From positions 1 to 64,000 of the forward strand of contig JAPLAU010000033.1 in the NCBI GenBank assembly GCA_026393115.1: a stretch of DNA of 64,000 nucleotides, given 5' to 3'. The notes beneath the pieces are model-generated. The model was not told where the DNA came from, did no database searches, and saw only the letters and a list, made by a program, of their open reading frames with translations. Below, piece after piece: positions 1-64,000 of the stretch (positions within the stretch are counted from its first letter, which is position 1; every line of letters begins with the position of its first letter). Position numbers and translations under genes: made by a program. This stretch comes from Actinomycetota bacterium (GTDB taxonomy: Bacteria > Actinomycetota > Actinomycetes > S36-B12 > CAIYMF01).

Positions 1-1
1 T

Positions 2-1066
2 TCGCGTCCGTCCAGTGGTGGTTCGTCGCGTCCGCCTTCGGGTGGGTCTGAGCGTCCCTATTCAGGTAAGCCGTCGGGTAGTGGGTCGTCCCGCCCGTAT
101 TCCGGTAAACCGTCCAGTGGTGGGTCGTCGCGTCCGCCTTCGGGTGGGTCTGAGCGTCCCTATTCAGGGAAGCCGTCGGGTAGTGGGTCGTCCCGCCCGT
201 ATTCCGGTAAACCGTCCAGTGGTGGGTCGTCGCGGCCGCCCAGTGGTAGTTCTAGTCGGCCAGGTGAGCGGCCAACGTATTCATCGCCTCGACCCGAGCG
301 GCCGCGCCTGCCGCAAGGCCCCGCGATTCCTGATGATGTCACCGGGCGAGAGCTCGACAAGGCCGTGCGCAGCGAGTTGTCGGGGCTCGCTCTCAACACT
401 GCTACCGAGGTCTCCCGCCATTTGGTGATGGTGGCGCGACTGCTCGATGAAGAGCCGGAACTCGCTTACGCCCACGCACAACGGGTGAAGGCGTTGTCTC
501 AGCGGCTGGCAGTAGCTCGAGAAGCGATGGGGCTAGCCGCCTATGAATGCGGCAAGTGGGCCGAGGCGCGCGCCGAGTTGAGAGCCTTCCAGAGGATGAC
601 CGGCTCCTCGGAGTACCTGGCTGAGTTGGCCGACTGTGAACGTGGGCTTGGCCAACCCGAAAAGGCATTGGAAATCGCAGGATCTCGCGCAGCGAATGCG
701 CTAGATGAAGCGGGCCGGGCGGAACTGCGCATCGTTGCCGCGGGGGCGCGTGCAGATCTCGGTCAGTTGGATGCGGCGGTGGTCACGCTGCAGTGCCCCG
801 AACTTAACTCGCGCCGGACTGAACCGTGGGTTGCACGGCTGCGCTACGCATATGCAGATGCGTTGCTGGTTGTCGGTCGTACCGATGAAGCGCTCACGTG
901 GTTCGTGCGCGCAGCGGCGGGCGACGATGAAGGGTGGACTGATGCGGCAGATCGCATTGTTGAACTAGAAGGTTTCATCGTGGCCGATATCGAGGAATCA
1001 GACGACGTGCTCGACAGTGACGAATTGGATGAACTGAGCGATTCAGCTTCGTCAGAAGAGGAGTAA
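2..1066 (+). CDS. TPR-like protein with low-complexity repeat N-terminus (5' partial)
   Basis: The reading frame is open from the window edge to the stop, so the true start lies upstream. The first 95 or so visible residues are Ser/Gly/Pro/Arg-rich and built from a 34-residue repeat, which suggests a disordered region. The remaining roughly 235 residues are helical and alanine-rich with degenerate TPR character (AYECGKWAEARAELRAF, LVVGRTDEALTWFVRAA). The last 25 residues are strongly acidic. Actinobacteria carry a TPR protein at this place in the tlyA-recN neighbourhood; such proteins are sometimes misnamed as IF-2-like because of the disordered arm. A scaffold role is inference. The frame, not the function, is secure. 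Confidence 0.72.
   Translation, partial: SRPSSGGSSRPPSGGSERPYSGKPSGSGSSRPYSGKPSSGGSSRPPSGGSERPYSGKPSGSGSSRPYSGKPSSGGSSRPPSGSSSRPGERPTYSSPRPERPRLPQGPAIPDDVTGRELDKAVRSELSGLALNTATEVSRHLVMVARLLDEEPELAYAHAQRVKALSQRLAVAREAMGLAAYECGKWAEARAELRAFQRMTGSSEYLAELADCERGLGQPEKALEIAGSRAANALDEAGRAELRIVAAGARADLGQLDAAVVTLQCPELNSRRTEPWVARLRYAYADALLVVGRTDEALTWFVRAAAGDDEGWTDAADRIVELEGFIVADIEESDDVLDSDELDELSDSASSEEE
8..245 (+). repeat. 102-bp coding tandem repeat
   Basis: Near-identical units begin at 8, 110 and 212, a period of 102 bp (34 codons). The third copy breaks up after about 30 bp. Each unit holds two related halves encoding RPSSGGSSRPPSGG and RPYSGKPSG types. Nucleotide identity between units is almost complete, pointing to recent expansion. 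Confidence 0.9.
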
Positions 1067-1073
1067 GTGAGGC

Positions 1074-1958
1074 TCAGTTTGTGAGCGACTGGCTTACTGC
1101 GTGGATGTGCTCAGGTGTGGATCCGCAACAGGCGCCCAGCACGTCAAAGCCGAGAGCGGTCATTTCCCGAGCAAATTCGGCAAGATCGTCGGGAACTCCG
1201 GTGTACTGGAACTCCCCGTCGATCAACTGAGGCAGACCGGCGTTGGGGGAAATCATCAGGCGTACATTGCCGGCGCGGGCGTCAGCGAGTTGCTGGCCGA
1301 TCTGCCGGGCCTCATCAAGGCCGCGACCGCAGTTGGCACCCACAACATCAACGTCGATCGCAGAGAGTGCAGCGATTGCAGCAGCTGGCGTCACGCCCAT
1401 CATGGTTCGCAGGTTTGTGTCGAAACTCATCGTCACCAGGACAGGAATCTCAGCGCTGACAGATCGGACTGCGCTCACTGCGGCTTCCACCTCGCCGAGA
1501 TCGCTCATCGTTTCAATCAGAATGGCGTCGACACCGCCTTCGACGAGGGCTGCTACCTGTTCGGCAAAGTGCGCCTCGGCTTCGTCACCCGACATGGTGC
1601 CTAGCGGTTCGAGAAGTTCTCCGATGGGGCCGACATCGCCCAAAACGAGAACATCGCTGCCACTGTTGGCGGCTTTGCGCGCCACCTGTGCCGCCGCAAG
1701 GTTGAGTTCACGAACGCGATCTTCCAGTCCATGCATCGCCAGCCGGGGTCGCGTTCCGCCGAAGGTGTTAGTGGTTACTGCATGTGAACCCGACTGCACG
1801 TACGCGGTAAGAATCTGCTCGACTACATCCGCGTGGTCGACATTCCACAACTCTGGTGCTCCTCCGTCATCGAGCCCGGCGAGTTGAAGTTGGGTTCCCA
1901 TTGCCCCGTCGACGAGCAACGGGGTGTGCGCTTGGAATGCAAGATCGAGCTTTGTCAC
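1074..1958 (-). CDS. Homocysteine S-methyltransferase family protein
   Basis: A 294-residue single-domain protein of the Pfam S-methyl_trans family, which moves a methyl group from a donor such as S-methylmethionine or betaine to homocysteine, giving methionine. It has the opening VDGAMGTQLQ, the TNTFGG segment, and the three zinc-ligand cysteines expected of the family in GANCG (about residue 209) and GACCGST (about 276-282). Its length fits the short MmuM/BHMT type, with no cobalamin domain as in MetH. Its start overlaps the end of the upstream MBL-fold gene by 4 bp, so the two form an antisense operon inside the tlyA-region genes. The methyl donor cannot be read from the sequence. Confidence 0.85.
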   Translation of the reverse strand: MTKLDLAFQAHTPLLVDGAMGTQLQLAGLDDGGAPELWNVDHADVVEQILTAYVQSGSHAVTTNTFGGTRPRLAMHGLEDRVRELNLAAAQVARKAANSGSDVLVLGDVGPIGELLEPLGTMSGDEAEAHFAEQVAALVEGGVDAILIETMSDLGEVEAAVSAVRSVSAEIPVLVTMSFDTNLRTMMGVTPAAAIAALSAIDVDVVGANCGRGLDEARQIGQQLADARAGNVRLMISPNAGLPQLIDGEFQYTGVPDDLAEFAREMTALGFDVLGACCGSTPEHIHAVSQSLTN

Positions 1959-2914
1959 GTGCCCTCCTCAGTGCGCTCAAGGTAGCGCCAAATTCCTTCA
2001 ACATTTGCGCGAGCACTCGAGAGTACTTCGAACTTGTGTGCCACTTCGGGTTGGGCATCGAGTGACGGATTCCGTTCGTTCATACGCTGAGTCAGCATTG
2101 CGACCGCATGATCGACATCGGCGCCAGCGTCGCGGTCGGCTCGCACCTCTGATACCCAGCGGTGGAGTTCCTCAGCGGATTGTTCGAGTACCGAGTCGAC
2201 ATCAGAGACCGGCCCATAGTGGCTGAAAAGCAGTCGTTGCGGCTCCATTTCACGGAACCGTTGCATCGAGTCGAGTGCTAGCTCTAGGTCGAAATCGGGG
2301 GGAGGAGTGGCGGGCCTGACCTCCGCTGTCTCCGGAATGTAGATACCTGCGGCATCACCGGTATAGAGATCGCCGGTTACGGAGTCGATCAAGCCCAGGT
2401 GATGGGAAGCGTGGCCAGGTGAGTGGAAAGCCAGCAATGTGCGTCCACCTCCGAGGTCAACTTCACCCTCGTGGCCGATGACCTGAAGCCGATGAGCCTC
2501 CGTTGGTAACAGTTCACCAAACAAGGTGTCCATGTCAGATCCGAATACGCGCCGCGCGGAGGCGACCAAGCGGGTGGGGTCGGCGAGATGGCGCGCTCCG
2601 CGCTCATGCACGACGACGTTTGCCAAGGGGTAGGCACGCGCGATGTCGCCTGCGCCTCCTGCATGGTCGAGGTGGATATGTGTGACGACAACCGTGGCGA
2701 GATCGTTGGCGTGCACGCCCAGCGCCGCGAGTGCGGCCACCACGGTTGGGGCACTGAGTGCGGTGCCGGTCTCGATGAGGGCAGGTCGGTCACCACGAAT
2801 GAGGTAGCCGGCGGTGATTCCGGTATAGCCGCCCATTTGCGTGTCGATCTCGAAGACGTCGTTGCCGAGATCGACGATCCGAGGAGGCAGGGCGCCCATC
2901 GTTGCGTCATCCAC
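1955..2914 (-). CDS. MBL-fold metallo-hydrolase
   Basis: A 319-residue metallo-beta-lactamase-fold enzyme. The metal-binding motif THIHLDHAGG lies near residue 78, a further histidine in HSPGHASHH near 165, and an aspartate in YTGDAAG near 189. These are the expected di-metal ligands of the glyoxalase II/hydrolase branch. The C-terminal third is helical and has no membrane segment, so the protein is probably cytoplasmic. The start is GTG; an in-frame ATG five codons in is an alternative. It is co-transcribed with the homocysteine methyltransferase through a 4-bp overlap, which suggests a linked thiol or methyl substrate, but the substrate is unknown. Confidence 0.85.
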   Translation of the reverse strand: MDDATMGALPPRIVDLGNDVFEIDTQMGGYTGITAGYLIRGDRPALIETGTALSAPTVVAALAALGVHANDLATVVVTHIHLDHAGGAGDIARAYPLANVVVHERGARHLADPTRLVASARRVFGSDMDTLFGELLPTEAHRLQVIGHEGEVDLGGGRTLLAFHSPGHASHHLGLIDSVTGDLYTGDAAGIYIPETAEVRPATPPPDFDLELALDSMQRFREMEPQRLLFSHYGPVSDVDSVLEQSAEELHRWVSEVRADRDAGADVDHAVAMLTQRMNERNPSLDAQPEVAHKFEVLSSARANVEGIWRYLERTEEGT

Positions 2915-3047
2915 AGTCGATTTCTCCCACCTTCGTCAACATCGCACTGCCTTGCCGACAGAGTGTGTCAGCCCACCATCGCAGGCTAGCGGAGTGGTCG
3001 AACGGCTCGGCCTCGCCGCTCCGTGCGGTGTGCGAAAGGGGATCCTC

Positions 3048-3356
3048 ATGGTGAACGAAGTGCATGTGATCGGTCGAGTTTCAGGTGAGCCGCGGTGTCA
3101 AGAATTGCCTAGTGGCGACCAGGTCGTGACATGGCGACTAGTTGTTCCTCGCTCCACTGGTACCGGAGTCGACACCATTGACTGTGCTGCGTGGAGTGCG
3201 TCGGTACGCCGCCGCGCCGAACGACTTTCTGATGGATCACAGGTCGAGATCAACGGGGAGTTGAGGCGTCGATTCTGGCGCACACCAACAGGTGCAGCCT
3301 CTCGCTACGAGGTTGAGGTGCAGCAGGTACGGCGTGCCCGATCGTCGGGGCCGTGA
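3048..3356 (+). CDS. Short single-stranded DNA-binding protein (OB fold)
   Basis: A 102-residue OB-fold protein of the SSB type: it opens with VNEVHVIGRVSGEP and continues with VVTWRLVVPR, DTIDCAAWSASVRR and SQVEINGELRRRFW, matching SSB strands 1-5. It lacks the long glycine-rich tail and the acidic DDDIPF tip of the main replication SSB, so it is likely an accessory paralogue that binds ssDNA without recruiting SSB partners. The ATG at 3048 is chosen because AAGGGG sits about 8 bases upstream. The frame stays open upstream, but that part is not SSB-like. The TPR gene follows 12 bp later. Confidence 0.8.
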   Translation: MVNEVHVIGRVSGEPRCQELPSGDQVVTWRLVVPRSTGTGVDTIDCAAWSASVRRRAERLSDGSQVEINGELRRRFWRTPTGAASRYEVEVQQVRRARSSGP

Positions 3357-3368
3357 CAAGATACTCAC

Positions 3369-3845
3369 GTGACTGACATGGCTAACGACGAGGAGTTTCC
3401 GGCACTCGCTGACGGTGAAGAGGGTCCCTACGAGTGGTTTGTGCAAGCAAGCAGACTCGTTGACGATGGGCGCTCAGCCGATGCGGCGCTGCTCTTCTCT
3501 CGTGTCGTGCTAGACGATCCCACGTCGCGTTCGGCGTGGGAGGGGCTTGCCCGAGCTCGGTTTGACGCGGGGGAATATGAACGCGCCGAGCAGGCATTCA
3601 ATCGACTTGTTGAGTTGGCTCCCGACGACGATTACGCGCACTTCGGGCTCGGGCTTGCGCTGTGGCGCATGCGGAGATTCCCAGAAGCTCGTGATCATCT
3701 CGGAATGGCTCTTGTGATGCGCCCAGAGCGGACCGACTACGCGAGTGCTCTGCGACAGGTCAAGGCCACGTTGGCGGCTCGACGCGAAGCAGGGCTTCCG
3801 CCAGTGGGCCAATCGGGCGAGTCGCTATCTTCGGGTCCGGAGTAG
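3369..3845 (+). CDS. TPR-repeat protein
   Basis: A 158-residue protein with about three tetratricopeptide units between residues 20 and 130 (AALLFSRVVLDDPTSRSAWEGLARARF, then the YERAEQAFNRLVELAPDD and FPEARDHLGMALVMRPE segments). It probably mediates protein contacts. It corresponds in position and size class to the TPR protein that precedes the HAD phosphatase in mycobacteria. The GTG start has a weak -10-like CAAGAT at 3357-3362, six bases before it, consistent with leaderless initiation; ATG at 3378 is an alternative. The HAD gene starts 5 bp after the stop. Confidence 0.8.
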   Translation: MTDMANDEEFPALADGEEGPYEWFVQASRLVDDGRSADAALLFSRVVLDDPTSRSAWEGLARARFDAGEYERAEQAFNRLVELAPDDDYAHFGLGLALWRMRRFPEARDHLGMALVMRPERTDYASALRQVKATLAARREAGLPPVGQSGESLSSGPE

Positions 3846-3850
3846 TCGCC

Positions 3851-4858
3851 GTGCTGTCGGCAACAGTTGGGCCGCTCGTTGAACACCACGACGTGCTGCT
3901 AGTCGATCTTGACGGTGTGGTCTACGTGGGCGAGTCCGCTGTCAAACATGCGGTGCCAGTGCTGACGGAGGTGGTTGCCGGTGGGGTAAGAGTGGGGTAC
4001 GTCACCAACAATGCGCGCCGTACACCGCAGGACGTTGCCGCTCATCTATCTGGGTTCGGCCTTGCGGTGCAGTCAACCGATGTCGTGACCAGCGCGCAGG
4101 CAGGTGCGCGGCTAGTAGCAGAAGTCGTTGCGGCGGGGGAGCGGGTGTTGGCAATCGGCGGCCCGGGTGTGGCCGAGGCATTGCGCGAGCGAGGCTTCGT
4201 TCCGGTTCGCACGGCCGCTGAGGAGCCGGCCGCGGTGATGCAGGGATTTGGACCAGATGTGAGTTGGCGCGATTTGGCGGAGGGTGCCTATGCACTGGCC
4301 ACCGGCGTTCCGTTCATTGCCACCAATCTCGACCGCACCATTCCGACTACTCAAGGACGCGCGCCTGGAAACGGGACATTGGTTGGGGTGCTCACAATGG
4401 CCACTGGTGTCGTTCCGCGCGTCGCGGGTAAACCCGAATCACCCCTGATGCTGGAGTCAATCGATCGCCTGGGAGCAAAGAATCCTTTGGTCATCGGCGA
4501 TCGACTCGACACTGACATCGAGGCTGGAGTTCGACTGCACATTCCAACACTTCTGGTACTCACGGGCGTATCGGGTGTGCCGGAATTGCTCGCGGCTGCG
4601 CCTCATGAGCGTCCTCAGCACATCTCATTAGACCTGCGAGGGCTTCTCGAGCAGCACCCGCATGTGGTCGTTGACGGTCAGGCGGTGAACTGTAGGCAGG
4701 CCCGCGTGCACATTGAGGATCGGACTCTGCACGTCGATCAACAGGGGGATGACTGGGTGGATCTTCTGCGGGCAGCAGCGAGCGCCTGCTGGACGGCCGC
4801 CGACGCGGGCTACCCCCTCGAAGTTGCGCAGGTTGTGAAGGCTATTTCGGACTCCTGA
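3851..4858 (+). CDS. HAD-superfamily IIA phosphatase (NagD-like)
   Basis: A 335-residue HAD hydrolase of subclass IIA, the family of NagD, p-nitrophenyl phosphatase and phosphoglycolate phosphatases. Motif I is DLDGVVY at about residue 17, motif II the VTNNARRTP segment near 53, motif III a lysine in VAGKPESPL near 198, and motif IV VIGDRLDTDIEAG near 215. The last 80 residues extend beyond the core HAD domain. It probably dephosphorylates small sugar phosphates or nucleotides in the cytosol. Synteny places it where mycobacteria have the equivalent phosphatase upstream of tlyA. The start is GTG. Confidence 0.87.
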   Translation: MLSATVGPLVEHHDVLLVDLDGVVYVGESAVKHAVPVLTEVVAGGVRVGYVTNNARRTPQDVAAHLSGFGLAVQSTDVVTSAQAGARLVAEVVAAGERVLAIGGPGVAEALRERGFVPVRTAAEEPAAVMQGFGPDVSWRDLAEGAYALATGVPFIATNLDRTIPTTQGRAPGNGTLVGVLTMATGVVPRVAGKPESPLMLESIDRLGAKNPLVIGDRLDTDIEAGVRLHIPTLLVLTGVSGVPELLAAAPHERPQHISLDLRGLLEQHPHVVVDGQAVNCRQARVHIEDRTLHVDQQGDDWVDLLRAAASACWTAADAGYPLEVAQVVKAISDS

Positions 4859-4946
4859 ACGCTTGTGGCGAAACCAAGGGTGGCCGCAGGCATGATGCGT
4901 GCCGTCGCGATACCGTGGATACCTGACGATGGAGTAGGAGATTCTC

Positions 4947-5534
4947 GTGGATTCAGCCCGGGGTTTGATGCAGTTGTTCACCGAACTGAGTGAACAGGCG
5001 GTTCAGCGCGGCGTTCAACTCGCGGCGGGACTCAGTGCGGGTATGGACGGACTCGACCCAACTGAGTTGCCCACCAGAGTTGCCGGGATGGCCGATGACT
5101 TCATGGGACAAGGACGTGCGAATACCGACTTCATCGTGAGTCTGGTGCGCTCCGAGGTCGACAGGTCCGTGGGTCGCATGGGGTTTGTACGTGAAGAGGA
5201 ACTCGCTGCGCTCCGTCGCCACGTTGAGAGACTAGAAGCAGCGGTAGCAGGAGCGGGAATTACCGTGAGGAAGGCCGAACCTCGTCGCGCGGAGTCACAG
5301 ACCGAGGATTCCACAGCTGAGGCCCCTGCGAAGACGGCGGCAAAGAAGGCTCCTGTCAAGAAGGCGGCAGCGAAGAAGGCTCCGGTCAAGAAGGCGGCAG
5401 CGAAGAAGGCTCCGGCCAAGAAGTCGGCGGCGAAGAAGGCTCCGGTCAAGAAGTCGGCGGCGAAGAAGGCTCCTGTCGAGAAGGCGGACGCGGCGGGGGT
5501 GCCTGACGACATCGGGCAGGCGGAGTCCAGATGA
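4947..5534 (+). CDS. Phasin-like coiled-coil protein with Lys/Ala-rich tail
   Basis: A 195-residue protein in two parts. Residues 1-110 are amphipathic helices ending in a short coiled coil (FVREEELAALRRHVERLEAAV), like PHA-granule regulator/phasin-type proteins. Residues 120-185 are a run of AAKKAPVKK repeats resembling histone H1 or HU tails and are strongly basic. The start is GTG with GGAG about 8 bases upstream. The gene overlaps the next one by 4 bp (ATGA). The basic tail suggests nucleic-acid or polyanion binding, and the following gene product is highly acidic. The function is not established. Confidence 0.75.
   Translation: MDSARGLMQLFTELSEQAVQRGVQLAAGLSAGMDGLDPTELPTRVAGMADDFMGQGRANTDFIVSLVRSEVDRSVGRMGFVREEELAALRRHVERLEAAVAGAGITVRKAEPRRAESQTEDSTAEAPAKTAAKKAPVKKAAAKKAPVKKAAAKKAPAKKSAAKKAPVKKSAAKKAPVEKADAAGVPDDIGQAESR
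5343..5492 (+). repeat. 30-bp coding tandem repeat (Lys/Ala tail)
   Basis: Five units start at 5343, 5373, 5403, 5433 and 5463, each opening with AAGAAGGCTCC and encoding KKAPVKKAAA or close variants. Units differ by only a few bases. Confidence 0.9.
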
Positions 5535-5920
5535 GCGACTCGGATGAGAACGGCTCGGATGTAGAAGTCAGCGATGTAGAAGTCAGCGTTGAGGACGAGT
5601 TCGAAAACGACATTGCGATCTCGGATGAGGATGTCACTGGCGTCGTTGAGGAGATGTCGTCGGCCGATATCGACACTGACACCGATGATCAGGGGATTGA
5701 AGATGAGTTAGATCCTGACGATGAGGTGGCCGTCGAAGAAGTCGTCGACGTTTCTCACCCCGGTCCCACGGGTGATCCCAGAGTTGATGACGCATTGGCT
5801 CGGCTCGACGACCTAAGGCAACTTCCCACCGCAGATCATGTGGGTGTCTATGACGAAGTTCAGCAGCGCCTTGCATCAGCGCTCGGCGATCTTGATCCGC
5901 ACACCTCCACCGGCACCTAA
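5531..5920 (+). CDS. Conserved acidic small protein upstream of tlyA
   Basis: A 129-residue protein. Residues 1-80 are extremely acidic (Asp/Glu in most positions) and probably disordered. Residues 84-125 form a small helical segment (DPRVDDALARLDDL, YDEVQQRLASALGDL) that is the recognisable conserved part. A short protein of this kind sits between the HAD phosphatase and tlyA in many actinobacteria. Translation is coupled to the upstream basic-tail protein by ATGA. A charge-based interaction between the two products is an attractive inference but untested. Confidence 0.72.
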   Translation: MSDSDENGSDVEVSDVEVSVEDEFENDIAISDEDVTGVVEEMSSADIDTDTDDQGIEDELDPDDEVAVEEVVDVSHPGPTGDPRVDDALARLDDLRQLPTADHVGVYDEVQQRLASALGDLDPHTSTGT

Positions 5921-5926
5921 CAGTCG

Positions 5927-6724
5927 GTGAGCCAATCGCTGCGACGTCTTGACGCCGAACTTGTTCGGCGGGGCCTAGCCCGTTCGCGCGACCATGCCTG
6001 TGAACTCATTGATGCTGGTGAGGTTCGTCTCAATGGGACAGTTGCCACTAAGCCCGCGACTCAGGTCGCAGACACGGCATCGATCGCGGTGACTGTGCCA
6101 CCGGAGGAGGACTACGTCTCGCGAGGCGCCCACAAACTCATTGGTGCGCTACAAGAGTTCGCTGACCTTGGCGTGCTTGGTCGTCAGGCTCTCGACGCCG
6201 GGGCTTCGACCGGTGGTTTTACGGAAGTGCTGCTTCGGCGGGGGGTGACGGGCGTCATCGCCGTTGATGTGGGGTACGGCCAACTGGCCTGGCGAGTGCG
6301 CCAAGACGAACGCGTTCACGTAATGGAACGAGTCAACGTGCGCAATCTTGTGCCGGAGGCCTTGCCGTGGATGCCGGATCTGGTGGTTGCCGATTTGTCG
6401 TTCATCTCGCTGGCCACCGTGCTTCCCGCGCTGGTGCGCTGCGCAGCGCCCGACGCCGATCTTGTGTTGATGGTGAAACCGCAGTTTGAGGTAGGCAAAG
6501 AGCGAATCGGCGACGGGGTTGTGCGCGATCTGCGACTTAGGTCAGATGCGGTCCGTAAGATCGCCTCAGCGGGTATCGAGCAGGGACTCGGCACACGGGG
6601 AGTGGTGGCGAGTCCTCTTCCTGGTCCGCGAGGGAATGTGGAGTACTTCTTGTGGCTCGCGGCCGGGGCGCCGTCGCTACGTGATGACGATCTAGACCGA
6701 GCGATCGAGGAGGGGCCGACATGA
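5927..6724 (+). CDS. tlyA: TlyA family rRNA (cytidine-2'-O)-methyltransferase
   Basis: A 265-residue protein with an N-terminal S4 RNA-binding domain (residues 3-62) and an FtsJ/RrmJ-like Rossmann methyltransferase. The SAM motif is DAGASTGGFTEVLL near residue 90. The K-D-K-E type catalytic set is visible as K in RGAHKL, D in VADLSF, K in MVKPQF and E in GNVEYF. TlyA 2'-O-methylates 16S and 23S rRNA and confers capreomycin sensitivity in mycobacteria. The start is GTG. Its end overlaps the NAD kinase gene by 4 bp, as in the syntenic mycobacterial operon. Confidence 0.93.
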   Translation: MSQSLRRLDAELVRRGLARSRDHACELIDAGEVRLNGTVATKPATQVADTASIAVTVPPEEDYVSRGAHKLIGALQEFADLGVLGRQALDAGASTGGFTEVLLRRGVTGVIAVDVGYGQLAWRVRQDERVHVMERVNVRNLVPEALPWMPDLVVADLSFISLATVLPALVRCAAPDADLVLMVKPQFEVGKERIGDGVVRDLRLRSDAVRKIASAGIEQGLGTRGVVASPLPGPRGNVEYFLWLAAGAPSLRDDDLDRAIEEGPT

Positions 6725-7629
6725 CGGTTACCGATCGTGCGGTGCTGCTCATCATCAACCAGCGGCGTGCTGAGGCCACGGCAGTCGCGCGTGATGTGAT
6801 CGATGAGCTACGTCAGGCGGGTATTGACGTCCGGATGTCGCACAGTGATGCCGAGGCGACCGATCATCAAGATGTCTCAATCGTTGATGAGTCCGATCCG
6901 ATGGCCGCCGTGGGGTGTGAACTTGCCGTGGTGCTTGGTGGCGACGGAACAATTCTGCGAGCTGCCGAGATGGTGCACGCAAGTGCCGTTCCTGTATTGG
7001 GCGTCAATTTGGGGCACGTGGGTTTCCTTGCTGAAGCAGAACGCAATGATGTGGCCACGGTTGTCGCGGCCGTGGTTCAGCGGCAGTGGACAGTCGAAGA
7101 GCGACTCACACTCGATGTGCGCGTGTATCGCGGCGACGACACTGAGTTTGAGACATTTGCGCTCAACGAAGTGAGTATTGAAAAGACCGTACGAGAACGC
7201 ATGCTCGATCTCATCGTTGAGGTCGACGGACGCCCACTATCGAGGTGGGGATGCGATGGCGTTATCTGTGCCACTCCCACGGGGTCGACTGCCTACGCGT
7301 TTAGCGCCGGTGGCCCTGTGGTGTGGCCCGACGTCGAGGCGTTACTGCTGGTGCCGATCAGCGCTCATGCGCTGTTTAGCCGGCCCCTCGTCGTGGCGCC
7401 GAGCGGCACGTTAGCCGTTGAATTGCCAGTCGGTAGTGAAGCGGTGCTGTGGGCAGACGGACGGCGCGGACACGAAGTGCAGCCGGGAAGTCGCATTGAG
7501 GTAACGCGTCACTCACACCCTGTTCGTATCGCTCGGCTCAATCAGGCACCGTTCACAGATCGGCTCGTGGCCAAATTCCAATTGCCGGTGAATGGGTGGC
7601 GTGGGCTCGGGGGCGAGGCGGCCGGGTGA
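6721..7629 (+). CDS. nadK: NAD kinase
   Basis: A 302-residue NAD kinase (PpnK), which makes NADP+ from NAD+ using ATP or polyphosphate. It shows the diagnostic GGDGT at about residue 75, an NE pair in FALNEVSIEK near 146, and GSTAYAFSAGGP near 190, which forms the active-site loop. The length is typical. The ATG start overlaps the tlyA stop and its own stop overlaps recN (GTGA), so tlyA-nadK-recN-DUF885 form one tightly coupled operon. Confidence 0.94.
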   Translation: MTVTDRAVLLIINQRRAEATAVARDVIDELRQAGIDVRMSHSDAEATDHQDVSIVDESDPMAAVGCELAVVLGGDGTILRAAEMVHASAVPVLGVNLGHVGFLAEAERNDVATVVAAVVQRQWTVEERLTLDVRVYRGDDTEFETFALNEVSIEKTVRERMLDLIVEVDGRPLSRWGCDGVICATPTGSTAYAFSAGGPVVWPDVEALLLVPISAHALFSRPLVVAPSGTLAVELPVGSEAVLWADGRRGHEVQPGSRIEVTRHSHPVRIARLNQAPFTDRLVAKFQLPVNGWRGLGGEAAG

Positions 7630-9377
7630 TCGAGGAGCTGCGCATTCGCGACCTCGGTGTCATTCGCGAAGCCGAGTTGACGCTGCACCCTGGCCTCACG
7701 GTCATCACCGGTGAAACGGGCGCGGGCAAAACGATGCTGCTCACTGGCATCGACCTAATTCGCGGCGGGAGACCCGACGCAACCAGAGTGCGCCCTGGGG
7801 CTGCACGCGCGCACGTGGAAGCCGTCATCGCTGTGCCACTGAAGGGTGAGGTTGCAACGATCGTTGCCGAGCTCGAAATCGAACTCGATGACGATGCGTT
7901 GATTCTCGGCCGCACGGTTCCAGCAGAAGGGCGTGCGCGAGCGCTCGCAGGCGGTCGCGCGGTGCCCTCCTCCACCTTGAGTGACCTAACGGCCGGACTC
8001 ATCGCCGTTCACGGACAAGGCGATCAACAGCGATTGACTCGATCAGACACGCAGCGGCAAATACTCGACCGAGTGGGCGCTGAACTCATTTCAGGGCAGC
8101 TCGATCGGTATCACACGCTGCTCGTGCAACTGCGAACTGCGCGCGCGGCACTTCACGAGTCGCTCACCTCGGGGGCTCAACGCGAAGCCGAGGCGCAACA
8201 ACTGCAACAGATTCTGGCCGACCATGACTCGTTGGCACCTAAGCCTGGCGAGGCAGCGGAACTAGCGGCGCAGGCACTGAGACTCTCGCACGCTGAAGCA
8301 TTGCGCGAAGCTGCTCACCAGGCTCATGAGGCGCTGTCTGGCGACTCCGACGAGGTTGACGTCGGAGCGCTCGTGGCGAGTGCGCGTCGCGTACTCGACC
8401 ACGAACGCGAACACGATGCGGCCTTAGGTGTGCTCGCCGACCGGCTGTCTGAATTGTCCGCCCAAGTCACCGACGTCGCTTCGGAACTCGCCTCCTACGC
8501 AGCTTCCATTGATAGTGACCCTGCGCGACTTGAGTCGGTGCAACAGCGACGGTTGAGTCTGACAACTTTTGAACGACGACACGGTGTTGTTCTCGACGAG
8601 TTTGTCGATTTGGTTCCAGGCATGCGCGTGCGACTGGACGAACTCAACGAAGGTGACGGTCGGGCCGTTCGACTGGCTGCCGAGGTCGAAGGGCTACTCG
8701 AAGAGATCGCACCTGTTGCCGAAGGCCTGCACGATGCACGATCTGTGACTGCCCGCGATCTGGGGGAGCGGGTGGGAAGCGAACTGACGGCACTGGCGAT
8801 GCCTCAGGCGCGCGTTGAATGGCGGATCGACGTTCAGGTGGGTACCGACGGTGAGGAGGGGGCGGTCGTCCTATCCGACGGGACTTCGGCTGTGCTGGGC
8901 TCTCATGGAATCGATGAAGTCGCGCTGTTATTGGCATCTCATCGTGAAGCCCCACTGCAACCATTGGCGCGAGCGGCATCGGGCGGTGAGTTGTCTCGCG
9001 TGATGTTGGCCATTGAGGTCGTGCTCTCAGGGCTCGACCCCATTCCGACCATGGTGTTCGACGAGGTTGATGCCGGCGTCGGCGGTCGGGCGGCCGTCGA
9101 AGTGGGACGGCGACTTGCTGAACTTGCTCGTACGACCCAAGTACTTGTGGTGACCCACCTTGCACAGGTCGCCGCCTTCGCCGATCGACACCTTGTGGTG
9201 GTGCGCTCGAGCGACACTGATGATGTGACGTCGAGTGACGTCACTGCCGTTGAGGGTGAGACGCGAGTTCGAGAATTGGCGCGCATGCTTGCAGGATTCG
9301 AAGACTCGGCCAGTGCCGCAGAACACGCGCGTGAGTTGATGCAGATGGCCGATGAGCAACGAAAGCAGATGACATGA
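7626..9377 (+). CDS. recN: DNA repair protein RecN
   Basis: A 583-residue SMC-like ATPase for double-strand-break repair. Walker A is GETGAGKTM near residue 30. A central region rich in helix (residues 160-380) forms the coiled coil, and the C-terminal half carries the ABC signature ASGGELSRVMLAIEV near 455 and Walker B PTMVFDEVDAGVGG near 483. The GTG at 7626 overlaps the nadK stop and gives the usual RecN opening VIEELRIRDLGVI. The frame is open for ten codons upstream, but that would lie inside nadK and is not RecN-like. Confidence 0.94.
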   Translation: MIEELRIRDLGVIREAELTLHPGLTVITGETGAGKTMLLTGIDLIRGGRPDATRVRPGAARAHVEAVIAVPLKGEVATIVAELEIELDDDALILGRTVPAEGRARALAGGRAVPSSTLSDLTAGLIAVHGQGDQQRLTRSDTQRQILDRVGAELISGQLDRYHTLLVQLRTARAALHESLTSGAQREAEAQQLQQILADHDSLAPKPGEAAELAAQALRLSHAEALREAAHQAHEALSGDSDEVDVGALVASARRVLDHEREHDAALGVLADRLSELSAQVTDVASELASYAASIDSDPARLESVQQRRLSLTTFERRHGVVLDEFVDLVPGMRVRLDELNEGDGRAVRLAAEVEGLLEEIAPVAEGLHDARSVTARDLGERVGSELTALAMPQARVEWRIDVQVGTDGEEGAVVLSDGTSAVLGSHGIDEVALLLASHREAPLQPLARAASGGELSRVMLAIEVVLSGLDPIPTMVFDEVDAGVGGRAAVEVGRRLAELARTTQVLVVTHLAQVAAFADRHLVVVRSSDTDDVTSSDVTAVEGETRVRELARMLAGFEDSASAAEHARELMQMADEQRKQMT

Positions 9378-11062
9378 CCGGTTCCCGACCCAGCGCGGTG
9401 TTCGAACTTGCAGATCAGTACGTGGCTGCCGTGGCCCTTCTCGATCCGATCACGGCGACCGGGCTCGGGGTCGCCGGCGGGGAGAGGACGCTCACCGATT
9501 TTTCTCCCGAGGGAAGCCAAGCGCAGGCCGCCCTCGCTGGTTCGGTGCTGCAGCAACTTGACGCCATTGAGGCGTCTGGTGCTCTCGCCGATGATGACCG
9601 GGTGGCGGCTCTGAGCATGCGTGAGCGGCTGGGCTCCTTGCTCGCCATGCATGAGGCTGGTGATGAACTCCGACGCATCAACGTGTTGGCTAGCCCACCG
9701 CAGGAGATTCGTGCGGTGTTCGACCTGATGTCCTACACCGAAGCTGATCAGCGTCAGGACATCGCGGTTCGGATGTCTGCTGTGCCCGAAGCTCTGGCGT
9801 CGTGGCGCCGCTCGCTTGCGGCCGGCGTCGACGCGGGAATTGTGGCATCGCGCCGCCAGGCGTTGGCCGTGGCCGGGCAGTGCGACACGTTTGGTGATCG
9901 CGACGCCGGGTGGTTTAGCACCAGAGCTCGCCAGATCGCTGACGAGACGGGCGCGGATGTCGTTTCGATGCTGGAGGCCGCAGGGCAGGCCGAAGCGGCC
10001 TATCGCGAGTCGGCCGAGTGGTTGCGCGATGTGTATGCGCCGGCGTGCGACGAGCGCGACGGAGTAGGTGCCGAGCGGTATGCGCGCATGGCCCGGGCAT
10101 GGAATGGAGCCCAACTCGACCTACTCGACACCTATGAGTGGGGGTGGGTCGAACTCACTCGTATCACCGCGCGCATGGAGTCAGTCGCTGACCGCTTGGG
10201 GGTGCCACTATCGGAGGCGAAGGCATTTCTCGACTCGTCACCCGAGCACACCATTGCCGGCGAGGCAGCACTCCTCGAGTTCTTACTGGCGCTCACCGAA
10301 CGGGCGACCGAGGCGATGTCGGAAACGTACTTCGATATCGATCCCCGGGTGCGTACATGTGAAGTAAAGATCGCCGCTCACGGCAGCGCGGCGGCGCCGT
10401 ATTACATCCCGCCGTCGGAGGATCTGGCCCGGCCAGGTTCCACGTGGTATCCCACGATGGGACGTGAGGTCTTCCCCAAGTGGTGGCTGGTGTCGGTCTG
10501 GTACCACGAGTCGGTACCGGGTCATCACCTGCAATGTTCGACGGTGGTGCTCGAGCGTGAGCGTCTGTCGCGCTTTCAGCGCACGCTGGGCTGGACGTCC
10601 GGGTACGGCGAGGGGTGGGCGCTCTACGCCGAACGGCTGATGGATGAACTGGGTTTTTTCGCCGATTCCGGCGAAGAGATGGGTTTTCTTTCCGCGCAGG
10701 CGATGCGGGCGGTTCGGGTGGTCGTCGACATCGGCTTGCATCTGGGCTTGACCGTGCCGCCGGGGCAGGGCGAACTGAGCGGGCGAGAGATTGACCACGC
10801 GCTCGCGGTGGGCCTGCTCATTGATCGGGCACTCCTTGACCGAGCCTTCGCCGAAAGTGAGGTAGATCGTTATTTGGGAATTCCGGGGCAGGCGATCTCG
10901 TACAAGGTGGGCGAGCGATTCTGGTTGGAAGCCCGCGAACGAGCTCAATCGGAAGCCGGAGATTCCTTTGATCTCAAGGCATGGCACGCCTATGCCCTTC
11001 GACTCGGACCACTGGGTCTCGACCCGTTCCGAGTGGAGATGGAGCGATTCCCCGGTAGCTAG
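9374..11062 (+). CDS. DUF885 family protein (putative zinc metallopeptidase)
   Basis: A 562-residue DUF885 protein, a family regarded as metallopeptidase-like. The characteristic HESVPGHH motif lies near residue 378 and gives candidate zinc ligands; the downstream GYGEGWALYAERL segment near 408 supplies the conserved glutamates. There is no signal peptide, so it is probably cytosolic. It overlaps recN by 4 bp. This place between recN and pyrG holds other genes in mycobacteria, so this is a lineage-specific member of the operon. The substrate is unknown. Confidence 0.85.
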   Translation: MTGSRPSAVFELADQYVAAVALLDPITATGLGVAGGERTLTDFSPEGSQAQAALAGSVLQQLDAIEASGALADDDRVAALSMRERLGSLLAMHEAGDELRRINVLASPPQEIRAVFDLMSYTEADQRQDIAVRMSAVPEALASWRRSLAAGVDAGIVASRRQALAVAGQCDTFGDRDAGWFSTRARQIADETGADVVSMLEAAGQAEAAYRESAEWLRDVYAPACDERDGVGAERYARMARAWNGAQLDLLDTYEWGWVELTRITARMESVADRLGVPLSEAKAFLDSSPEHTIAGEAALLEFLLALTERATEAMSETYFDIDPRVRTCEVKIAAHGSAAAPYYIPPSEDLARPGSTWYPTMGREVFPKWWLVSVWYHESVPGHHLQCSTVVLERERLSRFQRTLGWTSGYGEGWALYAERLMDELGFFADSGEEMGFLSAQAMRAVRVVVDIGLHLGLTVPPGQGELSGREIDHALAVGLLIDRALLDRAFAESEVDRYLGIPGQAISYKVGERFWLEARERAQSEAGDSFDLKAWHAYALRLGPLGLDPFRVEMERFPGS

Positions 11063-11121
11063 ATTGCGCGGCGTCACGATTGTCGGCGCGTCTCATGGCG
11101 CGATAAGGGGTCAGGAGTTGA

Positions 11122-13547
<2,426 letters not shown>

Positions 13548-13596
13548 AGTGGACTGAGATCTGCTGCACCGCAGTGATTGACCTAGGGGAGTAACC

Positions 13597-14712
13597 GTGA
13601 AGGTCGGAATTCCGCGTGAGATTAAGAACCATGAATACCGCGTGGCTATCACGCCCGCCGGTGTATTCGAGTTGGTTCGACATGGTCATGAAGTATTCAT
13701 CGAACATGAGGCTGGCGTTGGATCCTCGATTTCCGATGACGAGTACGTCGCTGCCGGTGCCACGATCATGGCGACGGCCGACGACGTGTGGGCGATCGGC
13801 GACCTGATTCTCAAGGTCAAGGAACCGATCGCCGAGGAGTACCACCGCATGCGCAGCGGGCAGGTGCTGTTCACGTATCTCCACCTCGCGGCATCGCGTG
13901 AGTGCACCGACGCGTTAATCGCTGCCGGCACCACGGCCATTGCGTACGAGACCGTTGAACTCCCTGATCGTTCGCTGCCGCTGCTGGCGCCCATGTCCGA
14001 AGTTGCTGGTCGGCTCGCTCCTCAGGTCGGGGCGCAGGCGCTCCTTCGCGCCGAGGGTGGCCGCGGCGTTCTGCTCGGTGGGGTGTCGGGCGTGTACGCC
14101 GCCAAAGTTGTGGTGCTCGGGGCCGGTGTTTCAGGAATGAACGCTGCAGCGATTGCTCTGGGCATGCAGGCAGAGGTGCTGCTCCTTGACCTCAACATCT
14201 CGCGATTGCGCCAGGTCGACGCGATCTATCAGGGGCATATGCAAACCATCGCCTCCAACGCGTACGAAATCGAACGCGCTGTCGTCGACGCCGACATGGT
14301 GATCGGGGCCGTACTTGTTCCCGGCGCCAAAGCGCCGACGTTGGTCAGCAATGAATTGGTGTCGCGGATGAAGCCCGGTTCGGTTCTCGTTGACATCGCC
14401 ATTGATCAGGGCGGCTGCTTCGAGGATTCACATCCCACCACCCATGCCGATCCCACGTATCGCGTGCACAACTCGATGTTCTACTGCGTGGCCAATATGC
14501 CCGGAGCGGTGCCACATACATCGACGTATGCACTCACCAACGTGACGCTTCCCTTCGCGGTGGCGCTGGCAGATAAGGGTTGGCGCAAGGCCCTGTCTGA
14601 CGACAAGGCGCTCGGACTAGGACTCAACGTGCACGACGGTTTAGTCGTCTACGGTGCCGTCGCCGACGAGTTCGGGCTCGCTCACTCCGACCTCGCGACG
14701 GTGCTGGCCTGA
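13597..14712 (+). CDS. ald: Alanine dehydrogenase
   Basis: A 371-residue NAD-dependent L-alanine dehydrogenase, which interconverts alanine and pyruvate plus ammonia. It opens with [18 protein letters not shown], with Arg15 and the following region forming the pyruvate site. K in LILKVKEP (about 75) and H in YLHLAA (about 96) are the catalytic residues, and [12 protein letters not shown] near 172 is the NAD-binding glycine loop. The length is standard. The GTG start follows GGGGAG. It lies between the Nudix gene and xerD, an insertion relative to mycobacteria that, as I recall, also occurs in Streptomyces. Confidence 0.95.
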
Positions 14713-14744
14713 CGCCCGAATCGCCAGCACGCCCGCCCACTCGG

Positions 14745-15659
14745 TTGGAGCGGGCACTGCGGACGTACCTCGATCACCTCACCGTCGAACGGGGGTTGTC
14801 GGTGAATTCGCTGTCCTCGTACGGGCGTGACCTTCGGCGGTACATCGGATTCCTCGCTGAGCGAGGTCGCGCTGACCCCGAGTCGGTGACCTCGGTGGAT
14901 GTGGGCGACTTCCTGCTCAATCTTCGGCAGGGCGGTCCTGATCGCCAGCCTCTGTCGGCTAGTTCTGCCGGCCGAGCGGTGGTGGCGGTTCGTGGCTTCC
15001 ACCGATTCATGGTGCGTGACGGATTGGTCACAACTGATGTCGCCGCACGAGTAAGTCCGCCGGCCACTCCAAGCCGGCTGCCCAAGGCGATCACGGTCGA
15101 GGAGGTTGAGCGGCTACTTGATGGTGCATCGTTGGAAGACACCCCGGTGGCATTGCGGGATCGAGCCCTGCTTGAACTGCTGTACGGCACGGGTGCCCGC
15201 ATCTCTGAGGCGGTCGGGCTGACGATCGATGACGTCGATATGCAGTCGGCCACCGTCCTGCTGAGAGGCAAAGGTGGCCGCCAACGCCTGGTGCCCCTCG
15301 GCAGACTGGCTCAGGAGGCCGTGGAGGCCTATCTGGTGCGCGCTCGGCCCACGCTGGCGGTCAGGGGCACTGGAACGGCAATACTGCTGCTGAACACCCG
15401 CGGTGCCCCTCTGTCGAGGCAGAGCGCCTGGGCAGTGATCCAAACAGCGGCAGGTCGGGCCGGCCTGACCATGGACGTTTCTCCGCATACTCTCAGGCAC
15501 TCATTCGCCACTCACCTGCTCGAGGGAGGGGCCGACGTTCGCGTGGTCCAAGAGCTGCTGGGCCACGCGTCGGTGACCACCACGCAGATCTACACGCTCG
15601 TCACGGTCGACCATATTCGTGAGGTTTACGCCACAGCGCACCCCCGCGCGCGCGGATAG
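14745..15659 (+). CDS. xerD: Tyrosine recombinase XerD
   Basis: A 304-residue site-specific tyrosine recombinase that resolves chromosome dimers at dif. The N-terminal SAM-like core-binding domain (residues 1-90) is followed by the catalytic domain with R in [12 protein letters not shown] (about 140), H-x-x-R in [11 protein letters not shown] (about 247), H in [11 protein letters not shown] (about 272) and the nucleophile Tyr in QIYT (about 281). The start is uncertain: TTG at 14745 gives the usual [11 protein letters not shown] opening, but no clear ribosome-binding site is visible. No dif site was recognised in the window. Confidence 0.9.
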
Positions 15660-15683
15660 AACCCGACGCGCCGAAGGCGGTTG

Positions 15684-15713
15684 TTGCCGCTCTGGAAGGC
15701 GCTCGCGTAGGGT
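15684..15713 (+). promoter_or_regulatory. Promoter for parA-scpA-scpB-rluB (leaderless)
   Basis: TTGCCG (15684-15689) and TAGGGT (15708-15713) are spaced by 18 bp. The -10 hexamer ends 7 bases before the ATG at 15721, so transcription would begin at or one base before the start codon. Confidence 0.6.
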
Positions 15714-15720
15714 TGCGGAA

Positions 15721-16716
15721 ATGGACGAGGACGCTGTTGAGATGACCGGGGGTACGACCCCCGAGGCTGTTGTCGATGCCGCTCCGCTTCAGGAAGCCCT
15801 TGAGATCCCGGGTGCGGCCCCTGTGGAGGGGGTTGTCGCACCGACAGGCGCACTCGATGTCACCGGTCGCCCGGCCCTCGTTTTCCCGATCCCCGCACCC
15901 AAGGCTCATCACGGACCGGCCCGCGTGCTGGCGCTGGTGAATCAAAAGGGCGGTGTCGGCAAGACCACGACCACCATCAATCTGGGTGCCTCACTGGCTG
16001 AGTACGGCCGACGGGTACTCCTGATCGACTTCGATCCGCAGGGCGCCTTGACCGCAGGCGTGGGTGTGAACGCGTACGGGCTCGATAACACGGTGTTCGA
16101 CCTGCTCATGGAACCCGAGCGAGTCGGCATTCGCGACGTCATCCACGCAACATCGACACCGGGGCTTGACGTGGTGCCGGCCAGTATCGATCTCTCGGCT
16201 GCTGAAATGGCGCTGGTCAATGAGGTCGCCCGCGAGCAGATTCTGGCGCGTGCTCTGCACCCCATTCTCGGCGAGTACGACTACGTACTGATCGATTGCC
16301 AGCCGTCGCTCGGTTTGCTGACGGTGAATTCGCTGGCGGCCGCCGACGGTGTGATCATTCCGCTCGAATGTGAATTCTTCGCCCTGCGCGGCATGAAGAT
16401 TCTGGTCGACACCATTCACAAGGTTCAGGCGCGTATCAACCCACGCCTCACCATCGATGGCATCTTGGCCACGATGTATGACGCGCGTACCGTCCATCGC
16501 CAAGAGGTCTTGCAGCGAGTCATCGATCAATTCGGTGACACGGTGTACCGCACGGTCATCTCGCAGACGATCAAGTTCCCTGAGACGTCAGTCGTAGGAA
16601 CGCCGATCAACGACTACGCGCCCACATCGAAGGGTGCAGAGGCCTACCGGTCGCTGGCTCGCGAGATGGTGTTCCGTGAGGAGCCTTTGGCTCCGGTCAC
16701 CCCGTCGGTTCCGTGA
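15721..16716 (+). CDS. ParA-family chromosome partitioning ATPase
   Basis: A 331-residue ParA/Soj-type ATPase. An N-terminal acidic, Pro/Ala-rich extension of about 70 residues precedes the deviant Walker A KGGVGKTTTTINLG (near 78). Walker A' LIDFDPQGALT (near 105) and Walker B YVLIDCQPSLGLLT (near 190) follow. It stands next to scpA/scpB rather than parB, the position of the second ParA-like ATPase (Rv1708 type) in mycobacteria. It may act with the condensin-type SMC complex. The ATG at 15721 is supported by the leaderless promoter; the frame is open further upstream, overlapping xerD. Confidence 0.9.
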   Translation: MDEDAVEMTGGTTPEAVVDAAPLQEALEIPGAAPVEGVVAPTGALDVTGRPALVFPIPAPKAHHGPARVLALVNQKGGVGKTTTTINLGASLAEYGRRVLLIDFDPQGALTAGVGVNAYGLDNTVFDLLMEPERVGIRDVIHATSTPGLDVVPASIDLSAAEMALVNEVAREQILARALHPILGEYDYVLIDCQPSLGLLTVNSLAAADGVIIPLECEFFALRGMKILVDTIHKVQARINPRLTIDGILATMYDARTVHRQEVLQRVIDQFGDTVYRTVISQTIKFPETSVVGTPINDYAPTSKGAEAYRSLAREMVFREEPLAPVTPSVP

Positions 16717-17678
16717 GTAGCGAGGGCGCCACGACCGTCGTCGACGAGGTCACCGCTGGGCCCGTCGAAGACCTGCGCTTCCGGGTGCGTCTTAACGAAT
16801 TCGAAGGCCCATTTGATCTGCTGTTGAGTCTGATTGCCAAGCACAAGCTTGAAGTCACCGAGTTATCGTTGCACCAAGTAACTGACGACTTCGTGGCTCA
16901 CATCAGGTCGCAGGGCAAAGACTGGAATCTTGATGAGACCACTGAGTTCCTTGTCATAGCCGCGACCTTGCTCGACCTCAAGACTGCTCGGTTGTTGCCC
17001 AGCGGCGAAGTTGAGGATGAAGAAGATCTCGCGCTGCTCGAGGCACGCGACATTCTGTTCGCACGACTGCTGCAGTACCGCGCCTACAAGGAAGTTGCGG
17101 CGATCTTCGCCCAGAAAATGGCTGCGGAAGCACGCCGTCATCCGCGCGCAGTGGGGCTTGAGCCGCAGTTTGCTTCGCTGCTTCCTGAAGTGCTGTTGAA
17201 CATCGGTCCTGAGCAGTTCGCGCTTCTGGCGGGCGAGGCGATGGCGCCGCGCGAAGAACCCACGCTGAGCGTCGCGCATTTGCATGCTCCGAGGGTGTCG
17301 GTGCGCGAGCAGGCGGCACTACTTGTTACTCGGCTGCGGCGCACCGGTGCCACTACTTTCCGATCGCTGGTCGCCGATGCCGAATCGACCCTGGTGATTG
17401 TCGGTCGCTTCCTCGCCCTTCTCGAACTCTTCCGCGAAGGTGTTGTCACCTTTGAGCAGGAAAGCGCACTCGGTGAATTGAGAGTGCGATGGACGGGTGC
17501 GGAAGTTGGCGAGGTTGAGGTGCACGATGAGTTTGACGAGGCCGATCGCGACGAAGACTTCGTTGAGGGCGTTGAGGGCGTTGAGGGCGTTGAGGGCGTT
17601 GAGAACGACAGCGACGACGTGAGCGCTGAGAGTGTTGAATCAAGCCAGACTGAGCAGCAGGAAGGGGACATCGCATGA
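16713..17678 (+). CDS. scpA: Segregation and condensation protein A
   Basis: A 321-residue kleisin subunit of the SMC-ScpAB condensin, which bridges SMC heads and organises the chromosome. It has the canonical opening VRLNEFEGPFDLLLSLIAKHKLEV (residues 28-51), the SLHQVTDDFVAHI segment and a winged-helix C-terminus around 200-260 (FRSLVADAESTLVIVGRFLALLELFREG). After residue 275 comes an unusual acidic tail with five GVE/GVEN repeats. The GTG start overlaps parA by 4 bp and the stop overlaps scpB by 4 bp. Confidence 0.93.
   Translation: MSSEGATTVVDEVTAGPVEDLRFRVRLNEFEGPFDLLLSLIAKHKLEVTELSLHQVTDDFVAHIRSQGKDWNLDETTEFLVIAATLLDLKTARLLPSGEVEDEEDLALLEARDILFARLLQYRAYKEVAAIFAQKMAAEARRHPRAVGLEPQFASLLPEVLLNIGPEQFALLAGEAMAPREEPTLSVAHLHAPRVSVREQAALLVTRLRRTGATTFRSLVADAESTLVIVGRFLALLELFREGVVTFEQESALGELRVRWTGAEVGEVEVHDEFDEADRDEDFVEGVEGVEGVEGVENDSDDVSAESVESSQTEQQEGDIA
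17562..17606 (+). repeat. 9-bp coding microsatellite in scpA tail
   Basis: Four perfect GTTGAGGGC units (17562-17597) and one degenerate unit encode Val-Glu-Gly repeats near the ScpA C-terminus. Confidence 0.92.
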
Positions 17679-18337
17679 GCGAGGAGTCCGACGTGGTTGA
17701 GGTTGAAACCGAAGTCGTTGATGACGTTGCGGAGGTTGATGCAGCCCTCGAGGCGGAGGCCAGCGCTGCTGGGCCCGCGCTGACTGCCGCCTTGGAGGCG
17801 GTGCTTCTCGTGGCCGATGAGCCGGTGTCGGCAGTGACTCTGGCGCAGGTGGTGAAGCACCCGGTACCCGAGGTAGACGAGGCTCTGCGCGCACTCTCCG
17901 ACGGATACACCGCCGAGGGTCGTGGCTTTGACCTGCGCGAGGTCGCCGGTGGCTGGCGTTACTACACCCGCGATGACTGTCACACTGTGGTTGAACGCTT
18001 CGTGCTCGACGGTCAGCAGGCCCGACTCACGCAAGCGTCATTGGAGACTCTCGCTGTGATTGCTTATCGTCAACCCGTTTCCCGCGCCCGTGTGTCTGCC
18101 GTTCGCGGCGTCAACGTCGACGGCGTCGTGCGCACCTTGATTACTCGGGGTCTTATCGAGGAAGCCGGTTCCGAGCACGAGTCGGGCGCGATTTTGTATC
18201 GCACGACCGGCTATTTCCTCGAGCGGCTTGGACTGACCTCTCTTGAAGAATTGCCGCCGCTGGCCGAGCATTTGCCCGATATCTCAATGCTCGACGAACT
18301 GACCGAGGGCGCTTTCGACATGTCGGTGAACTCATGA
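17675..18337 (+). CDS. scpB: Segregation and condensation protein B
   Basis: A 220-residue ScpB with two winged-helix domains, the partner of ScpA in the SMC complex. After an acidic N-terminal 30 residues come ALEAVLLVADEPVSAVTLAQVV (helix and wing of domain 1), the RGFDLREVAGGWRYYTR strand pair, LSLETLAVIAYRQP-type text (here ASLETLAVIAYRQPVSRARV near 130) and the ILYRTTGYFLERLGL end of domain 2. It is coupled to scpA and rluB by 4-bp overlaps. Confidence 0.93.
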   Translation: MSEESDVVEVETEVVDDVAEVDAALEAEASAAGPALTAALEAVLLVADEPVSAVTLAQVVKHPVPEVDEALRALSDGYTAEGRGFDLREVAGGWRYYTRDDCHTVVERFVLDGQQARLTQASLETLAVIAYRQPVSRARVSAVRGVNVDGVVRTLITRGLIEEAGSEHESGAILYRTTGYFLERLGLTSLEELPPLAEHLPDISMLDELTEGAFDMSVNS

Positions 18338-19077
18338 CGCGCTCGGCTGATGCGGAGGGCATCCGACTACAGAAGGTGATGGCCGCCGCGGGCCTGGGTA
18401 GTCGGCGGGCCTGCGAGCAACTGATTGAACAGGGTCGCGTTTCGGTTAATGGCAAACCCGTGCGTGAGCAAGGGATGCGGGTTGATCCGACGAGCGATGT
18501 GATCATGGTCGATGGTGACCGCATCGCGACGGCACCTGGCCAGACCGTGTTGGCGTTCAATAAGCCTCTTGGCGTGCTCAGCACCATGAGCGATGACCAG
18601 GGGCGCGAGTGCATCGGCGACTTCGTGGCCGATCGCACCGACCGGCTCTTTCACGTGGGACGGCTCGACGCCGACACCGAAGGGCTGATTCTGCTCACCA
18701 ACGACGGCGAACTGGCCCAGCGACTCTCGCACCCACGCTACGAAGTGTCCAAAACGTATGTGGTCAGGGTCAAGGGTCCGGTCCCTCGTGACCTCGGCAA
18801 GCGGCTGAAGGCCGGGATCGAGCTTGAGGACGGCCCGGTGAAGGTCGACTCGTTCGACGTGATGCAGGCGGTTGGCAGGGAAGCCATGATCGAATTGACC
18901 CTGCATGAGGGCCGCAATCGCATCGTTCGCCGGATGATGGACGAGGTGGGTCATCCCGTGCTTGCGCTCGCGCGCATCGCGATCGGGCCCATCGCACTCG
19001 GTGACCTGCGCACCGGACGCTGGCGAGTTCTGGGCGCCGCGGAACTGGGTTCGCTGCAGGCCGCGGTGGGCATGTAG
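18334..19077 (+). CDS. rluB: 23S rRNA pseudouridine synthase, RluB/RsuA family
   Basis: A 247-residue pseudouridine synthase with an N-terminal S4 domain (LQKVMAAAGLGSRRACEQLIEQGRVSVNG, residues 9-37) and a catalytic domain whose motif GRLDADTEGLILLTNDGE near residue 109 contains the essential Asp. It probably converts a uridine of the peptidyl-transferase centre (U2605 type) to pseudouridine. It follows scpB directly (ATGA), the typical scpA-scpB-rluB order. Confidence 0.92.
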   Translation: MTRSADAEGIRLQKVMAAAGLGSRRACEQLIEQGRVSVNGKPVREQGMRVDPTSDVIMVDGDRIATAPGQTVLAFNKPLGVLSTMSDDQGRECIGDFVADRTDRLFHVGRLDADTEGLILLTNDGELAQRLSHPRYEVSKTYVVRVKGPVPRDLGKRLKAGIELEDGPVKVDSFDVMQAVGREAMIELTLHEGRNRIVRRMMDEVGHPVLALARIAIGPIALGDLRTGRWRVLGAAELGSLQAAVGM

Positions 19078-19085
19078 TTCTTCGC

Positions 19086-19091
19086 TAGGAT
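19086..19091 (+). promoter_or_regulatory. -10 element of aroH-tyrA (leaderless)
   Basis: TAGGAT ends 7 bases before the GTG start of the chorismate mutase gene. No Shine-Dalgarno is visible. Confidence 0.5.
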
Positions 19092-19098
19092 TTGCTCC

Positions 19099-19485
19099 GT
19101 GACTCTTCGAGCGATTCGCGGCGCGACGTGCCTGCAGGCAGATGACCCGGCCGAGATGGCAGACGCCGTCGCCGAGCTTTTTGGCCAGATGGTCTCGCGC
19201 AATGGCGTGAGCGATGCCGACTTGGTGTCCATTTTCCTCACGTGCACACCCGACCTCGTGTCGGCCTTTCCCGCTGCGGCCGTACGCACTCTGGGATTTC
19301 ACGATGTGCCGTTGATGTGCGCACAGGAAATGAACGTGTCGGGAGCACTTCCGAAAGTGGTGCGCGTCATGGCACATGTCGACATTGACCTCGCCCGTGC
19401 TGATGTGCAGCACGTCTACCTGCGAGGGGCCGAGGCGTTGCGCGCCGACCTCGTCGATCCACAGCAGGGGGAGTCGGCCCTGTGA
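19099..19485 (+). CDS. aroH: Chorismate mutase, AroH type
   Basis: A 128-residue trimeric AroH-type chorismate mutase, converting chorismate to prephenate. The sequence matches the monofunctional Bacillus-type fold: opening LRAIRGATCLQADDPAEMADAVAELF with the active-site Arg7, LVSIFLTCTPDLVSAFPA, the DVPLMCAQEMNVSGALPKVVRVM block holding the active-site Glu, and HVYLRGAEALR near the end with the catalytic Tyr/Arg. It overlaps tyrA by 4 bp, pairing the first two steps of tyrosine synthesis. Confidence 0.92.
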   Translation: MTLRAIRGATCLQADDPAEMADAVAELFGQMVSRNGVSDADLVSIFLTCTPDLVSAFPAAAVRTLGFHDVPLMCAQEMNVSGALPKVVRVMAHVDIDLARADVQHVYLRGAEALRADLVDPQQGESAL

Positions 19486-20573
19486 TGCCCGAGACCGTGC
19501 TGGTCGTGGGCACGGGACTCCTTGGAGCGTCGGTGGGGCTCACATTGCGCGAAGCCGGCGTCGAAGTGTGGTTACACGATTCCGATCCCGAGGCGTCAGC
19601 CATTGCTGCGTCGATGGGTGCCGGCACAGTGGGTCTTCCAGAGGTCGACCCGGATTTGGTGGTCGTGGCAGTTCCGCCGTTTATTACAGGTGAGGTGATT
19701 GCCGAGTGGCAGCAGCGCTACACCACGTCAACGTTTACCGATGTGGCGAGCGTGAAGGCCGTTCCGCTCCAAGACTTGATGGCAGCAGGTGGCGACCTGA
19801 CGCGTTACGTGGGTGGTCACCCGATGGCCGGTCGCGAAATTGCTGGCCCCTCGGGTGCGCGGGTTGACCTGTTCGTTGACCGAGTGTGGGTGATCACGCC
19901 GCTCGACGGAACCGATCTCGTGCGAGTCGGACTGGCGCGCGGCATCGCTGAAAACGCCGGTGCAGTGCCGGTCATGCTTGACCCCACCGCCCATGACCGT
20001 GCTGTGGCGCTGACCAGCCACGCGCCTCAGGTGGTGTCGTCGCTGTTGGCGGCGAGACTCGCGCATGCAGACCCCGCTGAAGTGATGGTGTCGGGTCAGG
20101 GCCTACGCGACGTGACGCGTATCGCGGCTTCCGATCCTGAGCTGTGGACCGAAATCTTGGCAGCGAATTCCGATCAGGTTCTCGATGTGCTCGACGGTCT
20201 TGAGTCCGATCTGCAAACCATGCGCGATGCGCTGAGGCACTGGAGCAGTGCCGAAGGTGGCCGTCCTTCGGATCTGGCCGACATCACCTACTTGCTGCGG
20301 CAAGGAAACGCGGGGCGAGCCCGTGTTCCCGACAAACACGGTGACTCGGCGGCTCCGGAGTACACGGTCGTTGCCGTTCAGGTCGATGACCGCGCGGGAC
20401 AGCTCGGACGGCTATTCGCGGCCACCGGCGAGGCCGGGGTCAACATCGAAGACGTCCGCATCGATCACGCTCTGGGCCGCCTTGTGGCCGTTGTCGAGCT
20501 CTCGGTGCGCCCTGAGGCGGCGCAGCCGTTGGAGCAGGCCCTGACCGAGGCGGGATGGAAGCTGCGCTCCTGA
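19482..20573 (+). CDS. tyrA: Prephenate dehydrogenase
   Basis: A 363-residue NAD(P)-dependent prephenate dehydrogenase forming 4-hydroxyphenylpyruvate for tyrosine. The Rossmann loop is VVGTGLLGASVGL at residues 7-19. The conserved catalytic histidine lies in GGHPMAGREIAG near 108, with TDVASVK just before it. The last 75 residues form an ACT domain (VAVQVDDRAGQLGRLFAATGE), which probably senses tyrosine and gives feedback control. The start is GTG 19482 overlapping aroH, or ATG 19485. Confidence 0.93.
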   Translation: MMPETVLVVGTGLLGASVGLTLREAGVEVWLHDSDPEASAIAASMGAGTVGLPEVDPDLVVVAVPPFITGEVIAEWQQRYTTSTFTDVASVKAVPLQDLMAAGGDLTRYVGGHPMAGREIAGPSGARVDLFVDRVWVITPLDGTDLVRVGLARGIAENAGAVPVMLDPTAHDRAVALTSHAPQVVSSLLAARLAHADPAEVMVSGQGLRDVTRIAASDPELWTEILAANSDQVLDVLDGLESDLQTMRDALRHWSSAEGGRPSDLADITYLLRQGNAGRARVPDKHGDSAAPEYTVVAVQVDDRAGQLGRLFAATGEAGVNIEDVRIDHALGRLVAVVELSVRPEAAQPLEQALTEAGWKLRS

Positions 20574-20576
20574 CGT

Positions 20577-20582
20577 TAAGGT
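20577..20582 (+). promoter_or_regulatory. -10 element upstream of cmk
   Basis: TAAGGT ends 8 bases before the cmk GTG; no Shine-Dalgarno is visible in the short tyrA-cmk gap. Confidence 0.35.
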
Positions 20583-20590
20583 AGTGCCCT

Positions 20591-21310
20591 GTGACCCCTT
20601 GCACTGTGATTGCCATCGACGGACCTGCCGGTTCTGGCAAATCGTCGACGTCGCGTGCGCTGGCATCGCGGCTCGGGCTTCGCTATCTCGATACGGGAGC
20701 CATGTACCGGGCCATGGCGTGGGGAATGCTGCAGCGGGGCGTTGATTTGGCCGATCCCTCTGCGATCAGCGAGCGTAGCGGCGAGCCTCGCGTGCATGTG
20801 TCGACGTCACCCGTGGGGCAGGTCGTCACCTGCGATGGGGTCGATGTGACCGACGCGATTCGTGGCGAAGCCGTCACCGCCGCCGTGTCGTCGGTGAGTG
20901 CCGTGCCCACAGTGCGGGCCCGCCTGGTCGAACTGCAGCGCGGAGCCGTGTTGGCGGCCGTTGCCGAGGGAGCGGGAATCGTCGTCGAAGGGCGCGATAT
21001 CGGTACCGTGGTGCTTCCGGACGCGCGACTCAAAGTCTTTCTGACGGCCGATGAGGCCGAACGTGCCCGCAGACGTGCCCTTGAAGAGGCGCAGCGCGCG
21101 GGGGTGCCCGATGCCGAGCAGGCGGCCGACAAAGCAGCGACTGCGGTGCGCGCGCGACTTGCCGCCCGCGATGCGGTTGATAGTGGGCGGGCGGCTTCAC
21201 CGCTGCGGCCTGCAGATGATGCAGTTGTGGTTGATGCAACGTCGTTGAGTCTCGACGAAGTGGTTGACCGGATGGTGCAGTTGGCGACGGAACGAGGCAG
21301 TGATGAGTGA
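20591..21310 (+). CDS. cmk: Cytidylate kinase
   Basis: A 239-residue CMP/dCMP kinase. P-loop [15 protein letters not shown] is at residues 11-25, [16 protein letters not shown] near 32 is the NMP-binding signature, and [20 protein letters not shown] near 135 is the family hallmark. It recycles CMP from RNA and lipid turnover. It overlaps der by 8 bp, the usual cmk-der pair. Confidence 0.94.
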
Positions 21311-22742
21311 CGACGACGTAGTGGCTTTCGAAGGCGATGTAGTAGACGAGGGGGAGTGGGACGAAACCTCCCTCGCTGAAGTTGCCGGTGATTTCGGATT
21401 CGATGTCGACGATGATGACGACACCGACGAGGCGTTGCCGGTCGTAGCTATTGTTGGCCGCCCGAACGTGGGCAAGTCGACATTGGTCAACCGCATCCTC
21501 GGGCGGCGTGAGGCGGTCGTCGAGGATGTTCCCGGAGTTACTCGTGATCGCGTGGCCTATGAGGCTGAGTGGAGTGGAACCCGCTTCACTCTCCTCGACA
21601 CCGGTGGCTACGAGCGCGATGCGATTGGAATGGCTGCGTCGATCGCGCGACAGGCCGAGATCGCGGTGTCGATGGCTGACGTTGTGGTGCTCGTCGTCGA
21701 CGCTCGCGTTGGCGCGCTCGATGAAGACGAAGCGGTCGTCAAGGTGTTGAGGCGTTCCGGTAAGCCCGTGCTGTTGGCCGCAAACAAGGTTGACGATGCG
21801 CGTACCGAATCCGACGCGGCAGCGCTGTGGAACCTTGGACTAGGTGAGCCTCATGCCGTTTCGGCACTGCATGGTCGCGGTTCCGGCGACATGCTCGACG
21901 CAATTCTCGCGTTACTGCCCGAGAAGGTGGAAGGCCCAGGACGTCCACGCGGACCACGTCGCGTTGCGCTGCTCGGTCGGCCGAACGTGGGAAAATCGTC
22001 GCTGCTCAACCAACTCGCCGGCGAACAGCGCGTGGTGGTTGATGATGTTGCGGGTACGACTGTTGACCCGGTCGATGAGATCGTCGAACTCGATGGTCGA
22101 ACCTGGATGTTTGTTGACACCGCCGGAATTCGTAAGCGCTACGACGAAGCGAGTGGGCACGAGTACTACGCGGTACTTCGTACCAAGGCCGCTCTCGACA
22201 AGGCCGAAGTTGCCGTGGTGCTACTTGACGTCTCGCATCCGATCACTGAACAAGATCAGCGATTGCTCACGATGGTCGAGGAAAGCGGTCGGGCGCTGGT
22301 GATTGTGTTCAACAAGTGGGACTTGATGGATGACGATCGCCGCACCTACCTCGAGCGCGAGATCGATCGTGACCTGCGGTCGGTGGCGTGGGCGCCCATG
22401 GTGAACATGTCAGCGCTCACGGGCCGGCACTTGCAGCGACTTGTTCCCGCAATCGATGAGGCCATCGCGGGTTGGGAGACGCGAGTTCCGACGGGTCGAC
22501 TCAACCAGTTCCTCGGCGAACTGGTGGCGGGGCACCCACACCCGGTGCGGTCGGGTAAGCAGCCGCGCATTTTGTTCGCGACTCAAGCATCGATTCGCCC
22601 GCCGACGTTCGTGCTCTTCACGTCCGGCTTCCTTGAGGCCGGTTACCGACGGTTTATCGAGCGGCGTTTGCGTGAGGAATTCGGTTTCGTCGGATCACCG
22701 ATTCAGGTCAACCTGCGGGTGCGTGAGAAGCGTAAGCGCTAG
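21303..22742 (+). CDS. der: GTPase Der (EngA)
   Basis: A 479-residue tandem-GTPase ribosome assembly factor for the 50S subunit. An acidic N-terminal extension of about 40 residues is followed by G domain 1 ([12 protein letters not shown] near 50, DTGG, NKVD) and G domain 2 ([12 protein letters not shown] near 223, DTAGI, NKWD), then the KH-like C-terminal domain ([26 protein letters not shown]). ATG 21303 is chosen over upstream codons because it gives the MSDDDV acidic start inside the cmk overlap. Confidence 0.95.
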
Positions 22743-23008
22743 CCTGCCCTCACGGTCAGGCTTTTGCCCGTGACGCGCTCGATTGACTCGGTGACTGCGT
22801 TGAGGAAGTCGGGGCGGCGGGCGCGTTCAAACTCGTGCGCGCCAGAAAACTTCGTGGCGTCTGAGAAGTCGAGGGTAAGTACTCCGTCGTCGAGTGAGGC
22901 GAGTCTTCCGTCGAAGAGTGCTAGCCAGGCCGTGCGATTGTGCGCTTCGAGGTCGTAGAGCACGTCGTTCCATTGCGATTTCAACGCTGCGAGCTCGTCT
23001 GCCGACAT
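22739..23008 (-). CDS. Small protein resembling the DnaX tau/gamma C-terminal region
   Basis: An 89-residue protein. The pattern [35 protein letters not shown] followed by [18 protein letters not shown] resembles the domain that ends DNA polymerase III gamma/tau subunits, here as a stand-alone protein. Its function is unknown. It converges on der with a shared 4-bp CTAG at 22739-22742 that provides both stop codons. TAGAGT at 23015-23020 (read on the minus strand) lies six bases before its ATG, fitting a leaderless transcript. Confidence 0.75.
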
Positions 23009-23014
23009 GTACCT

Positions 23015-23020
23015 ACTCTA
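23015..23020 (-). promoter_or_regulatory. -10 element (leaderless) of the DnaX-tail-like gene
   Basis: On the minus strand TAGAGT is followed by exactly six bases and then the ATG at 23008. Confidence 0.5.
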
Positions 23021-23047
23021 GGAGAGGCGAGGTGGCAGACTTTCACC

Positions 23048-23281
23048 ATGGGAACCTCGCGGTGGTCAATCGACTCTGAAATGTCGATCCTGTCGATACG
23101 CAGTAAGGGTTCGGTGTTGAGCATTGGCTCGGTCGGATCGGTGCTGTCGATCGGGTCGGCGGGATCGGCGTTGTCGGCATTCTCGGTGGGCTCGTTCCTC
23201 AGCATCGGATCGGCTCTCTCGGCGCTGTCGATCGGATCGCTGATGTCGTTTCGGTCAAAGCGCAAGGTAATGAGCGCCTGA
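23048..23281 (+). CDS. Small protein with serine at every third residue
   Basis: A 77-residue protein whose residues 4, 7, 10 and so on through 70 are all serine: 23 successive S-x-x triplets. The positions between are mostly Val/Leu/Ile/Ala/Gly (SVL, SIG, SAG, SAL, SFL), with charged residues only near both ends (SRW, SID, SEM; C-terminal SKRKVMSA). Such strict triplet periodicity suggests a regular rod, for instance a polyproline-II bundle or solenoid, or a membrane-active peptide. ATG 23048 is preceded at six bases by CAGACT, a weak -10-like hexamer. It lies just upstream of tRNA-Pro. I do not recognise a named family. Confidence 0.65.
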   Translation: MGTSRWSIDSEMSILSIRSKGSVLSIGSVGSVLSIGSAGSALSAFSVGSFLSIGSALSALSIGSLMSFRSKRKVMSA

Positions 23282-23348
23282 GCCTTCGTGGCCGTGGGGG
23301 GCTTCGGGGGAGTGTGGGCTCTCTCGGTATGCTGGCGCGGCAGTACAA

Positions 23349-23422
<74 letters not shown>

Positions 23423-23430
23423 CGTTGTAA

Positions 23431-23470
23431 AAGGGCCTCTGACCTGCGGAAACGCAGATCGGGGGCCCTT
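23431..23470 (+). terminator. Hairpin terminator after tRNA-Pro
   Basis: The outer stem AAGGGCC/GGCCCTT encloses an inner CTGCG-GAAA-CGCAG stem with a GNRA-type loop. It starts 8 bases after the tRNA. The T-tract is poor, as is usual at this GC content. Confidence 0.7.
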
Positions 23471-23811
23471 CTCTGATGCCGAATGTTTCAGATGTCAGAT
23501 GTCATTTCGTACACCCTGAGCGCATTGCCTCGATTTCTTACCGTCCACGACCGATCCTTACCGTCTGGTAGCGGACGTTCAGGAGGGTGGGCCCCCTTCC
23601 GGTCTCGGGCTTCTATGGTCAATCGATGACCGTGTCGGGGTTCGTCGGTCAAAAGATGCCCATGAGCCAGTGCCACGAGCCGGTGCCAGTGCCAATGCCC
23701 GTGCCTACGAAACAGGGCCCTTGTTCGGTCTTGCGTACATTTTGCCCAGTGGTCGACAGGCCTGCGGTTACTGTGGCAGTTCCGAGCATCGTCGCACCTG
23801 AGGAGCACCCG
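23471..23811 (+). other. Non-coding stretch between tRNA-Pro and DUF1566 gene
   Basis: No convincing gene. It contains a 9-bp direct repeat CTTACCGTC at 23537-23545 and 23557-23565, a 20-bp period that suits a paired protein site, and a low-complexity CCAGTGCC/GCCGGTGCC tract around 23668-23704. The downstream reading frame is open through part of it but lacks protein-like composition. Confidence 0.5.
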
Positions 23812-24438
23812 ATGACCGACACGCCGCCCGACACCGGCATGGGACCAGAAACGCCTGCCACCTCGACTAGGTCAAACCGTCGTACCCGACGCCTGGCCAT
23901 CATCGGCGCTCTGGCGCTCGTGCTCGTCGCTGGCGCCGTGCTCGTCGGGGTGAAGACCACCGGTGGCAGATCAGGAGCGACGTACACCGTGGGAGCTACC
24001 TGCGCGAACGGTGGCACGTGCGTGGTCGGAGACGTTGGCCCTGGCACCGGGATAGTGTTCTACGCGGCCTCCAGTGACTTCGCTTGCGGGACGGGGACGA
24101 CCACGTGCCGCTATCTTGAGGCCGCACCGTATGGGTGGTATACCACCAACACTGCTGACAAAGCGGCTATCTGGGATGTTGCGACGTCGATGGCTGCGGG
24201 TTGTTCCTCGGGTGGCAAAACCGATTGGCGCCTGCCGACCGATGTTGAACTCAATAGCCTCTGGCTATACATAAAGACGGCTAATACGACGGTAAAGGTG
24301 TCGCCCAAGGTCTATTGGAGCTCCACTGTGGAGGATCCGAACTCCTACTACCATTCCCAGGATCTCCGCAACGGCACGCAGTACTTTATGGATTACTACA
24401 ACGTCAACGACTTCGTCCGGCCGGTGCGAGCTTTCTAG
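23812..24438 (+). CDS. Membrane-anchored DUF1566 (Lcl C-terminal-like) protein
   Basis: A 208-residue protein. Residues 1-27 are polar, with RSNRRTRR before a single membrane helix (LAIIGALALVLVAGAVLVGV, about 28-47). The outer part is a DUF1566/Lcl_C domain with the hallmarks GPGTGIVFYAA, LEAAPYGWY, CSSGGKTDWRLPTDVELNSLW, KVYWSSTVED and a closing VRPVRAF. These domains resemble formylglycine-enzyme or lectin folds and are usually extracytoplasmic; their role is undefined. ATG 23812 follows a GAGGAG and gives a sensible cytoplasmic tail. The deacetylase gene follows. Confidence 0.82.
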   Translation: MTDTPPDTGMGPETPATSTRSNRRTRRLAIIGALALVLVAGAVLVGVKTTGGRSGATYTVGATCANGGTCVVGDVGPGTGIVFYAASSDFACGTGTTTCRYLEAAPYGWYTTNTADKAAIWDVATSMAAGCSSGGKTDWRLPTDVELNSLWLYIKTANTTVKVSPKVYWSSTVEDPNSYYHSQDLRNGTQYFMDYYNVNDFVRPVRAF

Positions 24439-24538
24439 TTTCTTGTATCAATACTGGTAATGCCGGCGACCGAGTTCTAGGACATCTGGATTCTTGGAGC
24501 AGGAGCACTAGCCCCGCACGGCACCTCGGGGGAGTCGG

Positions 24539-24544
24539 TAAGGT
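24539..24544 (+). promoter_or_regulatory. -10 element (leaderless) of deacetylase gene
   Basis: TAAGGT is followed by exactly six bases (CGGGGG) and ATG at 24551, matching the leaderless pattern seen at other genes in this window. Confidence 0.5.
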
Positions 24545-24550
24545 CGGGGG

Positions 24551-25226
24551 ATGGTTCCCAAAGGGGGTTAGCGGACGCGCGCTTCGTCTTGCGACTCTGG
24601 TGACTGCACCGCTGGTGGTGTCAGCAGTTCTGGCGACGACATCACCTACGTATGCCGCACCGGTTCTTGAAGTCGCTTCGCCTTCGGTGGTGGCACGCAA
24701 GCCTGCGGTGGTGGATCACATCAAGACAAAGGACAAAGTCTTCTTCATCACCATCGACGACGGTTGGTACCGGCAGAAGGCGTTAGCCGACTGGGTTGTG
24801 AAGCGCAAGATTCCAGTGACCGTCTTCCTAACTAATCAGGCTCGCACAACAATGTCGGTTGACCACTCCCGCTGCTTCACCAAAGTCGCCTCATTCGGCA
24901 CTGTTCAAAACCACACCATGACTCACAAGTCACTGGCGTGGATGAATACGAATCGCAAGCGCGAAATTTGCTCTGCACAATCTGTGTACGGAAAGTCTTT
25001 TGGCTACCGGCCGTGGATGCTGCGCCCGCCCTTCGGCGATGGCTACTTCAACCTGCACAGTCGGGCTCGACTCATTGAGTCTGTCGCCGCTTCGTGCGGA
25101 ATTGAGTACATCGTGCTCATGCATTTCGAAGGTGACACTCAGGCAAATATGGCCCGCCTCGTGCGCCGGTATGCGGCTGTGGGTCTGAAGCCGGCGCGGC
25201 TTGAGAACTACCTACCAAAGCGTTGA
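24551..25226 (+). CDS. Secreted polysaccharide deacetylase (NodB family), frameshifted near start
   Basis: The catalytic frame has NodB motifs: FITIDDGW (the Asp-Asp metal/base motif), NHTMTH (metal His-x3-His) and RPPFGDGY. It removes N- or O-acetyl groups from surface polysaccharide or peptidoglycan. The frame contains no ATG, GTG or TTG between 24315 and the middle of its signal sequence. ATG 24551 lies in another frame and stops after six codons. Removing one G from GGGGG (24563-24567) joins this ATG to the catalytic frame and yields a textbook signal peptide (MVPKGVSGRALRL, hydrophobic core, TYAAP) in a 224-residue protein. As written the gene is broken; see findings. Confidence 0.75.
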
Positions 25227-25290
25227 TCGGTTACCAAGGCTTGACCGCGTCCAGCCGTTGTATTCTGCAGTAATGGCGGCATGGGTGGTG

Positions 25291-26232
25291 TCATGCTGGC
25301 AGGGTCATCGCTTCACCGGCTCGGTGGCAGGCAACTTGGCGGCCATCGACTTCGAGCAGGGCCGGCACTTCCTTGCGACAGATATCGAGCGCGAAAGGAC
25401 AACGCTCGGAGTATGTGCACCCCGCCGGTGACGTACCCACTCCGGTGCTGATGCGGGTGAGTGCTGATCGGTGCACGCCGATCTCCGGGACCGCCGATCG
25501 CAATGCGCGCGTGTACGGGTGCCTCGGGGAATCGAGTAGGTCACGGGTGCTTCCGCTCTCCATCACGGTGCCTTCGTACAAGACCACACTTGACTCGCAC
25601 AGCCGGTCGACCACGGCAAGGTTGTGCGAGATCAGCACATACGCCAATTTGCGTTCTTCGCGCAGTCGTTCGACGAGTTGCAGCACTCGCTCCTGCACAG
25701 TCACGTCAAGGGCACTGGTGGGTTCGTCGAGAACGAGCAGCCGCGGCTCAAGAGCAAGCGCGCGGGCCAGCACCACGCGTTGACGTTGTCCGCCGGAAAG
25801 TTGATGCGGAAAGCGGGACATCAAGTCAGCAGTCAGACCCACCTCGTCGAGCAGATCGCCAACCCGTTCGCGCCGCTGCGACTTTGGCACAATGCCATGA
25901 ATTGCGAGGGGTTCTGAGACAGAAGAGAGCACCGACATTCGCGGGTCAAGCGCGCCGTCGCCATCTTGAAACACCATTTGCACTTCGCGGCGATAAGTCG
26001 ACAGGTCGGAACCCTTGAGCGCAAGTACATCTGCACCTGCGAAGGTGATCGATCCCGACACCACCGGATGAAGCTTCAGAATTGCGCGTGCGATCGTCGT
26101 CTTGCCTGACCCAGATTCACCAATAATCCCTAGGCCGTAGGGGCCAACTGGCACGTGCAGATCGACTCCGTGGACGACTTCGTGCTCGCCATAGGCAAGG
26201 TGCACGTCGTTCACCGTCAGTAGTGCATTCAT
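25291..26232 (-). CDS. ABC transporter ATP-binding protein (DppF/OppF type)
   Basis: A 313-residue ATPase of the oligopeptide importer family. Walker A is GESGSGKTT near residue 39, the Q-loop MVFQDGDGALDPRM near 87, signature LSGGQRQRV near 144, and Walker B LLVLDEPTSALD near 165. The C-terminal extension has TGVGTSPAGCTYSERCPFALDIC with the cysteine pattern usual in OppF/DppF oligopeptide-type subunits (possible Fe-S or metal site). It is the last gene of the seven-gene operon and overlaps the DppD-type gene by 4 bp. Confidence 0.9.
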   Translation of the reverse strand: MNALLTVNDVHLAYGEHEVVHGVDLHVPVGPYGLGIIGESGSGKTTIARAILKLHPVVSGSITFAGADVLALKGSDLSTYRREVQMVFQDGDGALDPRMSVLSSVSEPLAIHGIVPKSQRRERVGDLLDEVGLTADLMSRFPHQLSGGQRQRVVLARALALEPRLLVLDEPTSALDVTVQERVLQLVERLREERKLAYVLISHNLAVVDRLCESSVVLYEGTVMESGSTRDLLDSPRHPYTRALRSAVPEIGVHRSALTRISTGVGTSPAGCTYSERCPFALDICRKEVPALLEVDGRQVACHRAGEAMTLPA

Positions 26233-26996
26233 CGCGTGCGTCCGATCACGGGCACCGCTGCCACGAGGTCACGGGTGTACTGCTCAGCCGGTTCGTGCAG
26301 GATTTGCTCGGTGAGTCCCTGCTCGACAACCTCACCACCGCGCATCACCATCACACGATCGGCGAGTTCGCTGATCACTGCCAGATCGTGGGAGATGAAG
26401 ACAATCGCGGTGCCATGACTCTCACGAAGATTGCGTAATACGTCGATCACTTCTGACTGCACGGTCACGTCGAGGGCACTGGTCGGCTCGTCGGCGATGA
26501 GTACATCGACCCGTAACGCGGCGACAAGTGCGATCGCAAAGCGTTGTGCTTGTCCGCCAGATACTTCATGCGGGTACCGAGTCAGGATCTGGGGGTCGAG
26601 CATCACCTCGTCGAGCGCCTGCTCCATTCGAGCGTGGCGCTCGGACCGGGGCACGCCGTGCAACTTCAAGGTGCGTGCGAATAGTGTGCCCAAAGAAATG
26701 GTGGGATTGAGCGCAGCCCGAGGGCTTTGCAGAATCATCGCGATCTTGCGTCCACGCACAGAGCGCCACTGCCTGTTCGACAGGGTGCTCAGTTCAACTC
26801 CGTCAAGCGTGACACTCCCTGTGACGGTACCTCCGGAATAGCGAGTGAGACCCATGAGTGCCAGTGCCGTTTGAGACTTCCCCGAGCCGCTCTCACCGGC
26901 GATTCCGAGCACCTGGCCGGTTGCCAAATCAAATTCGGGCACATGCGCGACGACGGTGCCGCCATAGGAGACCCTCAGGTCGCGAACACTGATCAT
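26229..26996 (-). CDS. ABC transporter ATP-binding protein (DppD/OppD type)
   Basis: A 255-residue ATPase. Walker A is GESGSGKSQ near residue 36, the Q-loop MILQSPRAALNP near 91, signature VSGGQAQRF near 145 and Walker B VLIADEPTSALD near 165. It is short for OppD (usually about 320 residues) because it ends soon after the H-loop and lacks the C-terminal cysteine-bearing oligopeptide domain, which its partner has. It forms the nucleotide-binding pair with the downstream ATPase. Confidence 0.9.
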   Translation of the reverse strand: MISVRDLRVSYGGTVVAHVPEFDLATGQVLGIAGESGSGKSQTALALMGLTRYSGGTVTGSVTLDGVELSTLSNRQWRSVRGRKIAMILQSPRAALNPTISLGTLFARTLKLHGVPRSERHARMEQALDEVMLDPQILTRYPHEVSGGQAQRFAIALVAALRVDVLIADEPTSALDVTVQSEVIDVLRNLRESHGTAIVFISHDLAVISELADRVMVMRGGEVVEQGLTEQILHEPAEQYTRDLVAAVPVIGRTR

Positions 26997-27913
26997 CGTC
27001 GTCCTCGCTTCGGATCAAACACGCTCTGAAGCCCGTCGCCGACAAAGTTGAACGCCACGGCCGTCACCAAGATCGCCAGGCCCGGGAAGGTAATGACCCA
27101 CCATGCTGTGGTGGCAAGTGGTTGGCCCTTCGCCACCATGAGCCCCCACTCTGGAGTGGGGTCTTGCGCGCCGAGGCCGAGGTAAGACAACGTGGCTGCG
27201 GTCAAGATGATGCCTGCGGCGTCAAGAGACATCTGCACGAACACCGGCGTAGACGCGTTGGGTAACACGTGTCGGACGAGTTGGCGAGTGCGGCTTGCGC
27301 CAAGGATACGCGCAGCATCTGAGTAGCCTTGCCGTCGAATGGATGCTGCTTGGCCGCGCGCCAGCCGCGCGTACCACGGCCACCACGTGAATGCGATGGC
27401 CAATGCTGCGTGCAGTGCGCTGGGGCTGAGTACCGCCGCCAGAGCGATGGAAAGGAGTAGTGCAGGGAATGCCAAGAAGATGTCAGTCACCCGCATCAGC
27501 ACGGCATCGAGCCAGCCACCGAAGAACCCTGCCGCCAGTCCGATCGAGAGTCCGACGACAGCTGAAACCACGAGCACGATGACGACTATTCCGAGCGAAA
27601 CACGCGCACCAAATACAACTCGAGTGAAGACGTCTCGGCCGACGATGTCGGTACCGAACCAGTGCGCGGCGCTCGGTGCCAGCAATGCCTGAGTGGGGTG
27701 GACGACCGCCCCCGCATCCTCGGGGTACGGCGTGATCCAGGGTGCAAGTACGCCCGCGATGATGATCAGTGCTGACAGCACAAGTCCGGCGACGAGTAAT
27801 GGCACCCGCTTGGCCGCACCCCATCCCGGCCACAACCACGATCGGCGGCGGCCCGGCATGATCGACGCGTCGGACGTCGCCAATGGGGCCAGATCTGGCA
27901 CTGGCCCGCTCAT
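26993..27913 (-). CDS. ABC transporter permease (DppC/OppC type)
   Basis: A 306-residue inner-membrane permease. The N-terminal cytoplasmic part leads into a first membrane helix (PLLVAGLVLSALIIIAGVLAPWI), then the periplasmic PYPEDAGAVV and HWFGTDIVGRDVFTRVVFGARVSL segments typical of DppC. The core contains five more helices and the EAA-like ATPase coupling loop around 188-205 (AASIRRQGYSDAARILGASR). The gene is coupled by 4-bp overlaps on both sides. Confidence 0.92.
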   Translation of the reverse strand: MSGPVPDLAPLATSDASIMPGRRRSWLWPGWGAAKRVPLLVAGLVLSALIIIAGVLAPWITPYPEDAGAVVHPTQALLAPSAAHWFGTDIVGRDVFTRVVFGARVSLGIVVIVLVVSAVVGLSIGLAAGFFGGWLDAVLMRVTDIFLAFPALLLSIALAAVLSPSALHAALAIAFTWWPWYARLARGQAASIRRQGYSDAARILGASRTRQLVRHVLPNASTPVFVQMSLDAAGIILTAATLSYLGLGAQDPTPEWGLMVAKGQPLATTAWWVITFPGLAILVTAVAFNFVGDGLQSVFDPKRGRR

Positions 27914-28923
27914 GCCCGAACCCGTGGATCGATGACGGCTTGTGCGAGATCGACGATCAGGTTCAGCAGGACGTACAGCAGGGCCACGATGAGCGTGATC
28001 CCGAGAATCGCTGGGATATCAAGAGAAACGAACGCCCTGACGGCGTATGAACCCAAGCCTGGCCAGTTAAACACTGACTCGACGATGAAGGAGTTCGTCA
28101 GGGCGTAAGCGAAGACCAGTGCAATGAGCGAGACGATCGGATTGAGGGATGGTCGAAGAGCGAATCGGCCAAAGACAGCGCGCTCTGGAAAACCGAGGGC
28201 GCGCACCATTCGCACGTGCTCTTCACCGAGGTTCTCAAGCAACGAACCGCGGGTCACCATGGCAACCGCCCCGATGGGGTACGCGGCAATTGCACACACC
28301 GGCAGGATCATGTGCGCGGCAGCATTGACGAAAACCGGCCAGTTGCCGGTGAGGAGCGAGTCGATCACGGGAACGCCGATCACGGTGTAGAGCGGGCTGA
28401 TGGAGTCGTACGCCGAGTCGTACTGACCCGCTACCGGTAGCCAACCCAGGCGTGAGAAGAAAACAATCTGCAGCAGGATTGCGAGCCAGAAGACCGGCAT
28501 GGAGACCATCAGGATTGCGATGATTTTCGCCGCGACATCGCCGAAGGTTCCGTGCCATCGGGCGGCGGCGATTCCCAGTGGAATACCGACGATGGCTGCG
28601 AACACCAGCGCAATCCCAACAAGCACAAGGGTGGTTGGCAGCACCTGAATGAGATCTGAGGTGACCGGCTGCTTGGTGTGCAACGAAATTCCAAGGTCAC
28701 CGTGAAGAACTCCTGTGACGTAGCTGACGAACTGCTGCCACATGGGCAGGTCCAGCCCGAACTGTTCTCGCACGGCTGCCAGTTCTTCCACAGATGCTCG
28801 GGGGCCGGCATAGGCGATCGCCGGGTCTCCCGGAATCAGTCGGGCGATCACAAACGTCATGACGATGACACCCAGTACGACCCCGAGAGCCTGCAGAATC
28901 CGCGAGGCGATGTAGCGGCTCAT
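27910..28923 (-). CDS. ABC transporter permease (DppB/OppB type)
   Basis: A 337-residue inner-membrane permease with the DppB opening YIASRILQALGVVLGVIVMTFVIARLIPGDPA, the EFLAAVREQFGLD-type loop (here EELAAVREQFGLDLPM near 47), and the coupling loop VRMVRALGFPERAVFGRFALRPSLNP near 235. About six membrane helices are visible. It follows the substrate-binding protein gene by 59 bp. Confidence 0.92.
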   Translation of the reverse strand: MSRYIASRILQALGVVLGVIVMTFVIARLIPGDPAIAYAGPRASVEELAAVREQFGLDLPMWQQFVSYVTGVLHGDLGISLHTKQPVTSDLIQVLPTTLVLVGIALVFAAIVGIPLGIAAARWHGTFGDVAAKIIAILMVSMPVFWLAILLQIVFFSRLGWLPVAGQYDSAYDSISPLYTVIGVPVIDSLLTGNWPVFVNAAAHMILPVCAIAAYPIGAVAMVTRGSLLENLGEEHVRMVRALGFPERAVFGRFALRPSLNPIVSLIALVFAYALTNSFIVESVFNWPGLGSYAVRAFVSLDIPAILGITLIVALLYVLLNLIVDLAQAVIDPRVRA

Positions 28924-28982
28924 ACCCCACTCTCCGGGTCAATACTCGTGCGTTGGTCCGCTACTCACGGGTCTCCGCTGAT

Positions 28983-30569
28983 TTAACCAGTCGGCGTGAG
29001 TTGATACACGAACACGACGTTGCCATACGAGGGATTGTCAACGTAGCCCTGCACCGTGGAAGCGAGCGCACGTCGATTGTTGGTGACTCCCACCACCGCC
29101 GTCACCGCCTGATCCGAGATCGTCTTCTGCAGATCGACGTATTGCTGAGAAGCCTTTGGTCGGTCAGTTGCGGTGAGGGCCTGCAGGCCGTCAATGGTTG
29201 CGTCGACAGCAGGGTCATTCCAATAAGAAAGGTTGAAGTAGGGCGGTGTCGCCGAGTGGAAAAGGTTGATGAACCACGAGTAAGGATCGGCGTAGTCGGG
29301 GTACCAGTAGAACAAGAAGATGTCTTGGTGCTTGGCCGCATCAGGGGACTTTCCGAGGTCCCACTGCGTTTCCCATGCCAGCGCCTTGCCCTGCAGATCT
29401 ACCCCGACGGCCGCCAGATTGGCCTTCATGATGGTCACCACTGTTTCTTGAACCGGATCGCCGGCAGCGTAGGTGAGAACCAAGGACAGTTTCTTGCCAC
29501 CGGTGCCGTAACCAGCCGCAGTGAGCAACTTCGTCGCGTCAGCAGCATTTGTGGTCGGCTGCACTTCTTCCGTGTATCCCAAGAGGCCAGGCGGTATGAC
29601 GCCGGTGGCCTTGATCATGCTTCCTTGCAAGGTAGTGATGATGCCGTCGTAGTCAATCGCCTCGGCTACTGCCTTGCGCACGTTGACATCGGCGAGCGGA
29701 CCCGACGCCGTATTGAGCATGGCCAGCATGTTTTGAAATGATGGAGACTCTTCCGTGGTGACGTTCTTTTGACCCTTGAGGCTCGCATACAGCGCGGAAG
29801 AGACGCTTGGCATGAACGAACCCTGACCACTTTGGAGCATCTGCACCGCGGTGGTCTCTTGCGGAACTACCTTGAAGGTGACCGTCTGGTAGTGCACTCC
29901 GGTCCAACCTCCCCAGTAGTCCTTGTTCGCCTTCAGGGTCAGTTCGTTTTCGGTCCCCTTCTTCCACGTGTCAACAACATAGGCGCCCGTGCCGGCGGCA
30001 TGTCCGGACTCGAACCACTTGGCGAGGTCACCGGTGGCTGCCTTGGTGTCATAGATGAATGCGGCGTACGCGGATGACGAAATTAGATCTAGAGGCGCGG
30101 CATATTTGAGGTTGAAAACCAGAGTCGACGCGTCCTTCGCCGTGATGGTCTTGACCGGATCCCAGATGTAGGCCCCGCCGCCCGCGAGTTCGATGGTGCG
30201 ATCGATGGCGGCCTTGGCAGCTGCAGCGTCCATCGGGTTGCCGGTGGTGAATTTCACGTTGTCGCGCAGTGTGAATGTCCACGTGAGGCCGTCGGCCGAG
30301 GCCGCCCATTTGGTGGCAAGCAGAGGTTCGACCTTGTTCGTCTTGGGATCGCTTCTGGTGAGTTGCTCGTAGAGATTGTTTGTAGCGATTCCCTCATTGG
30401 AGTAGCTCGTGGCTGGGTCCCACGACGTCATGACGTCCAAGTTGTTGATGTAGGTGAATGCGGCGTTGGTCGGCGCCGTCACCGGCACTGGGTCCGGCGC
30501 CTTTCCGGAGCAGGCGGCAAGCACTGAGGCGGCTGCGGCAATGGCCACCAGTCGAGGGATTGTGATCAT
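28983..30569 (-). CDS. ABC transporter substrate-binding lipoprotein (SBP family 5)
   Basis: A 528-residue solute-binding protein of the peptide/nickel/opine class. The signal peptide ends in the lipobox VLAAC at residues 16-20, so it is lipid-anchored outside the membrane. It has the cluster C motifs LYEQLTRSDPKTNKVEPLLATKWAASADGLTWTFTLRD (in part, residues 67-103) and the usual two-lobe length. A GGAGGA ribosome-binding site precedes the ATG. With DppBCDF-type genes it completes an importer; the neighbours suggest the ligand is a cyclic amide or amino-acid derivative rather than a peptide. Confidence 0.92.
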   Translation of the reverse strand: MITIPRLVAIAAAASVLAACSGKAPDPVPVTAPTNAAFTYINNLDVMTSWDPATSYSNEGIATNNLYEQLTRSDPKTNKVEPLLATKWAASADGLTWTFTLRDNVKFTTGNPMDAAAAKAAIDRTIELAGGGAYIWDPVKTITAKDASTLVFNLKYAAPLDLISSSAYAAFIYDTKAATGDLAKWFESGHAAGTGAYVVDTWKKGTENELTLKANKDYWGGWTGVHYQTVTFKVVPQETTAVQMLQSGQGSFMPSVSSALYASLKGQKNVTTEESPSFQNMLAMLNTASGPLADVNVRKAVAEAIDYDGIITTLQGSMIKATGVIPPGLLGYTEEVQPTTNAADATKLLTAAGYGTGGKKLSLVLTYAAGDPVQETVVTIMKANLAAVGVDLQGKALAWETQWDLGKSPDAAKHQDIFLFYWYPDYADPYSWFINLFHSATPPYFNLSYWNDPAVDATIDGLQALTATDRPKASQQYVDLQKTISDQAVTAVVGVTNNRRALASTVQGYVDNPSYGNVVFVYQLTPTG

Positions 30570-30581
30570 GTTGGACTCCTC

Positions 30582-32144
30582 CTAAAGTCGACCGAGTGGG
30601 CCGACAGCCTTCACTGTGATGCGAGCAACGGGGTGGGTGAGATAGGCGAGGGGGATCTCGTCGATCTCGACGATCTCGATCTTTTCTGAATCGGCGCCAG
30701 CTTCGATGGCTCGTGCACGCGCCTGCGCGCACGCCGCTTCGATCACCTCGGCGCGTCCTGGCGCTAGTGAAACCACTTCGTCCCAGCGTCCCGAAACTTG
30801 AGCAATCGCAGCGCCAATAGCGTTTGCCACATCGTAATGTTCGGGGCGAAGAACCTTCGAGACTCCAGGAATCGAGTCGGGAATCAATACTGAGCCACCG
30901 CCGACGACGATCATCGGAATGTCGCCTTTGCCAAGCTTCATTCGGTCGACTGCTTCGGCGATCATTGAGTCGACGACAACGAGAGCCGAGGTGAGGGCCT
31001 CGTTGTGCTCATCGGGCACCGGAACCGTTCCGATGACTGCTCGCCCGCCCTGCACCGCCGCGTCAGTCACTGTGGGTGTGATCCCGCCGAAGCACAGCCC
31101 TTCTTCCGGGAGTCGGTAGCCGACGCTGTCGGGACCGAGATCAACGCCAGTTGCGGTTTGGCGAACCACGGTGCCGCCGCCCAGCGCGATCGCAAGAATG
31201 TCAGGCATTCTGAAGTTGGTGTTCACGCCGCCGATATCGACGGCCGCCGTGGACTCACGCGGAAATCCATTGACCAGCATGCCAAAGTCGGTGGAAGTTC
31301 CGCCGACGTCGGCGACCAGTGCATCGTTGAGCCCGGTCAGGAAGGCTGCACCCCTGATCGAGTTGGCTGGGCCAGATCCGATTGTGAGGATCGGGAATCG
31401 CACCGCGTAGTCGAGTGCCATGAGCGTGCCGTCGTTTTGCGCGTACAACACGCTGGCGTCGATTCCGTATTCATGCAGCGACGTGGTGAGAGCGGTGGCC
31501 ACCTCGCGCGCAACCTCGGTGAGTGCGGCATTGAGTACCGTCGCGTTCTCTCGAGCGAGAAGGCCAAGTGAACCGATTTCATGTGAGAGCGACACGATGA
31601 TGTCTGCACCGAGAACCTCACGCGCGATGTCTGCGGCAGCGAGTTCGTGGACGGCGAACATGGGCGAGAAGACGGCTGAGATCGCGACGGCTTCGACCTT
31701 GCCCTTCACTGAGGTGAAGAACGCGCGAGTTGCCTCGGCGTCGAACGGCACGATCTCGCGTCCGTCGTATTCATAGCCGCCAGCAACAATTGTGTAATGG
31801 TCACCGATGGCGGCGACGAGATCAGCGGGCCAGCCGAACAGCGGCCGGACCGCAACGGAGGAGGGTGCACCAACCCGAAGTACCGCTACCGAGTGCAACC
31901 GGCGGCGCTCAAGCACCGCGTTGGTTGCGTGAGTCGTACCGAGCATGACGTGACTGATGCGCCCTTTATCGATTCCGGGCTGGCCTATGACGGCAGCAAT
32001 CGCCGCACGAACACCTGATGTCACATCAAGTGAGGTTGGCTGTTTTGTTTTGGCGATCACGGTGTTGGTGCGATCTAAAATGACGGCATCGGTGTGGGTT
32101 CCACCGACGTCGATGCCCAGTCGCAGATCAAGCCCGGACGACAC
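30582..32144 (-). CDS. Hydantoinase/oxoprolinase A-type protein
   Basis: A 520-residue protein of the hydantoinase/oxoprolinase family, an ATP-dependent opener of cyclic amides such as hydantoins and 5-oxoproline. The actin-like N-terminal ATPase motif is GIDVGGTHTDAVI at residues 10-22. VMLGTTHATNAVLERR (near 66), VADVGGTSTDFGML (near 290) and GGGSVLIPD (near 433) are family hallmarks. At 520 residues it is shorter than HyuA (about 700), and no hydantoinase B gene is adjacent. The GTG start overlaps the end of the DUF917 gene by 17 bp, implying joint action. Confidence 0.88.
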   Translation of the reverse strand: MSSGLDLRLGIDVGGTHTDAVILDRTNTVIAKTKQPTSLDVTSGVRAAIAAVIGQPGIDKGRISHVMLGTTHATNAVLERRRLHSVAVLRVGAPSSVAVRPLFGWPADLVAAIGDHYTIVAGGYEYDGREIVPFDAEATRAFFTSVKGKVEAVAISAVFSPMFAVHELAAADIAREVLGADIIVSLSHEIGSLGLLARENATVLNAALTEVAREVATALTTSLHEYGIDASVLYAQNDGTLMALDYAVRFPILTIGSGPANSIRGAAFLTGLNDALVADVGGTSTDFGMLVNGFPRESTAAVDIGGVNTNFRMPDILAIALGGGTVVRQTATGVDLGPDSVGYRLPEEGLCFGGITPTVTDAAVQGGRAVIGTVPVPDEHNEALTSALVVVDSMIAEAVDRMKLGKGDIPMIVVGGGSVLIPDSIPGVSKVLRPEHYDVANAIGAAIAQVSGRWDEVVSLAPGRAEVIEAACAQARARAIEAGADSEKIEIVEIDEIPLAYLTHPVARITVKAVGPLGRL

Positions 32145-33228
32145 GACTCACCTCCATCGGGGTGTAGTCGAAGTCGTATCCGAACGCGCGCGGACCTGCG
32201 ATTTCGATTCCTCGGGGTGTTCGCCAGATGGGCGCGCAAGGAAAGGCGAGGATGGCGACCCGTTGGCCGTAGCGCACTACTTCCGTGGCAACCGCATCTG
32301 CGCTATGGCTGTCCACCAAGGTGATCAGGTCGGGCACGCTCGCCAGAACTACTCCGTCCTCGAGGACAACGAGGTTCTCGTTCTGGATCTCGACCCGAAC
32401 GAGTCTGCCGGCATCAGGGCCGTAACCTTCAACGACGACGCTGCCGCGCACGAAACCGCCGGCGGTACGGCGCTCGACGTCGGTGACCTTGCCCTCGATC
32501 AACTTGACGGCGTCAACTGCATCAACCAACGCGGCCACTGGATCACTCACCGACTGCACGGATCGGCCGATGCGCAGTGCCTGGGAGACAGTTCCTTCGA
32601 TAATCGCGCCCCGAGCACGGGACACAGGCATGACGTAGTCGGCCATAGCGGCCGAGCCGCCGAACACCTCAGTGACCGCGCGCGCGAGGAGTTCACCCCA
32701 CTCACCATCAATGGGCCGGATGACAACGCTATTGCGCCGCTCGTCAGCCACCACGATGAATTCCGGCAACAAGCCGGCGACGTGCATCGAGACCATGTGC
32801 ACCTCGGGGAAGGCCCGACCAATGGCATCCCCGTCAACCAGAGGCAAGCCCATACGGGCCGCGGCCGCAATCGGGTAAAGCCCGTTGCCCCCGCCGATCT
32901 CACCGGCCATCAGTGCCCCGACTCGCTGATCGAGAACGCCTTCAACGATTGTCCGAAGAAACTCGACCTCGGCGCCCGAACCAATCTTCTCCGCGCTGAC
33001 CGACGGCGCTCCTATGCCGCCAACCGGCATCACGATGTCGTCATCGTGGAGATCGGCGAGAGTCACCACCCGAACAGGGCCATGCTGTTCGATTGCCTGG
33101 CGGGCCACGAGCGCTTCGGTCGTGACGTCGCCGCCACCGCCCGTGCCAAGCACAGCGCAGCCGCGAGCTAGAGCGTCGATGTCGCCCGCTTCGATCAACA
33201 TGTGGCTGAGCCTAAGGTCCGCGTCCAT
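32128..33228 (-). CDS. DUF917 family protein (S-methyl-thiohydantoin desulfurase-like)
   Basis: A 366-residue DUF917 protein. Visible family features are GCAVLGTGGGGDVTTEALVA (residues 24-43), VGGIGAPSVSAEKI (about 68-81), the AGEIGGGNGLYPI block near 110, and a C-terminal domain with RVEIQNENLVV and DLITLVDSHS. From memory, databases now link the family to S-methyl-thiohydantoin desulfurase. Together with the hydantoinase-like gene this points to processing of a (thio)hydantoin or similar ring; the reaction here is inferred. It is the first gene of the operon and divergent from the PucR regulator. Confidence 0.85.
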   Translation of the reverse strand: MDADLRLSHMLIEAGDIDALARGCAVLGTGGGGDVTTEALVARQAIEQHGPVRVVTLADLHDDDIVMPVGGIGAPSVSAEKIGSGAEVEFLRTIVEGVLDQRVGALMAGEIGGGNGLYPIAAAARMGLPLVDGDAIGRAFPEVHMVSMHVAGLLPEFIVVADERRNSVVIRPIDGEWGELLARAVTEVFGGSAAMADYVMPVSRARGAIIEGTVSQALRIGRSVQSVSDPVAALVDAVDAVKLIEGKVTDVERRTAGGFVRGSVVVEGYGPDAGRLVRVEIQNENLVVLEDGVVLASVPDLITLVDSHSADAVATEVVRYGQRVAILAFPCAPIWRTPRGIEIAGPRAFGYDFDYTPMEVSRVVRA

Positions 33229-33235
33229 ATTCTGC

Positions 33236-33275
33236 TTGTACTATCGATACAGAGTAATTAGATAACCTTGTACTA
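33236..33275. promoter_or_regulatory. Direct-repeat operator candidate in the divergent promoter region
   Basis: TTGTACTA occurs at 33236-33243 and again at 33268-33275, 32 bp apart (three helical turns). TATCGATA, a perfect palindrome, lies at 33242-33249. The segment is markedly AT-rich compared with its surroundings and separates the DUF917 operon from the PucR gene, so it probably carries both promoters and the regulator's binding sites. Confidence 0.5.
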
Positions 33276-33293
33276 ATCATCTAAGGAGAAATC

Positions 33294-34760
33294 ACGGCCA
33301 CCACCGTCGCACGACTGCTCGATGGGCCACTGGGCTCGGCACTGATCTGCCGCGTCATGCCCGACGTTCCTCATAAGATCACCCAGGTGACCCTCCTGGA
33401 AGGGATCGCGGAGGAGGAGGCATTGCGCTCAGGCGCCATCGCAATCCTGAGCCGTACCGCTGAGGCAGAGACTGTCGGCTACCGCTTTGACGTGCTGGTG
33501 CGCAGGGCAGTCGAGCGTGGTGTCGCAGCCTTGGTCATGCGACAGTCCACTCTCAGGTCGGTCACCGGCGAGAACTTGGCGCTGCGCGGGGGACTCGCTC
33601 TGCTCGAGGTCACCGACACCGCAGACCCCCTTCAGGTGTTGGACTGGCTCGGAGCGGCAGTGAGTGGAGACTCGCGCAACGCGCTCGCGTGGCTGGCCTC
33701 AGCCGGGGCTTATGAGCCGGCCGAATTCACTGACGAAACCACCATGCTGAGCGAGTTTTCGCAGCTCGCGGGGGTGCGACTTGCGAGTAGCAGTACCGAC
33801 AAGACTGGCGCACCCGTCGTCATTGACGGATCGCCTCGCTGTTGGATCCTTTCACCCGATCTCGGTGATGGTCCACAGATTGCGGCTCGACTCGCTGCCG
33901 CGATGATTTCCCGAATCGTTTCCGCCCGCGAGCGCGAAACATTGGGACCTATTCGTTCACGGTCGAGCGCTGTGAGCGAGATTCTCCTGTGCTCTCAAGC
34001 CAATCTCGCCGCGATATCCGAGCGGGCGGTCGACGGTGGTTTCGAGGTGCAGGGCTGGCACGCCGCGGTTCGTATCGGCGTCGACGCCACAGCCCACGAT
34101 GACGACATGTTGTCGAAAATCCAGGACGACCTGATTCCGATCATCGCGCAACGTGGACGCGAGTATCGCGCTGCCTGGACAGCCGCACACCCTGACTCCT
34201 CTCTTGTACTGGTTCGGACGACCCGTTCAGACCCTGGTCGCGACTCAGACCACGTGGTGCGCACAGCGATCGAGGACCTACTCATTGAACTGGGCAGTCG
34301 GCACCCGAGTGCGCGATTCCGAGTGGGCCTCGGAACACCGCACCAAGGCGCCATCGGGCTGCGTACCTCGACCGCACAGGCCGGTACCGCATTAGCCTCC
34401 GCACGCCTGCTCGACGAACCGGTCAGCATCGTGGCTTTCGACTCGCTGGGCCTGCAACGAATGCTCGCTGAGTGGCTAGTGACCGACACCGCACGCGACA
34501 CAGTCAGTGACTTGCTCGCCCCACTCGACGCTCTGGGGTCGAGGAAGGCGGTGATCGCGATCGAAACGTTGCACGCCTATCTTGACGAGCACGGATCCTT
34601 CCAGCGCGCTGCGGTTCGACTCAATGTGCACCGCAATGCCGTGGTCTATCGAATGGCACAGATCTCCCAGACCTTGCCGCACGACCTCACCGACCCAGAC
34701 GAGCGTTTCGCTCTACAACTGGCGTGCCGGGGGCGACTCATGTCCCTCGGACGGGCATAA
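33294..34760 (+). CDS. PucR family transcriptional regulator (probable ACG start)
   Basis: About 488 residues with the PucR layout: an N-terminal ligand-sensing domain (residues 1-140), a GGDEF-like central region and a C-terminal helix-turn-helix. The HTH is VIAIETLHAYLDEHGSFQRAAVRLNVHRNAVVYRMAQI near 420-457, the PucR/CdaR signature. PucR proteins control purine, allantoin or sugar-acid catabolism. AAGGAG (33283-33288) sits five bases before ACG 33294, and the frame from there (VARLLDGPLGSALICRV) looks like a true N-terminus. The first ATG, 33357, has no ribosome-binding site and would delete about 20 residues. It likely controls the divergent hydantoinase operon. Confidence 0.82.
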   Translation, partial: TATTVARLLDGPLGSALICRVMPDVPHKITQVTLLEGIAEEEALRSGAIAILSRTAEAETVGYRFDVLVRRAVERGVAALVMRQSTLRSVTGENLALRGGLALLEVTDTADPLQVLDWLGAAVSGDSRNALAWLASAGAYEPAEFTDETTMLSEFSQLAGVRLASSSTDKTGAPVVIDGSPRCWILSPDLGDGPQIAARLAAAMISRIVSARERETLGPIRSRSSAVSEILLCSQANLAAISERAVDGGFEVQGWHAAVRIGVDATAHDDDMLSKIQDDLIPIIAQRGREYRAAWTAAHPDSSLVLVRTTRSDPGRDSDHVVRTAIEDLLIELGSRHPSARFRVGLGTPHQGAIGLRTSTAQAGTALASARLLDEPVSIVAFDSLGLQRMLAEWLVTDTARDTVSDLLAPLDALGSRKAVIAIETLHAYLDEHGSFQRAAVRLNVHRNAVVYRMAQISQTLPHDLTDPDERFALQLACRGRLMSLGRA

Positions 34761-34877
34761 GTACGCAGGCGTTCCGCCGAGTCCGGTGCCGAGTTGGATG
34801 TGGCGTCGACGGGTCCTCGCACACCCGCACGCTACCCAAGCCGCCGGGCCGCCACCTCCACTGGCGGAGCAGCGTGC

Positions 34878-35945
34878 TCACACGGGCCAAAGGCTCAATC
34901 CGTCACCTGCGAGCGCCCACGCTTCGCCGTTCGAGGTCATGAGTATGACCCGCGGCAGGTCAGCCGCCGTGGTCCGCACCTCGGACCCATCTGGGCCGGA
35001 GACAGTGAGTGGCTTCCATGTGGGCTCGACAACCCGGCGGGTACCAGACGTCACCACGGTCACCCGCCCAGACTCCACATTCCACGCAACGACGGAATCG
35101 CGGTCGGCCTCGCACGCTGTGGGTGCCGCATCGGCCTCGAGGTGCTGCTGGGGTTTTGCAGCGCGTACGAGTTGGCACCCGGTACCGTCCGGGATCACGA
35201 CGGTGCCATCGGGGCCTACGGCCAGCGCAGTGGCCCGCTGCGACGAAACCACGGACGCCGTCCCTTCGGGCGAGACTGCCAGCACCGAACCCGAATGGCT
35301 CACCGCATTCGCCAGGTACACGAATCCATCGGCATCGAGCGCCACACTCTGCGCGCCGGCAAACTCCTTGGGAATCGAAATGCGCCGTGACGTGCCCTGG
35401 CGGAGATCGGTGAGAGCAATCTCAGACTGACCGTTGAATGCCGCCACAAGCCAGTCGTGGTTGACCCCTAAGCCCGAGATCCAGGCCCCCTCAAGGGCTC
35501 CGCTGTCGGATTCCGAAGGCGCTCCGAATTCGTACTCATGCTGACCTGAGCCCGTTGCCGGGTCGATTCGCAGCACGCGCCGGCCGTCTGCCAGCCACAC
35601 GCTGCCATCCCCCCACACCACAGACGACGTCGGGCCGAGTTGGTAGTTAGTGCCGACGGACACGTCGACGGGCGTTCCTGCCTTTCCACCTTCAACACGC
35701 ACAATTGAGGCGGTTCCGATCATCGTCTGCCCGAGGACGTAGATGGCCTGATCGCCGCCGGGCACAGCCTTCCACGCGGCTTGAGGGAGTGTCACAGATG
35801 CTGGCGCCGACGAGGACCCGCTTGCCCCAGTTGCCGCCTGCGCACCGGAGGCTCCGGAACGCGGCAAGAGCACCGCAGCAGCTGCGATTGCCAACACAGC
35901 GAGACTAGCGATTACGAGCACAGCCGTTCGACGCGAATTCGTCAT
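34878..35945 (-). CDS. Secreted/anchored beta-propeller protein (NHL/YVTN-like)
   Basis: A 355-residue protein. A membrane or signal segment (RTAVLVIASLAVLAIAAAAVLLP, residues 6-28) is followed by an Ala/Ser/Gly linker and then repeated beta blades of about 45 residues, such as SSVVWGDGSVWLADGRRVLRIDPATG, AQSVALDADGFVYLANAV and ATALAVGPDGTVVIPDGTG. These resemble NHL or YncE-type propeller repeats. It probably faces the outside and binds protein or sugar. Its gene starts 3 bp after the stop of the small secreted-protein gene, so the two are cotranscribed. Confidence 0.75.
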   Translation of the reverse strand: MTNSRRTAVLVIASLAVLAIAAAAVLLPRSGASGAQAATGASGSSSAPASVTLPQAAWKAVPGGDQAIYVLGQTMIGTASIVRVEGGKAGTPVDVSVGTNYQLGPTSSVVWGDGSVWLADGRRVLRIDPATGSGQHEYEFGAPSESDSGALEGAWISGLGVNHDWLVAAFNGQSEIALTDLRQGTSRRISIPKEFAGAQSVALDADGFVYLANAVSHSGSVLAVSPEGTASVVSSQRATALAVGPDGTVVIPDGTGCQLVRAAKPQQHLEADAAPTACEADRDSVVAWNVESGRVTVVTSGTRRVVEPTWKPLTVSGPDGSEVRTTAADLPRVILMTSNGEAWALAGDGLSLWPV

Positions 35946-35948
35946 TAC

Positions 35949-36299
35949 TCAGTCCGTCACTTTGAAGGAGTAGAAGGTCGCGAGATTCGTGCGATAGGGC
36001 GGCGAATCAGACCATCCGCCTGATGAGGGGACATTGGCTGCAGTCCACAGCAGCCAACCACTACTCGTGTGAACGTGAAGGCCGAAGGAAATGTCAGCGC
36101 CCAGCGAGTTGCTGACCCCGAAGAAGTCCGTGGTGCCAGACTTGCGGATGTACCCGTCGATTCCGGTGGCTTGTGTTGAGGACGACACTCCGGCATAGGC
36201 GTGCGTAGAACTGGGACCTATGGCGGCACTAGTCTCACCCGTCACGCCCAAGCCGACGGCTAACGCCAGCGACCCGTAAAGCACAAGTCTTAACCTCAC
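35949..36299 (-). CDS. Small secreted protein
   Basis: A 116-residue protein with a clean signal peptide (RLRLVLYGSLALAVGLGVTGETSAA). The mature part is Ser/Gly/Thr-rich with aromatic strands (DGYIRKSGTTDFFGVS, SGWLLWTAANV, LATFYSFKV), suggesting a small beta-sandwich. GTG start with AAGGGG upstream. It forms a two-gene unit with the propeller protein. No named family is recognised. Confidence 0.65.
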   Translation of the reverse strand: MRLRLVLYGSLALAVGLGVTGETSAAIGPSSTHAYAGVSSSTQATGIDGYIRKSGTTDFFGVSNSLGADISFGLHVHTSSGWLLWTAANVPSSGGWSDSPPYRTNLATFYSFKVTD

Positions 36300-36524
36300 A
36301 GCATCCCCTTGTCAGTAAGGCTAGTGCGGCCTCAGGTCGCACGTCAACGGTGATGCACGTCCATGAAATCGAGGAATGGCACTGCCGCCGCATTTGTCGC
36401 CTGGTTTGGGTCTGGGTTTGAGGCACCTCCCAGAATGGAAGGCACGGTCTACCGAAAATTGCCACGAAACCGAACGATGCGTCCGGCCACGACGATGGTC
36501 TAGGCCAAGTGAGATCGGAGAAAA
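36300..36524. other. Non-coding gap
   Basis: 225 bp between the divergent secreted-protein gene and the next small frame. No RNA gene, strong hairpin or clear gene is seen; promoters for both directions probably lie here. Confidence 0.4.
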
Positions 36525-36698
36525 GTGTTGCTGCCCTTGACGGCGGCGGCGGCCGCCGGCGCGGCCGTCGAAATCGCGGCACCCGGCGCGGCAACACCGG
36601 CCAGTAAATCGTGCATACGCGGGCAGTCGCGGGAACTGCTCGCTAGTGGAAGACGCCGCTTTGCGAATTGGGCGATCGCTGGCAGGCTCATTCCATGA
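36525..36698 (+). CDS. Possible small protein coupled to a flavin split-barrel gene
   Basis: A 57-residue frame from GTG 36525 with GGAG (36517-36520) four bases upstream. The first 27 residues are hydrophobic and alanine-rich (LLPLTAAAAAGAAVEIAAPG), the rest basic. The stop TGA overlaps the ATG of the next gene (ATGA at 36695-36698), the coupling used by true operons in this window. It may be a leader peptide. GC-rich DNA often gives alanine-rich chance frames, so this is tentative. Confidence 0.35.
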   Translation: MLLPLTAAAAAGAAVEIAAPGAATPASKSCIRGQSRELLASGRRRFANWAIAGRLIP

Positions 36699-37138
36699 CT
36701 ATTGAGGTGCGGTCTGGGCCGTGGAGTTCTCCTGACATCGAGGCCTGGTTGTCAGAGACGGTGATTCCGTTGCGACTGGCGACTACGGGAAAACAGGGTG
36801 CACTGGTTCAGTCGGTGTGGTTCGTGTACGACCAAGGGGGCCTGTGGTGTGCGACTCAGCGAGACTCAGTTCTGGCAAAGCGAATCCGCCGCGAGGCAAA
36901 GGTGGGTTGGGAAGTATCGCCCGACCAGCCGCCGTACCGGGGGGTGCGTGGAAGCGGTGTTGCAACCCTCGTTGACGACGCCGCCCAGGTCGGTTCGGTG
37001 TTGGATCGATTGGTCGAGCGCTATGGGCAGTCGGGCACGACATTGGCGCAGTGGTTGCTCAGCCGCATCGACAGCGAAGTCGTCCTGTCTATCTCTGAAT
37101 TGAGCGTGACGTCATGGGACTACACGCCGCGGATGTGA
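36695..37138 (+). CDS. FMN/F420-binding split-barrel protein (pyridoxamine oxidase-like)
   Basis: A 147-residue split beta-barrel protein of the PNPOx-like/flavin-reductase class. The core pattern IPLRLATTGKQGALVQSVWFVYDQGGLWCATQRDSVLAKRIRREAKVGWEV is the standard opening, with the cofactor-binding beta strands. In actinobacteria such proteins use FMN, F420 or heme. ATG 36695 is chosen; an earlier GTG in frame would add nine residues without family similarity. The physiological substrate is unknown. The GcvT-like gene follows after 63 bp. Confidence 0.72.
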   Translation: MTIEVRSGPWSSPDIEAWLSETVIPLRLATTGKQGALVQSVWFVYDQGGLWCATQRDSVLAKRIRREAKVGWEVSPDQPPYRGVRGSGVATLVDDAAQVGSVLDRLVERYGQSGTTLAQWLLSRIDSEVVLSISELSVTSWDYTPRM

Positions 37139-37201
37139 AAGTGCAAGGATGACCGCACCAGTCGGCCGATTGGGTGAGGTGCAACGAGAGAGTTGGACAG
37201 C

Positions 37202-38401
37202 GTGACCGAGACCGCGAAAAAGAGCCTCTTCTATGATTTCCTCGCCCGTTACGGGGGCACCGGCTTTGACTCGTATATGGCCGCGTCGGTTCAGGACGAG
37301 GATTACCTGAACTGGAATGGGCACACCCTGCCCTACGTTTTCGAGGACGCAGAGAAGGAATATCGAGCGGTTCGAGAAGGCTGTGCTCTCTTCGATGCCA
37401 CCCCTGCCAACAAGTACCGCATCACTGGTAATGATGCCGGCCCACTGCTCGACTACATGACGACGCGCTCGATGAGTCAGTTGGCGCCGATGCGTGCGAC
37501 GTATGGCCTGTGGTGCAACGCCGATGGCATGGTCAACGACGACTCGATGCTGTTCAAGCTTGCCGACGACGACTTCTTTCTGATGGCGGCCGAGGTAGAT
37601 CATCTCGACTACATCAGTGACCTTGCGTCACGGTTTGTCGACGCAGTCGTTGTCGACGAATCCGAACTCTGGGGTGGACTTGCCGTGCAGGGCGCTAAGT
37701 CGTGCGCGGTACTCAATGACTTCGGATTCACTGGAGTCGAACTACTTCGCCCCTACGACATCGCTTACTTCGAACTCAACGGCGAGCAAGTGGTGGTCGC
37801 GCGCGTGGGCTTCACAGGTGACCTCGGCTACGAGATCTGGTTTGCGCGATCGCTTGCTCCGGCGATCGAGGCGGCATTCCTGGCGGCAGAGCTCTCGCTC
37901 GGGCTGCAGATCTCGGGGTATGGCCTGACAACGATCCAGTTGTGTCGCATGGAGAGCGGCATGATCGTTCCCGGCTGGGACACTGCTCAGACATTTGAGG
38001 ACCCAGAGTTTGAGCGCAGTCCCCTTGAGCTGGGGCTTGCATGGAATCTTGACCTCGAACGTGAGGAAGACTTCGTCGGCAAGGAAGCACTTATCAAGGA
38101 GCGCGCTGAAGGTTCACGTTTCGTGATGAAGGGCTTCGAAGTCGATGCCGAGTGCGATCTGCTCGACGGGTCCGAGCTGTTTGCGACTATCGATGGAGCT
38201 GACGTGCAGGTGGGTACCCTTCCCTCGGTGTCGTGGTCGCACGACGCAGTCCGGTGGATTGGACTTTCGTCGTTGCAGACGCAACACGCGGCTGTGACCG
38301 AGGGATTCGTCGTCATTGATGACGAGCGCATCGTCTGCTCGATTGTGGACTTACCGTTTGTCAACATTGCTCGCCGACGACAGACTCCTGCGCCGCTCTA
38401 A
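37202..38401 (+). CDS. GcvT-like aminomethyltransferase / folate-dependent demethylase
   Basis: A 399-residue protein of the GcvT/DmdA family, which moves one-carbon units to tetrahydrofolate. Visible hallmarks are REGCALFDATPANKYRITGNDA near residue 63, GLWCNADGMVNDDSMLFKLADDDFFLM near 102, and the near-invariant GFTGDLGYEIW near 203. A C-terminal barrel domain follows after about 290. It is not the main GcvT: it diverges in length and lies outside the gcv cluster. Substrate candidates include methylated amines or sulfonium compounds. GTG 37202 is preferred, with GAGAG nine bases upstream; TTG 37193 is an alternative. Confidence 0.82.
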   Translation: MTETAKKSLFYDFLARYGGTGFDSYMAASVQDEDYLNWNGHTLPYVFEDAEKEYRAVREGCALFDATPANKYRITGNDAGPLLDYMTTRSMSQLAPMRATYGLWCNADGMVNDDSMLFKLADDDFFLMAAEVDHLDYISDLASRFVDAVVVDESELWGGLAVQGAKSCAVLNDFGFTGVELLRPYDIAYFELNGEQVVVARVGFTGDLGYEIWFARSLAPAIEAAFLAAELSLGLQISGYGLTTIQLCRMESGMIVPGWDTAQTFEDPEFERSPLELGLAWNLDLEREEDFVGKEALIKERAEGSRFVMKGFEVDAECDLLDGSELFATIDGADVQVGTLPSVSWSHDAVRWIGLSSLQTQHAAVTEGFVVIDDERIVCSIVDLPFVNIARRRQTPAPL

Positions 38402-38416
38402 CGTCTCGGTCGGGCA

Positions 38417-39019
38417 ATGCAGCTTTCCGATGTGGCGATTCCTAGCACTGTCGTGGCAGGCCGTTCTCTCGATGTCGTACGTCGCTTCGCATCACCCTCA
38501 TTGGTGAACCACAGTCAACGCTCGTATCTCTGGGCCGCGTCGTACGGAATCGCGAACGGTATCGGCTTCGATGCCGAACTGCTCTACGTCTCAGCGATGC
38601 TGCACGACATCGGACTCGCGGAGGCATTCGACAACCACTCACTTCCCTTCGAATACGCCGGTGGCAATGTGGCGTGGGTGTTCGGCGCCGGAGCGGGGTG
38701 GAGCGACGAGCGGTGCACGCGTGCATCGGAGGTGATCGTTCGACACATGTGGAAGTCGGTCGACCCCAAGGTCGACCCTGAAGGGTTCCTTCTCGAGATC
38801 GCAACCTCGCTCGACATCACAGGCAAGAACCCGCAGTGGTGGTCAGCGAATCTGCGCGCAGAAGTAGTTGAGTGCTATCCCCGGCTGGCGTTGCGCGACG
38901 AGTTCACCGCATGCTTTCGCGCCGAAGCTGCTCGGAAGCCGCAGAGTTCGGCGGCCGTGTCGCTCGAGGGTGGATTGGCACAGGACCTTGCCATGAATGT
39001 TCTCGAGGACAACAGGTAG
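38417..39019 (+). CDS. HD-domain hydrolase
   Basis: A 200-residue HD-domain protein. Metal ligands are visible as H in LVNHSQRSYLWA (near 35), the HD pair in AMLHDIGLAEAF (near 62), a histidine in NHSLPFEYAG (near 73) and HMW (near 114), with Asp in SLDITG near 134. The arrangement resembles cyanamide hydratase-type HD hydrolases. It starts 16 bp after the GcvT-like gene, so the two are probably cotranscribed and act on one substrate, which is unknown. Confidence 0.8.
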   Translation: MQLSDVAIPSTVVAGRSLDVVRRFASPSLVNHSQRSYLWAASYGIANGIGFDAELLYVSAMLHDIGLAEAFDNHSLPFEYAGGNVAWVFGAGAGWSDERCTRASEVIVRHMWKSVDPKVDPEGFLLEIATSLDITGKNPQWWSANLRAEVVECYPRLALRDEFTACFRAEAARKPQSSAAVSLEGGLAQDLAMNVLEDNR

Positions 39020-39059
39020 GGTCTCGGCGTTAGCTCAGTTGACCCACGAAGGAGTCGTT

Positions 39060-39365
39060 ATGCCGTCCGTGATCGAGTACACAATGATCGCCCTGCCCGG
39101 CAAGTACGAAGAACTCGTGGATGCCTACGTGACATTCGCCGATCAGTTTGGAGCGGTGAACCCCACCGAAGACCTCATCCTCATCACCGGTGATGTCGAG
39201 AGCGGCATCGTGCGCGGTATCGGAATCTTTGAGTCAGGCAGCGAGGCCCACCAGGTGTACGGCGCTGATCTGTTCATTGCCTTCCGTGAACATGCGTCAC
39301 ACCTCATCGCGGGCGAGCCGGCACGCACCGAGCGCGAGCTCATTCACGTGTTTGTGAAGGGCTGA
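39060..39365 (+). CDS. Small dimeric alpha/beta-barrel protein
   Basis: A 101-residue protein of ferredoxin-like dimeric barrel type, similar in build to antibiotic-biosynthesis monooxygenases (MPSVIEYTMIALPGKYEELVDAYVTF then a strand and FREHASHLIAGEPARTER). AAGGAG lies six bases before ATG 39060. No catalytic residues are obvious. It follows the HD gene by 40 bp and may be a binding or degradation accessory. Confidence 0.6.
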   Translation: MPSVIEYTMIALPGKYEELVDAYVTFADQFGAVNPTEDLILITGDVESGIVRGIGIFESGSEAHQVYGADLFIAFREHASHLIAGEPARTERELIHVFVKG

Positions 39366-39381
39366 ATCCTTTCAACTGGGT

Positions 39382-39387
39382 TACCGT
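39382..39387 (+). promoter_or_regulatory. -10 element (leaderless) of CDP-glycerol-transferase-like gene
   Basis: TACCGT is followed by exactly six bases and the GTG at 39394. Confidence 0.5.
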
Positions 39388-39393
39388 GAGGTC

Positions 39394-41877
39394 GTGTCAC
39401 AACCCGTCGTCTTCTTAGCGCAGTGGCTCTCGACATTTGAGATGCACGCGCCTGTATGGCGTGAGTTGCGTCGGCGAGGCGTTCGGCTTGAAATCGTCGT
39501 CACACCAGAGCGTGTGTTCGAGGATCGACGTCCCCTAGTCGGTGGCGAATACGACCACGCGTCAGCGAGAGTTCTGTGGGCGAAACTGTCTGACGAAGGC
39601 TTCGCACCGCTGCCACTGCTGCCGCCCGAGGCGGAGGCTGCACGCTTGCGGGCACTCGACGCAGCCTTAGTGCTTCTGCCTTCGCCCTACGACGCGCTTC
39701 GACATGCCGACCTTGCGCCCGATCGGCTCGGCATCCCGGTTCACTTCCTCAACTACGGCTTTCGCATCGAGAGCCCCGACCAAGCAACGGACAATCCGTT
39801 CTTCGATCATTGTGCAGCGATGTACATGGAGAACGAGATCGAGCGCGATTTGTTCGTCGCGGCTGGCCTCAATCCTGAGCGCCTGGTTGTCACGGGCCAT
39901 CCCGTGCTCGACGTGTGGGACCAGCCGCATGAGTTGGCGCCGCGACCGCTCGTGCTGTGGTGCCCCTGGTGGGGGAGTGAGTGGGAGGACGGCTCGGCTG
40001 GGTATTCCACGTTCTTCATCGGGCGTGAGGCGATGCTGGCCGAGATCCGGCGACGTCCGCACATCGACTTCGTGTTGCGACCCCACCCGCTGCTCTGGAT
40101 GCAACTACTGCGCGAAGAACGTTGGAGCGTCGATGATGAGCGCGAATTCCGACGCATGGTCGAGGCGATGCCCAACCTGACGATCGCAGAACCTGACTCA
40201 ACCGACCACATCGCTCAATTCGGTTCGGCGTGGGCGATGGTGACCGATGGCGTTTCCTTCTTGGCCGAATTCTCCTACACCGGTAAGCCCTTGCTGCTAA
40301 CCGAACTTCCGGGCAATCCGGGCTGGAATGCGGCGGGACAAGGTATTCGCGATCTTGTCGACGTTTCGGAGGTGATGACCGGACTGCCGGTATTCCTCGA
40401 CCGTGTCGAACACGGCGTTGACCCCGTCGAGGTTCGGGCGAAGCAGGAGGCGGTGCGTGCCCTGTTCTTTCGGCCGACGGGTGGCGCGGCGGCTGCGGTA
40501 GCTGACCAGTTGGTGAAGGCGCGCGATGAGGAACTGCGAATGCGTGCCGAAGTGGCCACGGCGCAGCGAATCACCCCGCCGGATCGGTTGCCTGAAGCAG
40601 TGTTCGAGGCCGTCAAACGTCTGAACGCAAGTGATTCGACCTCGTCCATGCGCGAGTACCAGCGACAACTTCTTCAGACAGGTGCCCTCGACTGGTTGGT
40701 AACTCGGCGTCGAGCGGTGACGGTACCTCTGTCGGCGACTGTTGCGGGCGACGCGCTGATTGCGACGTATGACAGCGATGTGCCACACCTGCTCACCGGT
40801 CAGGTGAGTACTGGGTGGGCAATCGATCGGGCAGTCATTGGCGATGTGGTCTATTGGGCAAGCGGTGAGCATGCGGGAGCGCGCGCGGGGGAACTACGCG
40901 ATGCGGTTGGTGCGGGACTTGCTCACCGGCTGGCGACCATCGGCAGTCCCCGTGCCGACGGACCTCGCAGTGTGCGACTTGGAACGACCAGCGTGTGGAA
41001 CGATCTGTGGAACCAACTACCCGCGGTGGTGAACGCGGAACGCGTGTTGAGCGATCTCGTCGGCACGGGTGAGGTGTCAGTTGGGCTGCATCCCGCAGGG
41101 CGCGCGCAGTTCGATTCGCTGGGACACCTCGATCAACTCCTACCACTGCTCGCTCCCGTTGCCTCAGCTGTGTTGCGACCGGTAGCACCGGTAGGAACAG
41201 TCCCCGTCGGAAGTGTGTGCCTTAGTACTGAGGCGCGACAGCGGGTGAGGAACTCGCTGGCAGCAGAGCCGGTGCCGCCTGCGAGTGGGCCACGGCTGTG
41301 GCTCGGAGTGTCAGGTCACGATGCGCCCGTCAACAGTGTCGACATGCTTGCCAGGCTGGCCGCTTCATGGCACACAGCGACGGGTGGCGACGTGGTGATC
41401 GACGCATTCACTCCTGATGAGGGTGAACGAGCGCAATGGTGGCGAGCGGCCGAAATAGAGTCGGCCGACGCTTTCCGAGCTGACGTCGCGCGAGCCATTC
41501 ACGTAACTATGAGTGCGGTTCCACTACACACTACGTCCGGGCTGTCGTTGCGGTCGGCTCTTGCGTGGGCGGGCACCGCCGACTACTACGTGTGCACTCC
41601 GGGCGCGATGGTGCAGAAAGTGTCCTGGTTGTGGGATGTGCCTGGCTCGATGGTGATCGGACCGCGTCAGCATCGTGAGGCGATCGCGGCGTGGTTCGCC
41701 ACTCAAGTCGAAGGTGGAATCGCTGCAGTTCCGATTCCGGTTGAGGTGGTGAGCGACGGCAACCCCGCACTGGCCAACGACTCCGAGCCTTACTCCGTCA
41801 CCGATATGCCATGGCTCGTGCGAGCGATCATTGACCGCGCTGAAACGAGTGTGAATAGGTCGCGGCACCGACAGTGA
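39394..41877 (+). CDS. CDP-glycerol glycerophosphotransferase-like GT-B protein with long unassigned C-terminus
   Basis: An 827-residue protein. The first 390 residues have a GT-B fold like teichoic-acid enzymes TagB/TagF: VVFLAQWLSTFEMHAPVWREL at the start, VVTGHPVLDVW near 167, VLRPHPLLWMQLL near 228, and the active-site pattern HIAQFGSAWAMVTDGVSFLAEFSYTGKPLLL near 272-302. The remaining 430 residues match nothing I recognise, though TTGLSLRSALAWAGTADYYVCTPGAMVQKVSWLW near 710 looks like a second GT-B C-lobe. It may build a wall polymer or glycan side chain. No membrane helix is seen. The 3' end overlaps the convergent gene by 50 bp. Confidence 0.72.
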   Translation: MSQPVVFLAQWLSTFEMHAPVWRELRRRGVRLEIVVTPERVFEDRRPLVGGEYDHASARVLWAKLSDEGFAPLPLLPPEAEAARLRALDAALVLLPSPYDALRHADLAPDRLGIPVHFLNYGFRIESPDQATDNPFFDHCAAMYMENEIERDLFVAAGLNPERLVVTGHPVLDVWDQPHELAPRPLVLWCPWWGSEWEDGSAGYSTFFIGREAMLAEIRRRPHIDFVLRPHPLLWMQLLREERWSVDDEREFRRMVEAMPNLTIAEPDSTDHIAQFGSAWAMVTDGVSFLAEFSYTGKPLLLTELPGNPGWNAAGQGIRDLVDVSEVMTGLPVFLDRVEHGVDPVEVRAKQEAVRALFFRPTGGAAAAVADQLVKARDEELRMRAEVATAQRITPPDRLPEAVFEAVKRLNASDSTSSMREYQRQLLQTGALDWLVTRRRAVTVPLSATVAGDALIATYDSDVPHLLTGQVSTGWAIDRAVIGDVVYWASGEHAGARAGELRDAVGAGLAHRLATIGSPRADGPRSVRLGTTSVWNDLWNQLPAVVNAERVLSDLVGTGEVSVGLHPAGRAQFDSLGHLDQLLPLLAPVASAVLRPVAPVGTVPVGSVCLSTEARQRVRNSLAAEPVPPASGPRLWLGVSGHDAPVNSVDMLARLAASWHTATGGDVVIDAFTPDEGERAQWWRAAEIESADAFRADVARAIHVTMSAVPLHTTSGLSLRSALAWAGTADYYVCTPGAMVQKVSWLWDVPGSMVIGPRQHREAIAAWFATQVEGGIAAVPIPVEVVSDGNPALANDSEPYSVTDMPWLVRAIIDRAETSVNRSRHRQ

Positions 41878-42142
41878 TCGAGTAGTCCTCGTAGAACTCG
41901 TCGGCTCCGAGTCGTTGTGCTGCGCGATGCTCAGGATGTTCGCGCCAAGCCTTCTGGGTGTGTTCGTCGCCGAACGTCACGATGGTCACTCGCTCGCCGT
42001 CGGCGGCGATGAAAGTCTTGGCATCGACGAAGCCCGGCATCGTGCGTACCAGGTCATTCATGCGCTCAGATACCTCGCGGTAGGCCGGGAGTTCCTCGCT
42101 TCTTAAGCGAGAGCGAAACACCGTGATTACTTCGTTCGTCAT
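41828..42142 (-). CDS. Antibiotic biosynthesis monooxygenase-like protein
   Basis: A 104-residue ABM-family protein with the dimeric ferredoxin-like fold (EVITVFRSRLRSEELPAYREVSERMNDLVRTMPGFV, then TIVTFGDEHTQKAWREHPEHRAAQRLG). Family members oxidise aromatic compounds without cofactors or bind heme; the function here is unknown. ATG 42142 is chosen, since the frame extends 20 codons upstream with no family similarity. Its 3' end overlaps the GT-B gene tail by 50 bp on the opposite strand. Confidence 0.75.
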   Translation of the reverse strand: MTNEVITVFRSRLRSEELPAYREVSERMNDLVRTMPGFVDAKTFIAADGERVTIVTFGDEHTQKAWREHPEHRAAQRLGADEFYEDYSITVGAATYSHSFQRGQ

Positions 42143-42190
42143 GCGCAGATCATGCCATTTCGCAGTGCCGTACGACTCTCCGGCGTGACT

Positions 42191-42229
42191 AACGGGCATC
42201 ATCCGAACGGATGAGGCCGAATGGCCGTT
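42191..42229 (+). promoter_or_regulatory. Compact hairpin structure upstream of the pilin gene
   Basis: AACGGGCAT (42191-42199) pairs with ATGGCCGTT (42221-42229) with one mismatch and encloses CATCC-GAAC-GGATG (42200-42213). GGCC-GAAT-GGCC overlaps it as an alternative. It lies 99 bases before the pilin ATG. It could be a 5' leader structure; it does not match the c-di-GMP (GEMM) consensus. Confidence 0.35.
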
Positions 42230-42327
42230 CAGCCATACCTCAAGGTCCTGCGCTTAAGCCACCTCCGATTACACCGATGAATCGAGGGAACGGCTGGACA
42301 GCCGGCCACGACATCAAGGGGAGCAAC

Positions 42328-42756
42328 ATGAACGCACGACTTCAGGCACGACGCAACGGTGAAGAGGGCTTCACGCTCATCGAGCTTCTCGTTGTCATGG
42401 TCATTATTGGCATCTTGGCGGCTATCGCAATCCCGACGTTCCTCAACCAGCGACAGAACGGCTACCGTGCCGCTCTTAAGTCTGACCTCAAGAACGCGGC
42501 GACCGGCGTCGAGTCCGCCGCCGTTGACACCGCAGGAAACTACTCCAGCATCACCGGACTCACTGCTGCAGCAGTCCTCCCGGCAACGCTGGGAGTGAAC
42601 CTCACCACGGGCGTCACACTCAAGGACAATGCAGTGTCGTCGACCGATTACTGCTTGCAGGCCACGCACGCGAACCTTCCCGCAACCGAAATCTGGTACT
42701 TCTCGAAGAGCGGTGGCGGAAACCCCACCTCCACGAAGCCAGCTGGCTGCGCCTGA
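42328..42756 (+). CDS. Type IV pilin-like prepilin
   Basis: A 142-residue class III signal prepilin. A short basic leader (NARLQARRNGEEG) ends at G14, with F15 as the methylated first mature residue and E19 as the key Glu5: GFTLIELLVVMVIIGILAAIAIPTFLNQR. The mature C-terminal part has two cysteines for the D-region loop (DYCLQATH, PAGCA). AAGGGGAG precedes the ATG. No pilus assembly, ATPase or prepilin peptidase gene is nearby, so it is an orphan pilin whose machinery lies elsewhere. It could serve adhesion or DNA uptake. Confidence 0.9.
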   Translation: MNARLQARRNGEEGFTLIELLVVMVIIGILAAIAIPTFLNQRQNGYRAALKSDLKNAATGVESAAVDTAGNYSSITGLTAAAVLPATLGVNLTTGVTLKDNAVSSTDYCLQATHANLPATEIWYFSKSGGGNPTSTKPAGCA

Positions 42757-42768
42757 TCTAGACGCACA

Positions 42769-42809
42769 AGCAGTGAGCCCTCCGCCGAGAAAGCGGGGGG
42801 CTTGCTGCT
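42769..42809. terminator. Bidirectional hairpin terminator between pilin and lipoprotein genes
   Basis: AGCAG, TG, AGCCCTCCGC pair with GCGGGGGGCT, TG, CTGCT around a 7-base loop, a stem of 15 pairs with one 2x2 internal loop and one G-U pair. It sits 13 bp after the pilin stop and 10 bp after the convergent lipoprotein stop. Confidence 0.75.
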
Positions 42810-42819
42810 GTGTGGTGTG

Positions 42820-43182
42820 TTAGTCGTTGCGACAGAAGTCGAGGATGCCGGCGGGTAGGCCGGCGCTGGCATTACCGCACACAGCATTGGCTGTTTGAGC
42901 ACTCCAACTGCCATTCTTTAATTGCAAGAAGAAGACGGTGGGGCCCGGGTTGACCGCGGCCGCTGCCCAGGTGATGCTCGCTTCATCAGCGCACTTGTAC
43001 TTGACCATCGTTGATCCGGCCGGCAGTGCCTTCAGAATGGACTCGGTGCTGCAGTCGGCGGGAGCGGCAGTGGGCGAAGCGCTCGTTGACGAGGCTGTCT
43101 TTGCGTTGGAACCGCAGGCGCTCAGCGCCACAGTCAAGGCGGCCACGATGCCTAAGGCGATCTTCTGGTTAGTCTTCCGCAC
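42820..43182 (-). CDS. Small lipoprotein
   Basis: A 120-residue lipoprotein. The signal peptide (KTNQKIALGIVAALTVALSAC) ends in lipobox LSAC with Cys23 as lipidation site. A Ser/Ala/Thr linker leads to a 75-residue domain with four cysteines (ADCSTES, KYKCADE, NAVCGNA, LDFCRND), probably two disulfides. GTG start with GAGGAGG upstream. No named family is recognised; it likely sits on the outer face of the membrane. Confidence 0.72.
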   Translation of the reverse strand: MRKTNQKIALGIVAALTVALSACGSNAKTASSTSASPTAAPADCSTESILKALPAGSTMVKYKCADEASITWAAAAVNPGPTVFFLQLKNGSWSAQTANAVCGNASAGLPAGILDFCRND

Positions 43183-43279
43183 CGAAACCTCCTCAAGGGC
43201 TCATGGTCAGACTCGCACGTGCCCATCGAATCAGCACGCAAGCGCGGCGGTCACGTACCCCTTGGATTCGGCGCGCGGA

Positions 43280-43924
43280 TCACGCCAGCGAGTAACTTGC
43301 CTCCACGATGGCCCGCACGGTAACGAATTCGGTGTCGAGATTCACGTTGACCTTGCCACGGGCGGAGCCTCCGGTATCGAAAGCCACCGAAAGCATTCCC
43401 TCAGTGCGCGGCATGCCGCCACCGACGCTGAGTAAACCGGGGTCGGCCAGACTGACGAGGTCACCTACCGATGCCTTCAGCGCGTCAGCGAAATCATCGG
43501 CCGCGCGTCGGGCATCGGCGACTGCTTCCTTGCGCACGCGGCGGTAAGCCGGGTTGGTGTCTTCTAGGCACCACGTCACTCCGCCAAGTTCAGCGCCGGC
43601 CTCCACCAACGCTGCGGCGATATCCCCAGCCGACTGCGCGTCGACCTCGCACGTTCCGCCAATGCGGGCTTCCCAGCCCACCAGCACGTGGGTGTGCTTC
43701 TCCTCATTCCACTCGCGGACTTCGTGAACCGAAACGCGCGAGAGACGCAGCGATCGAACACCGGTGGCATCGGCAACGGCCGCCCGCATGGCCGCAGCGG
43801 TCGAGTCGGCAGCATTCTGAGCGGCTGGCGCGATCTCGTCGCGGGCAACCGCGGAGCAGCTGAGGTTGGCGTAGTCGGGTTCCACTTCTTCGGTGGCTTC
43901 GCCCCGCACGTTAAGAATCGTCAT
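43280..43924 (-). CDS. SIMPL (DUF541) domain protein
   Basis: A 214-residue SIMPL/DUF541 protein: ILNVRGEATEEVEPDYANLSCSAVA at the start, the LVGWEARIGGTCEVDAQSAGDIAAALVEAGAELGGVTW block and AVADARRAADDFADAL near 135. The family includes periplasmic stress and signalling-associated proteins, but this copy has no signal peptide and is probably cytoplasmic. TAACCT lies exactly six bases before the ATG, indicating leaderless transcription. Confidence 0.85.
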   Translation of the reverse strand: MTILNVRGEATEEVEPDYANLSCSAVARDEIAPAAQNAADSTAAAMRAAVADATGVRSLRLSRVSVHEVREWNEEKHTHVLVGWEARIGGTCEVDAQSAGDIAAALVEAGAELGGVTWCLEDTNPAYRRVRKEAVADARRAADDFADALKASVGDLVSLADPGLLSVGGGMPRTEGMLSVAFDTGGSARGKVNVNLDTEFVTVRAIVEASYSLA

Positions 43925-43930
43925 GGACGA

Positions 43931-43936
43931 AGGTTA
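43931..43936 (-). promoter_or_regulatory. -10 element (leaderless) of SIMPL gene
   Basis: On the minus strand TAACCT is followed by six bases and the ATG at 43924. Confidence 0.5.
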
Positions 43937-43991
43937 CGCGTCTCCTCCCAGGAAATGTTTGTTGAGCGGGAATGGAATTGTGCGTGTGGTG

Positions 43992-44003
43992 ATTACATGT
44001 AAT
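43992..44003. promoter_or_regulatory. Perfect 12-bp palindrome (operator candidate)
   Basis: ATTACATGTAAT is a perfect palindrome 22 bases before the start codon of the next gene, followed by the AT-rich TGTTGTAATTATT. In a GC-rich genome this is a clear operator or promoter candidate. Confidence 0.5.
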
Positions 44004-44025
44004 GTTGTAATTATTAGGAGGAAAC

Positions 44026-44613
44026 ATGAAACCCGATGAAAAAGACAACGCCCGGGGACGTGGCCCGCGCCGCGGGCCTGATGACCGGCACCGACAAAGT
44101 GACCCGCCGCCGGCGGCACCGACCGAGGTAGAAGGCTGGCTAGCGGGACGGCTTCCGGCGCAGTGGTTTACTGCTGCGGCCGACGTCGTCATCGACCGAG
44201 ACGAAATCACCGTGATCGGCCGACTCTCCCTTGATGACATCCCCGCCGGGGTCGATAGTGCGGCCGCCGAAGCGGGGCGTATTAAGCGGTTCCGTGAGGA
44301 GACTCGCGACGCTCGCATCGCAATCGCTCAGGAAGCCGAGGCACGGTACGGCCGTTCGATCGCCTGGGGTGCGGCGGCGGGGGAGAGTCAACAACTCTTC
44401 GCCAACCTCGCGGTTCCAGCGATGACACGACTGCGGCAACCCGAACGACTCGTGCTCGACACCTTGGTCGATGCTGGGGTGGCGCGTTCGCGTGCTGAGG
44501 CCCTTGCGTGGTGTGTTCGACTCGTCGGACGTCACGAGGAAGAGTGGATTACGGCCCTTCGCACCGCGCTCAATTCGGTCGAGCAAGTGCGCTCGTCCGG
44601 ACCGCTGAGTTAG
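44026..44613 (+). CDS. Conserved actinobacterial protein of unknown function
   Basis: A 195-residue protein. The first 33 residues are polar and Arg/Pro/Asp-rich. The rest is helical and contains WFTAAADVVIDRDEITVIGRL, RIKRFREETRDARIAIAQEAEARYGRSIAWG and, near the end, DTLVDAGVARSRAEALAWCVRLVGRHEEEWITALRTAL. This looks like a family conserved in actinobacteria, but I cannot name a function. AGGAGG lies four bases before the ATG, a much stronger site than most genes here, and the promoter region carries a perfect palindrome, so it may be highly expressed and regulated. Confidence 0.72.
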   Translation: MKPDEKDNARGRGPRRGPDDRHRQSDPPPAAPTEVEGWLAGRLPAQWFTAAADVVIDRDEITVIGRLSLDDIPAGVDSAAAEAGRIKRFREETRDARIAIAQEAEARYGRSIAWGAAAGESQQLFANLAVPAMTRLRQPERLVLDTLVDAGVARSRAEALAWCVRLVGRHEEEWITALRTALNSVEQVRSSGPLS

Positions 44614-44627
44614 GTCTGGCTCACCCC

Positions 44628-44650
44628 TCTCCCCGGTACGTTGGGGGAGA
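44628..44650. terminator. Hairpin after the conserved actinobacterial gene
   Basis: TCTCCCC pairs with GGGGAGA around a 9-base loop, followed by AAAAA. A second C-run/G-run hairpin lies around 44678-44699. It is a plausible but T-poor terminator for the upstream gene. Confidence 0.4.
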
Positions 44651-44724
44651 AAAACTGCGTCTATGCGTGCTTAATGTCCCCCCATGCGAAAAGGGGGAGG
44701 GGTGGGTTCTGGCAGGATGCGACG

Positions 44725-45909
44725 ATGACGACTTTGCCTGTAGGCCACAACGTTGGCGCACGCTTCCCCGGACTGTCCGATGGGTGGGCCCGATTCGACG
44801 GCCCAGCGGGCACCTTGCCGGTCGACACGTCGACGGCTGCCATTGCTGACTACATGACATCGCCGGCGCCTGCAAATCTCGGCGGTGCCTTTGATGCCAG
44901 TCGTAGCAGCGATGCTGTCGTCGAAGGCGCACGAGCTGCTGTCGCGCGACTCGTGGGGGCGGCACCGCACGAAGTGGTGTTTGGGCCGAGCACGACGAAC
45001 CTGATGTTCGCGTTCACGCGAGCGTTGTCGAGGCAGTGGCAGGCGGGTGACCGGATCGTATGCACTCAACTCGACCACGACTCCAACGTGACTCCGTGGG
45101 TCAGGGCGGCACAGGACGTCGGCGCCATCGTCGACATGCTGGCCGTTGACCCTGTAGACGGGACTCTCGATGTCGAGCCGTTGGTTGAGTTGTGTCGTGA
45201 CGGCCGCACCAAATGGGTGGCTATCTGCGGTGCTTCCAATCTGACCGGTCACGCACCCGACCTCGCGCGCGCTACCGCGATCGCGCACGAGTATGGCGCG
45301 CGGATTCTGGTCGATGGCGTGGCCCGCGTACCGCATCTGCCCACCAATGCGGCGGATCTAGGTATTGATGTGCTGAGCACGTCGCCGTACAAGTGGTACG
45401 GCCCCCATGCTGGAGCGCTCATCGTGCGCAACGACCTCTTGACATCCGTTGAGCCGTATCGCGTGCGACCCGCCGACTACGTCGGACCGCCGCGATGGGA
45501 AACCGGCACACCGCAAATTGAATTGCTCGCGGGAGTGGCCGCGGCAGCGGAGTTCATGCTCGAGTCGTCGATCGCCGACATTTCAGCGAGCGAGACGCAA
45601 CTACTTGCCCGACTGCAGGAGGGGCTGCACGACATTCCTGCAGTCACGGTGCATGGTCCGTCGGTAACCCCCGACCGCGCGCCCACGGTGATCTTCACGG
45701 TGGCCGGACTTGCGCCAGATGCTGTTGCGGCGGCCCTCGCCAACGACCACATCGCAGTGTGGAGTGGCGACAATTATGCGTGCGAACTGATTGACGCCAT
45801 GGGACTGCGAGCTGGTGGTGGTGCCGTGAGAGCCGGCGTTGTGCGATACACCACCGGAGACGATGTAGACCGACTTCTCTCAAGCGTCGCGACACTTACG
45901 CGCTCCTGA
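44725..45909 (+). CDS. Cysteine desulfurase-like aminotransferase class V protein
   Basis: A 394-residue PLP enzyme of the cysteine-desulfurase-like (SufS/CsdA-related) group. EVVFGPSTTNLMFAFTRAL near 88 binds phosphate; H in QLDHDSNVTPW near 120 stacks on PLP; VDGVARVPHLP near 198 holds the Asp; the PLP lysine is in STSPYKWYGPHAG near 219. The C-terminal domain ends with GAVRAGVVRYTTGDDVDRLL. No conserved catalytic-Cys loop is evident, so it may be a lyase or selenocysteine-type relative rather than the Fe-S cluster enzyme. CAGGAT lies six bases before ATG 44725. Confidence 0.82.
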   Translation: MTTLPVGHNVGARFPGLSDGWARFDGPAGTLPVDTSTAAIADYMTSPAPANLGGAFDASRSSDAVVEGARAAVARLVGAAPHEVVFGPSTTNLMFAFTRALSRQWQAGDRIVCTQLDHDSNVTPWVRAAQDVGAIVDMLAVDPVDGTLDVEPLVELCRDGRTKWVAICGASNLTGHAPDLARATAIAHEYGARILVDGVARVPHLPTNAADLGIDVLSTSPYKWYGPHAGALIVRNDLLTSVEPYRVRPADYVGPPRWETGTPQIELLAGVAAAAEFMLESSIADISASETQLLARLQEGLHDIPAVTVHGPSVTPDRAPTVIFTVAGLAPDAVAAALANDHIAVWSGDNYACELIDAMGLRAGGGAVRAGVVRYTTGDDVDRLLSSVATLTRS

Positions 45910-45993
45910 CACACCCGTACGGGCGCGTCGGGCGTCATGAGGACACAGCGCGGGTTAGCGTAGATCCCTCAGTGAGTTGCGAGGGGAGCCAAG

Positions 45994-46884
45994 GTGTTCA
46001 GGCGTGTGTTGTGGGTAGTCGGCGGGCTCATTCTTGCTGCATTGGCGGCGAGTTTGCTCACCGTGGGACTGCTATTGCAGGGGACATTCGGATCCTCGGG
46101 CTCAGTCATCACCGAGTCTGGCTCCGTGACGGGGGAGGGCGCTGCACTTCTATCAGAAGGCATCTCGATCAATGGCGGCTCACAACTCCAACGCACCTTA
46201 GGGCGTCTCACATTTGGGGTTCGCAGTCCTGAGGGCAAAGCGCTCTTCCTTGGCCTAGCGCCGTCTGAGTCGCTGTTTAGTTATCTTGACGGCACTCCCT
46301 ATGACATCGTCACCAAGATCGGACCCGACGGTGCGCCCACCCGTCCCGTGCCAGGCAGCCGGACTCCGGCCCCACCGTCGACCCAAACTTTCTGGGTGCG
46401 ACAAGCCTCAGGTACGACGGCACAGATCGATTGGCCCGAAGAAGCGCGTGCCAAGGGGTATCGCTTCGTAGTGATGAATGCCGACGGAAGCCCGTCGGTT
46501 GACGCAGTGATCGTTTTGGGATTCGTGAGCGACACGGTGTATCCACTCTCGCTGGGCGCATCGTTGGCGGGCGTGCTGCTGCTGATTCCCGCGATCTGGA
46601 TGTTCTACCGAGGATTCCGTCGGGCCCGCGTTGCTCCCGCTGTTGTCGCGATTCCCGATCCGCAGCCGATTGCTGTTCCGGTGGTCACGGCAACTGAGGT
46701 TGCTGTTCCGGTGGTCACGGCAACTGAGGTTGCTGTTCCGGTGGTCACGGCAACTGAGGTTGCTGTTCCGGTGGTCACCGAGACGGCCCTGGTGATGCCC
46801 GTTCTGCCGCCGCCCACCACCGAGCCGATTACGGGTGAGCAGGTCGCAGCACAGGCACCTACTGAGCCGCCCTCAGCGGGATAG
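45994..46884 (+). CDS. Membrane protein with repeated Val/Pro/Thr tail
   Basis: A 296-residue protein with two membrane helices: LWVVGGLILAALAASLLTVGLLL near the N-terminus and LSLGASLAGVLLLIPAIWMFY near 190. The 150 residues between them are predicted outside and include a Pro-rich hinge (PTRPVPGSRTPAPPSTQ). The cytoplasmic C-terminus holds three exact VPVVTATEVA repeats. GTG start with GAGGGGAG upstream. No family is recognised. The CDP-alcohol transferase gene follows after 40 bp. Confidence 0.7.
   Translation: MFRRVLWVVGGLILAALAASLLTVGLLLQGTFGSSGSVITESGSVTGEGAALLSEGISINGGSQLQRTLGRLTFGVRSPEGKALFLGLAPSESLFSYLDGTPYDIVTKIGPDGAPTRPVPGSRTPAPPSTQTFWVRQASGTTAQIDWPEEARAKGYRFVVMNADGSPSVDAVIVLGFVSDTVYPLSLGASLAGVLLLIPAIWMFYRGFRRARVAPAVVAIPDPQPIAVPVVTATEVAVPVVTATEVAVPVVTATEVAVPVVTETALVMPVLPPPTTEPITGEQVAAQAPTEPPSAG
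46671..46778 (+). repeat. 30-bp coding tandem repeat
   Basis: Three identical 30-bp units (46671-46760), each starting TGCTGTTCCG and encoding AVPVVTATEV, are followed by a partial fourth. Perfect identity indicates a recent expansion. Confidence 0.93.
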
Positions 46885-46924
46885 GCTTCCCTGCGGCAAC
46901 CAGTGATGTCGGTGAGGGGATTCG

Positions 46925-47521
46925 GTGGACGTTCAAAACGTCGAAGTGCAGACCGACCGTGTTCTCACAATCCCCAACGTCTTGTCGTTTCTGCGACTGT
47001 TGGGAGTCCCACTCTTCTTATGGCTCATCCTTGGGCCGCAGGCTGACGGTTGGGCGGTGGTGCTGCTCATCGTGGCGGGTATCACCGACTATCTCGACGG
47101 TCGCATTGCTCGTGCCACCGGACAAATCTCTCGGCTCGGCCAGATTCTTGATCCGCTCGCTGACCGCCTCTACATCATCGCCACACTCATTGGCTTGCTG
47201 CTGCGGGGCATCATTCCGTGGTGGCTCGTTGCGCTACTGCTGCTGCGCGATGTGATGCTGCTCGCCACCGTTCCGGCGCTGCGCAGTAGGGGATTGACGG
47301 CTTTACCCGTGCATTTCCTGGGAAAGGCCGCCACGTTCAACTTGCTCTACGCGTTCCCTCTGCTGTTGCTTGGTGCCGGAGATTCGGGCGTCGCTTTTGT
47401 TGCGAAGGTCATCGGTTGGGCTTTCGTCATCTGGGGAACAGCCCTCTACTGGTGGGCAGGCATTCTCTATGTCGAGCAAGTACGACGCCTGTGTCGTGAG
47501 GTTCCGCCGATTCATCGGTAG
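46925..47521 (+). CDS. CDP-alcohol phosphatidyltransferase
   Basis: A 198-residue membrane enzyme of phospholipid synthesis. The catalytic motif D-G-x2-A-R-x8-G-x3-D-x3-D is complete in DGRIARATGQISRLGQILDPLADR near residue 57. Five to six membrane helices are visible. The sequence LTIPNVLSFLRLLGVPLFLWLI is typical of phosphatidylglycerophosphate or related CDP-diacylglycerol transferases; the acceptor alcohol (glycerol-phosphate or inositol-phosphate) is not determined. It directly precedes gcvH, as CDP-alcohol transferases do in some actinobacteria. Confidence 0.88.
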   Translation: MDVQNVEVQTDRVLTIPNVLSFLRLLGVPLFLWLILGPQADGWAVVLLIVAGITDYLDGRIARATGQISRLGQILDPLADRLYIIATLIGLLLRGIIPWWLVALLLLRDVMLLATVPALRSRGLTALPVHFLGKAATFNLLYAFPLLLLGAGDSGVAFVAKVIGWAFVIWGTALYWWAGILYVEQVRRLCREVPPIHR

Positions 47522-47566
47522 CGCACTAGTAAGGTCACAATCAGACAACCTGTGTGAGGAGTGATG

Positions 47567-47944
47567 ATGACCCCTGACGATTTGACGTACACGGCGGAGC
47601 ACGAATGGGTGCGCGACCTTGGTGATGGCGTGGTGCAGTTCGGCATCACCGACCACGCCCAAGACGCCCTCGGAGACATCGTCTTCGTCACCCTGCCGAA
47701 GGTCGGCGTCACGCTGACCGCCGGTGAGCCATGCGGTGAAGTTGAGTCGACCAAAAGTGTCAGTGAGGTCTACGCACCGGTCAGTGGAGAGGTGCTGCGC
47801 TGCAATGAGGCAGTTGAGACGGCGCCCGAGACGCTCAACAGTGACCCTTATGGCGCCGGCTGGCTGGTCGAACTGCGGGTCGACGGCGCTCTGCCGAAGC
47901 TCATGGCAGCCAGCGAGTACGAGGGCTTGATCTCCGCTAACTGA
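47567..47944 (+). CDS. gcvH: Glycine cleavage system H protein
   Basis: A 125-residue lipoyl carrier of the glycine cleavage system, which shuttles the aminomethyl group between P, T and L proteins. The lipoyl-lysine is K63 in GEVESTKSVSEV. YTAEHEWVRDLGDGVVQFGITDHAQDALGDIVFV is the standard N-terminal half. ATG 47567 sits five bases after GAGGAG; ATG 47564 and GTG 47561 are possible. It opens the gcvH-garA-merR-nuclease-merR block, with gcvP about 4.4 kb downstream. Confidence 0.95.
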   Translation: MTPDDLTYTAEHEWVRDLGDGVVQFGITDHAQDALGDIVFVTLPKVGVTLTAGEPCGEVESTKSVSEVYAPVSGEVLRCNEAVETAPETLNSDPYGAGWLVELRVDGALPKLMAASEYEGLISAN

Positions 47945-47956
47945 TCGGGTTGTGTC

Positions 47957-48022
47957 GTTCTAGACGAGTTCTAGACGAGTTCTTGGCGAGTCATTGTCGA
48001 GTCATTGGCGAGTTAGTGACGA
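47957..48022. repeat. Six 11-bp tandem repeats
   Basis: Six successive 11-bp units of the form GTnnTnGnCGA: GTTCTAGACGA twice, GTTCTTGGCGA, GTCATTGTCGA, GTCATTGGCGA and GTTAGTGACGA. They lie in the gcvH-garA gap. The period equals about one helical turn, so equivalent bases face the same side of the DNA. Confidence 0.85.
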
Positions 48023-48064
48023 AGTGAATCGCAACGATTCTTCGGGCGACACTGCCCGAGGACG

Positions 48065-48094
48065 TTGACCCGGGCCCGACGACATTCATACGAT
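48065..48094 (+). promoter_or_regulatory. Promoter of garA operon
   Basis: TTGACC (48065-48070) and TACGAT (48089-48094) with an 18-bp spacer predict a start near 48101, about 90 bases before garA. Confidence 0.55.
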
Positions 48095-48099
48095 GGTTG

Positions 48100-48122
48100 A
48101 ACCTCGACATGAGGTCGAGGTT
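48100..48122. promoter_or_regulatory. 23-bp palindrome at garA transcription start
   Basis: AACCTCGAC and GTCGAGGTT form a perfect 9-bp inverted repeat around ATGAG. It covers +1 to +22 of the predicted transcript. It resembles MerR-type operators in build, and two MerR genes follow downstream. As RNA it would form a 9-bp hairpin. Confidence 0.55.
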
Positions 48123-48189
48123 GCAGTTGCCTCAACAGTCGCGCGACCGCGTCATTGCGGTAAATAGGGCACGTTTGCCGGGAGGCACC

Positions 48190-48687
48190 ATGTCGAACCT
48201 CACCTGTCCTAGGTGTGGGGGACCGCTTGACCCCACAGATCGGTTCTGCCCGCACTGCGGTTTAGAACTCGCCGCGGGGGACTCGACCGGCGTTATTCCG
48301 CGCGTCGACGACAGCGGTCCGCTGCCGGCGGTACAGCCGCTGTCCGCTGATGACCTTCCTCCCGGAACGGCCGCTCTCATCGTGCGTCGCGGACCCGATG
48401 AGGGCGCTCGATTTGTGTTGGTGGTACCGGAGATGGTGGCGGGGCGCTCACCCGAGTGCCAGATATTCCTTGACGACGTCACCGTGTCGCGTCATCACGC
48501 GGTGCTCACGTGCGATGCCGCGGGAGACTGGACTTTGGCAGATGCCAGCAGCCTTAATGGCACGTACGTGAATCGGTCGCTTGTTACCGAACCGGTTCTT
48601 CTCATGCCCGGCGATGAGGTGCAGATCGGTAAGTATCGATTCGTGTTTCTCGTGTCGAACGGTGTGCCGGGGGTTCGAGGCAACTGA
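48190..48687 (+). CDS. garA: FHA-domain protein GarA/OdhI-like with zinc ribbon
   Basis: A 165-residue protein. Residues 5-22 form a zinc ribbon (CPRCGGPLDPTDRFCPHCG), then a linker and an FHA domain (VAGRSPECQIFLDDVTVSRHHAVL near 95, SSLNGTYVNRSLV near 126). GarA/OdhI binds and inhibits 2-oxoglutarate dehydrogenase and tunes glutamate metabolism when unphosphorylated; it is switched by Ser/Thr kinases on an N-terminal ETTS motif. That motif is not evident here, and the zinc ribbon occupies the place. Position between gcvH and merR matches mycobacteria. GGGAGG precedes the ATG. Confidence 0.85.
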   Translation: MSNLTCPRCGGPLDPTDRFCPHCGLELAAGDSTGVIPRVDDSGPLPAVQPLSADDLPPGTAALIVRRGPDEGARFVLVVPEMVAGRSPECQIFLDDVTVSRHHAVLTCDAAGDWTLADASSLNGTYVNRSLVTEPVLLMPGDEVQIGKYRFVFLVSNGVPGVRGN

Positions 48688-49466
48688 TGAATAGCCAGGC
48701 GCGGTCGGCCATTCCCGACGACGAACCCGCCGAGCAGCAGCGCCACGACGATGGTTCTCTGCTCGGTATTGGCGATGTGATTGCCGCGCTCTCCGACGAT
48801 TTTCCCGAAGTCACCATCTCGAAAGTGCGATTCCTTGAGACCGAGGGCCTCATCACGCCGGAGCGGACGACGTCGGGCTACCGCAAGTTCAGGGCTCACG
48901 ATGTTGATCGCCTTCGATATGTGCTCACCATGCAGCGAGACCACTACCTTCCATTGCGTGTCATACGCGACCATCTCGATGCCATCGATCGGGGTCTCGA
49001 ACCCCCTGTGCCTGTGGGGTCGTTGGGGCCCCGGGTTCCCTCCGATGTTGAAGGTGCTCGACGTGCTGAGGGCGAGTCGGTGCCGCCGCACGGGGCGCGT
49101 AACCGCCTGCGTCTGTCGCGCGCCGAGTTGATCGCCGAAAGCGGACTCACTGAATCAACACTCGAGCAGCTTGAGTCAACGGGTCTCGTCGCGGCACATG
49201 GTAAGCACTACGACGCTGACGCAATGGTCGTTGCTGCGACCGTGGCGCAGATGTTGACTTTCGGGCTCGAGATTCGACACTTGCGCCCGTTCCGCTTGTC
49301 TGCCGAACGTCAGGCCGCGCTCGTTCATCAAGTGGTGTCGCCGATGGCGCGCAGTCGCAATGCCGAAACCCGCGAACGGGCAGAGAGTGCGATGGCCGAG
49401 TTGGCGGCACTGTCGCTGCGACTACATTCGACGCTGTTGCGCCAAGGACTCGGCCTCGATTCGTAA
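48687..49466 (+). CDS. MerR family regulator (Rv1828-like)
   Basis: A 259-residue MerR-type regulator. The helix-turn-helix and wing are GIGDVIAALSDDFPEVTISKVRFLETEGLITPERTTSGYRKF near residues 31-72. The C-terminal 100 residues form a coiled and effector-like domain (RLSRAELIAESGLTESTLEQLESTGLV). It corresponds to the first of two MerR proteins in the mycobacterial gcvH-garA cluster. The ATG overlaps the garA stop by one base (TGATG), so they are translationally coupled. It is a candidate ligand for the palindrome ahead of garA. Confidence 0.88.
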   Translation: MNSQARSAIPDDEPAEQQRHDDGSLLGIGDVIAALSDDFPEVTISKVRFLETEGLITPERTTSGYRKFRAHDVDRLRYVLTMQRDHYLPLRVIRDHLDAIDRGLEPPVPVGSLGPRVPSDVEGARRAEGESVPPHGARNRLRLSRAELIAESGLTESTLEQLESTGLVAAHGKHYDADAMVVAATVAQMLTFGLEIRHLRPFRLSAERQAALVHQVVSPMARSRNAETRERAESAMAELAALSLRLHSTLLRQGLGLDS

Positions 49467-49548
49467 TTGGGCCTCGATTCCGAGTAACGACTCGCTATTA
49501 ATGTCCCATCGGGTGGCTACTAAGGTTCCACGGGTCCCCAGATCGGGA

Positions 49549-49554
49549 TAGCCT
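49549..49554 (+). promoter_or_regulatory. -10 element (leaderless) of bifunctional nuclease gene
   Basis: TAGCCT is followed by six bases and the ATG at 49561. Confidence 0.5.
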
Positions 49555-49560
49555 TACGGC

Positions 49561-50022
49561 ATGCAGAAGCTCGATGTGGTGGGAGTGCGGGTTGAGGCCC
49601 CCTCGAATCAGCCGATCGTGCTGCTTCGAGAAATCGATGGTGACCGGTTCCTACCGATTTGGATCGGCGCCGTTGAGGCGACAGCTATCGCATTTGCGCA
49701 ACAGGGTGTGGTTCCCGAACGGCCCCTCACCCACGATTTGATGCGTGACGTCGTCTCGGCCCTCGATCACCGACTGGTTGAGGTGCGCATCACCGAACTG
49801 CGTGATGGCATCTTTTATGCGGTGCTCGCGTTTGACGGTGGGGCTGAAGTCAGCGCTCGACCTTCGGATGCGATTGCTCTGGCACTACGTACCGGAACCC
49901 CGATTTATGGGGCCGACCAAGTGTTGGAAGACGCCGGTATCCCGGTTCCCGACGAAGAAGAAGACGAGGTCGAGAAATTCCGTGAATTCCTCGACCAGAT
50001 CTCACCGGAAGACTTCAGTTGA
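49561..50022 (+). CDS. Bifunctional nuclease (DUF151) family protein
   Basis: A 153-residue protein of the BFN/DUF151 family, reported in plants and bacteria to have DNase and RNase activity. The core is VVGVRVEAPSNQPIVLLREIDGDRFLPIWIGAVEATAIAFAQ, followed by PLTHDLMRDVVSAL and ARPSDAIALALRTGTPIYGADQVLEDAG. The acidic C-terminus (EEEDEVEKFREFLDQI) is common. It lies between two MerR genes, as in mycobacteria. The linkage to glycine cleavage is conserved but unexplained. Confidence 0.9.
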   Translation: MQKLDVVGVRVEAPSNQPIVLLREIDGDRFLPIWIGAVEATAIAFAQQGVVPERPLTHDLMRDVVSALDHRLVEVRITELRDGIFYAVLAFDGGAEVSARPSDAIALALRTGTPIYGADQVLEDAGIPVPDEEEDEVEKFREFLDQISPEDFS

Positions 50023-50167
50023 GCGCGAGCGGAAAAACCACCGGCGTGTCTGGTGCGCAGGTCGTTGAATTCGCTCGCCGCGGCCCCTACGGTCAGAAAC
50101 AAGCCGTTGTTGGTGATGTCTGCCTGTGTCTTCCCCACTGGCCACCGCAACGCCGAGGAGGGTGTCG

Positions 50168-50758
50168 ATGAGCACCGTCGACAGTGCGTCGGAAGCAGCA
50201 GCCCGTCGCCCGGGTACACGCCAAGAGTCACTCTTTGGCGACACTCCTCAATTTGATGACGATATGGGTTACCGCGGGCCGGTGGCCTGCGCCGCGGCTG
50301 GCATCACCTACCGCCAACTCGACTACTGGGCGCGCACCGGACTGGTCGAGCCCAGCGTGCGATCGGCAGTGGGCTCTGGCTCGCAGCGACTCTATGGATT
50401 CCGCGACATTCTGGTGTTGAAAGTTGTCAAGCGACTGCTCGACACCGGGGTTTCGTTACAGAACATTCGCACCGCGGTATCGCACCTGCGCGAGCGAGGT
50501 GTTGACGATATGGCCAACCTCACGCTGATGAGCGATGGAGCCTCGGTTTTCGAGTGCACCACCGAAGACGAGGTCATTGACCTGGTGCGCGGTGGTCAGG
50601 GAGTTTTTGGAATCGCAGTTGGCCGGGTGTGGCAAGAGGTTGAAGGAAGTTTGGCCTCGCTGCCCTCGGAGTCGGCGGAACTGTCGGCACCGACCGTCTC
50701 GGTCGACGATGCCACTGACGAGTTGGCTCGACGTCGCGCAAACCGTCGCATCAGCTAA
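50168..50758 (+). CDS. MerR family regulator (second of the gcv cluster)
   Basis: A 196-residue MerR regulator. The DNA-binding part is GYRGPVACAAAGITYRQLDYWARTGLVEPSVRSAVGSGSQRLYGFRDILVLKVVKRLLDTG near residues 35-95, with the RQLDYW recognition helix of the Rv1830 type. The C-terminal region (FECTTEDEVIDLVRGGQGVFGIAVGRVWQEV) is the family's effector part. ATG 50168 is chosen because GAGGAGGG stands five bases upstream; the frame is open 14 codons further with no family text. Its end overlaps the convergent MFS gene by 8 bp. Confidence 0.87.
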   Translation: MSTVDSASEAAARRPGTRQESLFGDTPQFDDDMGYRGPVACAAAGITYRQLDYWARTGLVEPSVRSAVGSGSQRLYGFRDILVLKVVKRLLDTGVSLQNIRTAVSHLRERGVDDMANLTLMSDGASVFECTTEDEVIDLVRGGQGVFGIAVGRVWQEVEGSLASLPSESAELSAPTVSVDDATDELARRRANRRIS

Positions 50759-51995
50759 CTTCTGACTGCCCGCGTTCACTGAGTCGTGCGACTGAGTTCT
50801 TGACCGCAAGCGCGCTCACTGAGATTCCTACGCATCCCACCAATAACGCAGTCTCGACCGACACGTGATCAATCAAGGTCGCCCACACGAGCAATCCCAG
50901 GGGAGCGACCGCTGTCTTTGCGAATGACACGGTGGCCACCGCTTCGGTGTCGTCGACATCGCAATTGACGGCGGCGTCAAGTTCAAATGATTTCACGGCG
51001 TAACGCGATGCCCCGTAAGCGATTCCGATCGTCGTCCAGACCAGTAGTTCGGGCTGACCAGAAGTCAGATATGACGTGACGGCGAACGCGAGCAGACAAC
51101 CTCCGCAAGAGAGTGCCGCCCATACAGCACCACTCAGTGACGAACGGTGACGCTGCAGCCGAGATACCAGCAATGGCGAAAACACTCCGCCGACCGCCAT
51201 GCCTGCCATCAACAGTCCAGCCCCGGAAACGAGTGGAACCTGACGCAGGGCTGAGGCGATGGGCACGATCAAACTGAGAAATGGGATGACGAAGATCGTC
51301 ACAGCGCAGGACAACGCAAGAACCGTGCGCAGGGGGCTCGGGGTTCGAAGATGACCAGTCATCGCGCGCAAGGAACCCCCGCGTTGAGCCACGGGTTCGG
51401 GTGCGGCTGTGGGCGGACGCACTGCGACGAGCACGACGGCGAGCGGGATAGCGAGGACTCCGCGGGTGAGGATTCCGACACCGGGGGGCGTGTGTTGAAA
51501 CAGTTGTCCACCGATCAGTGAACCCGCACCCCAACTCAACCCCAGGATGACCGACAGTCGCGCATAGGCGCCGGCCATTGATTGGCTGGAGAGATACGCG
51601 CGACCGAAAATGGGCGATAGCACTGTTGTCATACCGACCGTCACGCCCATGAATGGCGCAGAAAGCAGCAGGATCGGGTACGCAGGTAGGCCCGAGAGAA
51701 TGGCCAGCCCCGCTGCACTCCAGATGATCCCCGTGCCGAAAACAGCGACGCTATACAGGCGTTGCGAACCCCAACGGAGGGCCAGACCCGAGACGAAGGG
51801 CACGGTTGCGGTCGACGCCAGCAACAAAATCACGATCATGACTGCTGTTCGCGTGGCTCCGGCCGCAGGGTCGGAGTCTGTCGCGATGTAGGTGGACTCA
51901 AGGGCGCCCAACGCGGAGCCGACAGTCGAGATCGCCATGCCACCGAGGAAGAGCACGGCCGCTCGAGAGTCGGAGCCAGATCGCTGCACGGCCAC
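50751..51995 (-). CDS. MFS transporter
   Basis: A 414-residue major facilitator protein with about 12 membrane helices. Visible features include a first helix AAVLFLGGMAISTVGSALGALEST, a loop RWGSQRLYSV corresponding to the inter-helix 2-3 motif, and the mid-protein cytoplasmic loop with PPTAAPEPVAQRGGS near 200. The substrate is unknown; a drug or sugar exporter of the DHA or YbjJ-like type is possible. It runs opposite to the gcv cluster and interrupts the merR-gcvP adjacency. GGGAG lies six bases before the GTG. Confidence 0.85.
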   Translation of the reverse strand: MAVQRSGSDSRAAVLFLGGMAISTVGSALGALESTYIATDSDPAAGATRTAVMIVILLLASTATVPFVSGLALRWGSQRLYSVAVFGTGIIWSAAGLAILSGLPAYPILLLSAPFMGVTVGMTTVLSPIFGRAYLSSQSMAGAYARLSVILGLSWGAGSLIGGQLFQHTPPGVGILTRGVLAIPLAVVLVAVRPPTAAPEPVAQRGGSLRAMTGHLRTPSPLRTVLALSCAVTIFVIPFLSLIVPIASALRQVPLVSGAGLLMAGMAVGGVFSPLLVSRLQRHRSSLSGAVWAALSCGGCLLAFAVTSYLTSGQPELLVWTTIGIAYGASRYAVKSFELDAAVNCDVDDTEAVATVSFAKTAVAPLGLLVWATLIDHVSVETALLVGCVGISVSALAVKNSVARLSERGQSEVS

Positions 51996-52090
51996 CCTGC
52001 TCCCATCGGTGAGTTCGAACGCGACGCGCCGACCTCCTAGGAGAAGTTGACTGCGGTGTGCGGGTATAGGCTACAGACGCTGATAATCCC

Positions 52091-52297
52091 GGTCGGGAGA
52101 GTTCCGCTGCAGCCAGTGGCGGGCGCCGAAGGTGCAACTCCCTCAGAACCTCTCAGGCTCCAGGACCGATCGGGCGAGGCAACTCTGGAAAGCGGTGCTT
52201 GCTCACCCAAGTACCCACCGACGGTGTAAGTCAGTGGCGCTGCGGTGCCTCTGGTGAAACTCTCAGGTCGCGTTTCGCGCGAGGACAGATGAGGGCG
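52091..52297 (+). promoter_or_regulatory. Tandem glycine riboswitch
   Basis: Aptamer 1 (about 52091-52190) shows GGGAGAGTTCC, the GCGCCGAAGGTGCAA core, CTCTCAGG and GCAACTCTGGAAAG, the class signature. Aptamer 2 (about 52199-52297) is more divergent: CACCGACGGTGTAAG replaces the usual GCCGAAGG core, followed by AAACTCTCAGGTC and GAGGACAGATGAGG. It ends about 44 bases before gcvP. Binding of glycine probably raises gcvP expression; the expression platform was not resolved. A -10-like TAGGCT lies at 52067-52072. Confidence 0.9.
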
Positions 52298-52340
52298 GGG
52301 ACATTCCCGTGTCTTCGTCCCGTCGACCGCGGAGGGTCTC

Positions 52341-55244
52341 GTGACCAGCGCACCCACTACCTCAGTAGCTTCCGGCCCTGCGGCCTTTGTCGATCGGCAC
52401 ATTGGTCCAGATGATGTGAACATCGAAACGATGCTCGCGGCCGTCGGATACGCATCCCTTGATGACCTGGTCAGCAACACTGTTCCGTCACTGATTCGTT
52501 GGCGTGACGGCTTGTCGCTGCCGGCTCCGGCCAGTGAATGGCAGGCTACGGCCGAACTGCACGCCTTGGCAGACCGCAACCGTGTGCTGACATCGATGAT
52601 CGGTCTGGGGTACTACGACACTCGTACGCCGGCGGTACTCAAGCGCAACATCCTCGAAAGCCCAGGTTGGTACACGGCCTATACGCCGTATCAGCCGGAG
52701 ATTTCCCAGGGTCGTCTTGAAGCACTGCTCAACTTCCAAACGATGATCAGCGACCTCACCGGGTTGCCCATCGCGGGTGCGAGCTTGCTTGACGAGCCCA
52801 CCGCGGCGGCGGAAGCGATGACACTTCTACGCCGGGCATCGAAATCAACTAGTTCACTCTTTCTCGTTGATTCCGACACGCTTCCGCAGACGCTGGCGGT
52901 CATCGCGACGCGATCTGAGCCGCTTGGCATTGAGGTACAACTCATTGACGCCTCACGTGGCGTCGACTCGCTTCCGACCGATGAGTTCTTCGGAGTACTG
53001 CTCAGCGGTCCCACCGCATCGGGCGCCTTGCGTGATGACGCGCCACTTGTCGAAGCGGCACATGCGCGGGGAGGGCTCGTCGCGGTCGCTACCGACTTGT
53101 TGGCTCTGACGCTGCTTCGCCCCCCAGGTGAAATTGGCGTTGATGTCGTCGTGGGTTCCGCACAGCGATTTGGTGTGCCACTCGGGTTCGGTGGGCCGCA
53201 CGCAGGATTCATATCGGTGCGTGAGGGCTTTGAGCGCAGCTTGCCCGGGCGCATGGTGGGCGTCAGTGTCGACAGTGAGGGCGCGCCGGCGATTAGGTTG
53301 GCACTACAAACGCGAGAGCAGCACATTCGACGCGAGAAGGCGACGAGCAATATCTGTACCGCTCAGGTATTGCTCGCGGTGATCGCGTCAATGTACGCGG
53401 CCTATCACGGGCCGCAGGGTCTGACAGCGATCGCTCGCGATGTGAACACGCGGGCACGCGAACTAGCAGCAGGCGTTCGTGCTTTGGGGTGCACCGTTAC
53501 CAGCGAGCACTTCTTCGACACCGTGTCATTCGTGGTGCCGGGTCGTTCTGCTGATGTGGTGGCCGGTGCGCTGGCGCGAGGCATCAACGTGCGAGCTGAC
53601 GGAGTCGACACAGTTGTCGTTGCGTGTGACGAGGTCACAACTTCGTTGGAGGTTGAGGCAGTGCTCGCTGCTGTGGGTGACGTTGTCGGCGCGACTGTCG
53701 AGGTATCGCGCGACCTTGACGAGTCGATTCCGGTGCTCCTGCGCCGTACCAGCGACTTCCTGACCCACCCGGTATTCAACTCGTATCACAGTGAGACCGA
53801 GATGATGCGTTACCTACGTCGTCTGCGTGATCGCGACATCGCACTTGATCGCGCGATGATTCCACTGGGTTCGTGCACCATGAAGTTAAACGCTGCTGCC
53901 GAGATGGCGCCTATCACGTGGCATGAGTTTGCTCGCATGCATCCATTCGCACCGATTGATCAAGCCGACGGCTACCGCGAACTCATTCGACAGTTGGAAT
54001 CGTGGCTGGTGGAAGTGACCGGGTACGACGCTGTGAGTCTGCAGCCCAATGCAGGAAGCCAGGGCGAATTCGCTGGCCTGCTTGCGATTCGTGCCTATCA
54101 CCGAGCAGCGGGGGAGGGGCATCGCACGGTATGCCTCATTCCCAGTAGTGCACACGGCACTAACGCGGCAAGTGCAGTGATGGCGGGCATGAAAGTAGTG
54201 GTCGTCACTTGCGCCGAAAACGGCGACGTTGACCTCGACGACTTGCGCGCGAAGATCGAGCAGTATCGCAACGACCTTGCTGCCTTAATGATCACCTATC
54301 CCTCAACCCACGGCGTGTTCGAGCAAGGAGTCACTGAAATCTGCGCGCTTGTGCACGATGCCGGCGGTCAGGTGTATGTCGATGGCGCGAATCTCAATGG
54401 ATTAGTGGGGTTGGCTAAGCCGGGCCGATTCGGTGCCGACGTTTCGCACTTGAACCTGCACAAGACGTTCTGCATTCCGCACGGTGGTGGCGGTCCTGGA
54501 GTCGGACCGGTTGCGGTGCGATCACACCTTGCTCCGTACCTTCCGTCGCATCCATTGCGCCCTGAGGCAGGGCCTGTGGGTCGCGGGCACGTCGACGGGG
54601 GAGTAGGACCGGTCAGCGGCGCTCCGTGGGGGAGCGCGGGCGTCCTGCCAATTCCGTGGGCGTACATCCGCATGATGGGCAGCGACGGACTCACGCGCGC
54701 AACGTCAGTTGCGATTCTGTCGGCCAATTACATTGCGACGCGGCTGCGTGACTACTACCCGGTGCTGTACGCGGGCGAGGGTGGACTCGTCGCCCACGAG
54801 TGCATCCTGGACTTACGCGGCATCACGCACGACACCGACGTGACAGTCGACGACGTCGCCAAGCGACTTGTTGACTATGGCTTCCACGCACCGACGATGT
54901 CATTTCCCGTTTCCGGAACCCTGATGGTTGAGCCGACCGAGAGTGAGTCGTTGGTCGAAATCGATCGATTCTGCGATGCAATGATTGCGATTCGGGCAGA
55001 AATTGATCAGGTGGCGGCGGGGGAGTGGCCGGTCGAACTCTCGCCACTTCGGCAGGCGCCACACACGGCCGCCTGCATTGTTGATGAGTGGACGATGCCG
55101 TACTCGCGCGAAACCGCCGTGTATCCGGTGGCTTCACTTCGCGCCGACAAATACTGGCCGCCGGTGCGACGCGTTGACTCCGCTTACGGCGATCGCAATT
55201 TGGTCTGTAGTTGTCCAAGTCCCGAGGCGTTCGCCGAGGAGTGA
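52341..55244 (+). CDS. gcvP: Glycine dehydrogenase (decarboxylating), P protein
   Basis: A 967-residue single-chain P protein, which decarboxylates glycine with PLP and passes the aminomethyl group to GcvH. N-terminal half [17 protein letters not shown] and [26 protein letters not shown]-terminal half with [13 protein letters not shown] near 513, [13 protein letters not shown] near 570 and the PLP lysine in [17 protein letters not shown] near 706. Length matches the fused bacterial P1-P2 enzyme. GGAGGG precedes the GTG. Neither a canonical gcvT nor lpd is in the window; the GcvT-like gene at 37202 is a paralogue. Confidence 0.96.
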
Positions 55245-55267
55245 GCTCGAGCTTCGTCCATCGCCTT

Positions 55268-55295
55268 CCGTCAATTAGACAGCTGGGATTGACGG
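55268..55295. repeat. Inverted repeat between gcvP and thioesterase gene
   Basis: CCGTCAAT (55268-55275) and ATTGACGG (55288-55295) are perfect 8-bp arms 20 bp apart centre to centre. It may be an operator for the next gene, or a weak terminator for gcvP. Confidence 0.4.
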
Positions 55296-55327
55296 ATAGC
55301 GATGGATGGAGCGCAGTCGCATCGGCG

Positions 55328-55333
55328 TAGGGT
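55328..55333 (+). promoter_or_regulatory. -10 element (leaderless) of DUF4442 gene
   Basis: TAGGGT is followed by six bases and the ATG at 55340. Confidence 0.55.
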
Positions 55334-55339
55334 CCCCCC

Positions 55340-55813
55340 ATGGACATTACCTCCGCGGAACTGACTCCTACCGCACTCACTGCTGCGATGCGGGCGACCA
55401 CTCCGCTGATCGACACCCTGTCGATTGAGGTGCTGGAAGTGGGGGAGCGGGTGCGCCTGCGCATTCCTAACGAGGTTCAATCCCGTAACCACATGGGTGG
55501 TCCGCACGCGGGAGCGATCTTCACTCTCGGCGAGTCGACCGCGGCGTGCCTCATGCTCACCAAAGTCGGGCACCTACTCGATCGCGGAAAGCCGTTGGCT
55601 GTCAGTGCCACTGTGTCGTGGAGCAAGCTCGCCCGTTGTGCGGTGCTGTCCGAAGCAACGATGGACATCGACGCTGCGCAGATTGAACGAGAGTTCCTCG
55701 ATGGGGGACGGCCGGAGTGGACAACCACGATCCTTTTCACGCGCGAGGATGATGGCGCACCATGCGGTGAGATGTCGGTGGTGTTGACGTTGGTACACCC
55801 GCGCGTCGACTAG
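55340..55813 (+). CDS. DUF4442/PaaI-like hotdog thioesterase
   Basis: A 157-residue hotdog-fold protein of the DUF4442 type, related to PaaI thioesterases. The core is RVRLRIPNEVQSRNHMGGPHAGAIFTLGESTAACLML near residues 35-71, where HMGGPHAGA forms the active-site helix start. It probably hydrolyses an acyl-CoA in the cytosol. The leaderless promoter and the inverted repeat upstream make it an independent unit. Confidence 0.82.
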   Translation: MDITSAELTPTALTAAMRATTPLIDTLSIEVLEVGERVRLRIPNEVQSRNHMGGPHAGAIFTLGESTAACLMLTKVGHLLDRGKPLAVSATVSWSKLARCAVLSEATMDIDAAQIEREFLDGGRPEWTTTILFTREDDGAPCGEMSVVLTLVHPRVD

Positions 55814-55841
55814 TTACGATCGGGCGCTTCTTGCGGTTCCG

Positions 55842-56357
55842 CTACGTGCGACCTTCGACTTCCTGCGCTTCGAACAGCGCTTGCTGCGCGGGGGAGGAGT
55901 CAACACCATCGGTCCCACCCTCCATCCATTGGGCGTGGAGAACTTCGTATCCGGCAGCGCGCATGGCCGACACGACGGCCGCATCATCATCAATGACGAT
56001 TGCAACAGGTGCTGTTCGCTCAAGCGTTCGCACAATCTGCAGTTTGGTTTGTCTCGCTGGCCGTCGGTCGTCATCGCTCCGCAGGTGCAGGGGGGCCGGT
56101 GGAAGTCCGTGCCGTTGCATCCAGGCGATCGTGTCGGCGCGGCATCGTTCGGGTCGACCGCTCACGTAGGCGATGGTGCGACCAAGTGTGACCTGTTCTG
56201 CGACGGTGGCAAGACCTTGCGGAAGTGCGGGATCAAGGGGAGCAGCAGCGAAGAAGGCATCCCAATCCTTGGGTCGCTGTTCGACGTACTGCACTCGGTG
56301 TCTGACATCGGCGAGTACGCCATCAATATCTACGACGGCCCATGGGGCGTGGGTCAC
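55842..56357 (-). CDS. HAD-like phosphatase (PNK 3'-phosphatase type)
   Basis: A 171-residue HAD protein like the 3'-phosphatase part of polynucleotide kinase or related acid phosphatases. Motif I is VVDIDGVLADVRHR at residues 8-21; motif II Thr/Ser in YVSGRPERC near 67; motif III K in ARQTKLQIV near 105; motif IV VIDDDAAVVSAM near 120. GTG start. It overlaps the alpha/beta-hydrolase gene by 4 bp and is its downstream partner. The substrate is unknown. Confidence 0.82.
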   Translation of the reverse strand: MTHAPWAVVDIDGVLADVRHRVQYVEQRPKDWDAFFAAAPLDPALPQGLATVAEQVTLGRTIAYVSGRPERCRADTIAWMQRHGLPPAPLHLRSDDDRRPARQTKLQIVRTLERTAPVAIVIDDDAAVVSAMRAAGYEVLHAQWMEGGTDGVDSSPAQQALFEAQEVEGRT

Positions 56358-57256
56358 GTGAGGAAACTCGTGAGTAATGACAACACCCGCTCGGGGTATT
56401 CATGCACGATCCAGTGAGACGCATCGTCGAAGGAATGCAGGTCAAGATTGCTGACGTACTCGTCGAGTCCGTCAATAAGACCGGGAAGCAGTGCAGTGTC
56501 GAGCGTTCCCCAAATGACGTGAGTCGGAATCGAGACCGTCAGCATTTCTGGGGGGAGCGTGATGGCATCGAGATCCATGCCAGGACGTACCGGGGTCGCG
56601 CGGTAGTAGTTCAGGCCACCGGTGAGGCCGAGGTCCCAATGCTCTCGGTACCGGGAGCGAACGTCTTCGGTGAGCCAACCCTTTCCGTCGGCACCGCCAC
56701 TGGTTGCGCCCATTCCAGTGAAGAAGCGCCACAGCAACGCGTACTCGTCTGCGGAGAACCGTTCCTCAGCGTCGGGGGCCGCGAGCACGTTCATGTAGGC
56801 GCTGGCCGCCTGTTGGGCGGGGTCTGTTTTCAATCCGCGAAGGAAGAGGCCCGGATGAGGTGAATTGATAATCACCAAGCGCTCCATCAGGTGAGGGGCG
56901 CGATTACCCAAGGCCCAACCGGCAGCTCCGCCCCAGTCGTGTGCCACCAGCGCCGCGAGGGGCCGGTCAGGAGACACGATGGCCGTGAGAGCGATGAGAT
57001 CGGCCGCGATCTCACTAATGCGGTAGCGCTCAACTTCTGCAGGAACCGAACTCAGGCCGAATCCGCGAAGGTCAGGTGCAACAGCGCGGAAGCCGGCCTC
57101 GGCGAGCCCCAGCAGCATGGCGTCCCACACAAAGGCGCCTTCGGGAAACCCGTGCACCAAAAGCACCACCGGCGCGGCCGGATCTCCTGCCGCGCGACAG
57201 TTCAGATGAATGCCGCGATGGTTGAGATCAATGTCGGTGACTTCGATGGTCTTCAT
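56354..57256 (-). CDS. Alpha/beta hydrolase (epoxide hydrolase-like)
   Basis: A 300-residue alpha/beta hydrolase. Oxyanion HG is in LLVHGFPEGAFVW near 33; the nucleophile is Asp in ALVAHDWGGAAGW near 108, the Sm-x-D-x2-G variant of epoxide hydrolases and haloalkane dehalogenases rather than Ser; catalytic His in DASHWIVHEYPE near 278; Asp/Glu in IWGTLDTALLPG near 250. Epoxide hydrolase is the best guess. TACGGT lies six bases before the ATG. Confidence 0.88.
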   Translation of the reverse strand: MKTIEVTDIDLNHRGIHLNCRAAGDPAAPVVLLVHGFPEGAFVWDAMLLGLAEAGFRAVAPDLRGFGLSSVPAEVERYRISEIAADLIALTAIVSPDRPLAALVAHDWGGAAGWALGNRAPHLMERLVIINSPHPGLFLRGLKTDPAQQAASAYMNVLAAPDAEERFSADEYALLWRFFTGMGATSGGADGKGWLTEDVRSRYREHWDLGLTGGLNYYRATPVRPGMDLDAITLPPEMLTVSIPTHVIWGTLDTALLPGLIDGLDEYVSNLDLHSFDDASHWIVHEYPERVLSLLTSFLT

Positions 57257-57262
57257 GCCGCA

Positions 57263-57268
57263 ACCGTA
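57263..57268 (-). promoter_or_regulatory. -10 element (leaderless) of alpha/beta hydrolase gene
   Basis: On the minus strand TACGGT is followed by six bases and the ATG at 57256. Confidence 0.5.
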
Positions 57269-57280
57269 GGGGTCGGGGAC

Positions 57281-57329
57281 GATCTACGGGCAGAACGGCA
57301 CGGAAAATGAGCCATTCTGCCCGCAGATC
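57281..57329. repeat. Near-perfect 19-bp inverted repeat
   Basis: GATCTACGGGCAGAACGGC (57281-57299) and GCCATTCTGCCCGCAGATC (57311-57329) match as inverted repeats at 17 of 19 positions around an 11-base loop. It lies between two minus-strand genes, the hydrolase and TM2 genes. It may end TM2 transcription, or be a mobile repeat; no T-tract follows on either strand. Confidence 0.65.
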
Positions 57330-57430
57330 GAAAGAACTCCCAGAATCAACATAATGACATAATGTGGATTATCGGCGGTTTATCGTGATCTATCGCTTCG
57401 TGACTACCTCGACGGGGCGATAGGTCAGGC

Positions 57431-57913
57431 TCACCAGTTGGATAGAACCTTGCGGTCGATATCGCGGAACGCGCCGACGAGAATCATGATGAAGTCGATC
57501 AGGACCCAGACGCCCAAGCCGCCGAGGGTGATGATCATCAGAATGCCGGTTCCGACCTTGCCCACGTAGAACCGGTGGATTCCGATTCCTCCGAGGAAGA
57601 AACACAGCAAAGCGGCGACCATACGCGACTTTGTGCTGGCAGGCTCGCCAGTGGCGGTGAACATGGGTTTGCCGTCCGGGAACACCTGCACGCCCGCGGT
57701 CGCCTGCGGAACCACCATGGCCGGCGGAGGCGGCGGAATGGCGGCCGCCGGGGCTGCTGCGGGGGTTTCGACGACTGCCTCAACTGTTTCGGCTGCTGCG
57801 GGGGCTTCGACGACTGCCTCAACTGTTTCGGCTGCTGCGGGGGCTTCGACGACCGCCTCAACTGCTTCGGCTGTCGGTTTAGGGATCGTGGGTGTCGGTT
57901 CTTGGTCGCTCAT
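57431..57913 (-). CDS. TM2-domain protein with repeat N-terminus
   Basis: A 160-residue protein. Residues 1-65 are a Glu/Ala/Val/Pro-rich tract with three EAVVEAPAAAETV-type repeats, then a proline run and the VQVFPDGKPMF segment. The TM2 domain spans about 93-150: MVAALLCFFLGGIGIHRFYVGKVGTGILMIITLGGLGVWVLIDFIMIL, two helices with the DRF-like HRFYVG turn. TM2 proteins are small membrane proteins of uncertain role. GAAGGGA precedes the ATG. Confidence 0.82.
   Translation of the reverse strand: MSDQEPTPTIPKPTAEAVEAVVEAPAAAETVEAVVEAPAAAETVEAVVETPAAAPAAAIPPPPPAMVVPQATAGVQVFPDGKPMFTATGEPASTKSRMVAALLCFFLGGIGIHRFYVGKVGTGILMIITLGGLGVWVLIDFIMILVGAFRDIDRKVLSNW
57766..57880 (-). repeat. 39-bp coding tandem repeat in TM2 gene
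   Basis: Nearly identical units start at 57771, 57810 and 57849 (period 39 bp, 13 codons) and encode the acidic Ala/Val/Glu repeats of the TM2 protein. Confidence 0.88.
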
Positions 57914-58016
57914 GGCGGTCCCTTCGTAGAAAATAGGTCAATTCACTCAAGTCACTCAATCAAGTGAGAACCTCACTATCGCACCCTGACTCCCCCCGAC
58001 ATGCCGTTCTCGGCGG

Positions 58017-58022
58017 TAGTGT
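58017..58022 (+). promoter_or_regulatory. -10 element (leaderless) of glycerophosphodiesterase gene
   Basis: TAGTGT ends seven bases before the GTG at 58030, supporting that start over the longer upstream frame. Confidence 0.45.
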
Positions 58023-58029
58023 CATCCGC

Positions 58030-58818
58030 GTGGCGGCCAGACATCCCTACTTGGAGTGTGAGGGCCCGTTAGCTATTGCCCATCGAGGCGGAGCTCTGGA
58101 GGCGGCTGAGAACACCCGGTCAGGCTTCGAGTACGCGGTGAGTGTGGGTTACCGCCACCTTGAGACCGATGTGCAGGTGACCAGCGACGGTGTGGCCGTT
58201 TTGTTCCATGACGATGTACTCGACCGAGTCACCGACGCCACCGGTCGGGTTTCGGGGCTGCGATGGTCAGATGTGCGCAATGTCGGAACCCCAGCAGGTA
58301 CCGACCAAATCATGCGCCTCGATCACGCACTCGAGGCGTTCCCCGATCAGTGTTTCAACCTCGACTTGAAGTCTGAGGCGTCTGTCGATGTGACCCTGGC
58401 GGTTTTGGCGTCGATGAAGTGCTACGACCGCGTGCTGCTCGGTGCCTTCAGCGACGCCCGCCTCGAGACCGTCCGGCGCCGGGTGGGGCCAATTCTGGCC
58501 ACATCGGCCGGGCCGGGTGAGGTGTTGGCGTACGTCGCCGCCTCGCGAGGCCTTCCGTTCCCCCGAACTCCTCGGTCACCCCATGCTCCGTTGGCACTTC
58601 AGATTCCGATCTCGATGTACCGGGTACCGATTCTGAGCCGCCGACTCGTTGAGTACGCGCACGGACTCGGAATCCAGGTGCACATGTGGACCATCGACGA
58701 TGAGGCAGAAATGCGACGTTTGCTCGATCTTGGCGTCGACGGAATCCTCACCGATCGGCCGGCCGCGCTGCGCACAGTGCTCAAGGATCGGGGCGAGTGG
58801 TTCGACCATTCATCATGA
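58030..58818 (+). CDS. Glycerophosphodiester phosphodiesterase
   Basis: A 262-residue GDPD-family enzyme, which splits glycerophosphodiesters into glycerol-3-phosphate and an alcohol. Catalytic elements are AIAHRGGALEAAENT near residue 15 (His-Arg and Glu), HLETDVQVTSDGVAVLFHDD near 43-62 (metal Glu/Asp and second His) and the C-terminal VHMWTIDDEAEMRRLLDLGVDGILTDRP. No signal peptide, so it is cytosolic. It likely recycles phospholipid head groups. Confidence 0.9.
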   Translation: MAARHPYLECEGPLAIAHRGGALEAAENTRSGFEYAVSVGYRHLETDVQVTSDGVAVLFHDDVLDRVTDATGRVSGLRWSDVRNVGTPAGTDQIMRLDHALEAFPDQCFNLDLKSEASVDVTLAVLASMKCYDRVLLGAFSDARLETVRRRVGPILATSAGPGEVLAYVAASRGLPFPRTPRSPHAPLALQIPISMYRVPILSRRLVEYAHGLGIQVHMWTIDDEAEMRRLLDLGVDGILTDRPAALRTVLKDRGEWFDHSS

Positions 58819-58869
58819 CTTTGCGCGAGTGCCCCACTCGCGATGCGTGAGCGTGGAAGGATTCGCGCC

Positions 58870-60243
58870 ATGAGCACCCTAGCTACGCGTGAATACGCGG
58901 AACCAACAGAACGCCGGCGCGAACAACGGTCGTGGTACTGGTACGAATGGGCTCAGTCGTCATTCGTGACCACTGTCTCGGTGGTGCTGGTACTGCCGTA
59001 CCTCACCAGTGTGGCCAATACTGCCGCGGGCTGTGCCGACGCTGGTTCCGACGACACCTGCACCAATAGTCTCTACGTCCTGGGCATTCCGATGTCCCCC
59101 GGATCCGCCGTCTTCTACCTAATCACCGTCGCCACGGTCTTGTCGTTCCTGTTGATGCCCATTGTGGGTGCCTTCATTGACCGCTCGTCGTCCAAGCGCC
59201 GATGGCTGGGTGCTTTCGCGTGGATCGGCGCCGCTGCTGCAGCGGGATTGTTCTTCGTCACGGGTGGCGACTGGTTGCTCGGCGCACTGCTCGTCATCGG
59301 TGGAAACGTGGCGCTCATCGCGAGCCTGACAGTGTTATCGGCGATTTTGGTTGATATTGCCGAACCGGGCGAGCGCGATCGAGTTTCGACTCGCGGCTGG
59401 GCTTTTGGCTACGTCGGTGGCGTCGTGCTGCTAATCATCAGCCTGGCCTTGCTGACCATCAAGCCCGCCGGCCTTGAAACCGGAATGATTGTGCGAGGCC
59501 TGTTTTTGGTGGCCGGCATTTGGTGGGCCGCCTTCGCGCTGATTCCGTACTTCGGTTTGCGCGACCACCCCTCACTAAGCCCCGACGCGCAGGTGAGCGT
59601 GTCGGGCAGTTTCGGTCAGTTGCGCGACACCCTGCGGCACGCTCGCGACTACCCGCAGGCGTTGCGATTCCTGCTTGCTTTCATCTTCTTCAACGACGGC
59701 GTCCAAACAGTCATTGCCGCCGCGGCCGTCTTCGGACAGTACGAGCTGGGCATGGCGCAGACCTACATCTTCGCCGCTGTCATTCTGGTCAATCTCTTTG
59801 GAATCGTGGGAGCGCTGCTGATGGGCCGGCTCGCCGCAGGTCGCGGTGCCAAACGGGTCATCCTCGGCGCACTAGTGATCTGGATCGTTCTGGTAGTGGT
59901 CGGCTTCTTCATTCCCAAGGGAAGTGTGGCCCTGTTCCTGGTCATCGCTGTCGGAATCGGTCTTGTGGTGGCGGGAACCCAAGCGCTGTCGCGCTCGCTG
60001 TTCTCTCAACTCATCCCCCGCGGTCGTGAGGGTGAGTACTTCGGGTTGTACCAATCCGCAGAGCGAGGTACGTCATGGATTGGAACGCTGCTCTTCGGAC
60101 TCGTGCATCAGTTCACCGGCTCTTATCGATGGGCAATTGCGGCGTTGGCGATTCTCTTCGTCATTGGAATCTTCCTGCTACGTCGCGTTGATGTGCAGCG
60201 CGGGATCGAGCAGGCAGGTAGCGCTGAGTTTGAGGAAGTCTGA
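58870..60243 (+). CDS. MFS transporter, UMF1/Atg22-like family
   Basis: A 457-residue membrane protein with about 12 helices. The N-terminus RSWYWYEWAQSSFVTTVSVVLVLPYLTSVA is the UMF1 signature (Y-D/E-W-A-x-S). IVGAFIDRSSSKRRWLGAF is the loop between helices 2 and 3, and the LFSQLIPRGREGEYFGLYQSAERGTSWIGTL segment near 395 is conserved in the family. Bacterial substrates are unknown. ATG 58870 is chosen with AAGGAT seven bases upstream; GTG and ATG codons further upstream are possible. Confidence 0.87.
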   Translation: MSTLATREYAEPTERRREQRSWYWYEWAQSSFVTTVSVVLVLPYLTSVANTAAGCADAGSDDTCTNSLYVLGIPMSPGSAVFYLITVATVLSFLLMPIVGAFIDRSSSKRRWLGAFAWIGAAAAAGLFFVTGGDWLLGALLVIGGNVALIASLTVLSAILVDIAEPGERDRVSTRGWAFGYVGGVVLLIISLALLTIKPAGLETGMIVRGLFLVAGIWWAAFALIPYFGLRDHPSLSPDAQVSVSGSFGQLRDTLRHARDYPQALRFLLAFIFFNDGVQTVIAAAAVFGQYELGMAQTYIFAAVILVNLFGIVGALLMGRLAAGRGAKRVILGALVIWIVLVVVGFFIPKGSVALFLVIAVGIGLVVAGTQALSRSLFSQLIPRGREGEYFGLYQSAERGTSWIGTLLFGLVHQFTGSYRWAIAALAILFVIGIFLLRRVDVQRGIEQAGSAEFEEV

Positions 60244-60393
60244 CTCCCCCACTTCGACTGGGGCGCGCGAGGCCGGGTTAGTCCGAATGGGTGATGCCCG
60301 CTGGAAAATGGTGACTTCTGGGCCTCGTAAACGGGAACTGTGCAGCCGATAAAGCCGTTGTGGTGAGTACAGGACCCCCACAAGGAGCCGGAC

Positions 60394-60750
60394 ATGACAG
60401 ATTCGCTGCGCGGAACCCGCCTCGGTGCACACAGCTATGAGACCGAGTCGTACATCGAATACGCCCCCCGTCAGCGGGTGACGTACTCATGCCCGATGGG
60501 CCACGCAACCGTGGTGCCGATGTCGGTTGAGGCCGAAGAGATTCCCTACCTCTGGGAATGCCGCTGTGGTCGTGAGGCTACGCGCCTTAATGCCGTTGCG
60601 CCCGAGCCTAAGAATGTGAAGGTTCCCCGCAGCCACTGGGACATGCTGCTCGAGCGTCGCACTATTGCCGACCTCGAAGAACTGCTTGCTGAGCGACGTG
60701 AACTACTCCACAGTCAGCGTGGCGGAGCGACCCGCCGTAAGTCTGCTTAG
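60394..60750 (+). CDS. rbpA: RNA polymerase-binding protein RbpA
   Basis: A 118-residue RbpA, the actinobacterial factor that binds RNA polymerase and the principal sigma factor and supports open-complex formation. It has the N-terminal tail (RGTRLGAHSYETESYIEYAPRQ), the zinc-binding-like RbpA core with CPMGHATVVPMSVEAEEIPYLWECRCG (residues 35-61), the basic linker KNVKVPRSHWDMLLERRT and the sigma-interaction helix LEELLAERRELL. It lies next to ppm as in mycobacteria (Rv2050-Rv2051c). AAGGAG precedes the ATG. Its stop overlaps the fxsA stop. Confidence 0.96.
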   Translation: MTDSLRGTRLGAHSYETESYIEYAPRQRVTYSCPMGHATVVPMSVEAEEIPYLWECRCGREATRLNAVAPEPKNVKVPRSHWDMLLERRTIADLEELLAERRELLHSQRGGATRRKSA

Positions 60751-61259
60751 TCGCCTTCGCCCGGCGTCGCTGTAGGTGGCGGCGTGTGGTCACTGCGCTC
60801 GATCACTTCGCCGCTGATCACTTTGCCTTCATGCAGGCGTGTGACAGTGACTCCCTCAGGCGTGGTCGTTGTGGTCGTTGAGAAGCCTGCGGTCTGAATT
60901 CGTCGCCCGACCGTCGCCCCGGTTGCCGCACGCACCCACCGACGGGTGATCGGAACCAGCAGCAGCACCCCAGGGATGTCGTTGAGGATTCCGGGGAGGG
61001 CGATCAACAGCCCGCCAAGAGTGCGCAATGCCGAATTGCCGACGTCACCACCGGGAAGAGCCCCACTTCGCGAGGCCTCCCCTAGCCCCCGAAGTGCAGT
61101 TGCTCCGGCGCGACGACTGATGCTGATTCCGATTGCGAATTGCACAGCCAGAATCGCGATGACCCATAGCCAGCCGATTTGCGAGGCAAGCCAAAACACC
61201 AATGCCGCCTCTGCCAGAACGTAGGCAACGAGCAGCACGGTGACAAGCAGACGACGCAT
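60747..61259 (-). CDS. fxsA: FxsA family membrane protein
   Basis: A 170-residue FxsA/UPF0716 protein. Membrane helices: RLLVTVLLVAYVLAEAALVFWLASQIGWLWVIAILAVQFAIGISI and later LGGLLIALPGILNDIPGVLLLVPITRRWV, which contains the family's PG.L.D..G.LL motif. FxsA is known for suppressing phage F exclusion in E. coli; its normal role is unclear. The C-terminal 60 residues are polar and Thr-rich. ATG 61259 follows GGGGAGGGG. It is the third gene of lnt-ppm-fxsA. Confidence 0.87.
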   Translation of the reverse strand: MRRLLVTVLLVAYVLAEAALVFWLASQIGWLWVIAILAVQFAIGISISRRAGATALRGLGEASRSGALPGGDVGNSALRTLGGLLIALPGILNDIPGVLLLVPITRRWVRAATGATVGRRIQTAGFSTTTTTTPEGVTVTRLHEGKVISGEVIERSDHTPPPTATPGEGD

Positions 61260-61264
61260 GAGGG

Positions 61265-62038
61265 TCAGCCCCTCCCCCAACGCTTCCGAAGAGCCGCGGC
61301 ACGGTCGCGCGCTCCCCATCGGGTGACTTGCCAGAGCGCTTCGGTGACAATCGAACGGCTCATCTTGCTGGTGCCGTACTGGCGCTCTTCAAAGGTGATC
61401 GGTACTTCGGCCAAACGCAGGCCCGCGGTAGACGCACGATTAGCGAGGTCTACTTGGAAGACGTACCCCGCACTGCCGACGCCCTGCAGATCGAGGGTAC
61501 GGAGTGTGTTGGCGCGGAAGGCTCGGTAACCGCCGGTCGCATCGGCAAGAGGAAGGCCAAGCAGGATGCGCGTGTACATGTTGCCGCCACGACTGAGGAA
61601 TTCGCGGTGCCGGGGCCAGTTGCGAACCTCTCCCCCAGGCACGTATCGCGAACCGAGTACGAGGTCGGCAGTGCGCAGCCGGTCGAGTAGTCGGGGAAGC
61701 TGGGCTGGATCGTGACTTCCGTCGGCATCCATTTCAACCAGCACGTCGAACTCGTTGTCGAGTCCCCACCCGAAGCCGGCGATGTAGGCGGCGCCGAGTC
61801 CTTGTTTGCCAAGGCGATGCAGCACATGCACGTGGGCATCGGCGTCGCTCAACTCGTTGGCCAGATCTCCGGTGCCGTCGGGCGAATTGTCATCGACGAT
61901 CAGCACGTGCGCTTCGGGCACTGACTCGCGTACCCGAGGCACAATGCGACCGATGTTCTCAGCCTCGTTGTACGTGGGGATGATCACCAGGATGCGGCCG
62001 AGGTCGTCGAAGGTACTGGCGGACAGTGATTCGTTCAC
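61265..62038 (-). CDS. ppm1: Polyprenol monophosphomannose synthase (GT2)
   Basis: A 257-residue GT-A glycosyltransferase of the dolichol-phosphate-mannose synthase type. VIIPTYNEAENIGRIVPRV starts the Rossmann half; LIVDDNSPDGTGDLANE and the metal-binding DVLVEMDADGSHDPAQLPRLL (DAD near 107) are catalytic; ADLVLGSRYVPGG and FLSRGGNMYTRILLGLPLADATGGYRAF complete the family pattern. It charges polyprenol phosphate with mannose for lipoglycan and protein mannosylation. In mycobacteria it is fused to Lnt; here it is a separate gene 5 bp downstream. GTG 62038 is chosen because upstream frame text lies inside lnt. Confidence 0.93.
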   Translation of the reverse strand: MNESLSASTFDDLGRILVIIPTYNEAENIGRIVPRVRESVPEAHVLIVDDNSPDGTGDLANELSDADAHVHVLHRLGKQGLGAAYIAGFGWGLDNEFDVLVEMDADGSHDPAQLPRLLDRLRTADLVLGSRYVPGGEVRNWPRHREFLSRGGNMYTRILLGLPLADATGGYRAFRANTLRTLDLQGVGSAGYVFQVDLANRASTAGLRLAEVPITFEERQYGTSKMSRSIVTEALWQVTRWGARDRAAALRKRWGRG

Positions 62039-62043
62039 GGCTG

Positions 62044-63669
62044 CTAGTTCTCCTGGGCGAAGTCGTCGCTGGGGCGGCCACCTGCTCGGCCGCGCTCGTT
62101 CGACCCTAGTCGTCGACTCATCAGTGCCCACAACACGGCTAGCAAAGCGATGAGAGTGAGCGCCCATTCCGGCTTTGAACCCAGTCGGTCAGAGAGCGTC
62201 AGGCTGTCAGATTGGACGATCTCTGACACAAGGCTTCCGGCAACAAACTCGGGCAGTTGCGCCGTGATGTCACCGCGCGCGGTCATGATCGCGCTGATGC
62301 CGCTGGTGGCTGCCACCAGGGTTGCGCGTCCGTGTTCGATGGCACGCAACCTTGTGATCGCTAGTTGTTGCTCCGGTTGGCCGGTGCGACCGTAAGTGGC
62401 GTTGTTCGTCTGAACGACGAGCACGTGGCCGCCGCCAGTGATGGCATCGCGCACTACTTCGTCGTCGGCCACTTCGAAGCAGATGACGTCACCGATGCGC
62501 GCTGGCCCCAGCGTCAGGACTCCCGGAACGTGGCCGGCGGCGAAATCGCGCGGGATGAGTGCGAATCTGTCGATGAGTCGTGAAATCAACGGCCGCATCG
62601 GGATGTACTCGCCGAACGGAACCGGGTGGCGCTTGGCGTACCACTCCCCAGGGCCGGTACCGGGCTTCCACACGATGCCCAGATTCAACACCGTGTCAGG
62701 GTTATCAGGGTTGGCGACGACGGCACCAACGAGCACTGGAGCACCGATGTCATCAACAGTTGAACTGATGTCGACCGCTGCTCCCGGGTGCGTGTACGGG
62801 TCGATATCGCTGGCGTTTTCCGGCCAGATCACCAACTCCGGCTGTGGCTGGGAGCCCTGCCGAACCAGACGCGCAAGTTCGCGAGTCGCGGCGATGTTGT
62901 TGTCAAGAATCTGCCCCGGAGGGCCTTCGGTGCCCAGACCCGCGCGCGGCACATTTCCTTGGATCACGGCCGCGGTCACCGCCTTTTCCGTGCCGGGCTG
63001 CGGTAGAACAGTGACGGCGCTGGATGCTAACCCGCCAAGTAGGATCGCCACGATCAAAACTAAATCAACGGCCGCTAGGCCTGGCGACCGTACGGGCCTG
63101 GCGCCCCATCGAGGTTCGCCCGCGAGCCCGGGGGCCAAATGCAGGACCCCGGCCGCCAGTAACGAACCGAGCAACGCCACCGTGAATGTGACCAGTGGTG
63201 CGCCGGCGATCGCTGCGAGGAAGGCGAACGGTGAATCGGACTGGGAAAACGCCAGGCGACCCCAAGCGAACCCGCCCCAGGGAATACGGTCACGCAGGGT
63301 CTCAACGGCAACCCAGCATGTTGCTGCCCACAGGGGCCAGAGCGGAAGCCGTGTGACAAGTGCGATCAAAGCTCCGGTGACCGCGGCCCAGAAGGCGCAC
63401 AGCAGCGAGAGCATCACCCAGGCGTCATCGCCGACGACGCGCATCCACGAGATGAGTGGGAGGAAGAGAGCAAGGCCGAAAAGGGCGCCCAGCAGGAAGC
63501 CTGACCACGCGCTACGGCGCCACAGGCACACGGTGAACACCATGATCGCGATGGGGGCGAGCCAACCCCAGCCACGCGGAGGGAAGGCCGCAGAAAGCGC
63601 GTAACCCGCCAGTGGGGCGCACACTAGTCGCGCGAGAGCGGCTAAAAACGAACTCGAGCGCACAGTCAC
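62044..63669 (-). CDS. lnt: Apolipoprotein N-acyltransferase
   Basis: A 541-residue membrane enzyme that N-acylates the lipoprotein cysteine. About six to seven N-terminal helices (residues 1-210) precede the nitrilase-like domain with the catalytic set: Glu in VIWPENASD near 284, Lys in YAKRHPVPFGEYIPM near 355, and Cys in DVICFEVADDE near 410. A last helix near 515 anchors the end. Together with ppm it matches the two halves of the mycobacterial Ppm1 fusion. TAGCGT lies six bases before the GTG. Confidence 0.94.
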   Translation of the reverse strand: MTVRSSSFLAALARLVCAPLAGYALSAAFPPRGWGWLAPIAIMVFTVCLWRRSAWSGFLLGALFGLALFLPLISWMRVVGDDAWVMLSLLCAFWAAVTGALIALVTRLPLWPLWAATCWVAVETLRDRIPWGGFAWGRLAFSQSDSPFAFLAAIAGAPLVTFTVALLGSLLAAGVLHLAPGLAGEPRWGARPVRSPGLAAVDLVLIVAILLGGLASSAVTVLPQPGTEKAVTAAVIQGNVPRAGLGTEGPPGQILDNNIAATRELARLVRQGSQPQPELVIWPENASDIDPYTHPGAAVDISSTVDDIGAPVLVGAVVANPDNPDTVLNLGIVWKPGTGPGEWYAKRHPVPFGEYIPMRPLISRLIDRFALIPRDFAAGHVPGVLTLGPARIGDVICFEVADDEVVRDAITGGGHVLVVQTNNATYGRTGQPEQQLAITRLRAIEHGRATLVAATSGISAIMTARGDITAQLPEFVAGSLVSEIVQSDSLTLSDRLGSKPEWALTLIALLAVLWALMSRRLGSNERGRAGGRPSDDFAQEN

Positions 63670-63675
63670 CAGACG

Positions 63676-63681
63676 ACGCTA
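63676..63681 (-). promoter_or_regulatory. -10 element (leaderless) of lnt-ppm-fxsA
   Basis: On the minus strand TAGCGT is followed by six bases and the GTG at 63669. Confidence 0.5.
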
Positions 63682-63700
63682 GTGCACGAAAGGTTCCGAT

Positions 63701-64000
63701 TCAGGGGACCACGACCGTGCCGCGGGCCGTGGTGCAGACCAACGGCGGATCAAGCAGGGCTGCAGCGCTGGGTGAAACATCGGGAGTAGCCCGGGCGAGG
63801 ATGCGTGCTTCAAACTCCACCTCGCGGCTGCGACGTCCGATGCGGGTCAATGTCGCTTGAACCTCGATGACATCTCCCGCGCGCACGGCGTCGACGAACT
63901 GCACGTCGGAGTACGACGCGAAAAGACCCTCATCGCCGTCACTGCGAATACCCAACTCGGTGGCGACGTCGCCGAACAAGCCCAGCACGTAGGCGCCGTC
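63701..64000 (-). CDS. Hotdog-fold thioesterase/dehydratase-like protein (partial)
   Basis: The frame runs off the window edge, so only the C-terminal 99 codons are visible and the start lies outside. DGAYVLGLFGDVATELGIRSDGDEGLFASYSDVQFVDAVRAGDVIEVQATLTRIGRRSREVEFEA shows the hotdog strand order with F(V)DAVRAGD and the GRRSREVEF pattern found in 3-aminobutyryl-CoA ammonia lyase-like and thioesterase relatives. It may act on an acyl-CoA; the catalytic residues are probably upstream. Confidence 0.65.
   Translation of the reverse strand, partial: DGAYVLGLFGDVATELGIRSDGDEGLFASYSDVQFVDAVRAGDVIEVQATLTRIGRRSREVEFEARILARATPDVSPSAAALLDPPLVCTTARGTVVVP

Follow-up and report, generated by a model that had tools for sequence, protein, structure and literature searches.

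A conserved, single-copy and probably leaderless small protein of Actinomycetota with serine at every third residue

A 23-triplet serine register

What kind of protein places a serine at every third residue along most of its chain, and is such a sequence a gene product at all? We address this question for a short open reading frame in the window, i.e., the whole 64,000-nucleotide stretch of actinobacterial DNA that we analysed. The frame begins with an ATG at 23048 and closes with a TGA ending at 23281; its product is 77 residues long (MGTSRWSIDSEMSILSIRSKGSVLSIGSVGSVLSIGSAGSALSAFSVGSFLSIGSALSALSIGSLMSFRSKRKVMSA). Two features define it:

23048..23281, + strand: serine-triplet mini-protein open reading frame (translation; homologues; purifying selection in the same frame)
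23057..23263, + strand: S-x-x core, residues 4–72, comprising 23 triplets and nonapeptide units S-[VAI]-L-S-[IV]-G-S-x-G (sequence and unit analysis)

Serine occupies positions 4, 7, 10 and so on to 70, that is, 23 consecutive S-x-x triplets over 67 residues, and Ser76 falls again in triplet register beyond this run. In all, 24 of the 77 codons specify Ser, with both TCN and AGY types in use. The first-pass annotation had given the same two figures, which are exact on recount, and had placed the run far beyond chance; this too is borne out, since the runner-up among S-x-x runs, over all six frames of the window, has 7 triplets, and the maximum is 6 in 30 Markov shuffles of the window and 9 in 20,000 composition-preserving shuffles of the protein itself.

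The sense frame is under purifying selection

Comparison of close, ungapped pairs of relatives establishes that the mini-protein gene is a real, conserved coding gene on the sense strand: dN/dS in the sense frame is approximately 0.16, compared with 1.83 and 2.10 when the sense strand is read out of frame and 1.65, 0.33 and 2.54 in the antisense frames, and stop codons occur in all five of these other frames. Over most of the core, each Ser column is retained by at least about 95% of members, even though the codon changes between TCN and AGY. The codon for Ser52 is AGC in Streptomyces, Nocardia, Rhodococcus and others, without being universal; we read this conserved codon as shared ancestry.

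In principle the same pattern could come from an element that acts as RNA or DNA, or from an antisense gene with an opposite strand that merely reads S-x-x, and an antisense frame (22981–23391, − strand) is indeed open for 136 codons. However, TCN and GGN codons seldom give stops on that strand, which accounts for its openness. The antisense frame with the lowest dN/dS (0.33) is partly protected by selection on the sense frame, because the wobble positions of the two coincide; across the compared pairs it accumulates 77 stops, and just 51 of 104 members lack a stop in it. Furthermore, the Ser columns survive the AGY/TCN switches, and a −10-like box is positioned at the sense ATG (see below). 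Frame-specific selection refutes the antisense or non-coding explanation, to which we assign next to no probability.

A family spread through Actinomycetota

Homologues were detected in 65 of 166 genomes and 21 of 40 genera of the host's order (E 1e-6); when the survey of the order was confined to better assemblies, 39 of 80 genomes carried one. Among genomes sampled from the host's class the figure is 54 of 297, and among close relatives 33 of 60 at a loose cut-off, of which approximately 24 are convincing on inspection of the frame. A phylum-wide draw matched 31 of 396 genomes, a rough guide only, because 12 candidates were scored per genome and several weak rows may be unrelated. We excluded some matches with weak E-values (e.g., L027–L031), which are other S-rich or Arg-Ser-rich frames, or lack the Ser period. 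The genome collection supplied named relatives from Streptomyces, Kitasatospora, Nocardia, Rhodococcus, Cellulomonas, Modestobacter, Terrabacter, Kribbella, Micropruina and Acidimicrobiales, among others; all 80 retained loci from that collection are actinobacterial, except for one record titled only 'uncultured bacterium'. Most members are 75–140 codons long, and nearly every carrier genome has one copy of the gene; many of the carriers are soil or freshwater actinobacteria.

Elsewhere in the genome of the window lies another S-x-x stretch, differently composed (DSVDSTESVESTESV...; G000, contig C23:47041-47223, L002; E 0.02), which is probably unrelated to the mini-protein family. Two copies of the mini-protein gene were found in one genome of the family (L158; G002 C38:79000-82000).

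No established family claims these proteins in the resources that we searched. Pfam and PHROGs returned no family match over threshold, and NCBIfam nothing above its curated cut-off; the best hit in a profile search of the PDB (E 0.005) covers a short part of a kinesin light chain fusion, and the matches there are short stretches of unrelated proteins. A motif search across the text of 5.39 million papers yielded no protein paper on a Ser-triplet family, and the titles and abstracts returned by phrase searches described none. Neither the IMG/VR viral contigs nor 50,697 phage records contain a relative, and we rejected a viral or phage origin on this ground. The single plasmid match is to a Streptomyces megaplasmid, with no annotated feature at that place (PLSDB lists only 2 features for this record). 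The earlier proposal that such mini-proteins make up an entire unnamed actinobacterial family is upheld by the widespread homologues with kept periodicity and by the lack of a family in the libraries searched: the search that had been recommended returned relatives with the register intact, rather than frameshifted ones.

A nonapeptide lies beneath the triplet

The strict three-residue period masks a nine-residue one: the true unit is a nonapeptide, with the family-wide consensus S-[VAI]-L-S-[IV]-G-S-[VI]-G (461 units). The hydropathy of the third position of each triplet shows an autocorrelation of 0.46 at lag 9, as compared with −0.06 when the triplets are shuffled, and the larger gaps in the alignment of relatives' cores are of nine residues. 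Phases 3 and 5 of the unit contain no charged or strongly polar residue (D, E, K, R, H, N, Q); the share of such residues is 1.3% at phase 2, 17% at phase 8 and 13% at phase 9. Because units had to be hydrophobic at phases 3 and 5 to be selected, only phase 2 and its contrast with phases 6, 8 and 9 are informative. In the present analysis we define the actinobacterial serine-triplet family by at least 18 Ser-x-x triplets with L-S-[IV]-G nonapeptides and by a −10-like hexamer 6–7 nt before the start; the window protein has 23 triplets with such units, and its gene has CAGACT at 6 nt. A polyproline-II-type rod, which had been suggested on the strength of the triplet period, is not supported by these observations: the unit is nine residues long, Pro is missing in 94 of 99 cores, and the fold that AlphaFold2 gives the core is not confident.

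A −10-like hexamer at a fixed distance from the ATG

Directly upstream of the gene we noted the following:

23036..23041, + strand: −10-like hexamer CAGACT, ending 6 nt before the ATG, with TGG directly upstream; putative leaderless promoter (sequence; family positional peak at 6–7 nt)

For each of 90 members, we took as the start the ATG nearest upstream of the core, chosen without promoter information. The hexamer pattern ([TC]ANNNT or TAGAC[CT], written after the upstream sequences had been inspected) lies 6 nt from this ATG in 49 of the 90 and 7 nt in 18, with no more than 4 at any other spacing; the combined count of 67/90 is inflated by relatedness among members. At other ATGs of the same loci, which served as the control and are not mapped starts, the pattern occurs at 6 nt in 1.2% and at 7 nt in 1.8% (about 3% together), and within the window the spacing is seen for 4 of the 57 first ATGs of long frames. 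The hexamer itself is not the same in every lineage: Streptomyces has CAGGAT, Nocardia TAGACC and Terrabacter TAGGCT. Because 6–7 nt is the spacing expected if transcription begins at the ATG, we infer that the gene is leaderless. Scans of the locus for a conventional −35/−10 promoter and for a terminator were both negative.

In mycobacteria, an RTG at +1 is necessary and sufficient for leaderless translation (Shell et al. 2015, PMC4633059). The mini-protein resembles the mycobacterial leaderless small proteins in that study in being short, with a start inferred at the 5' end of the mRNA (ATG or GTG) and no Shine-Dalgarno leader, whereas for the mini-protein the evidence for such a start is the promoter spacing. 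A conserved, single-copy, probably leaderless small protein is the best-supported statement that we can make about this locus.

Neighbourhood and other features of the window

An all-against-all comparison of flanking frames revealed no neighbour common across genera. Stable synteny is confined to Nocardia/Rhodococcus, and in the host's order small groups of genomes share a flank. We therefore rejected an operon or partner gene, as the flanking frames differ across genera; a link to the adjacent tRNA-Pro was also rejected, nearby tRNAs being variable (Pro, Arg, Val, Trp, Gly, Ala) and missing at most members. Candidate fusion partners did not hold up either: matches to long frames look like the same short protein within a GC-rich read-through frame. 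The variable neighbours and the lack of a fusion partner count in favour of a mini-protein that acts on its own.

Several other features of the window were recorded in passing. Just downstream of the tRNA-Pro, the protein encoded at 23587–24438 combines a hydrophobic segment with an Lcl_C domain (Pfam E 1.1e-10), and a polysaccharide deacetylase gene comes next. A 30-bp tandem repeat at 5330–5487 (5.3 copies, 91% matches) reads as Lys/Ala/Pro-rich decapeptides, of a kind seen in histone-H1-like tails. Another 30-bp tandem repeat, at 46670–46778 (3.6 copies, 100% identical), lies in the tail of a 296-residue membrane protein (VAVPVVTATE units). At 57431–57913 (− strand), a 39-bp repeat in a 160-residue protein encodes AAETVEAVVEAP-like units that precede a TM2-like hydrophobic C-terminal domain.

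Leader peptide, modified peptide or ice-binding protein?

Serine-rich short frames with leaderless starts invite the hypothesis of a leader peptide that senses the supply of serine or seryl-tRNA and exerts attenuator-like control over a downstream gene; that 24 of 77 codons are Ser is in keeping with such a function. Nevertheless, a downstream gene common across genera was not found, the Ser codons are of both TCN and AGY types, the non-Ser positions are conserved as well (dN/dS 0.16), members are mostly 75–140 codons long, and many end in a TM segment or in a tail that is conserved. We consider this explanation disfavoured and very improbable. The idea of a RiPP-type precursor, its Ser residues modified by a radical-SAM or dehydratase enzyme in the manner of His-Xaa-Ser (Hxs) repeat peptides, draws on a weak match of 15 of 29 members to HxsA4 (NF038313) in the repeat region (best E 1.3e-4): these are likewise short proteins with Ser in a regular register. 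Yet the HxsA4 scores of 18.3 bits for a Streptomyces member and 16.6 bits for the window protein fall well below the 55-bit NCBIfam cut-off. The mini-protein also differs from HxsA4 in having no His-x-Ser repeats (His is absent from the window protein), no HxsB/HxsC maturases above cut-off and no gene cluster, and in its wide distribution; neither HxsB nor HxsC is found above cut-off in the genome, sub-threshold radical-SAM matches being equally present in 14 of 14 control genomes, and no conserved enzyme neighbour was found. A modified peptide is accordingly a long shot.

Typically, ice-binding repeats are arrays of Thr or Gly, and the proteins that carry them are secreted or extracellular. 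The first-pass annotation had likened the regularity of the mini-protein to that of triplet-repeat antifreeze proteins, and the two do have a three-residue register in common; by analogy, an antifreeze or ice-binding role might be supposed. In contrast to those Gly/Thr proteins, however, the array here is of Ser in nine-residue units, without a Thr or Cys pattern, and the gene is a single-copy one that occurs also in non-polar soil taxa (soil Streptomyces and Nocardia are among the named matches). Reading the N-termini by eye revealed no secretion signal. The comparison is left unsupported by these observations, and an ice-binding function would be most unlikely.

A membrane-associated rod or a soluble solenoid?

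The architecture of the protein beyond its repeats is described by two further features:

23108..23251, + strand: uncharged stretch, residues 21–68 (48 residues), followed by the basic R-S-K-R-K (charge analysis)
23252..23278, + strand: basic C-terminal flank RSKRKVMSA; a TM-like segment follows the same region in 45 of 104 relatives (translation, tail analysis, AlphaFold2)

Across the family, the longest uncharged run has a median of 52 residues, and the segment after it a median net charge of +2. By a simple hydrophobicity sum, the 45 tails with a TM-like C-terminal segment include those of Streptomyces. The structure prediction that had been recommended gave the core no confident fold: in the two members that we modelled with AlphaFold2, mean pLDDT was 50.0 and 55.5, with the core at 40–60 and left undefined; neither has strands, the low-confidence elements being helices. 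What was placed is the TM helix, at residues 91–119 of the Streptomyces member (pLDDT approximately 85). The Nocardia and Rhodococcus members (loci among L037–L111) share an acidic C-terminal tail that ends in H-x-Q-[TS] and have no TM segment. The window protein has neither the TM-like segment nor this acidic tail.

Of the readings offered in the first-pass annotation, the membrane peptide is the direction that we prefer. We favour a membrane-associated, self-assembling rod, because a long uncharged core is combined with a basic/aromatic flank and a recurrent C-terminal helix. We put at roughly 0.45 the probability that the locus is a single-copy, leaderless gene for a small repeat protein associated with the cytoplasmic membrane and widespread in Actinomycetota. 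The uncharged Ser/Gly/aliphatic core (about 45–55 residues) would pack against itself or against further copies to form a regular rod, its serines serving as a hydrogen-bonding ladder and V/L/I as a buried stripe. At the C-terminus, a basic and aromatic flank (RW..WR) may hold the protein at the membrane, joined in many lineages by a one-helix anchor that would do the same. The role would most likely be structural, as an oligomeric membrane or sub-membrane scaffold, and not that of an enzyme. The rarity of charged and strongly polar residues at phase 2 (1.3%, versus 17% and 13% at phases 8 and 9) counts for membrane association. Against it, we count the cost of the core's best 19-mer, +1.3 to +4.8 kcal/mol on a residue scale, the failure of AlphaFold2 to fold the core, and the acidic, TM-less tails of Nocardia/Rhodococcus; with one residue in three being Ser, the core itself would make a poor transmembrane helix.

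The main rival is a soluble or surface beta-solenoid, or an amyloid-like rod, that polymerises into a filament and for which a C-terminal anchor, if any, is only a tether. Each nonapeptide would then form a short strand (SVLSI) and a Gly-bounded turn (GSVG), stacked as in RTX proteins but without calcium ligands. The RTX beta-roll repeats every nine residues, with turns bounded by Gly and aliphatic residues in the strands, and the mini-protein is similar in all of these respects: its period is of nine residues, with Leu at phase 3, Ile/Val at phase 5 and Gly at phases 6 and 9, its composition is rich in V, I, S and G, and its indels between relatives are of nine residues. It differs from the beta-roll in the absence of the GGxGxDxUx motif with its calcium-binding Asp ligands (the unit is SVLSIGSVG and the sole Asp, D9, is outside the repeats) and of predicted beta structure; no secretion apparatus was noted. 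Also unfavourable to a solenoid are the AlphaFold2 models, with low-confidence helices in place of strands in both members, the lack of a real-looking relative in the PDB (best E 0.005), and the unusually tight coil that three residues per side would entail. On this evidence we regard the solenoid, which the first-pass annotation had also named, as less likely than the membrane-associated rod.

Returning to the family as a whole, it is a tentative and somewhat doubtful proposition that these proteins represent a novel, phylum-wide fold, be it a solenoid built on a nine-residue serine ladder or a membrane assembly lined with Ser, with a conserved structural role in the envelope, which annotation would have missed as the genes are short, leaderless and of low complexity.

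Implications

In the serine-triplet family a leaderless start can clearly be inferred across the whole set of members, which is useful for the annotation of small genes in high-GC genomes. The protein is conserved in many actinobacteria, laboratory genera such as Streptomyces and Rhodococcus among them, and it is strikingly regular, with no match in the family libraries that we searched and no predicted fold. Its small size lets the gene be synthesised and deleted, so that both structure and role are directly testable.
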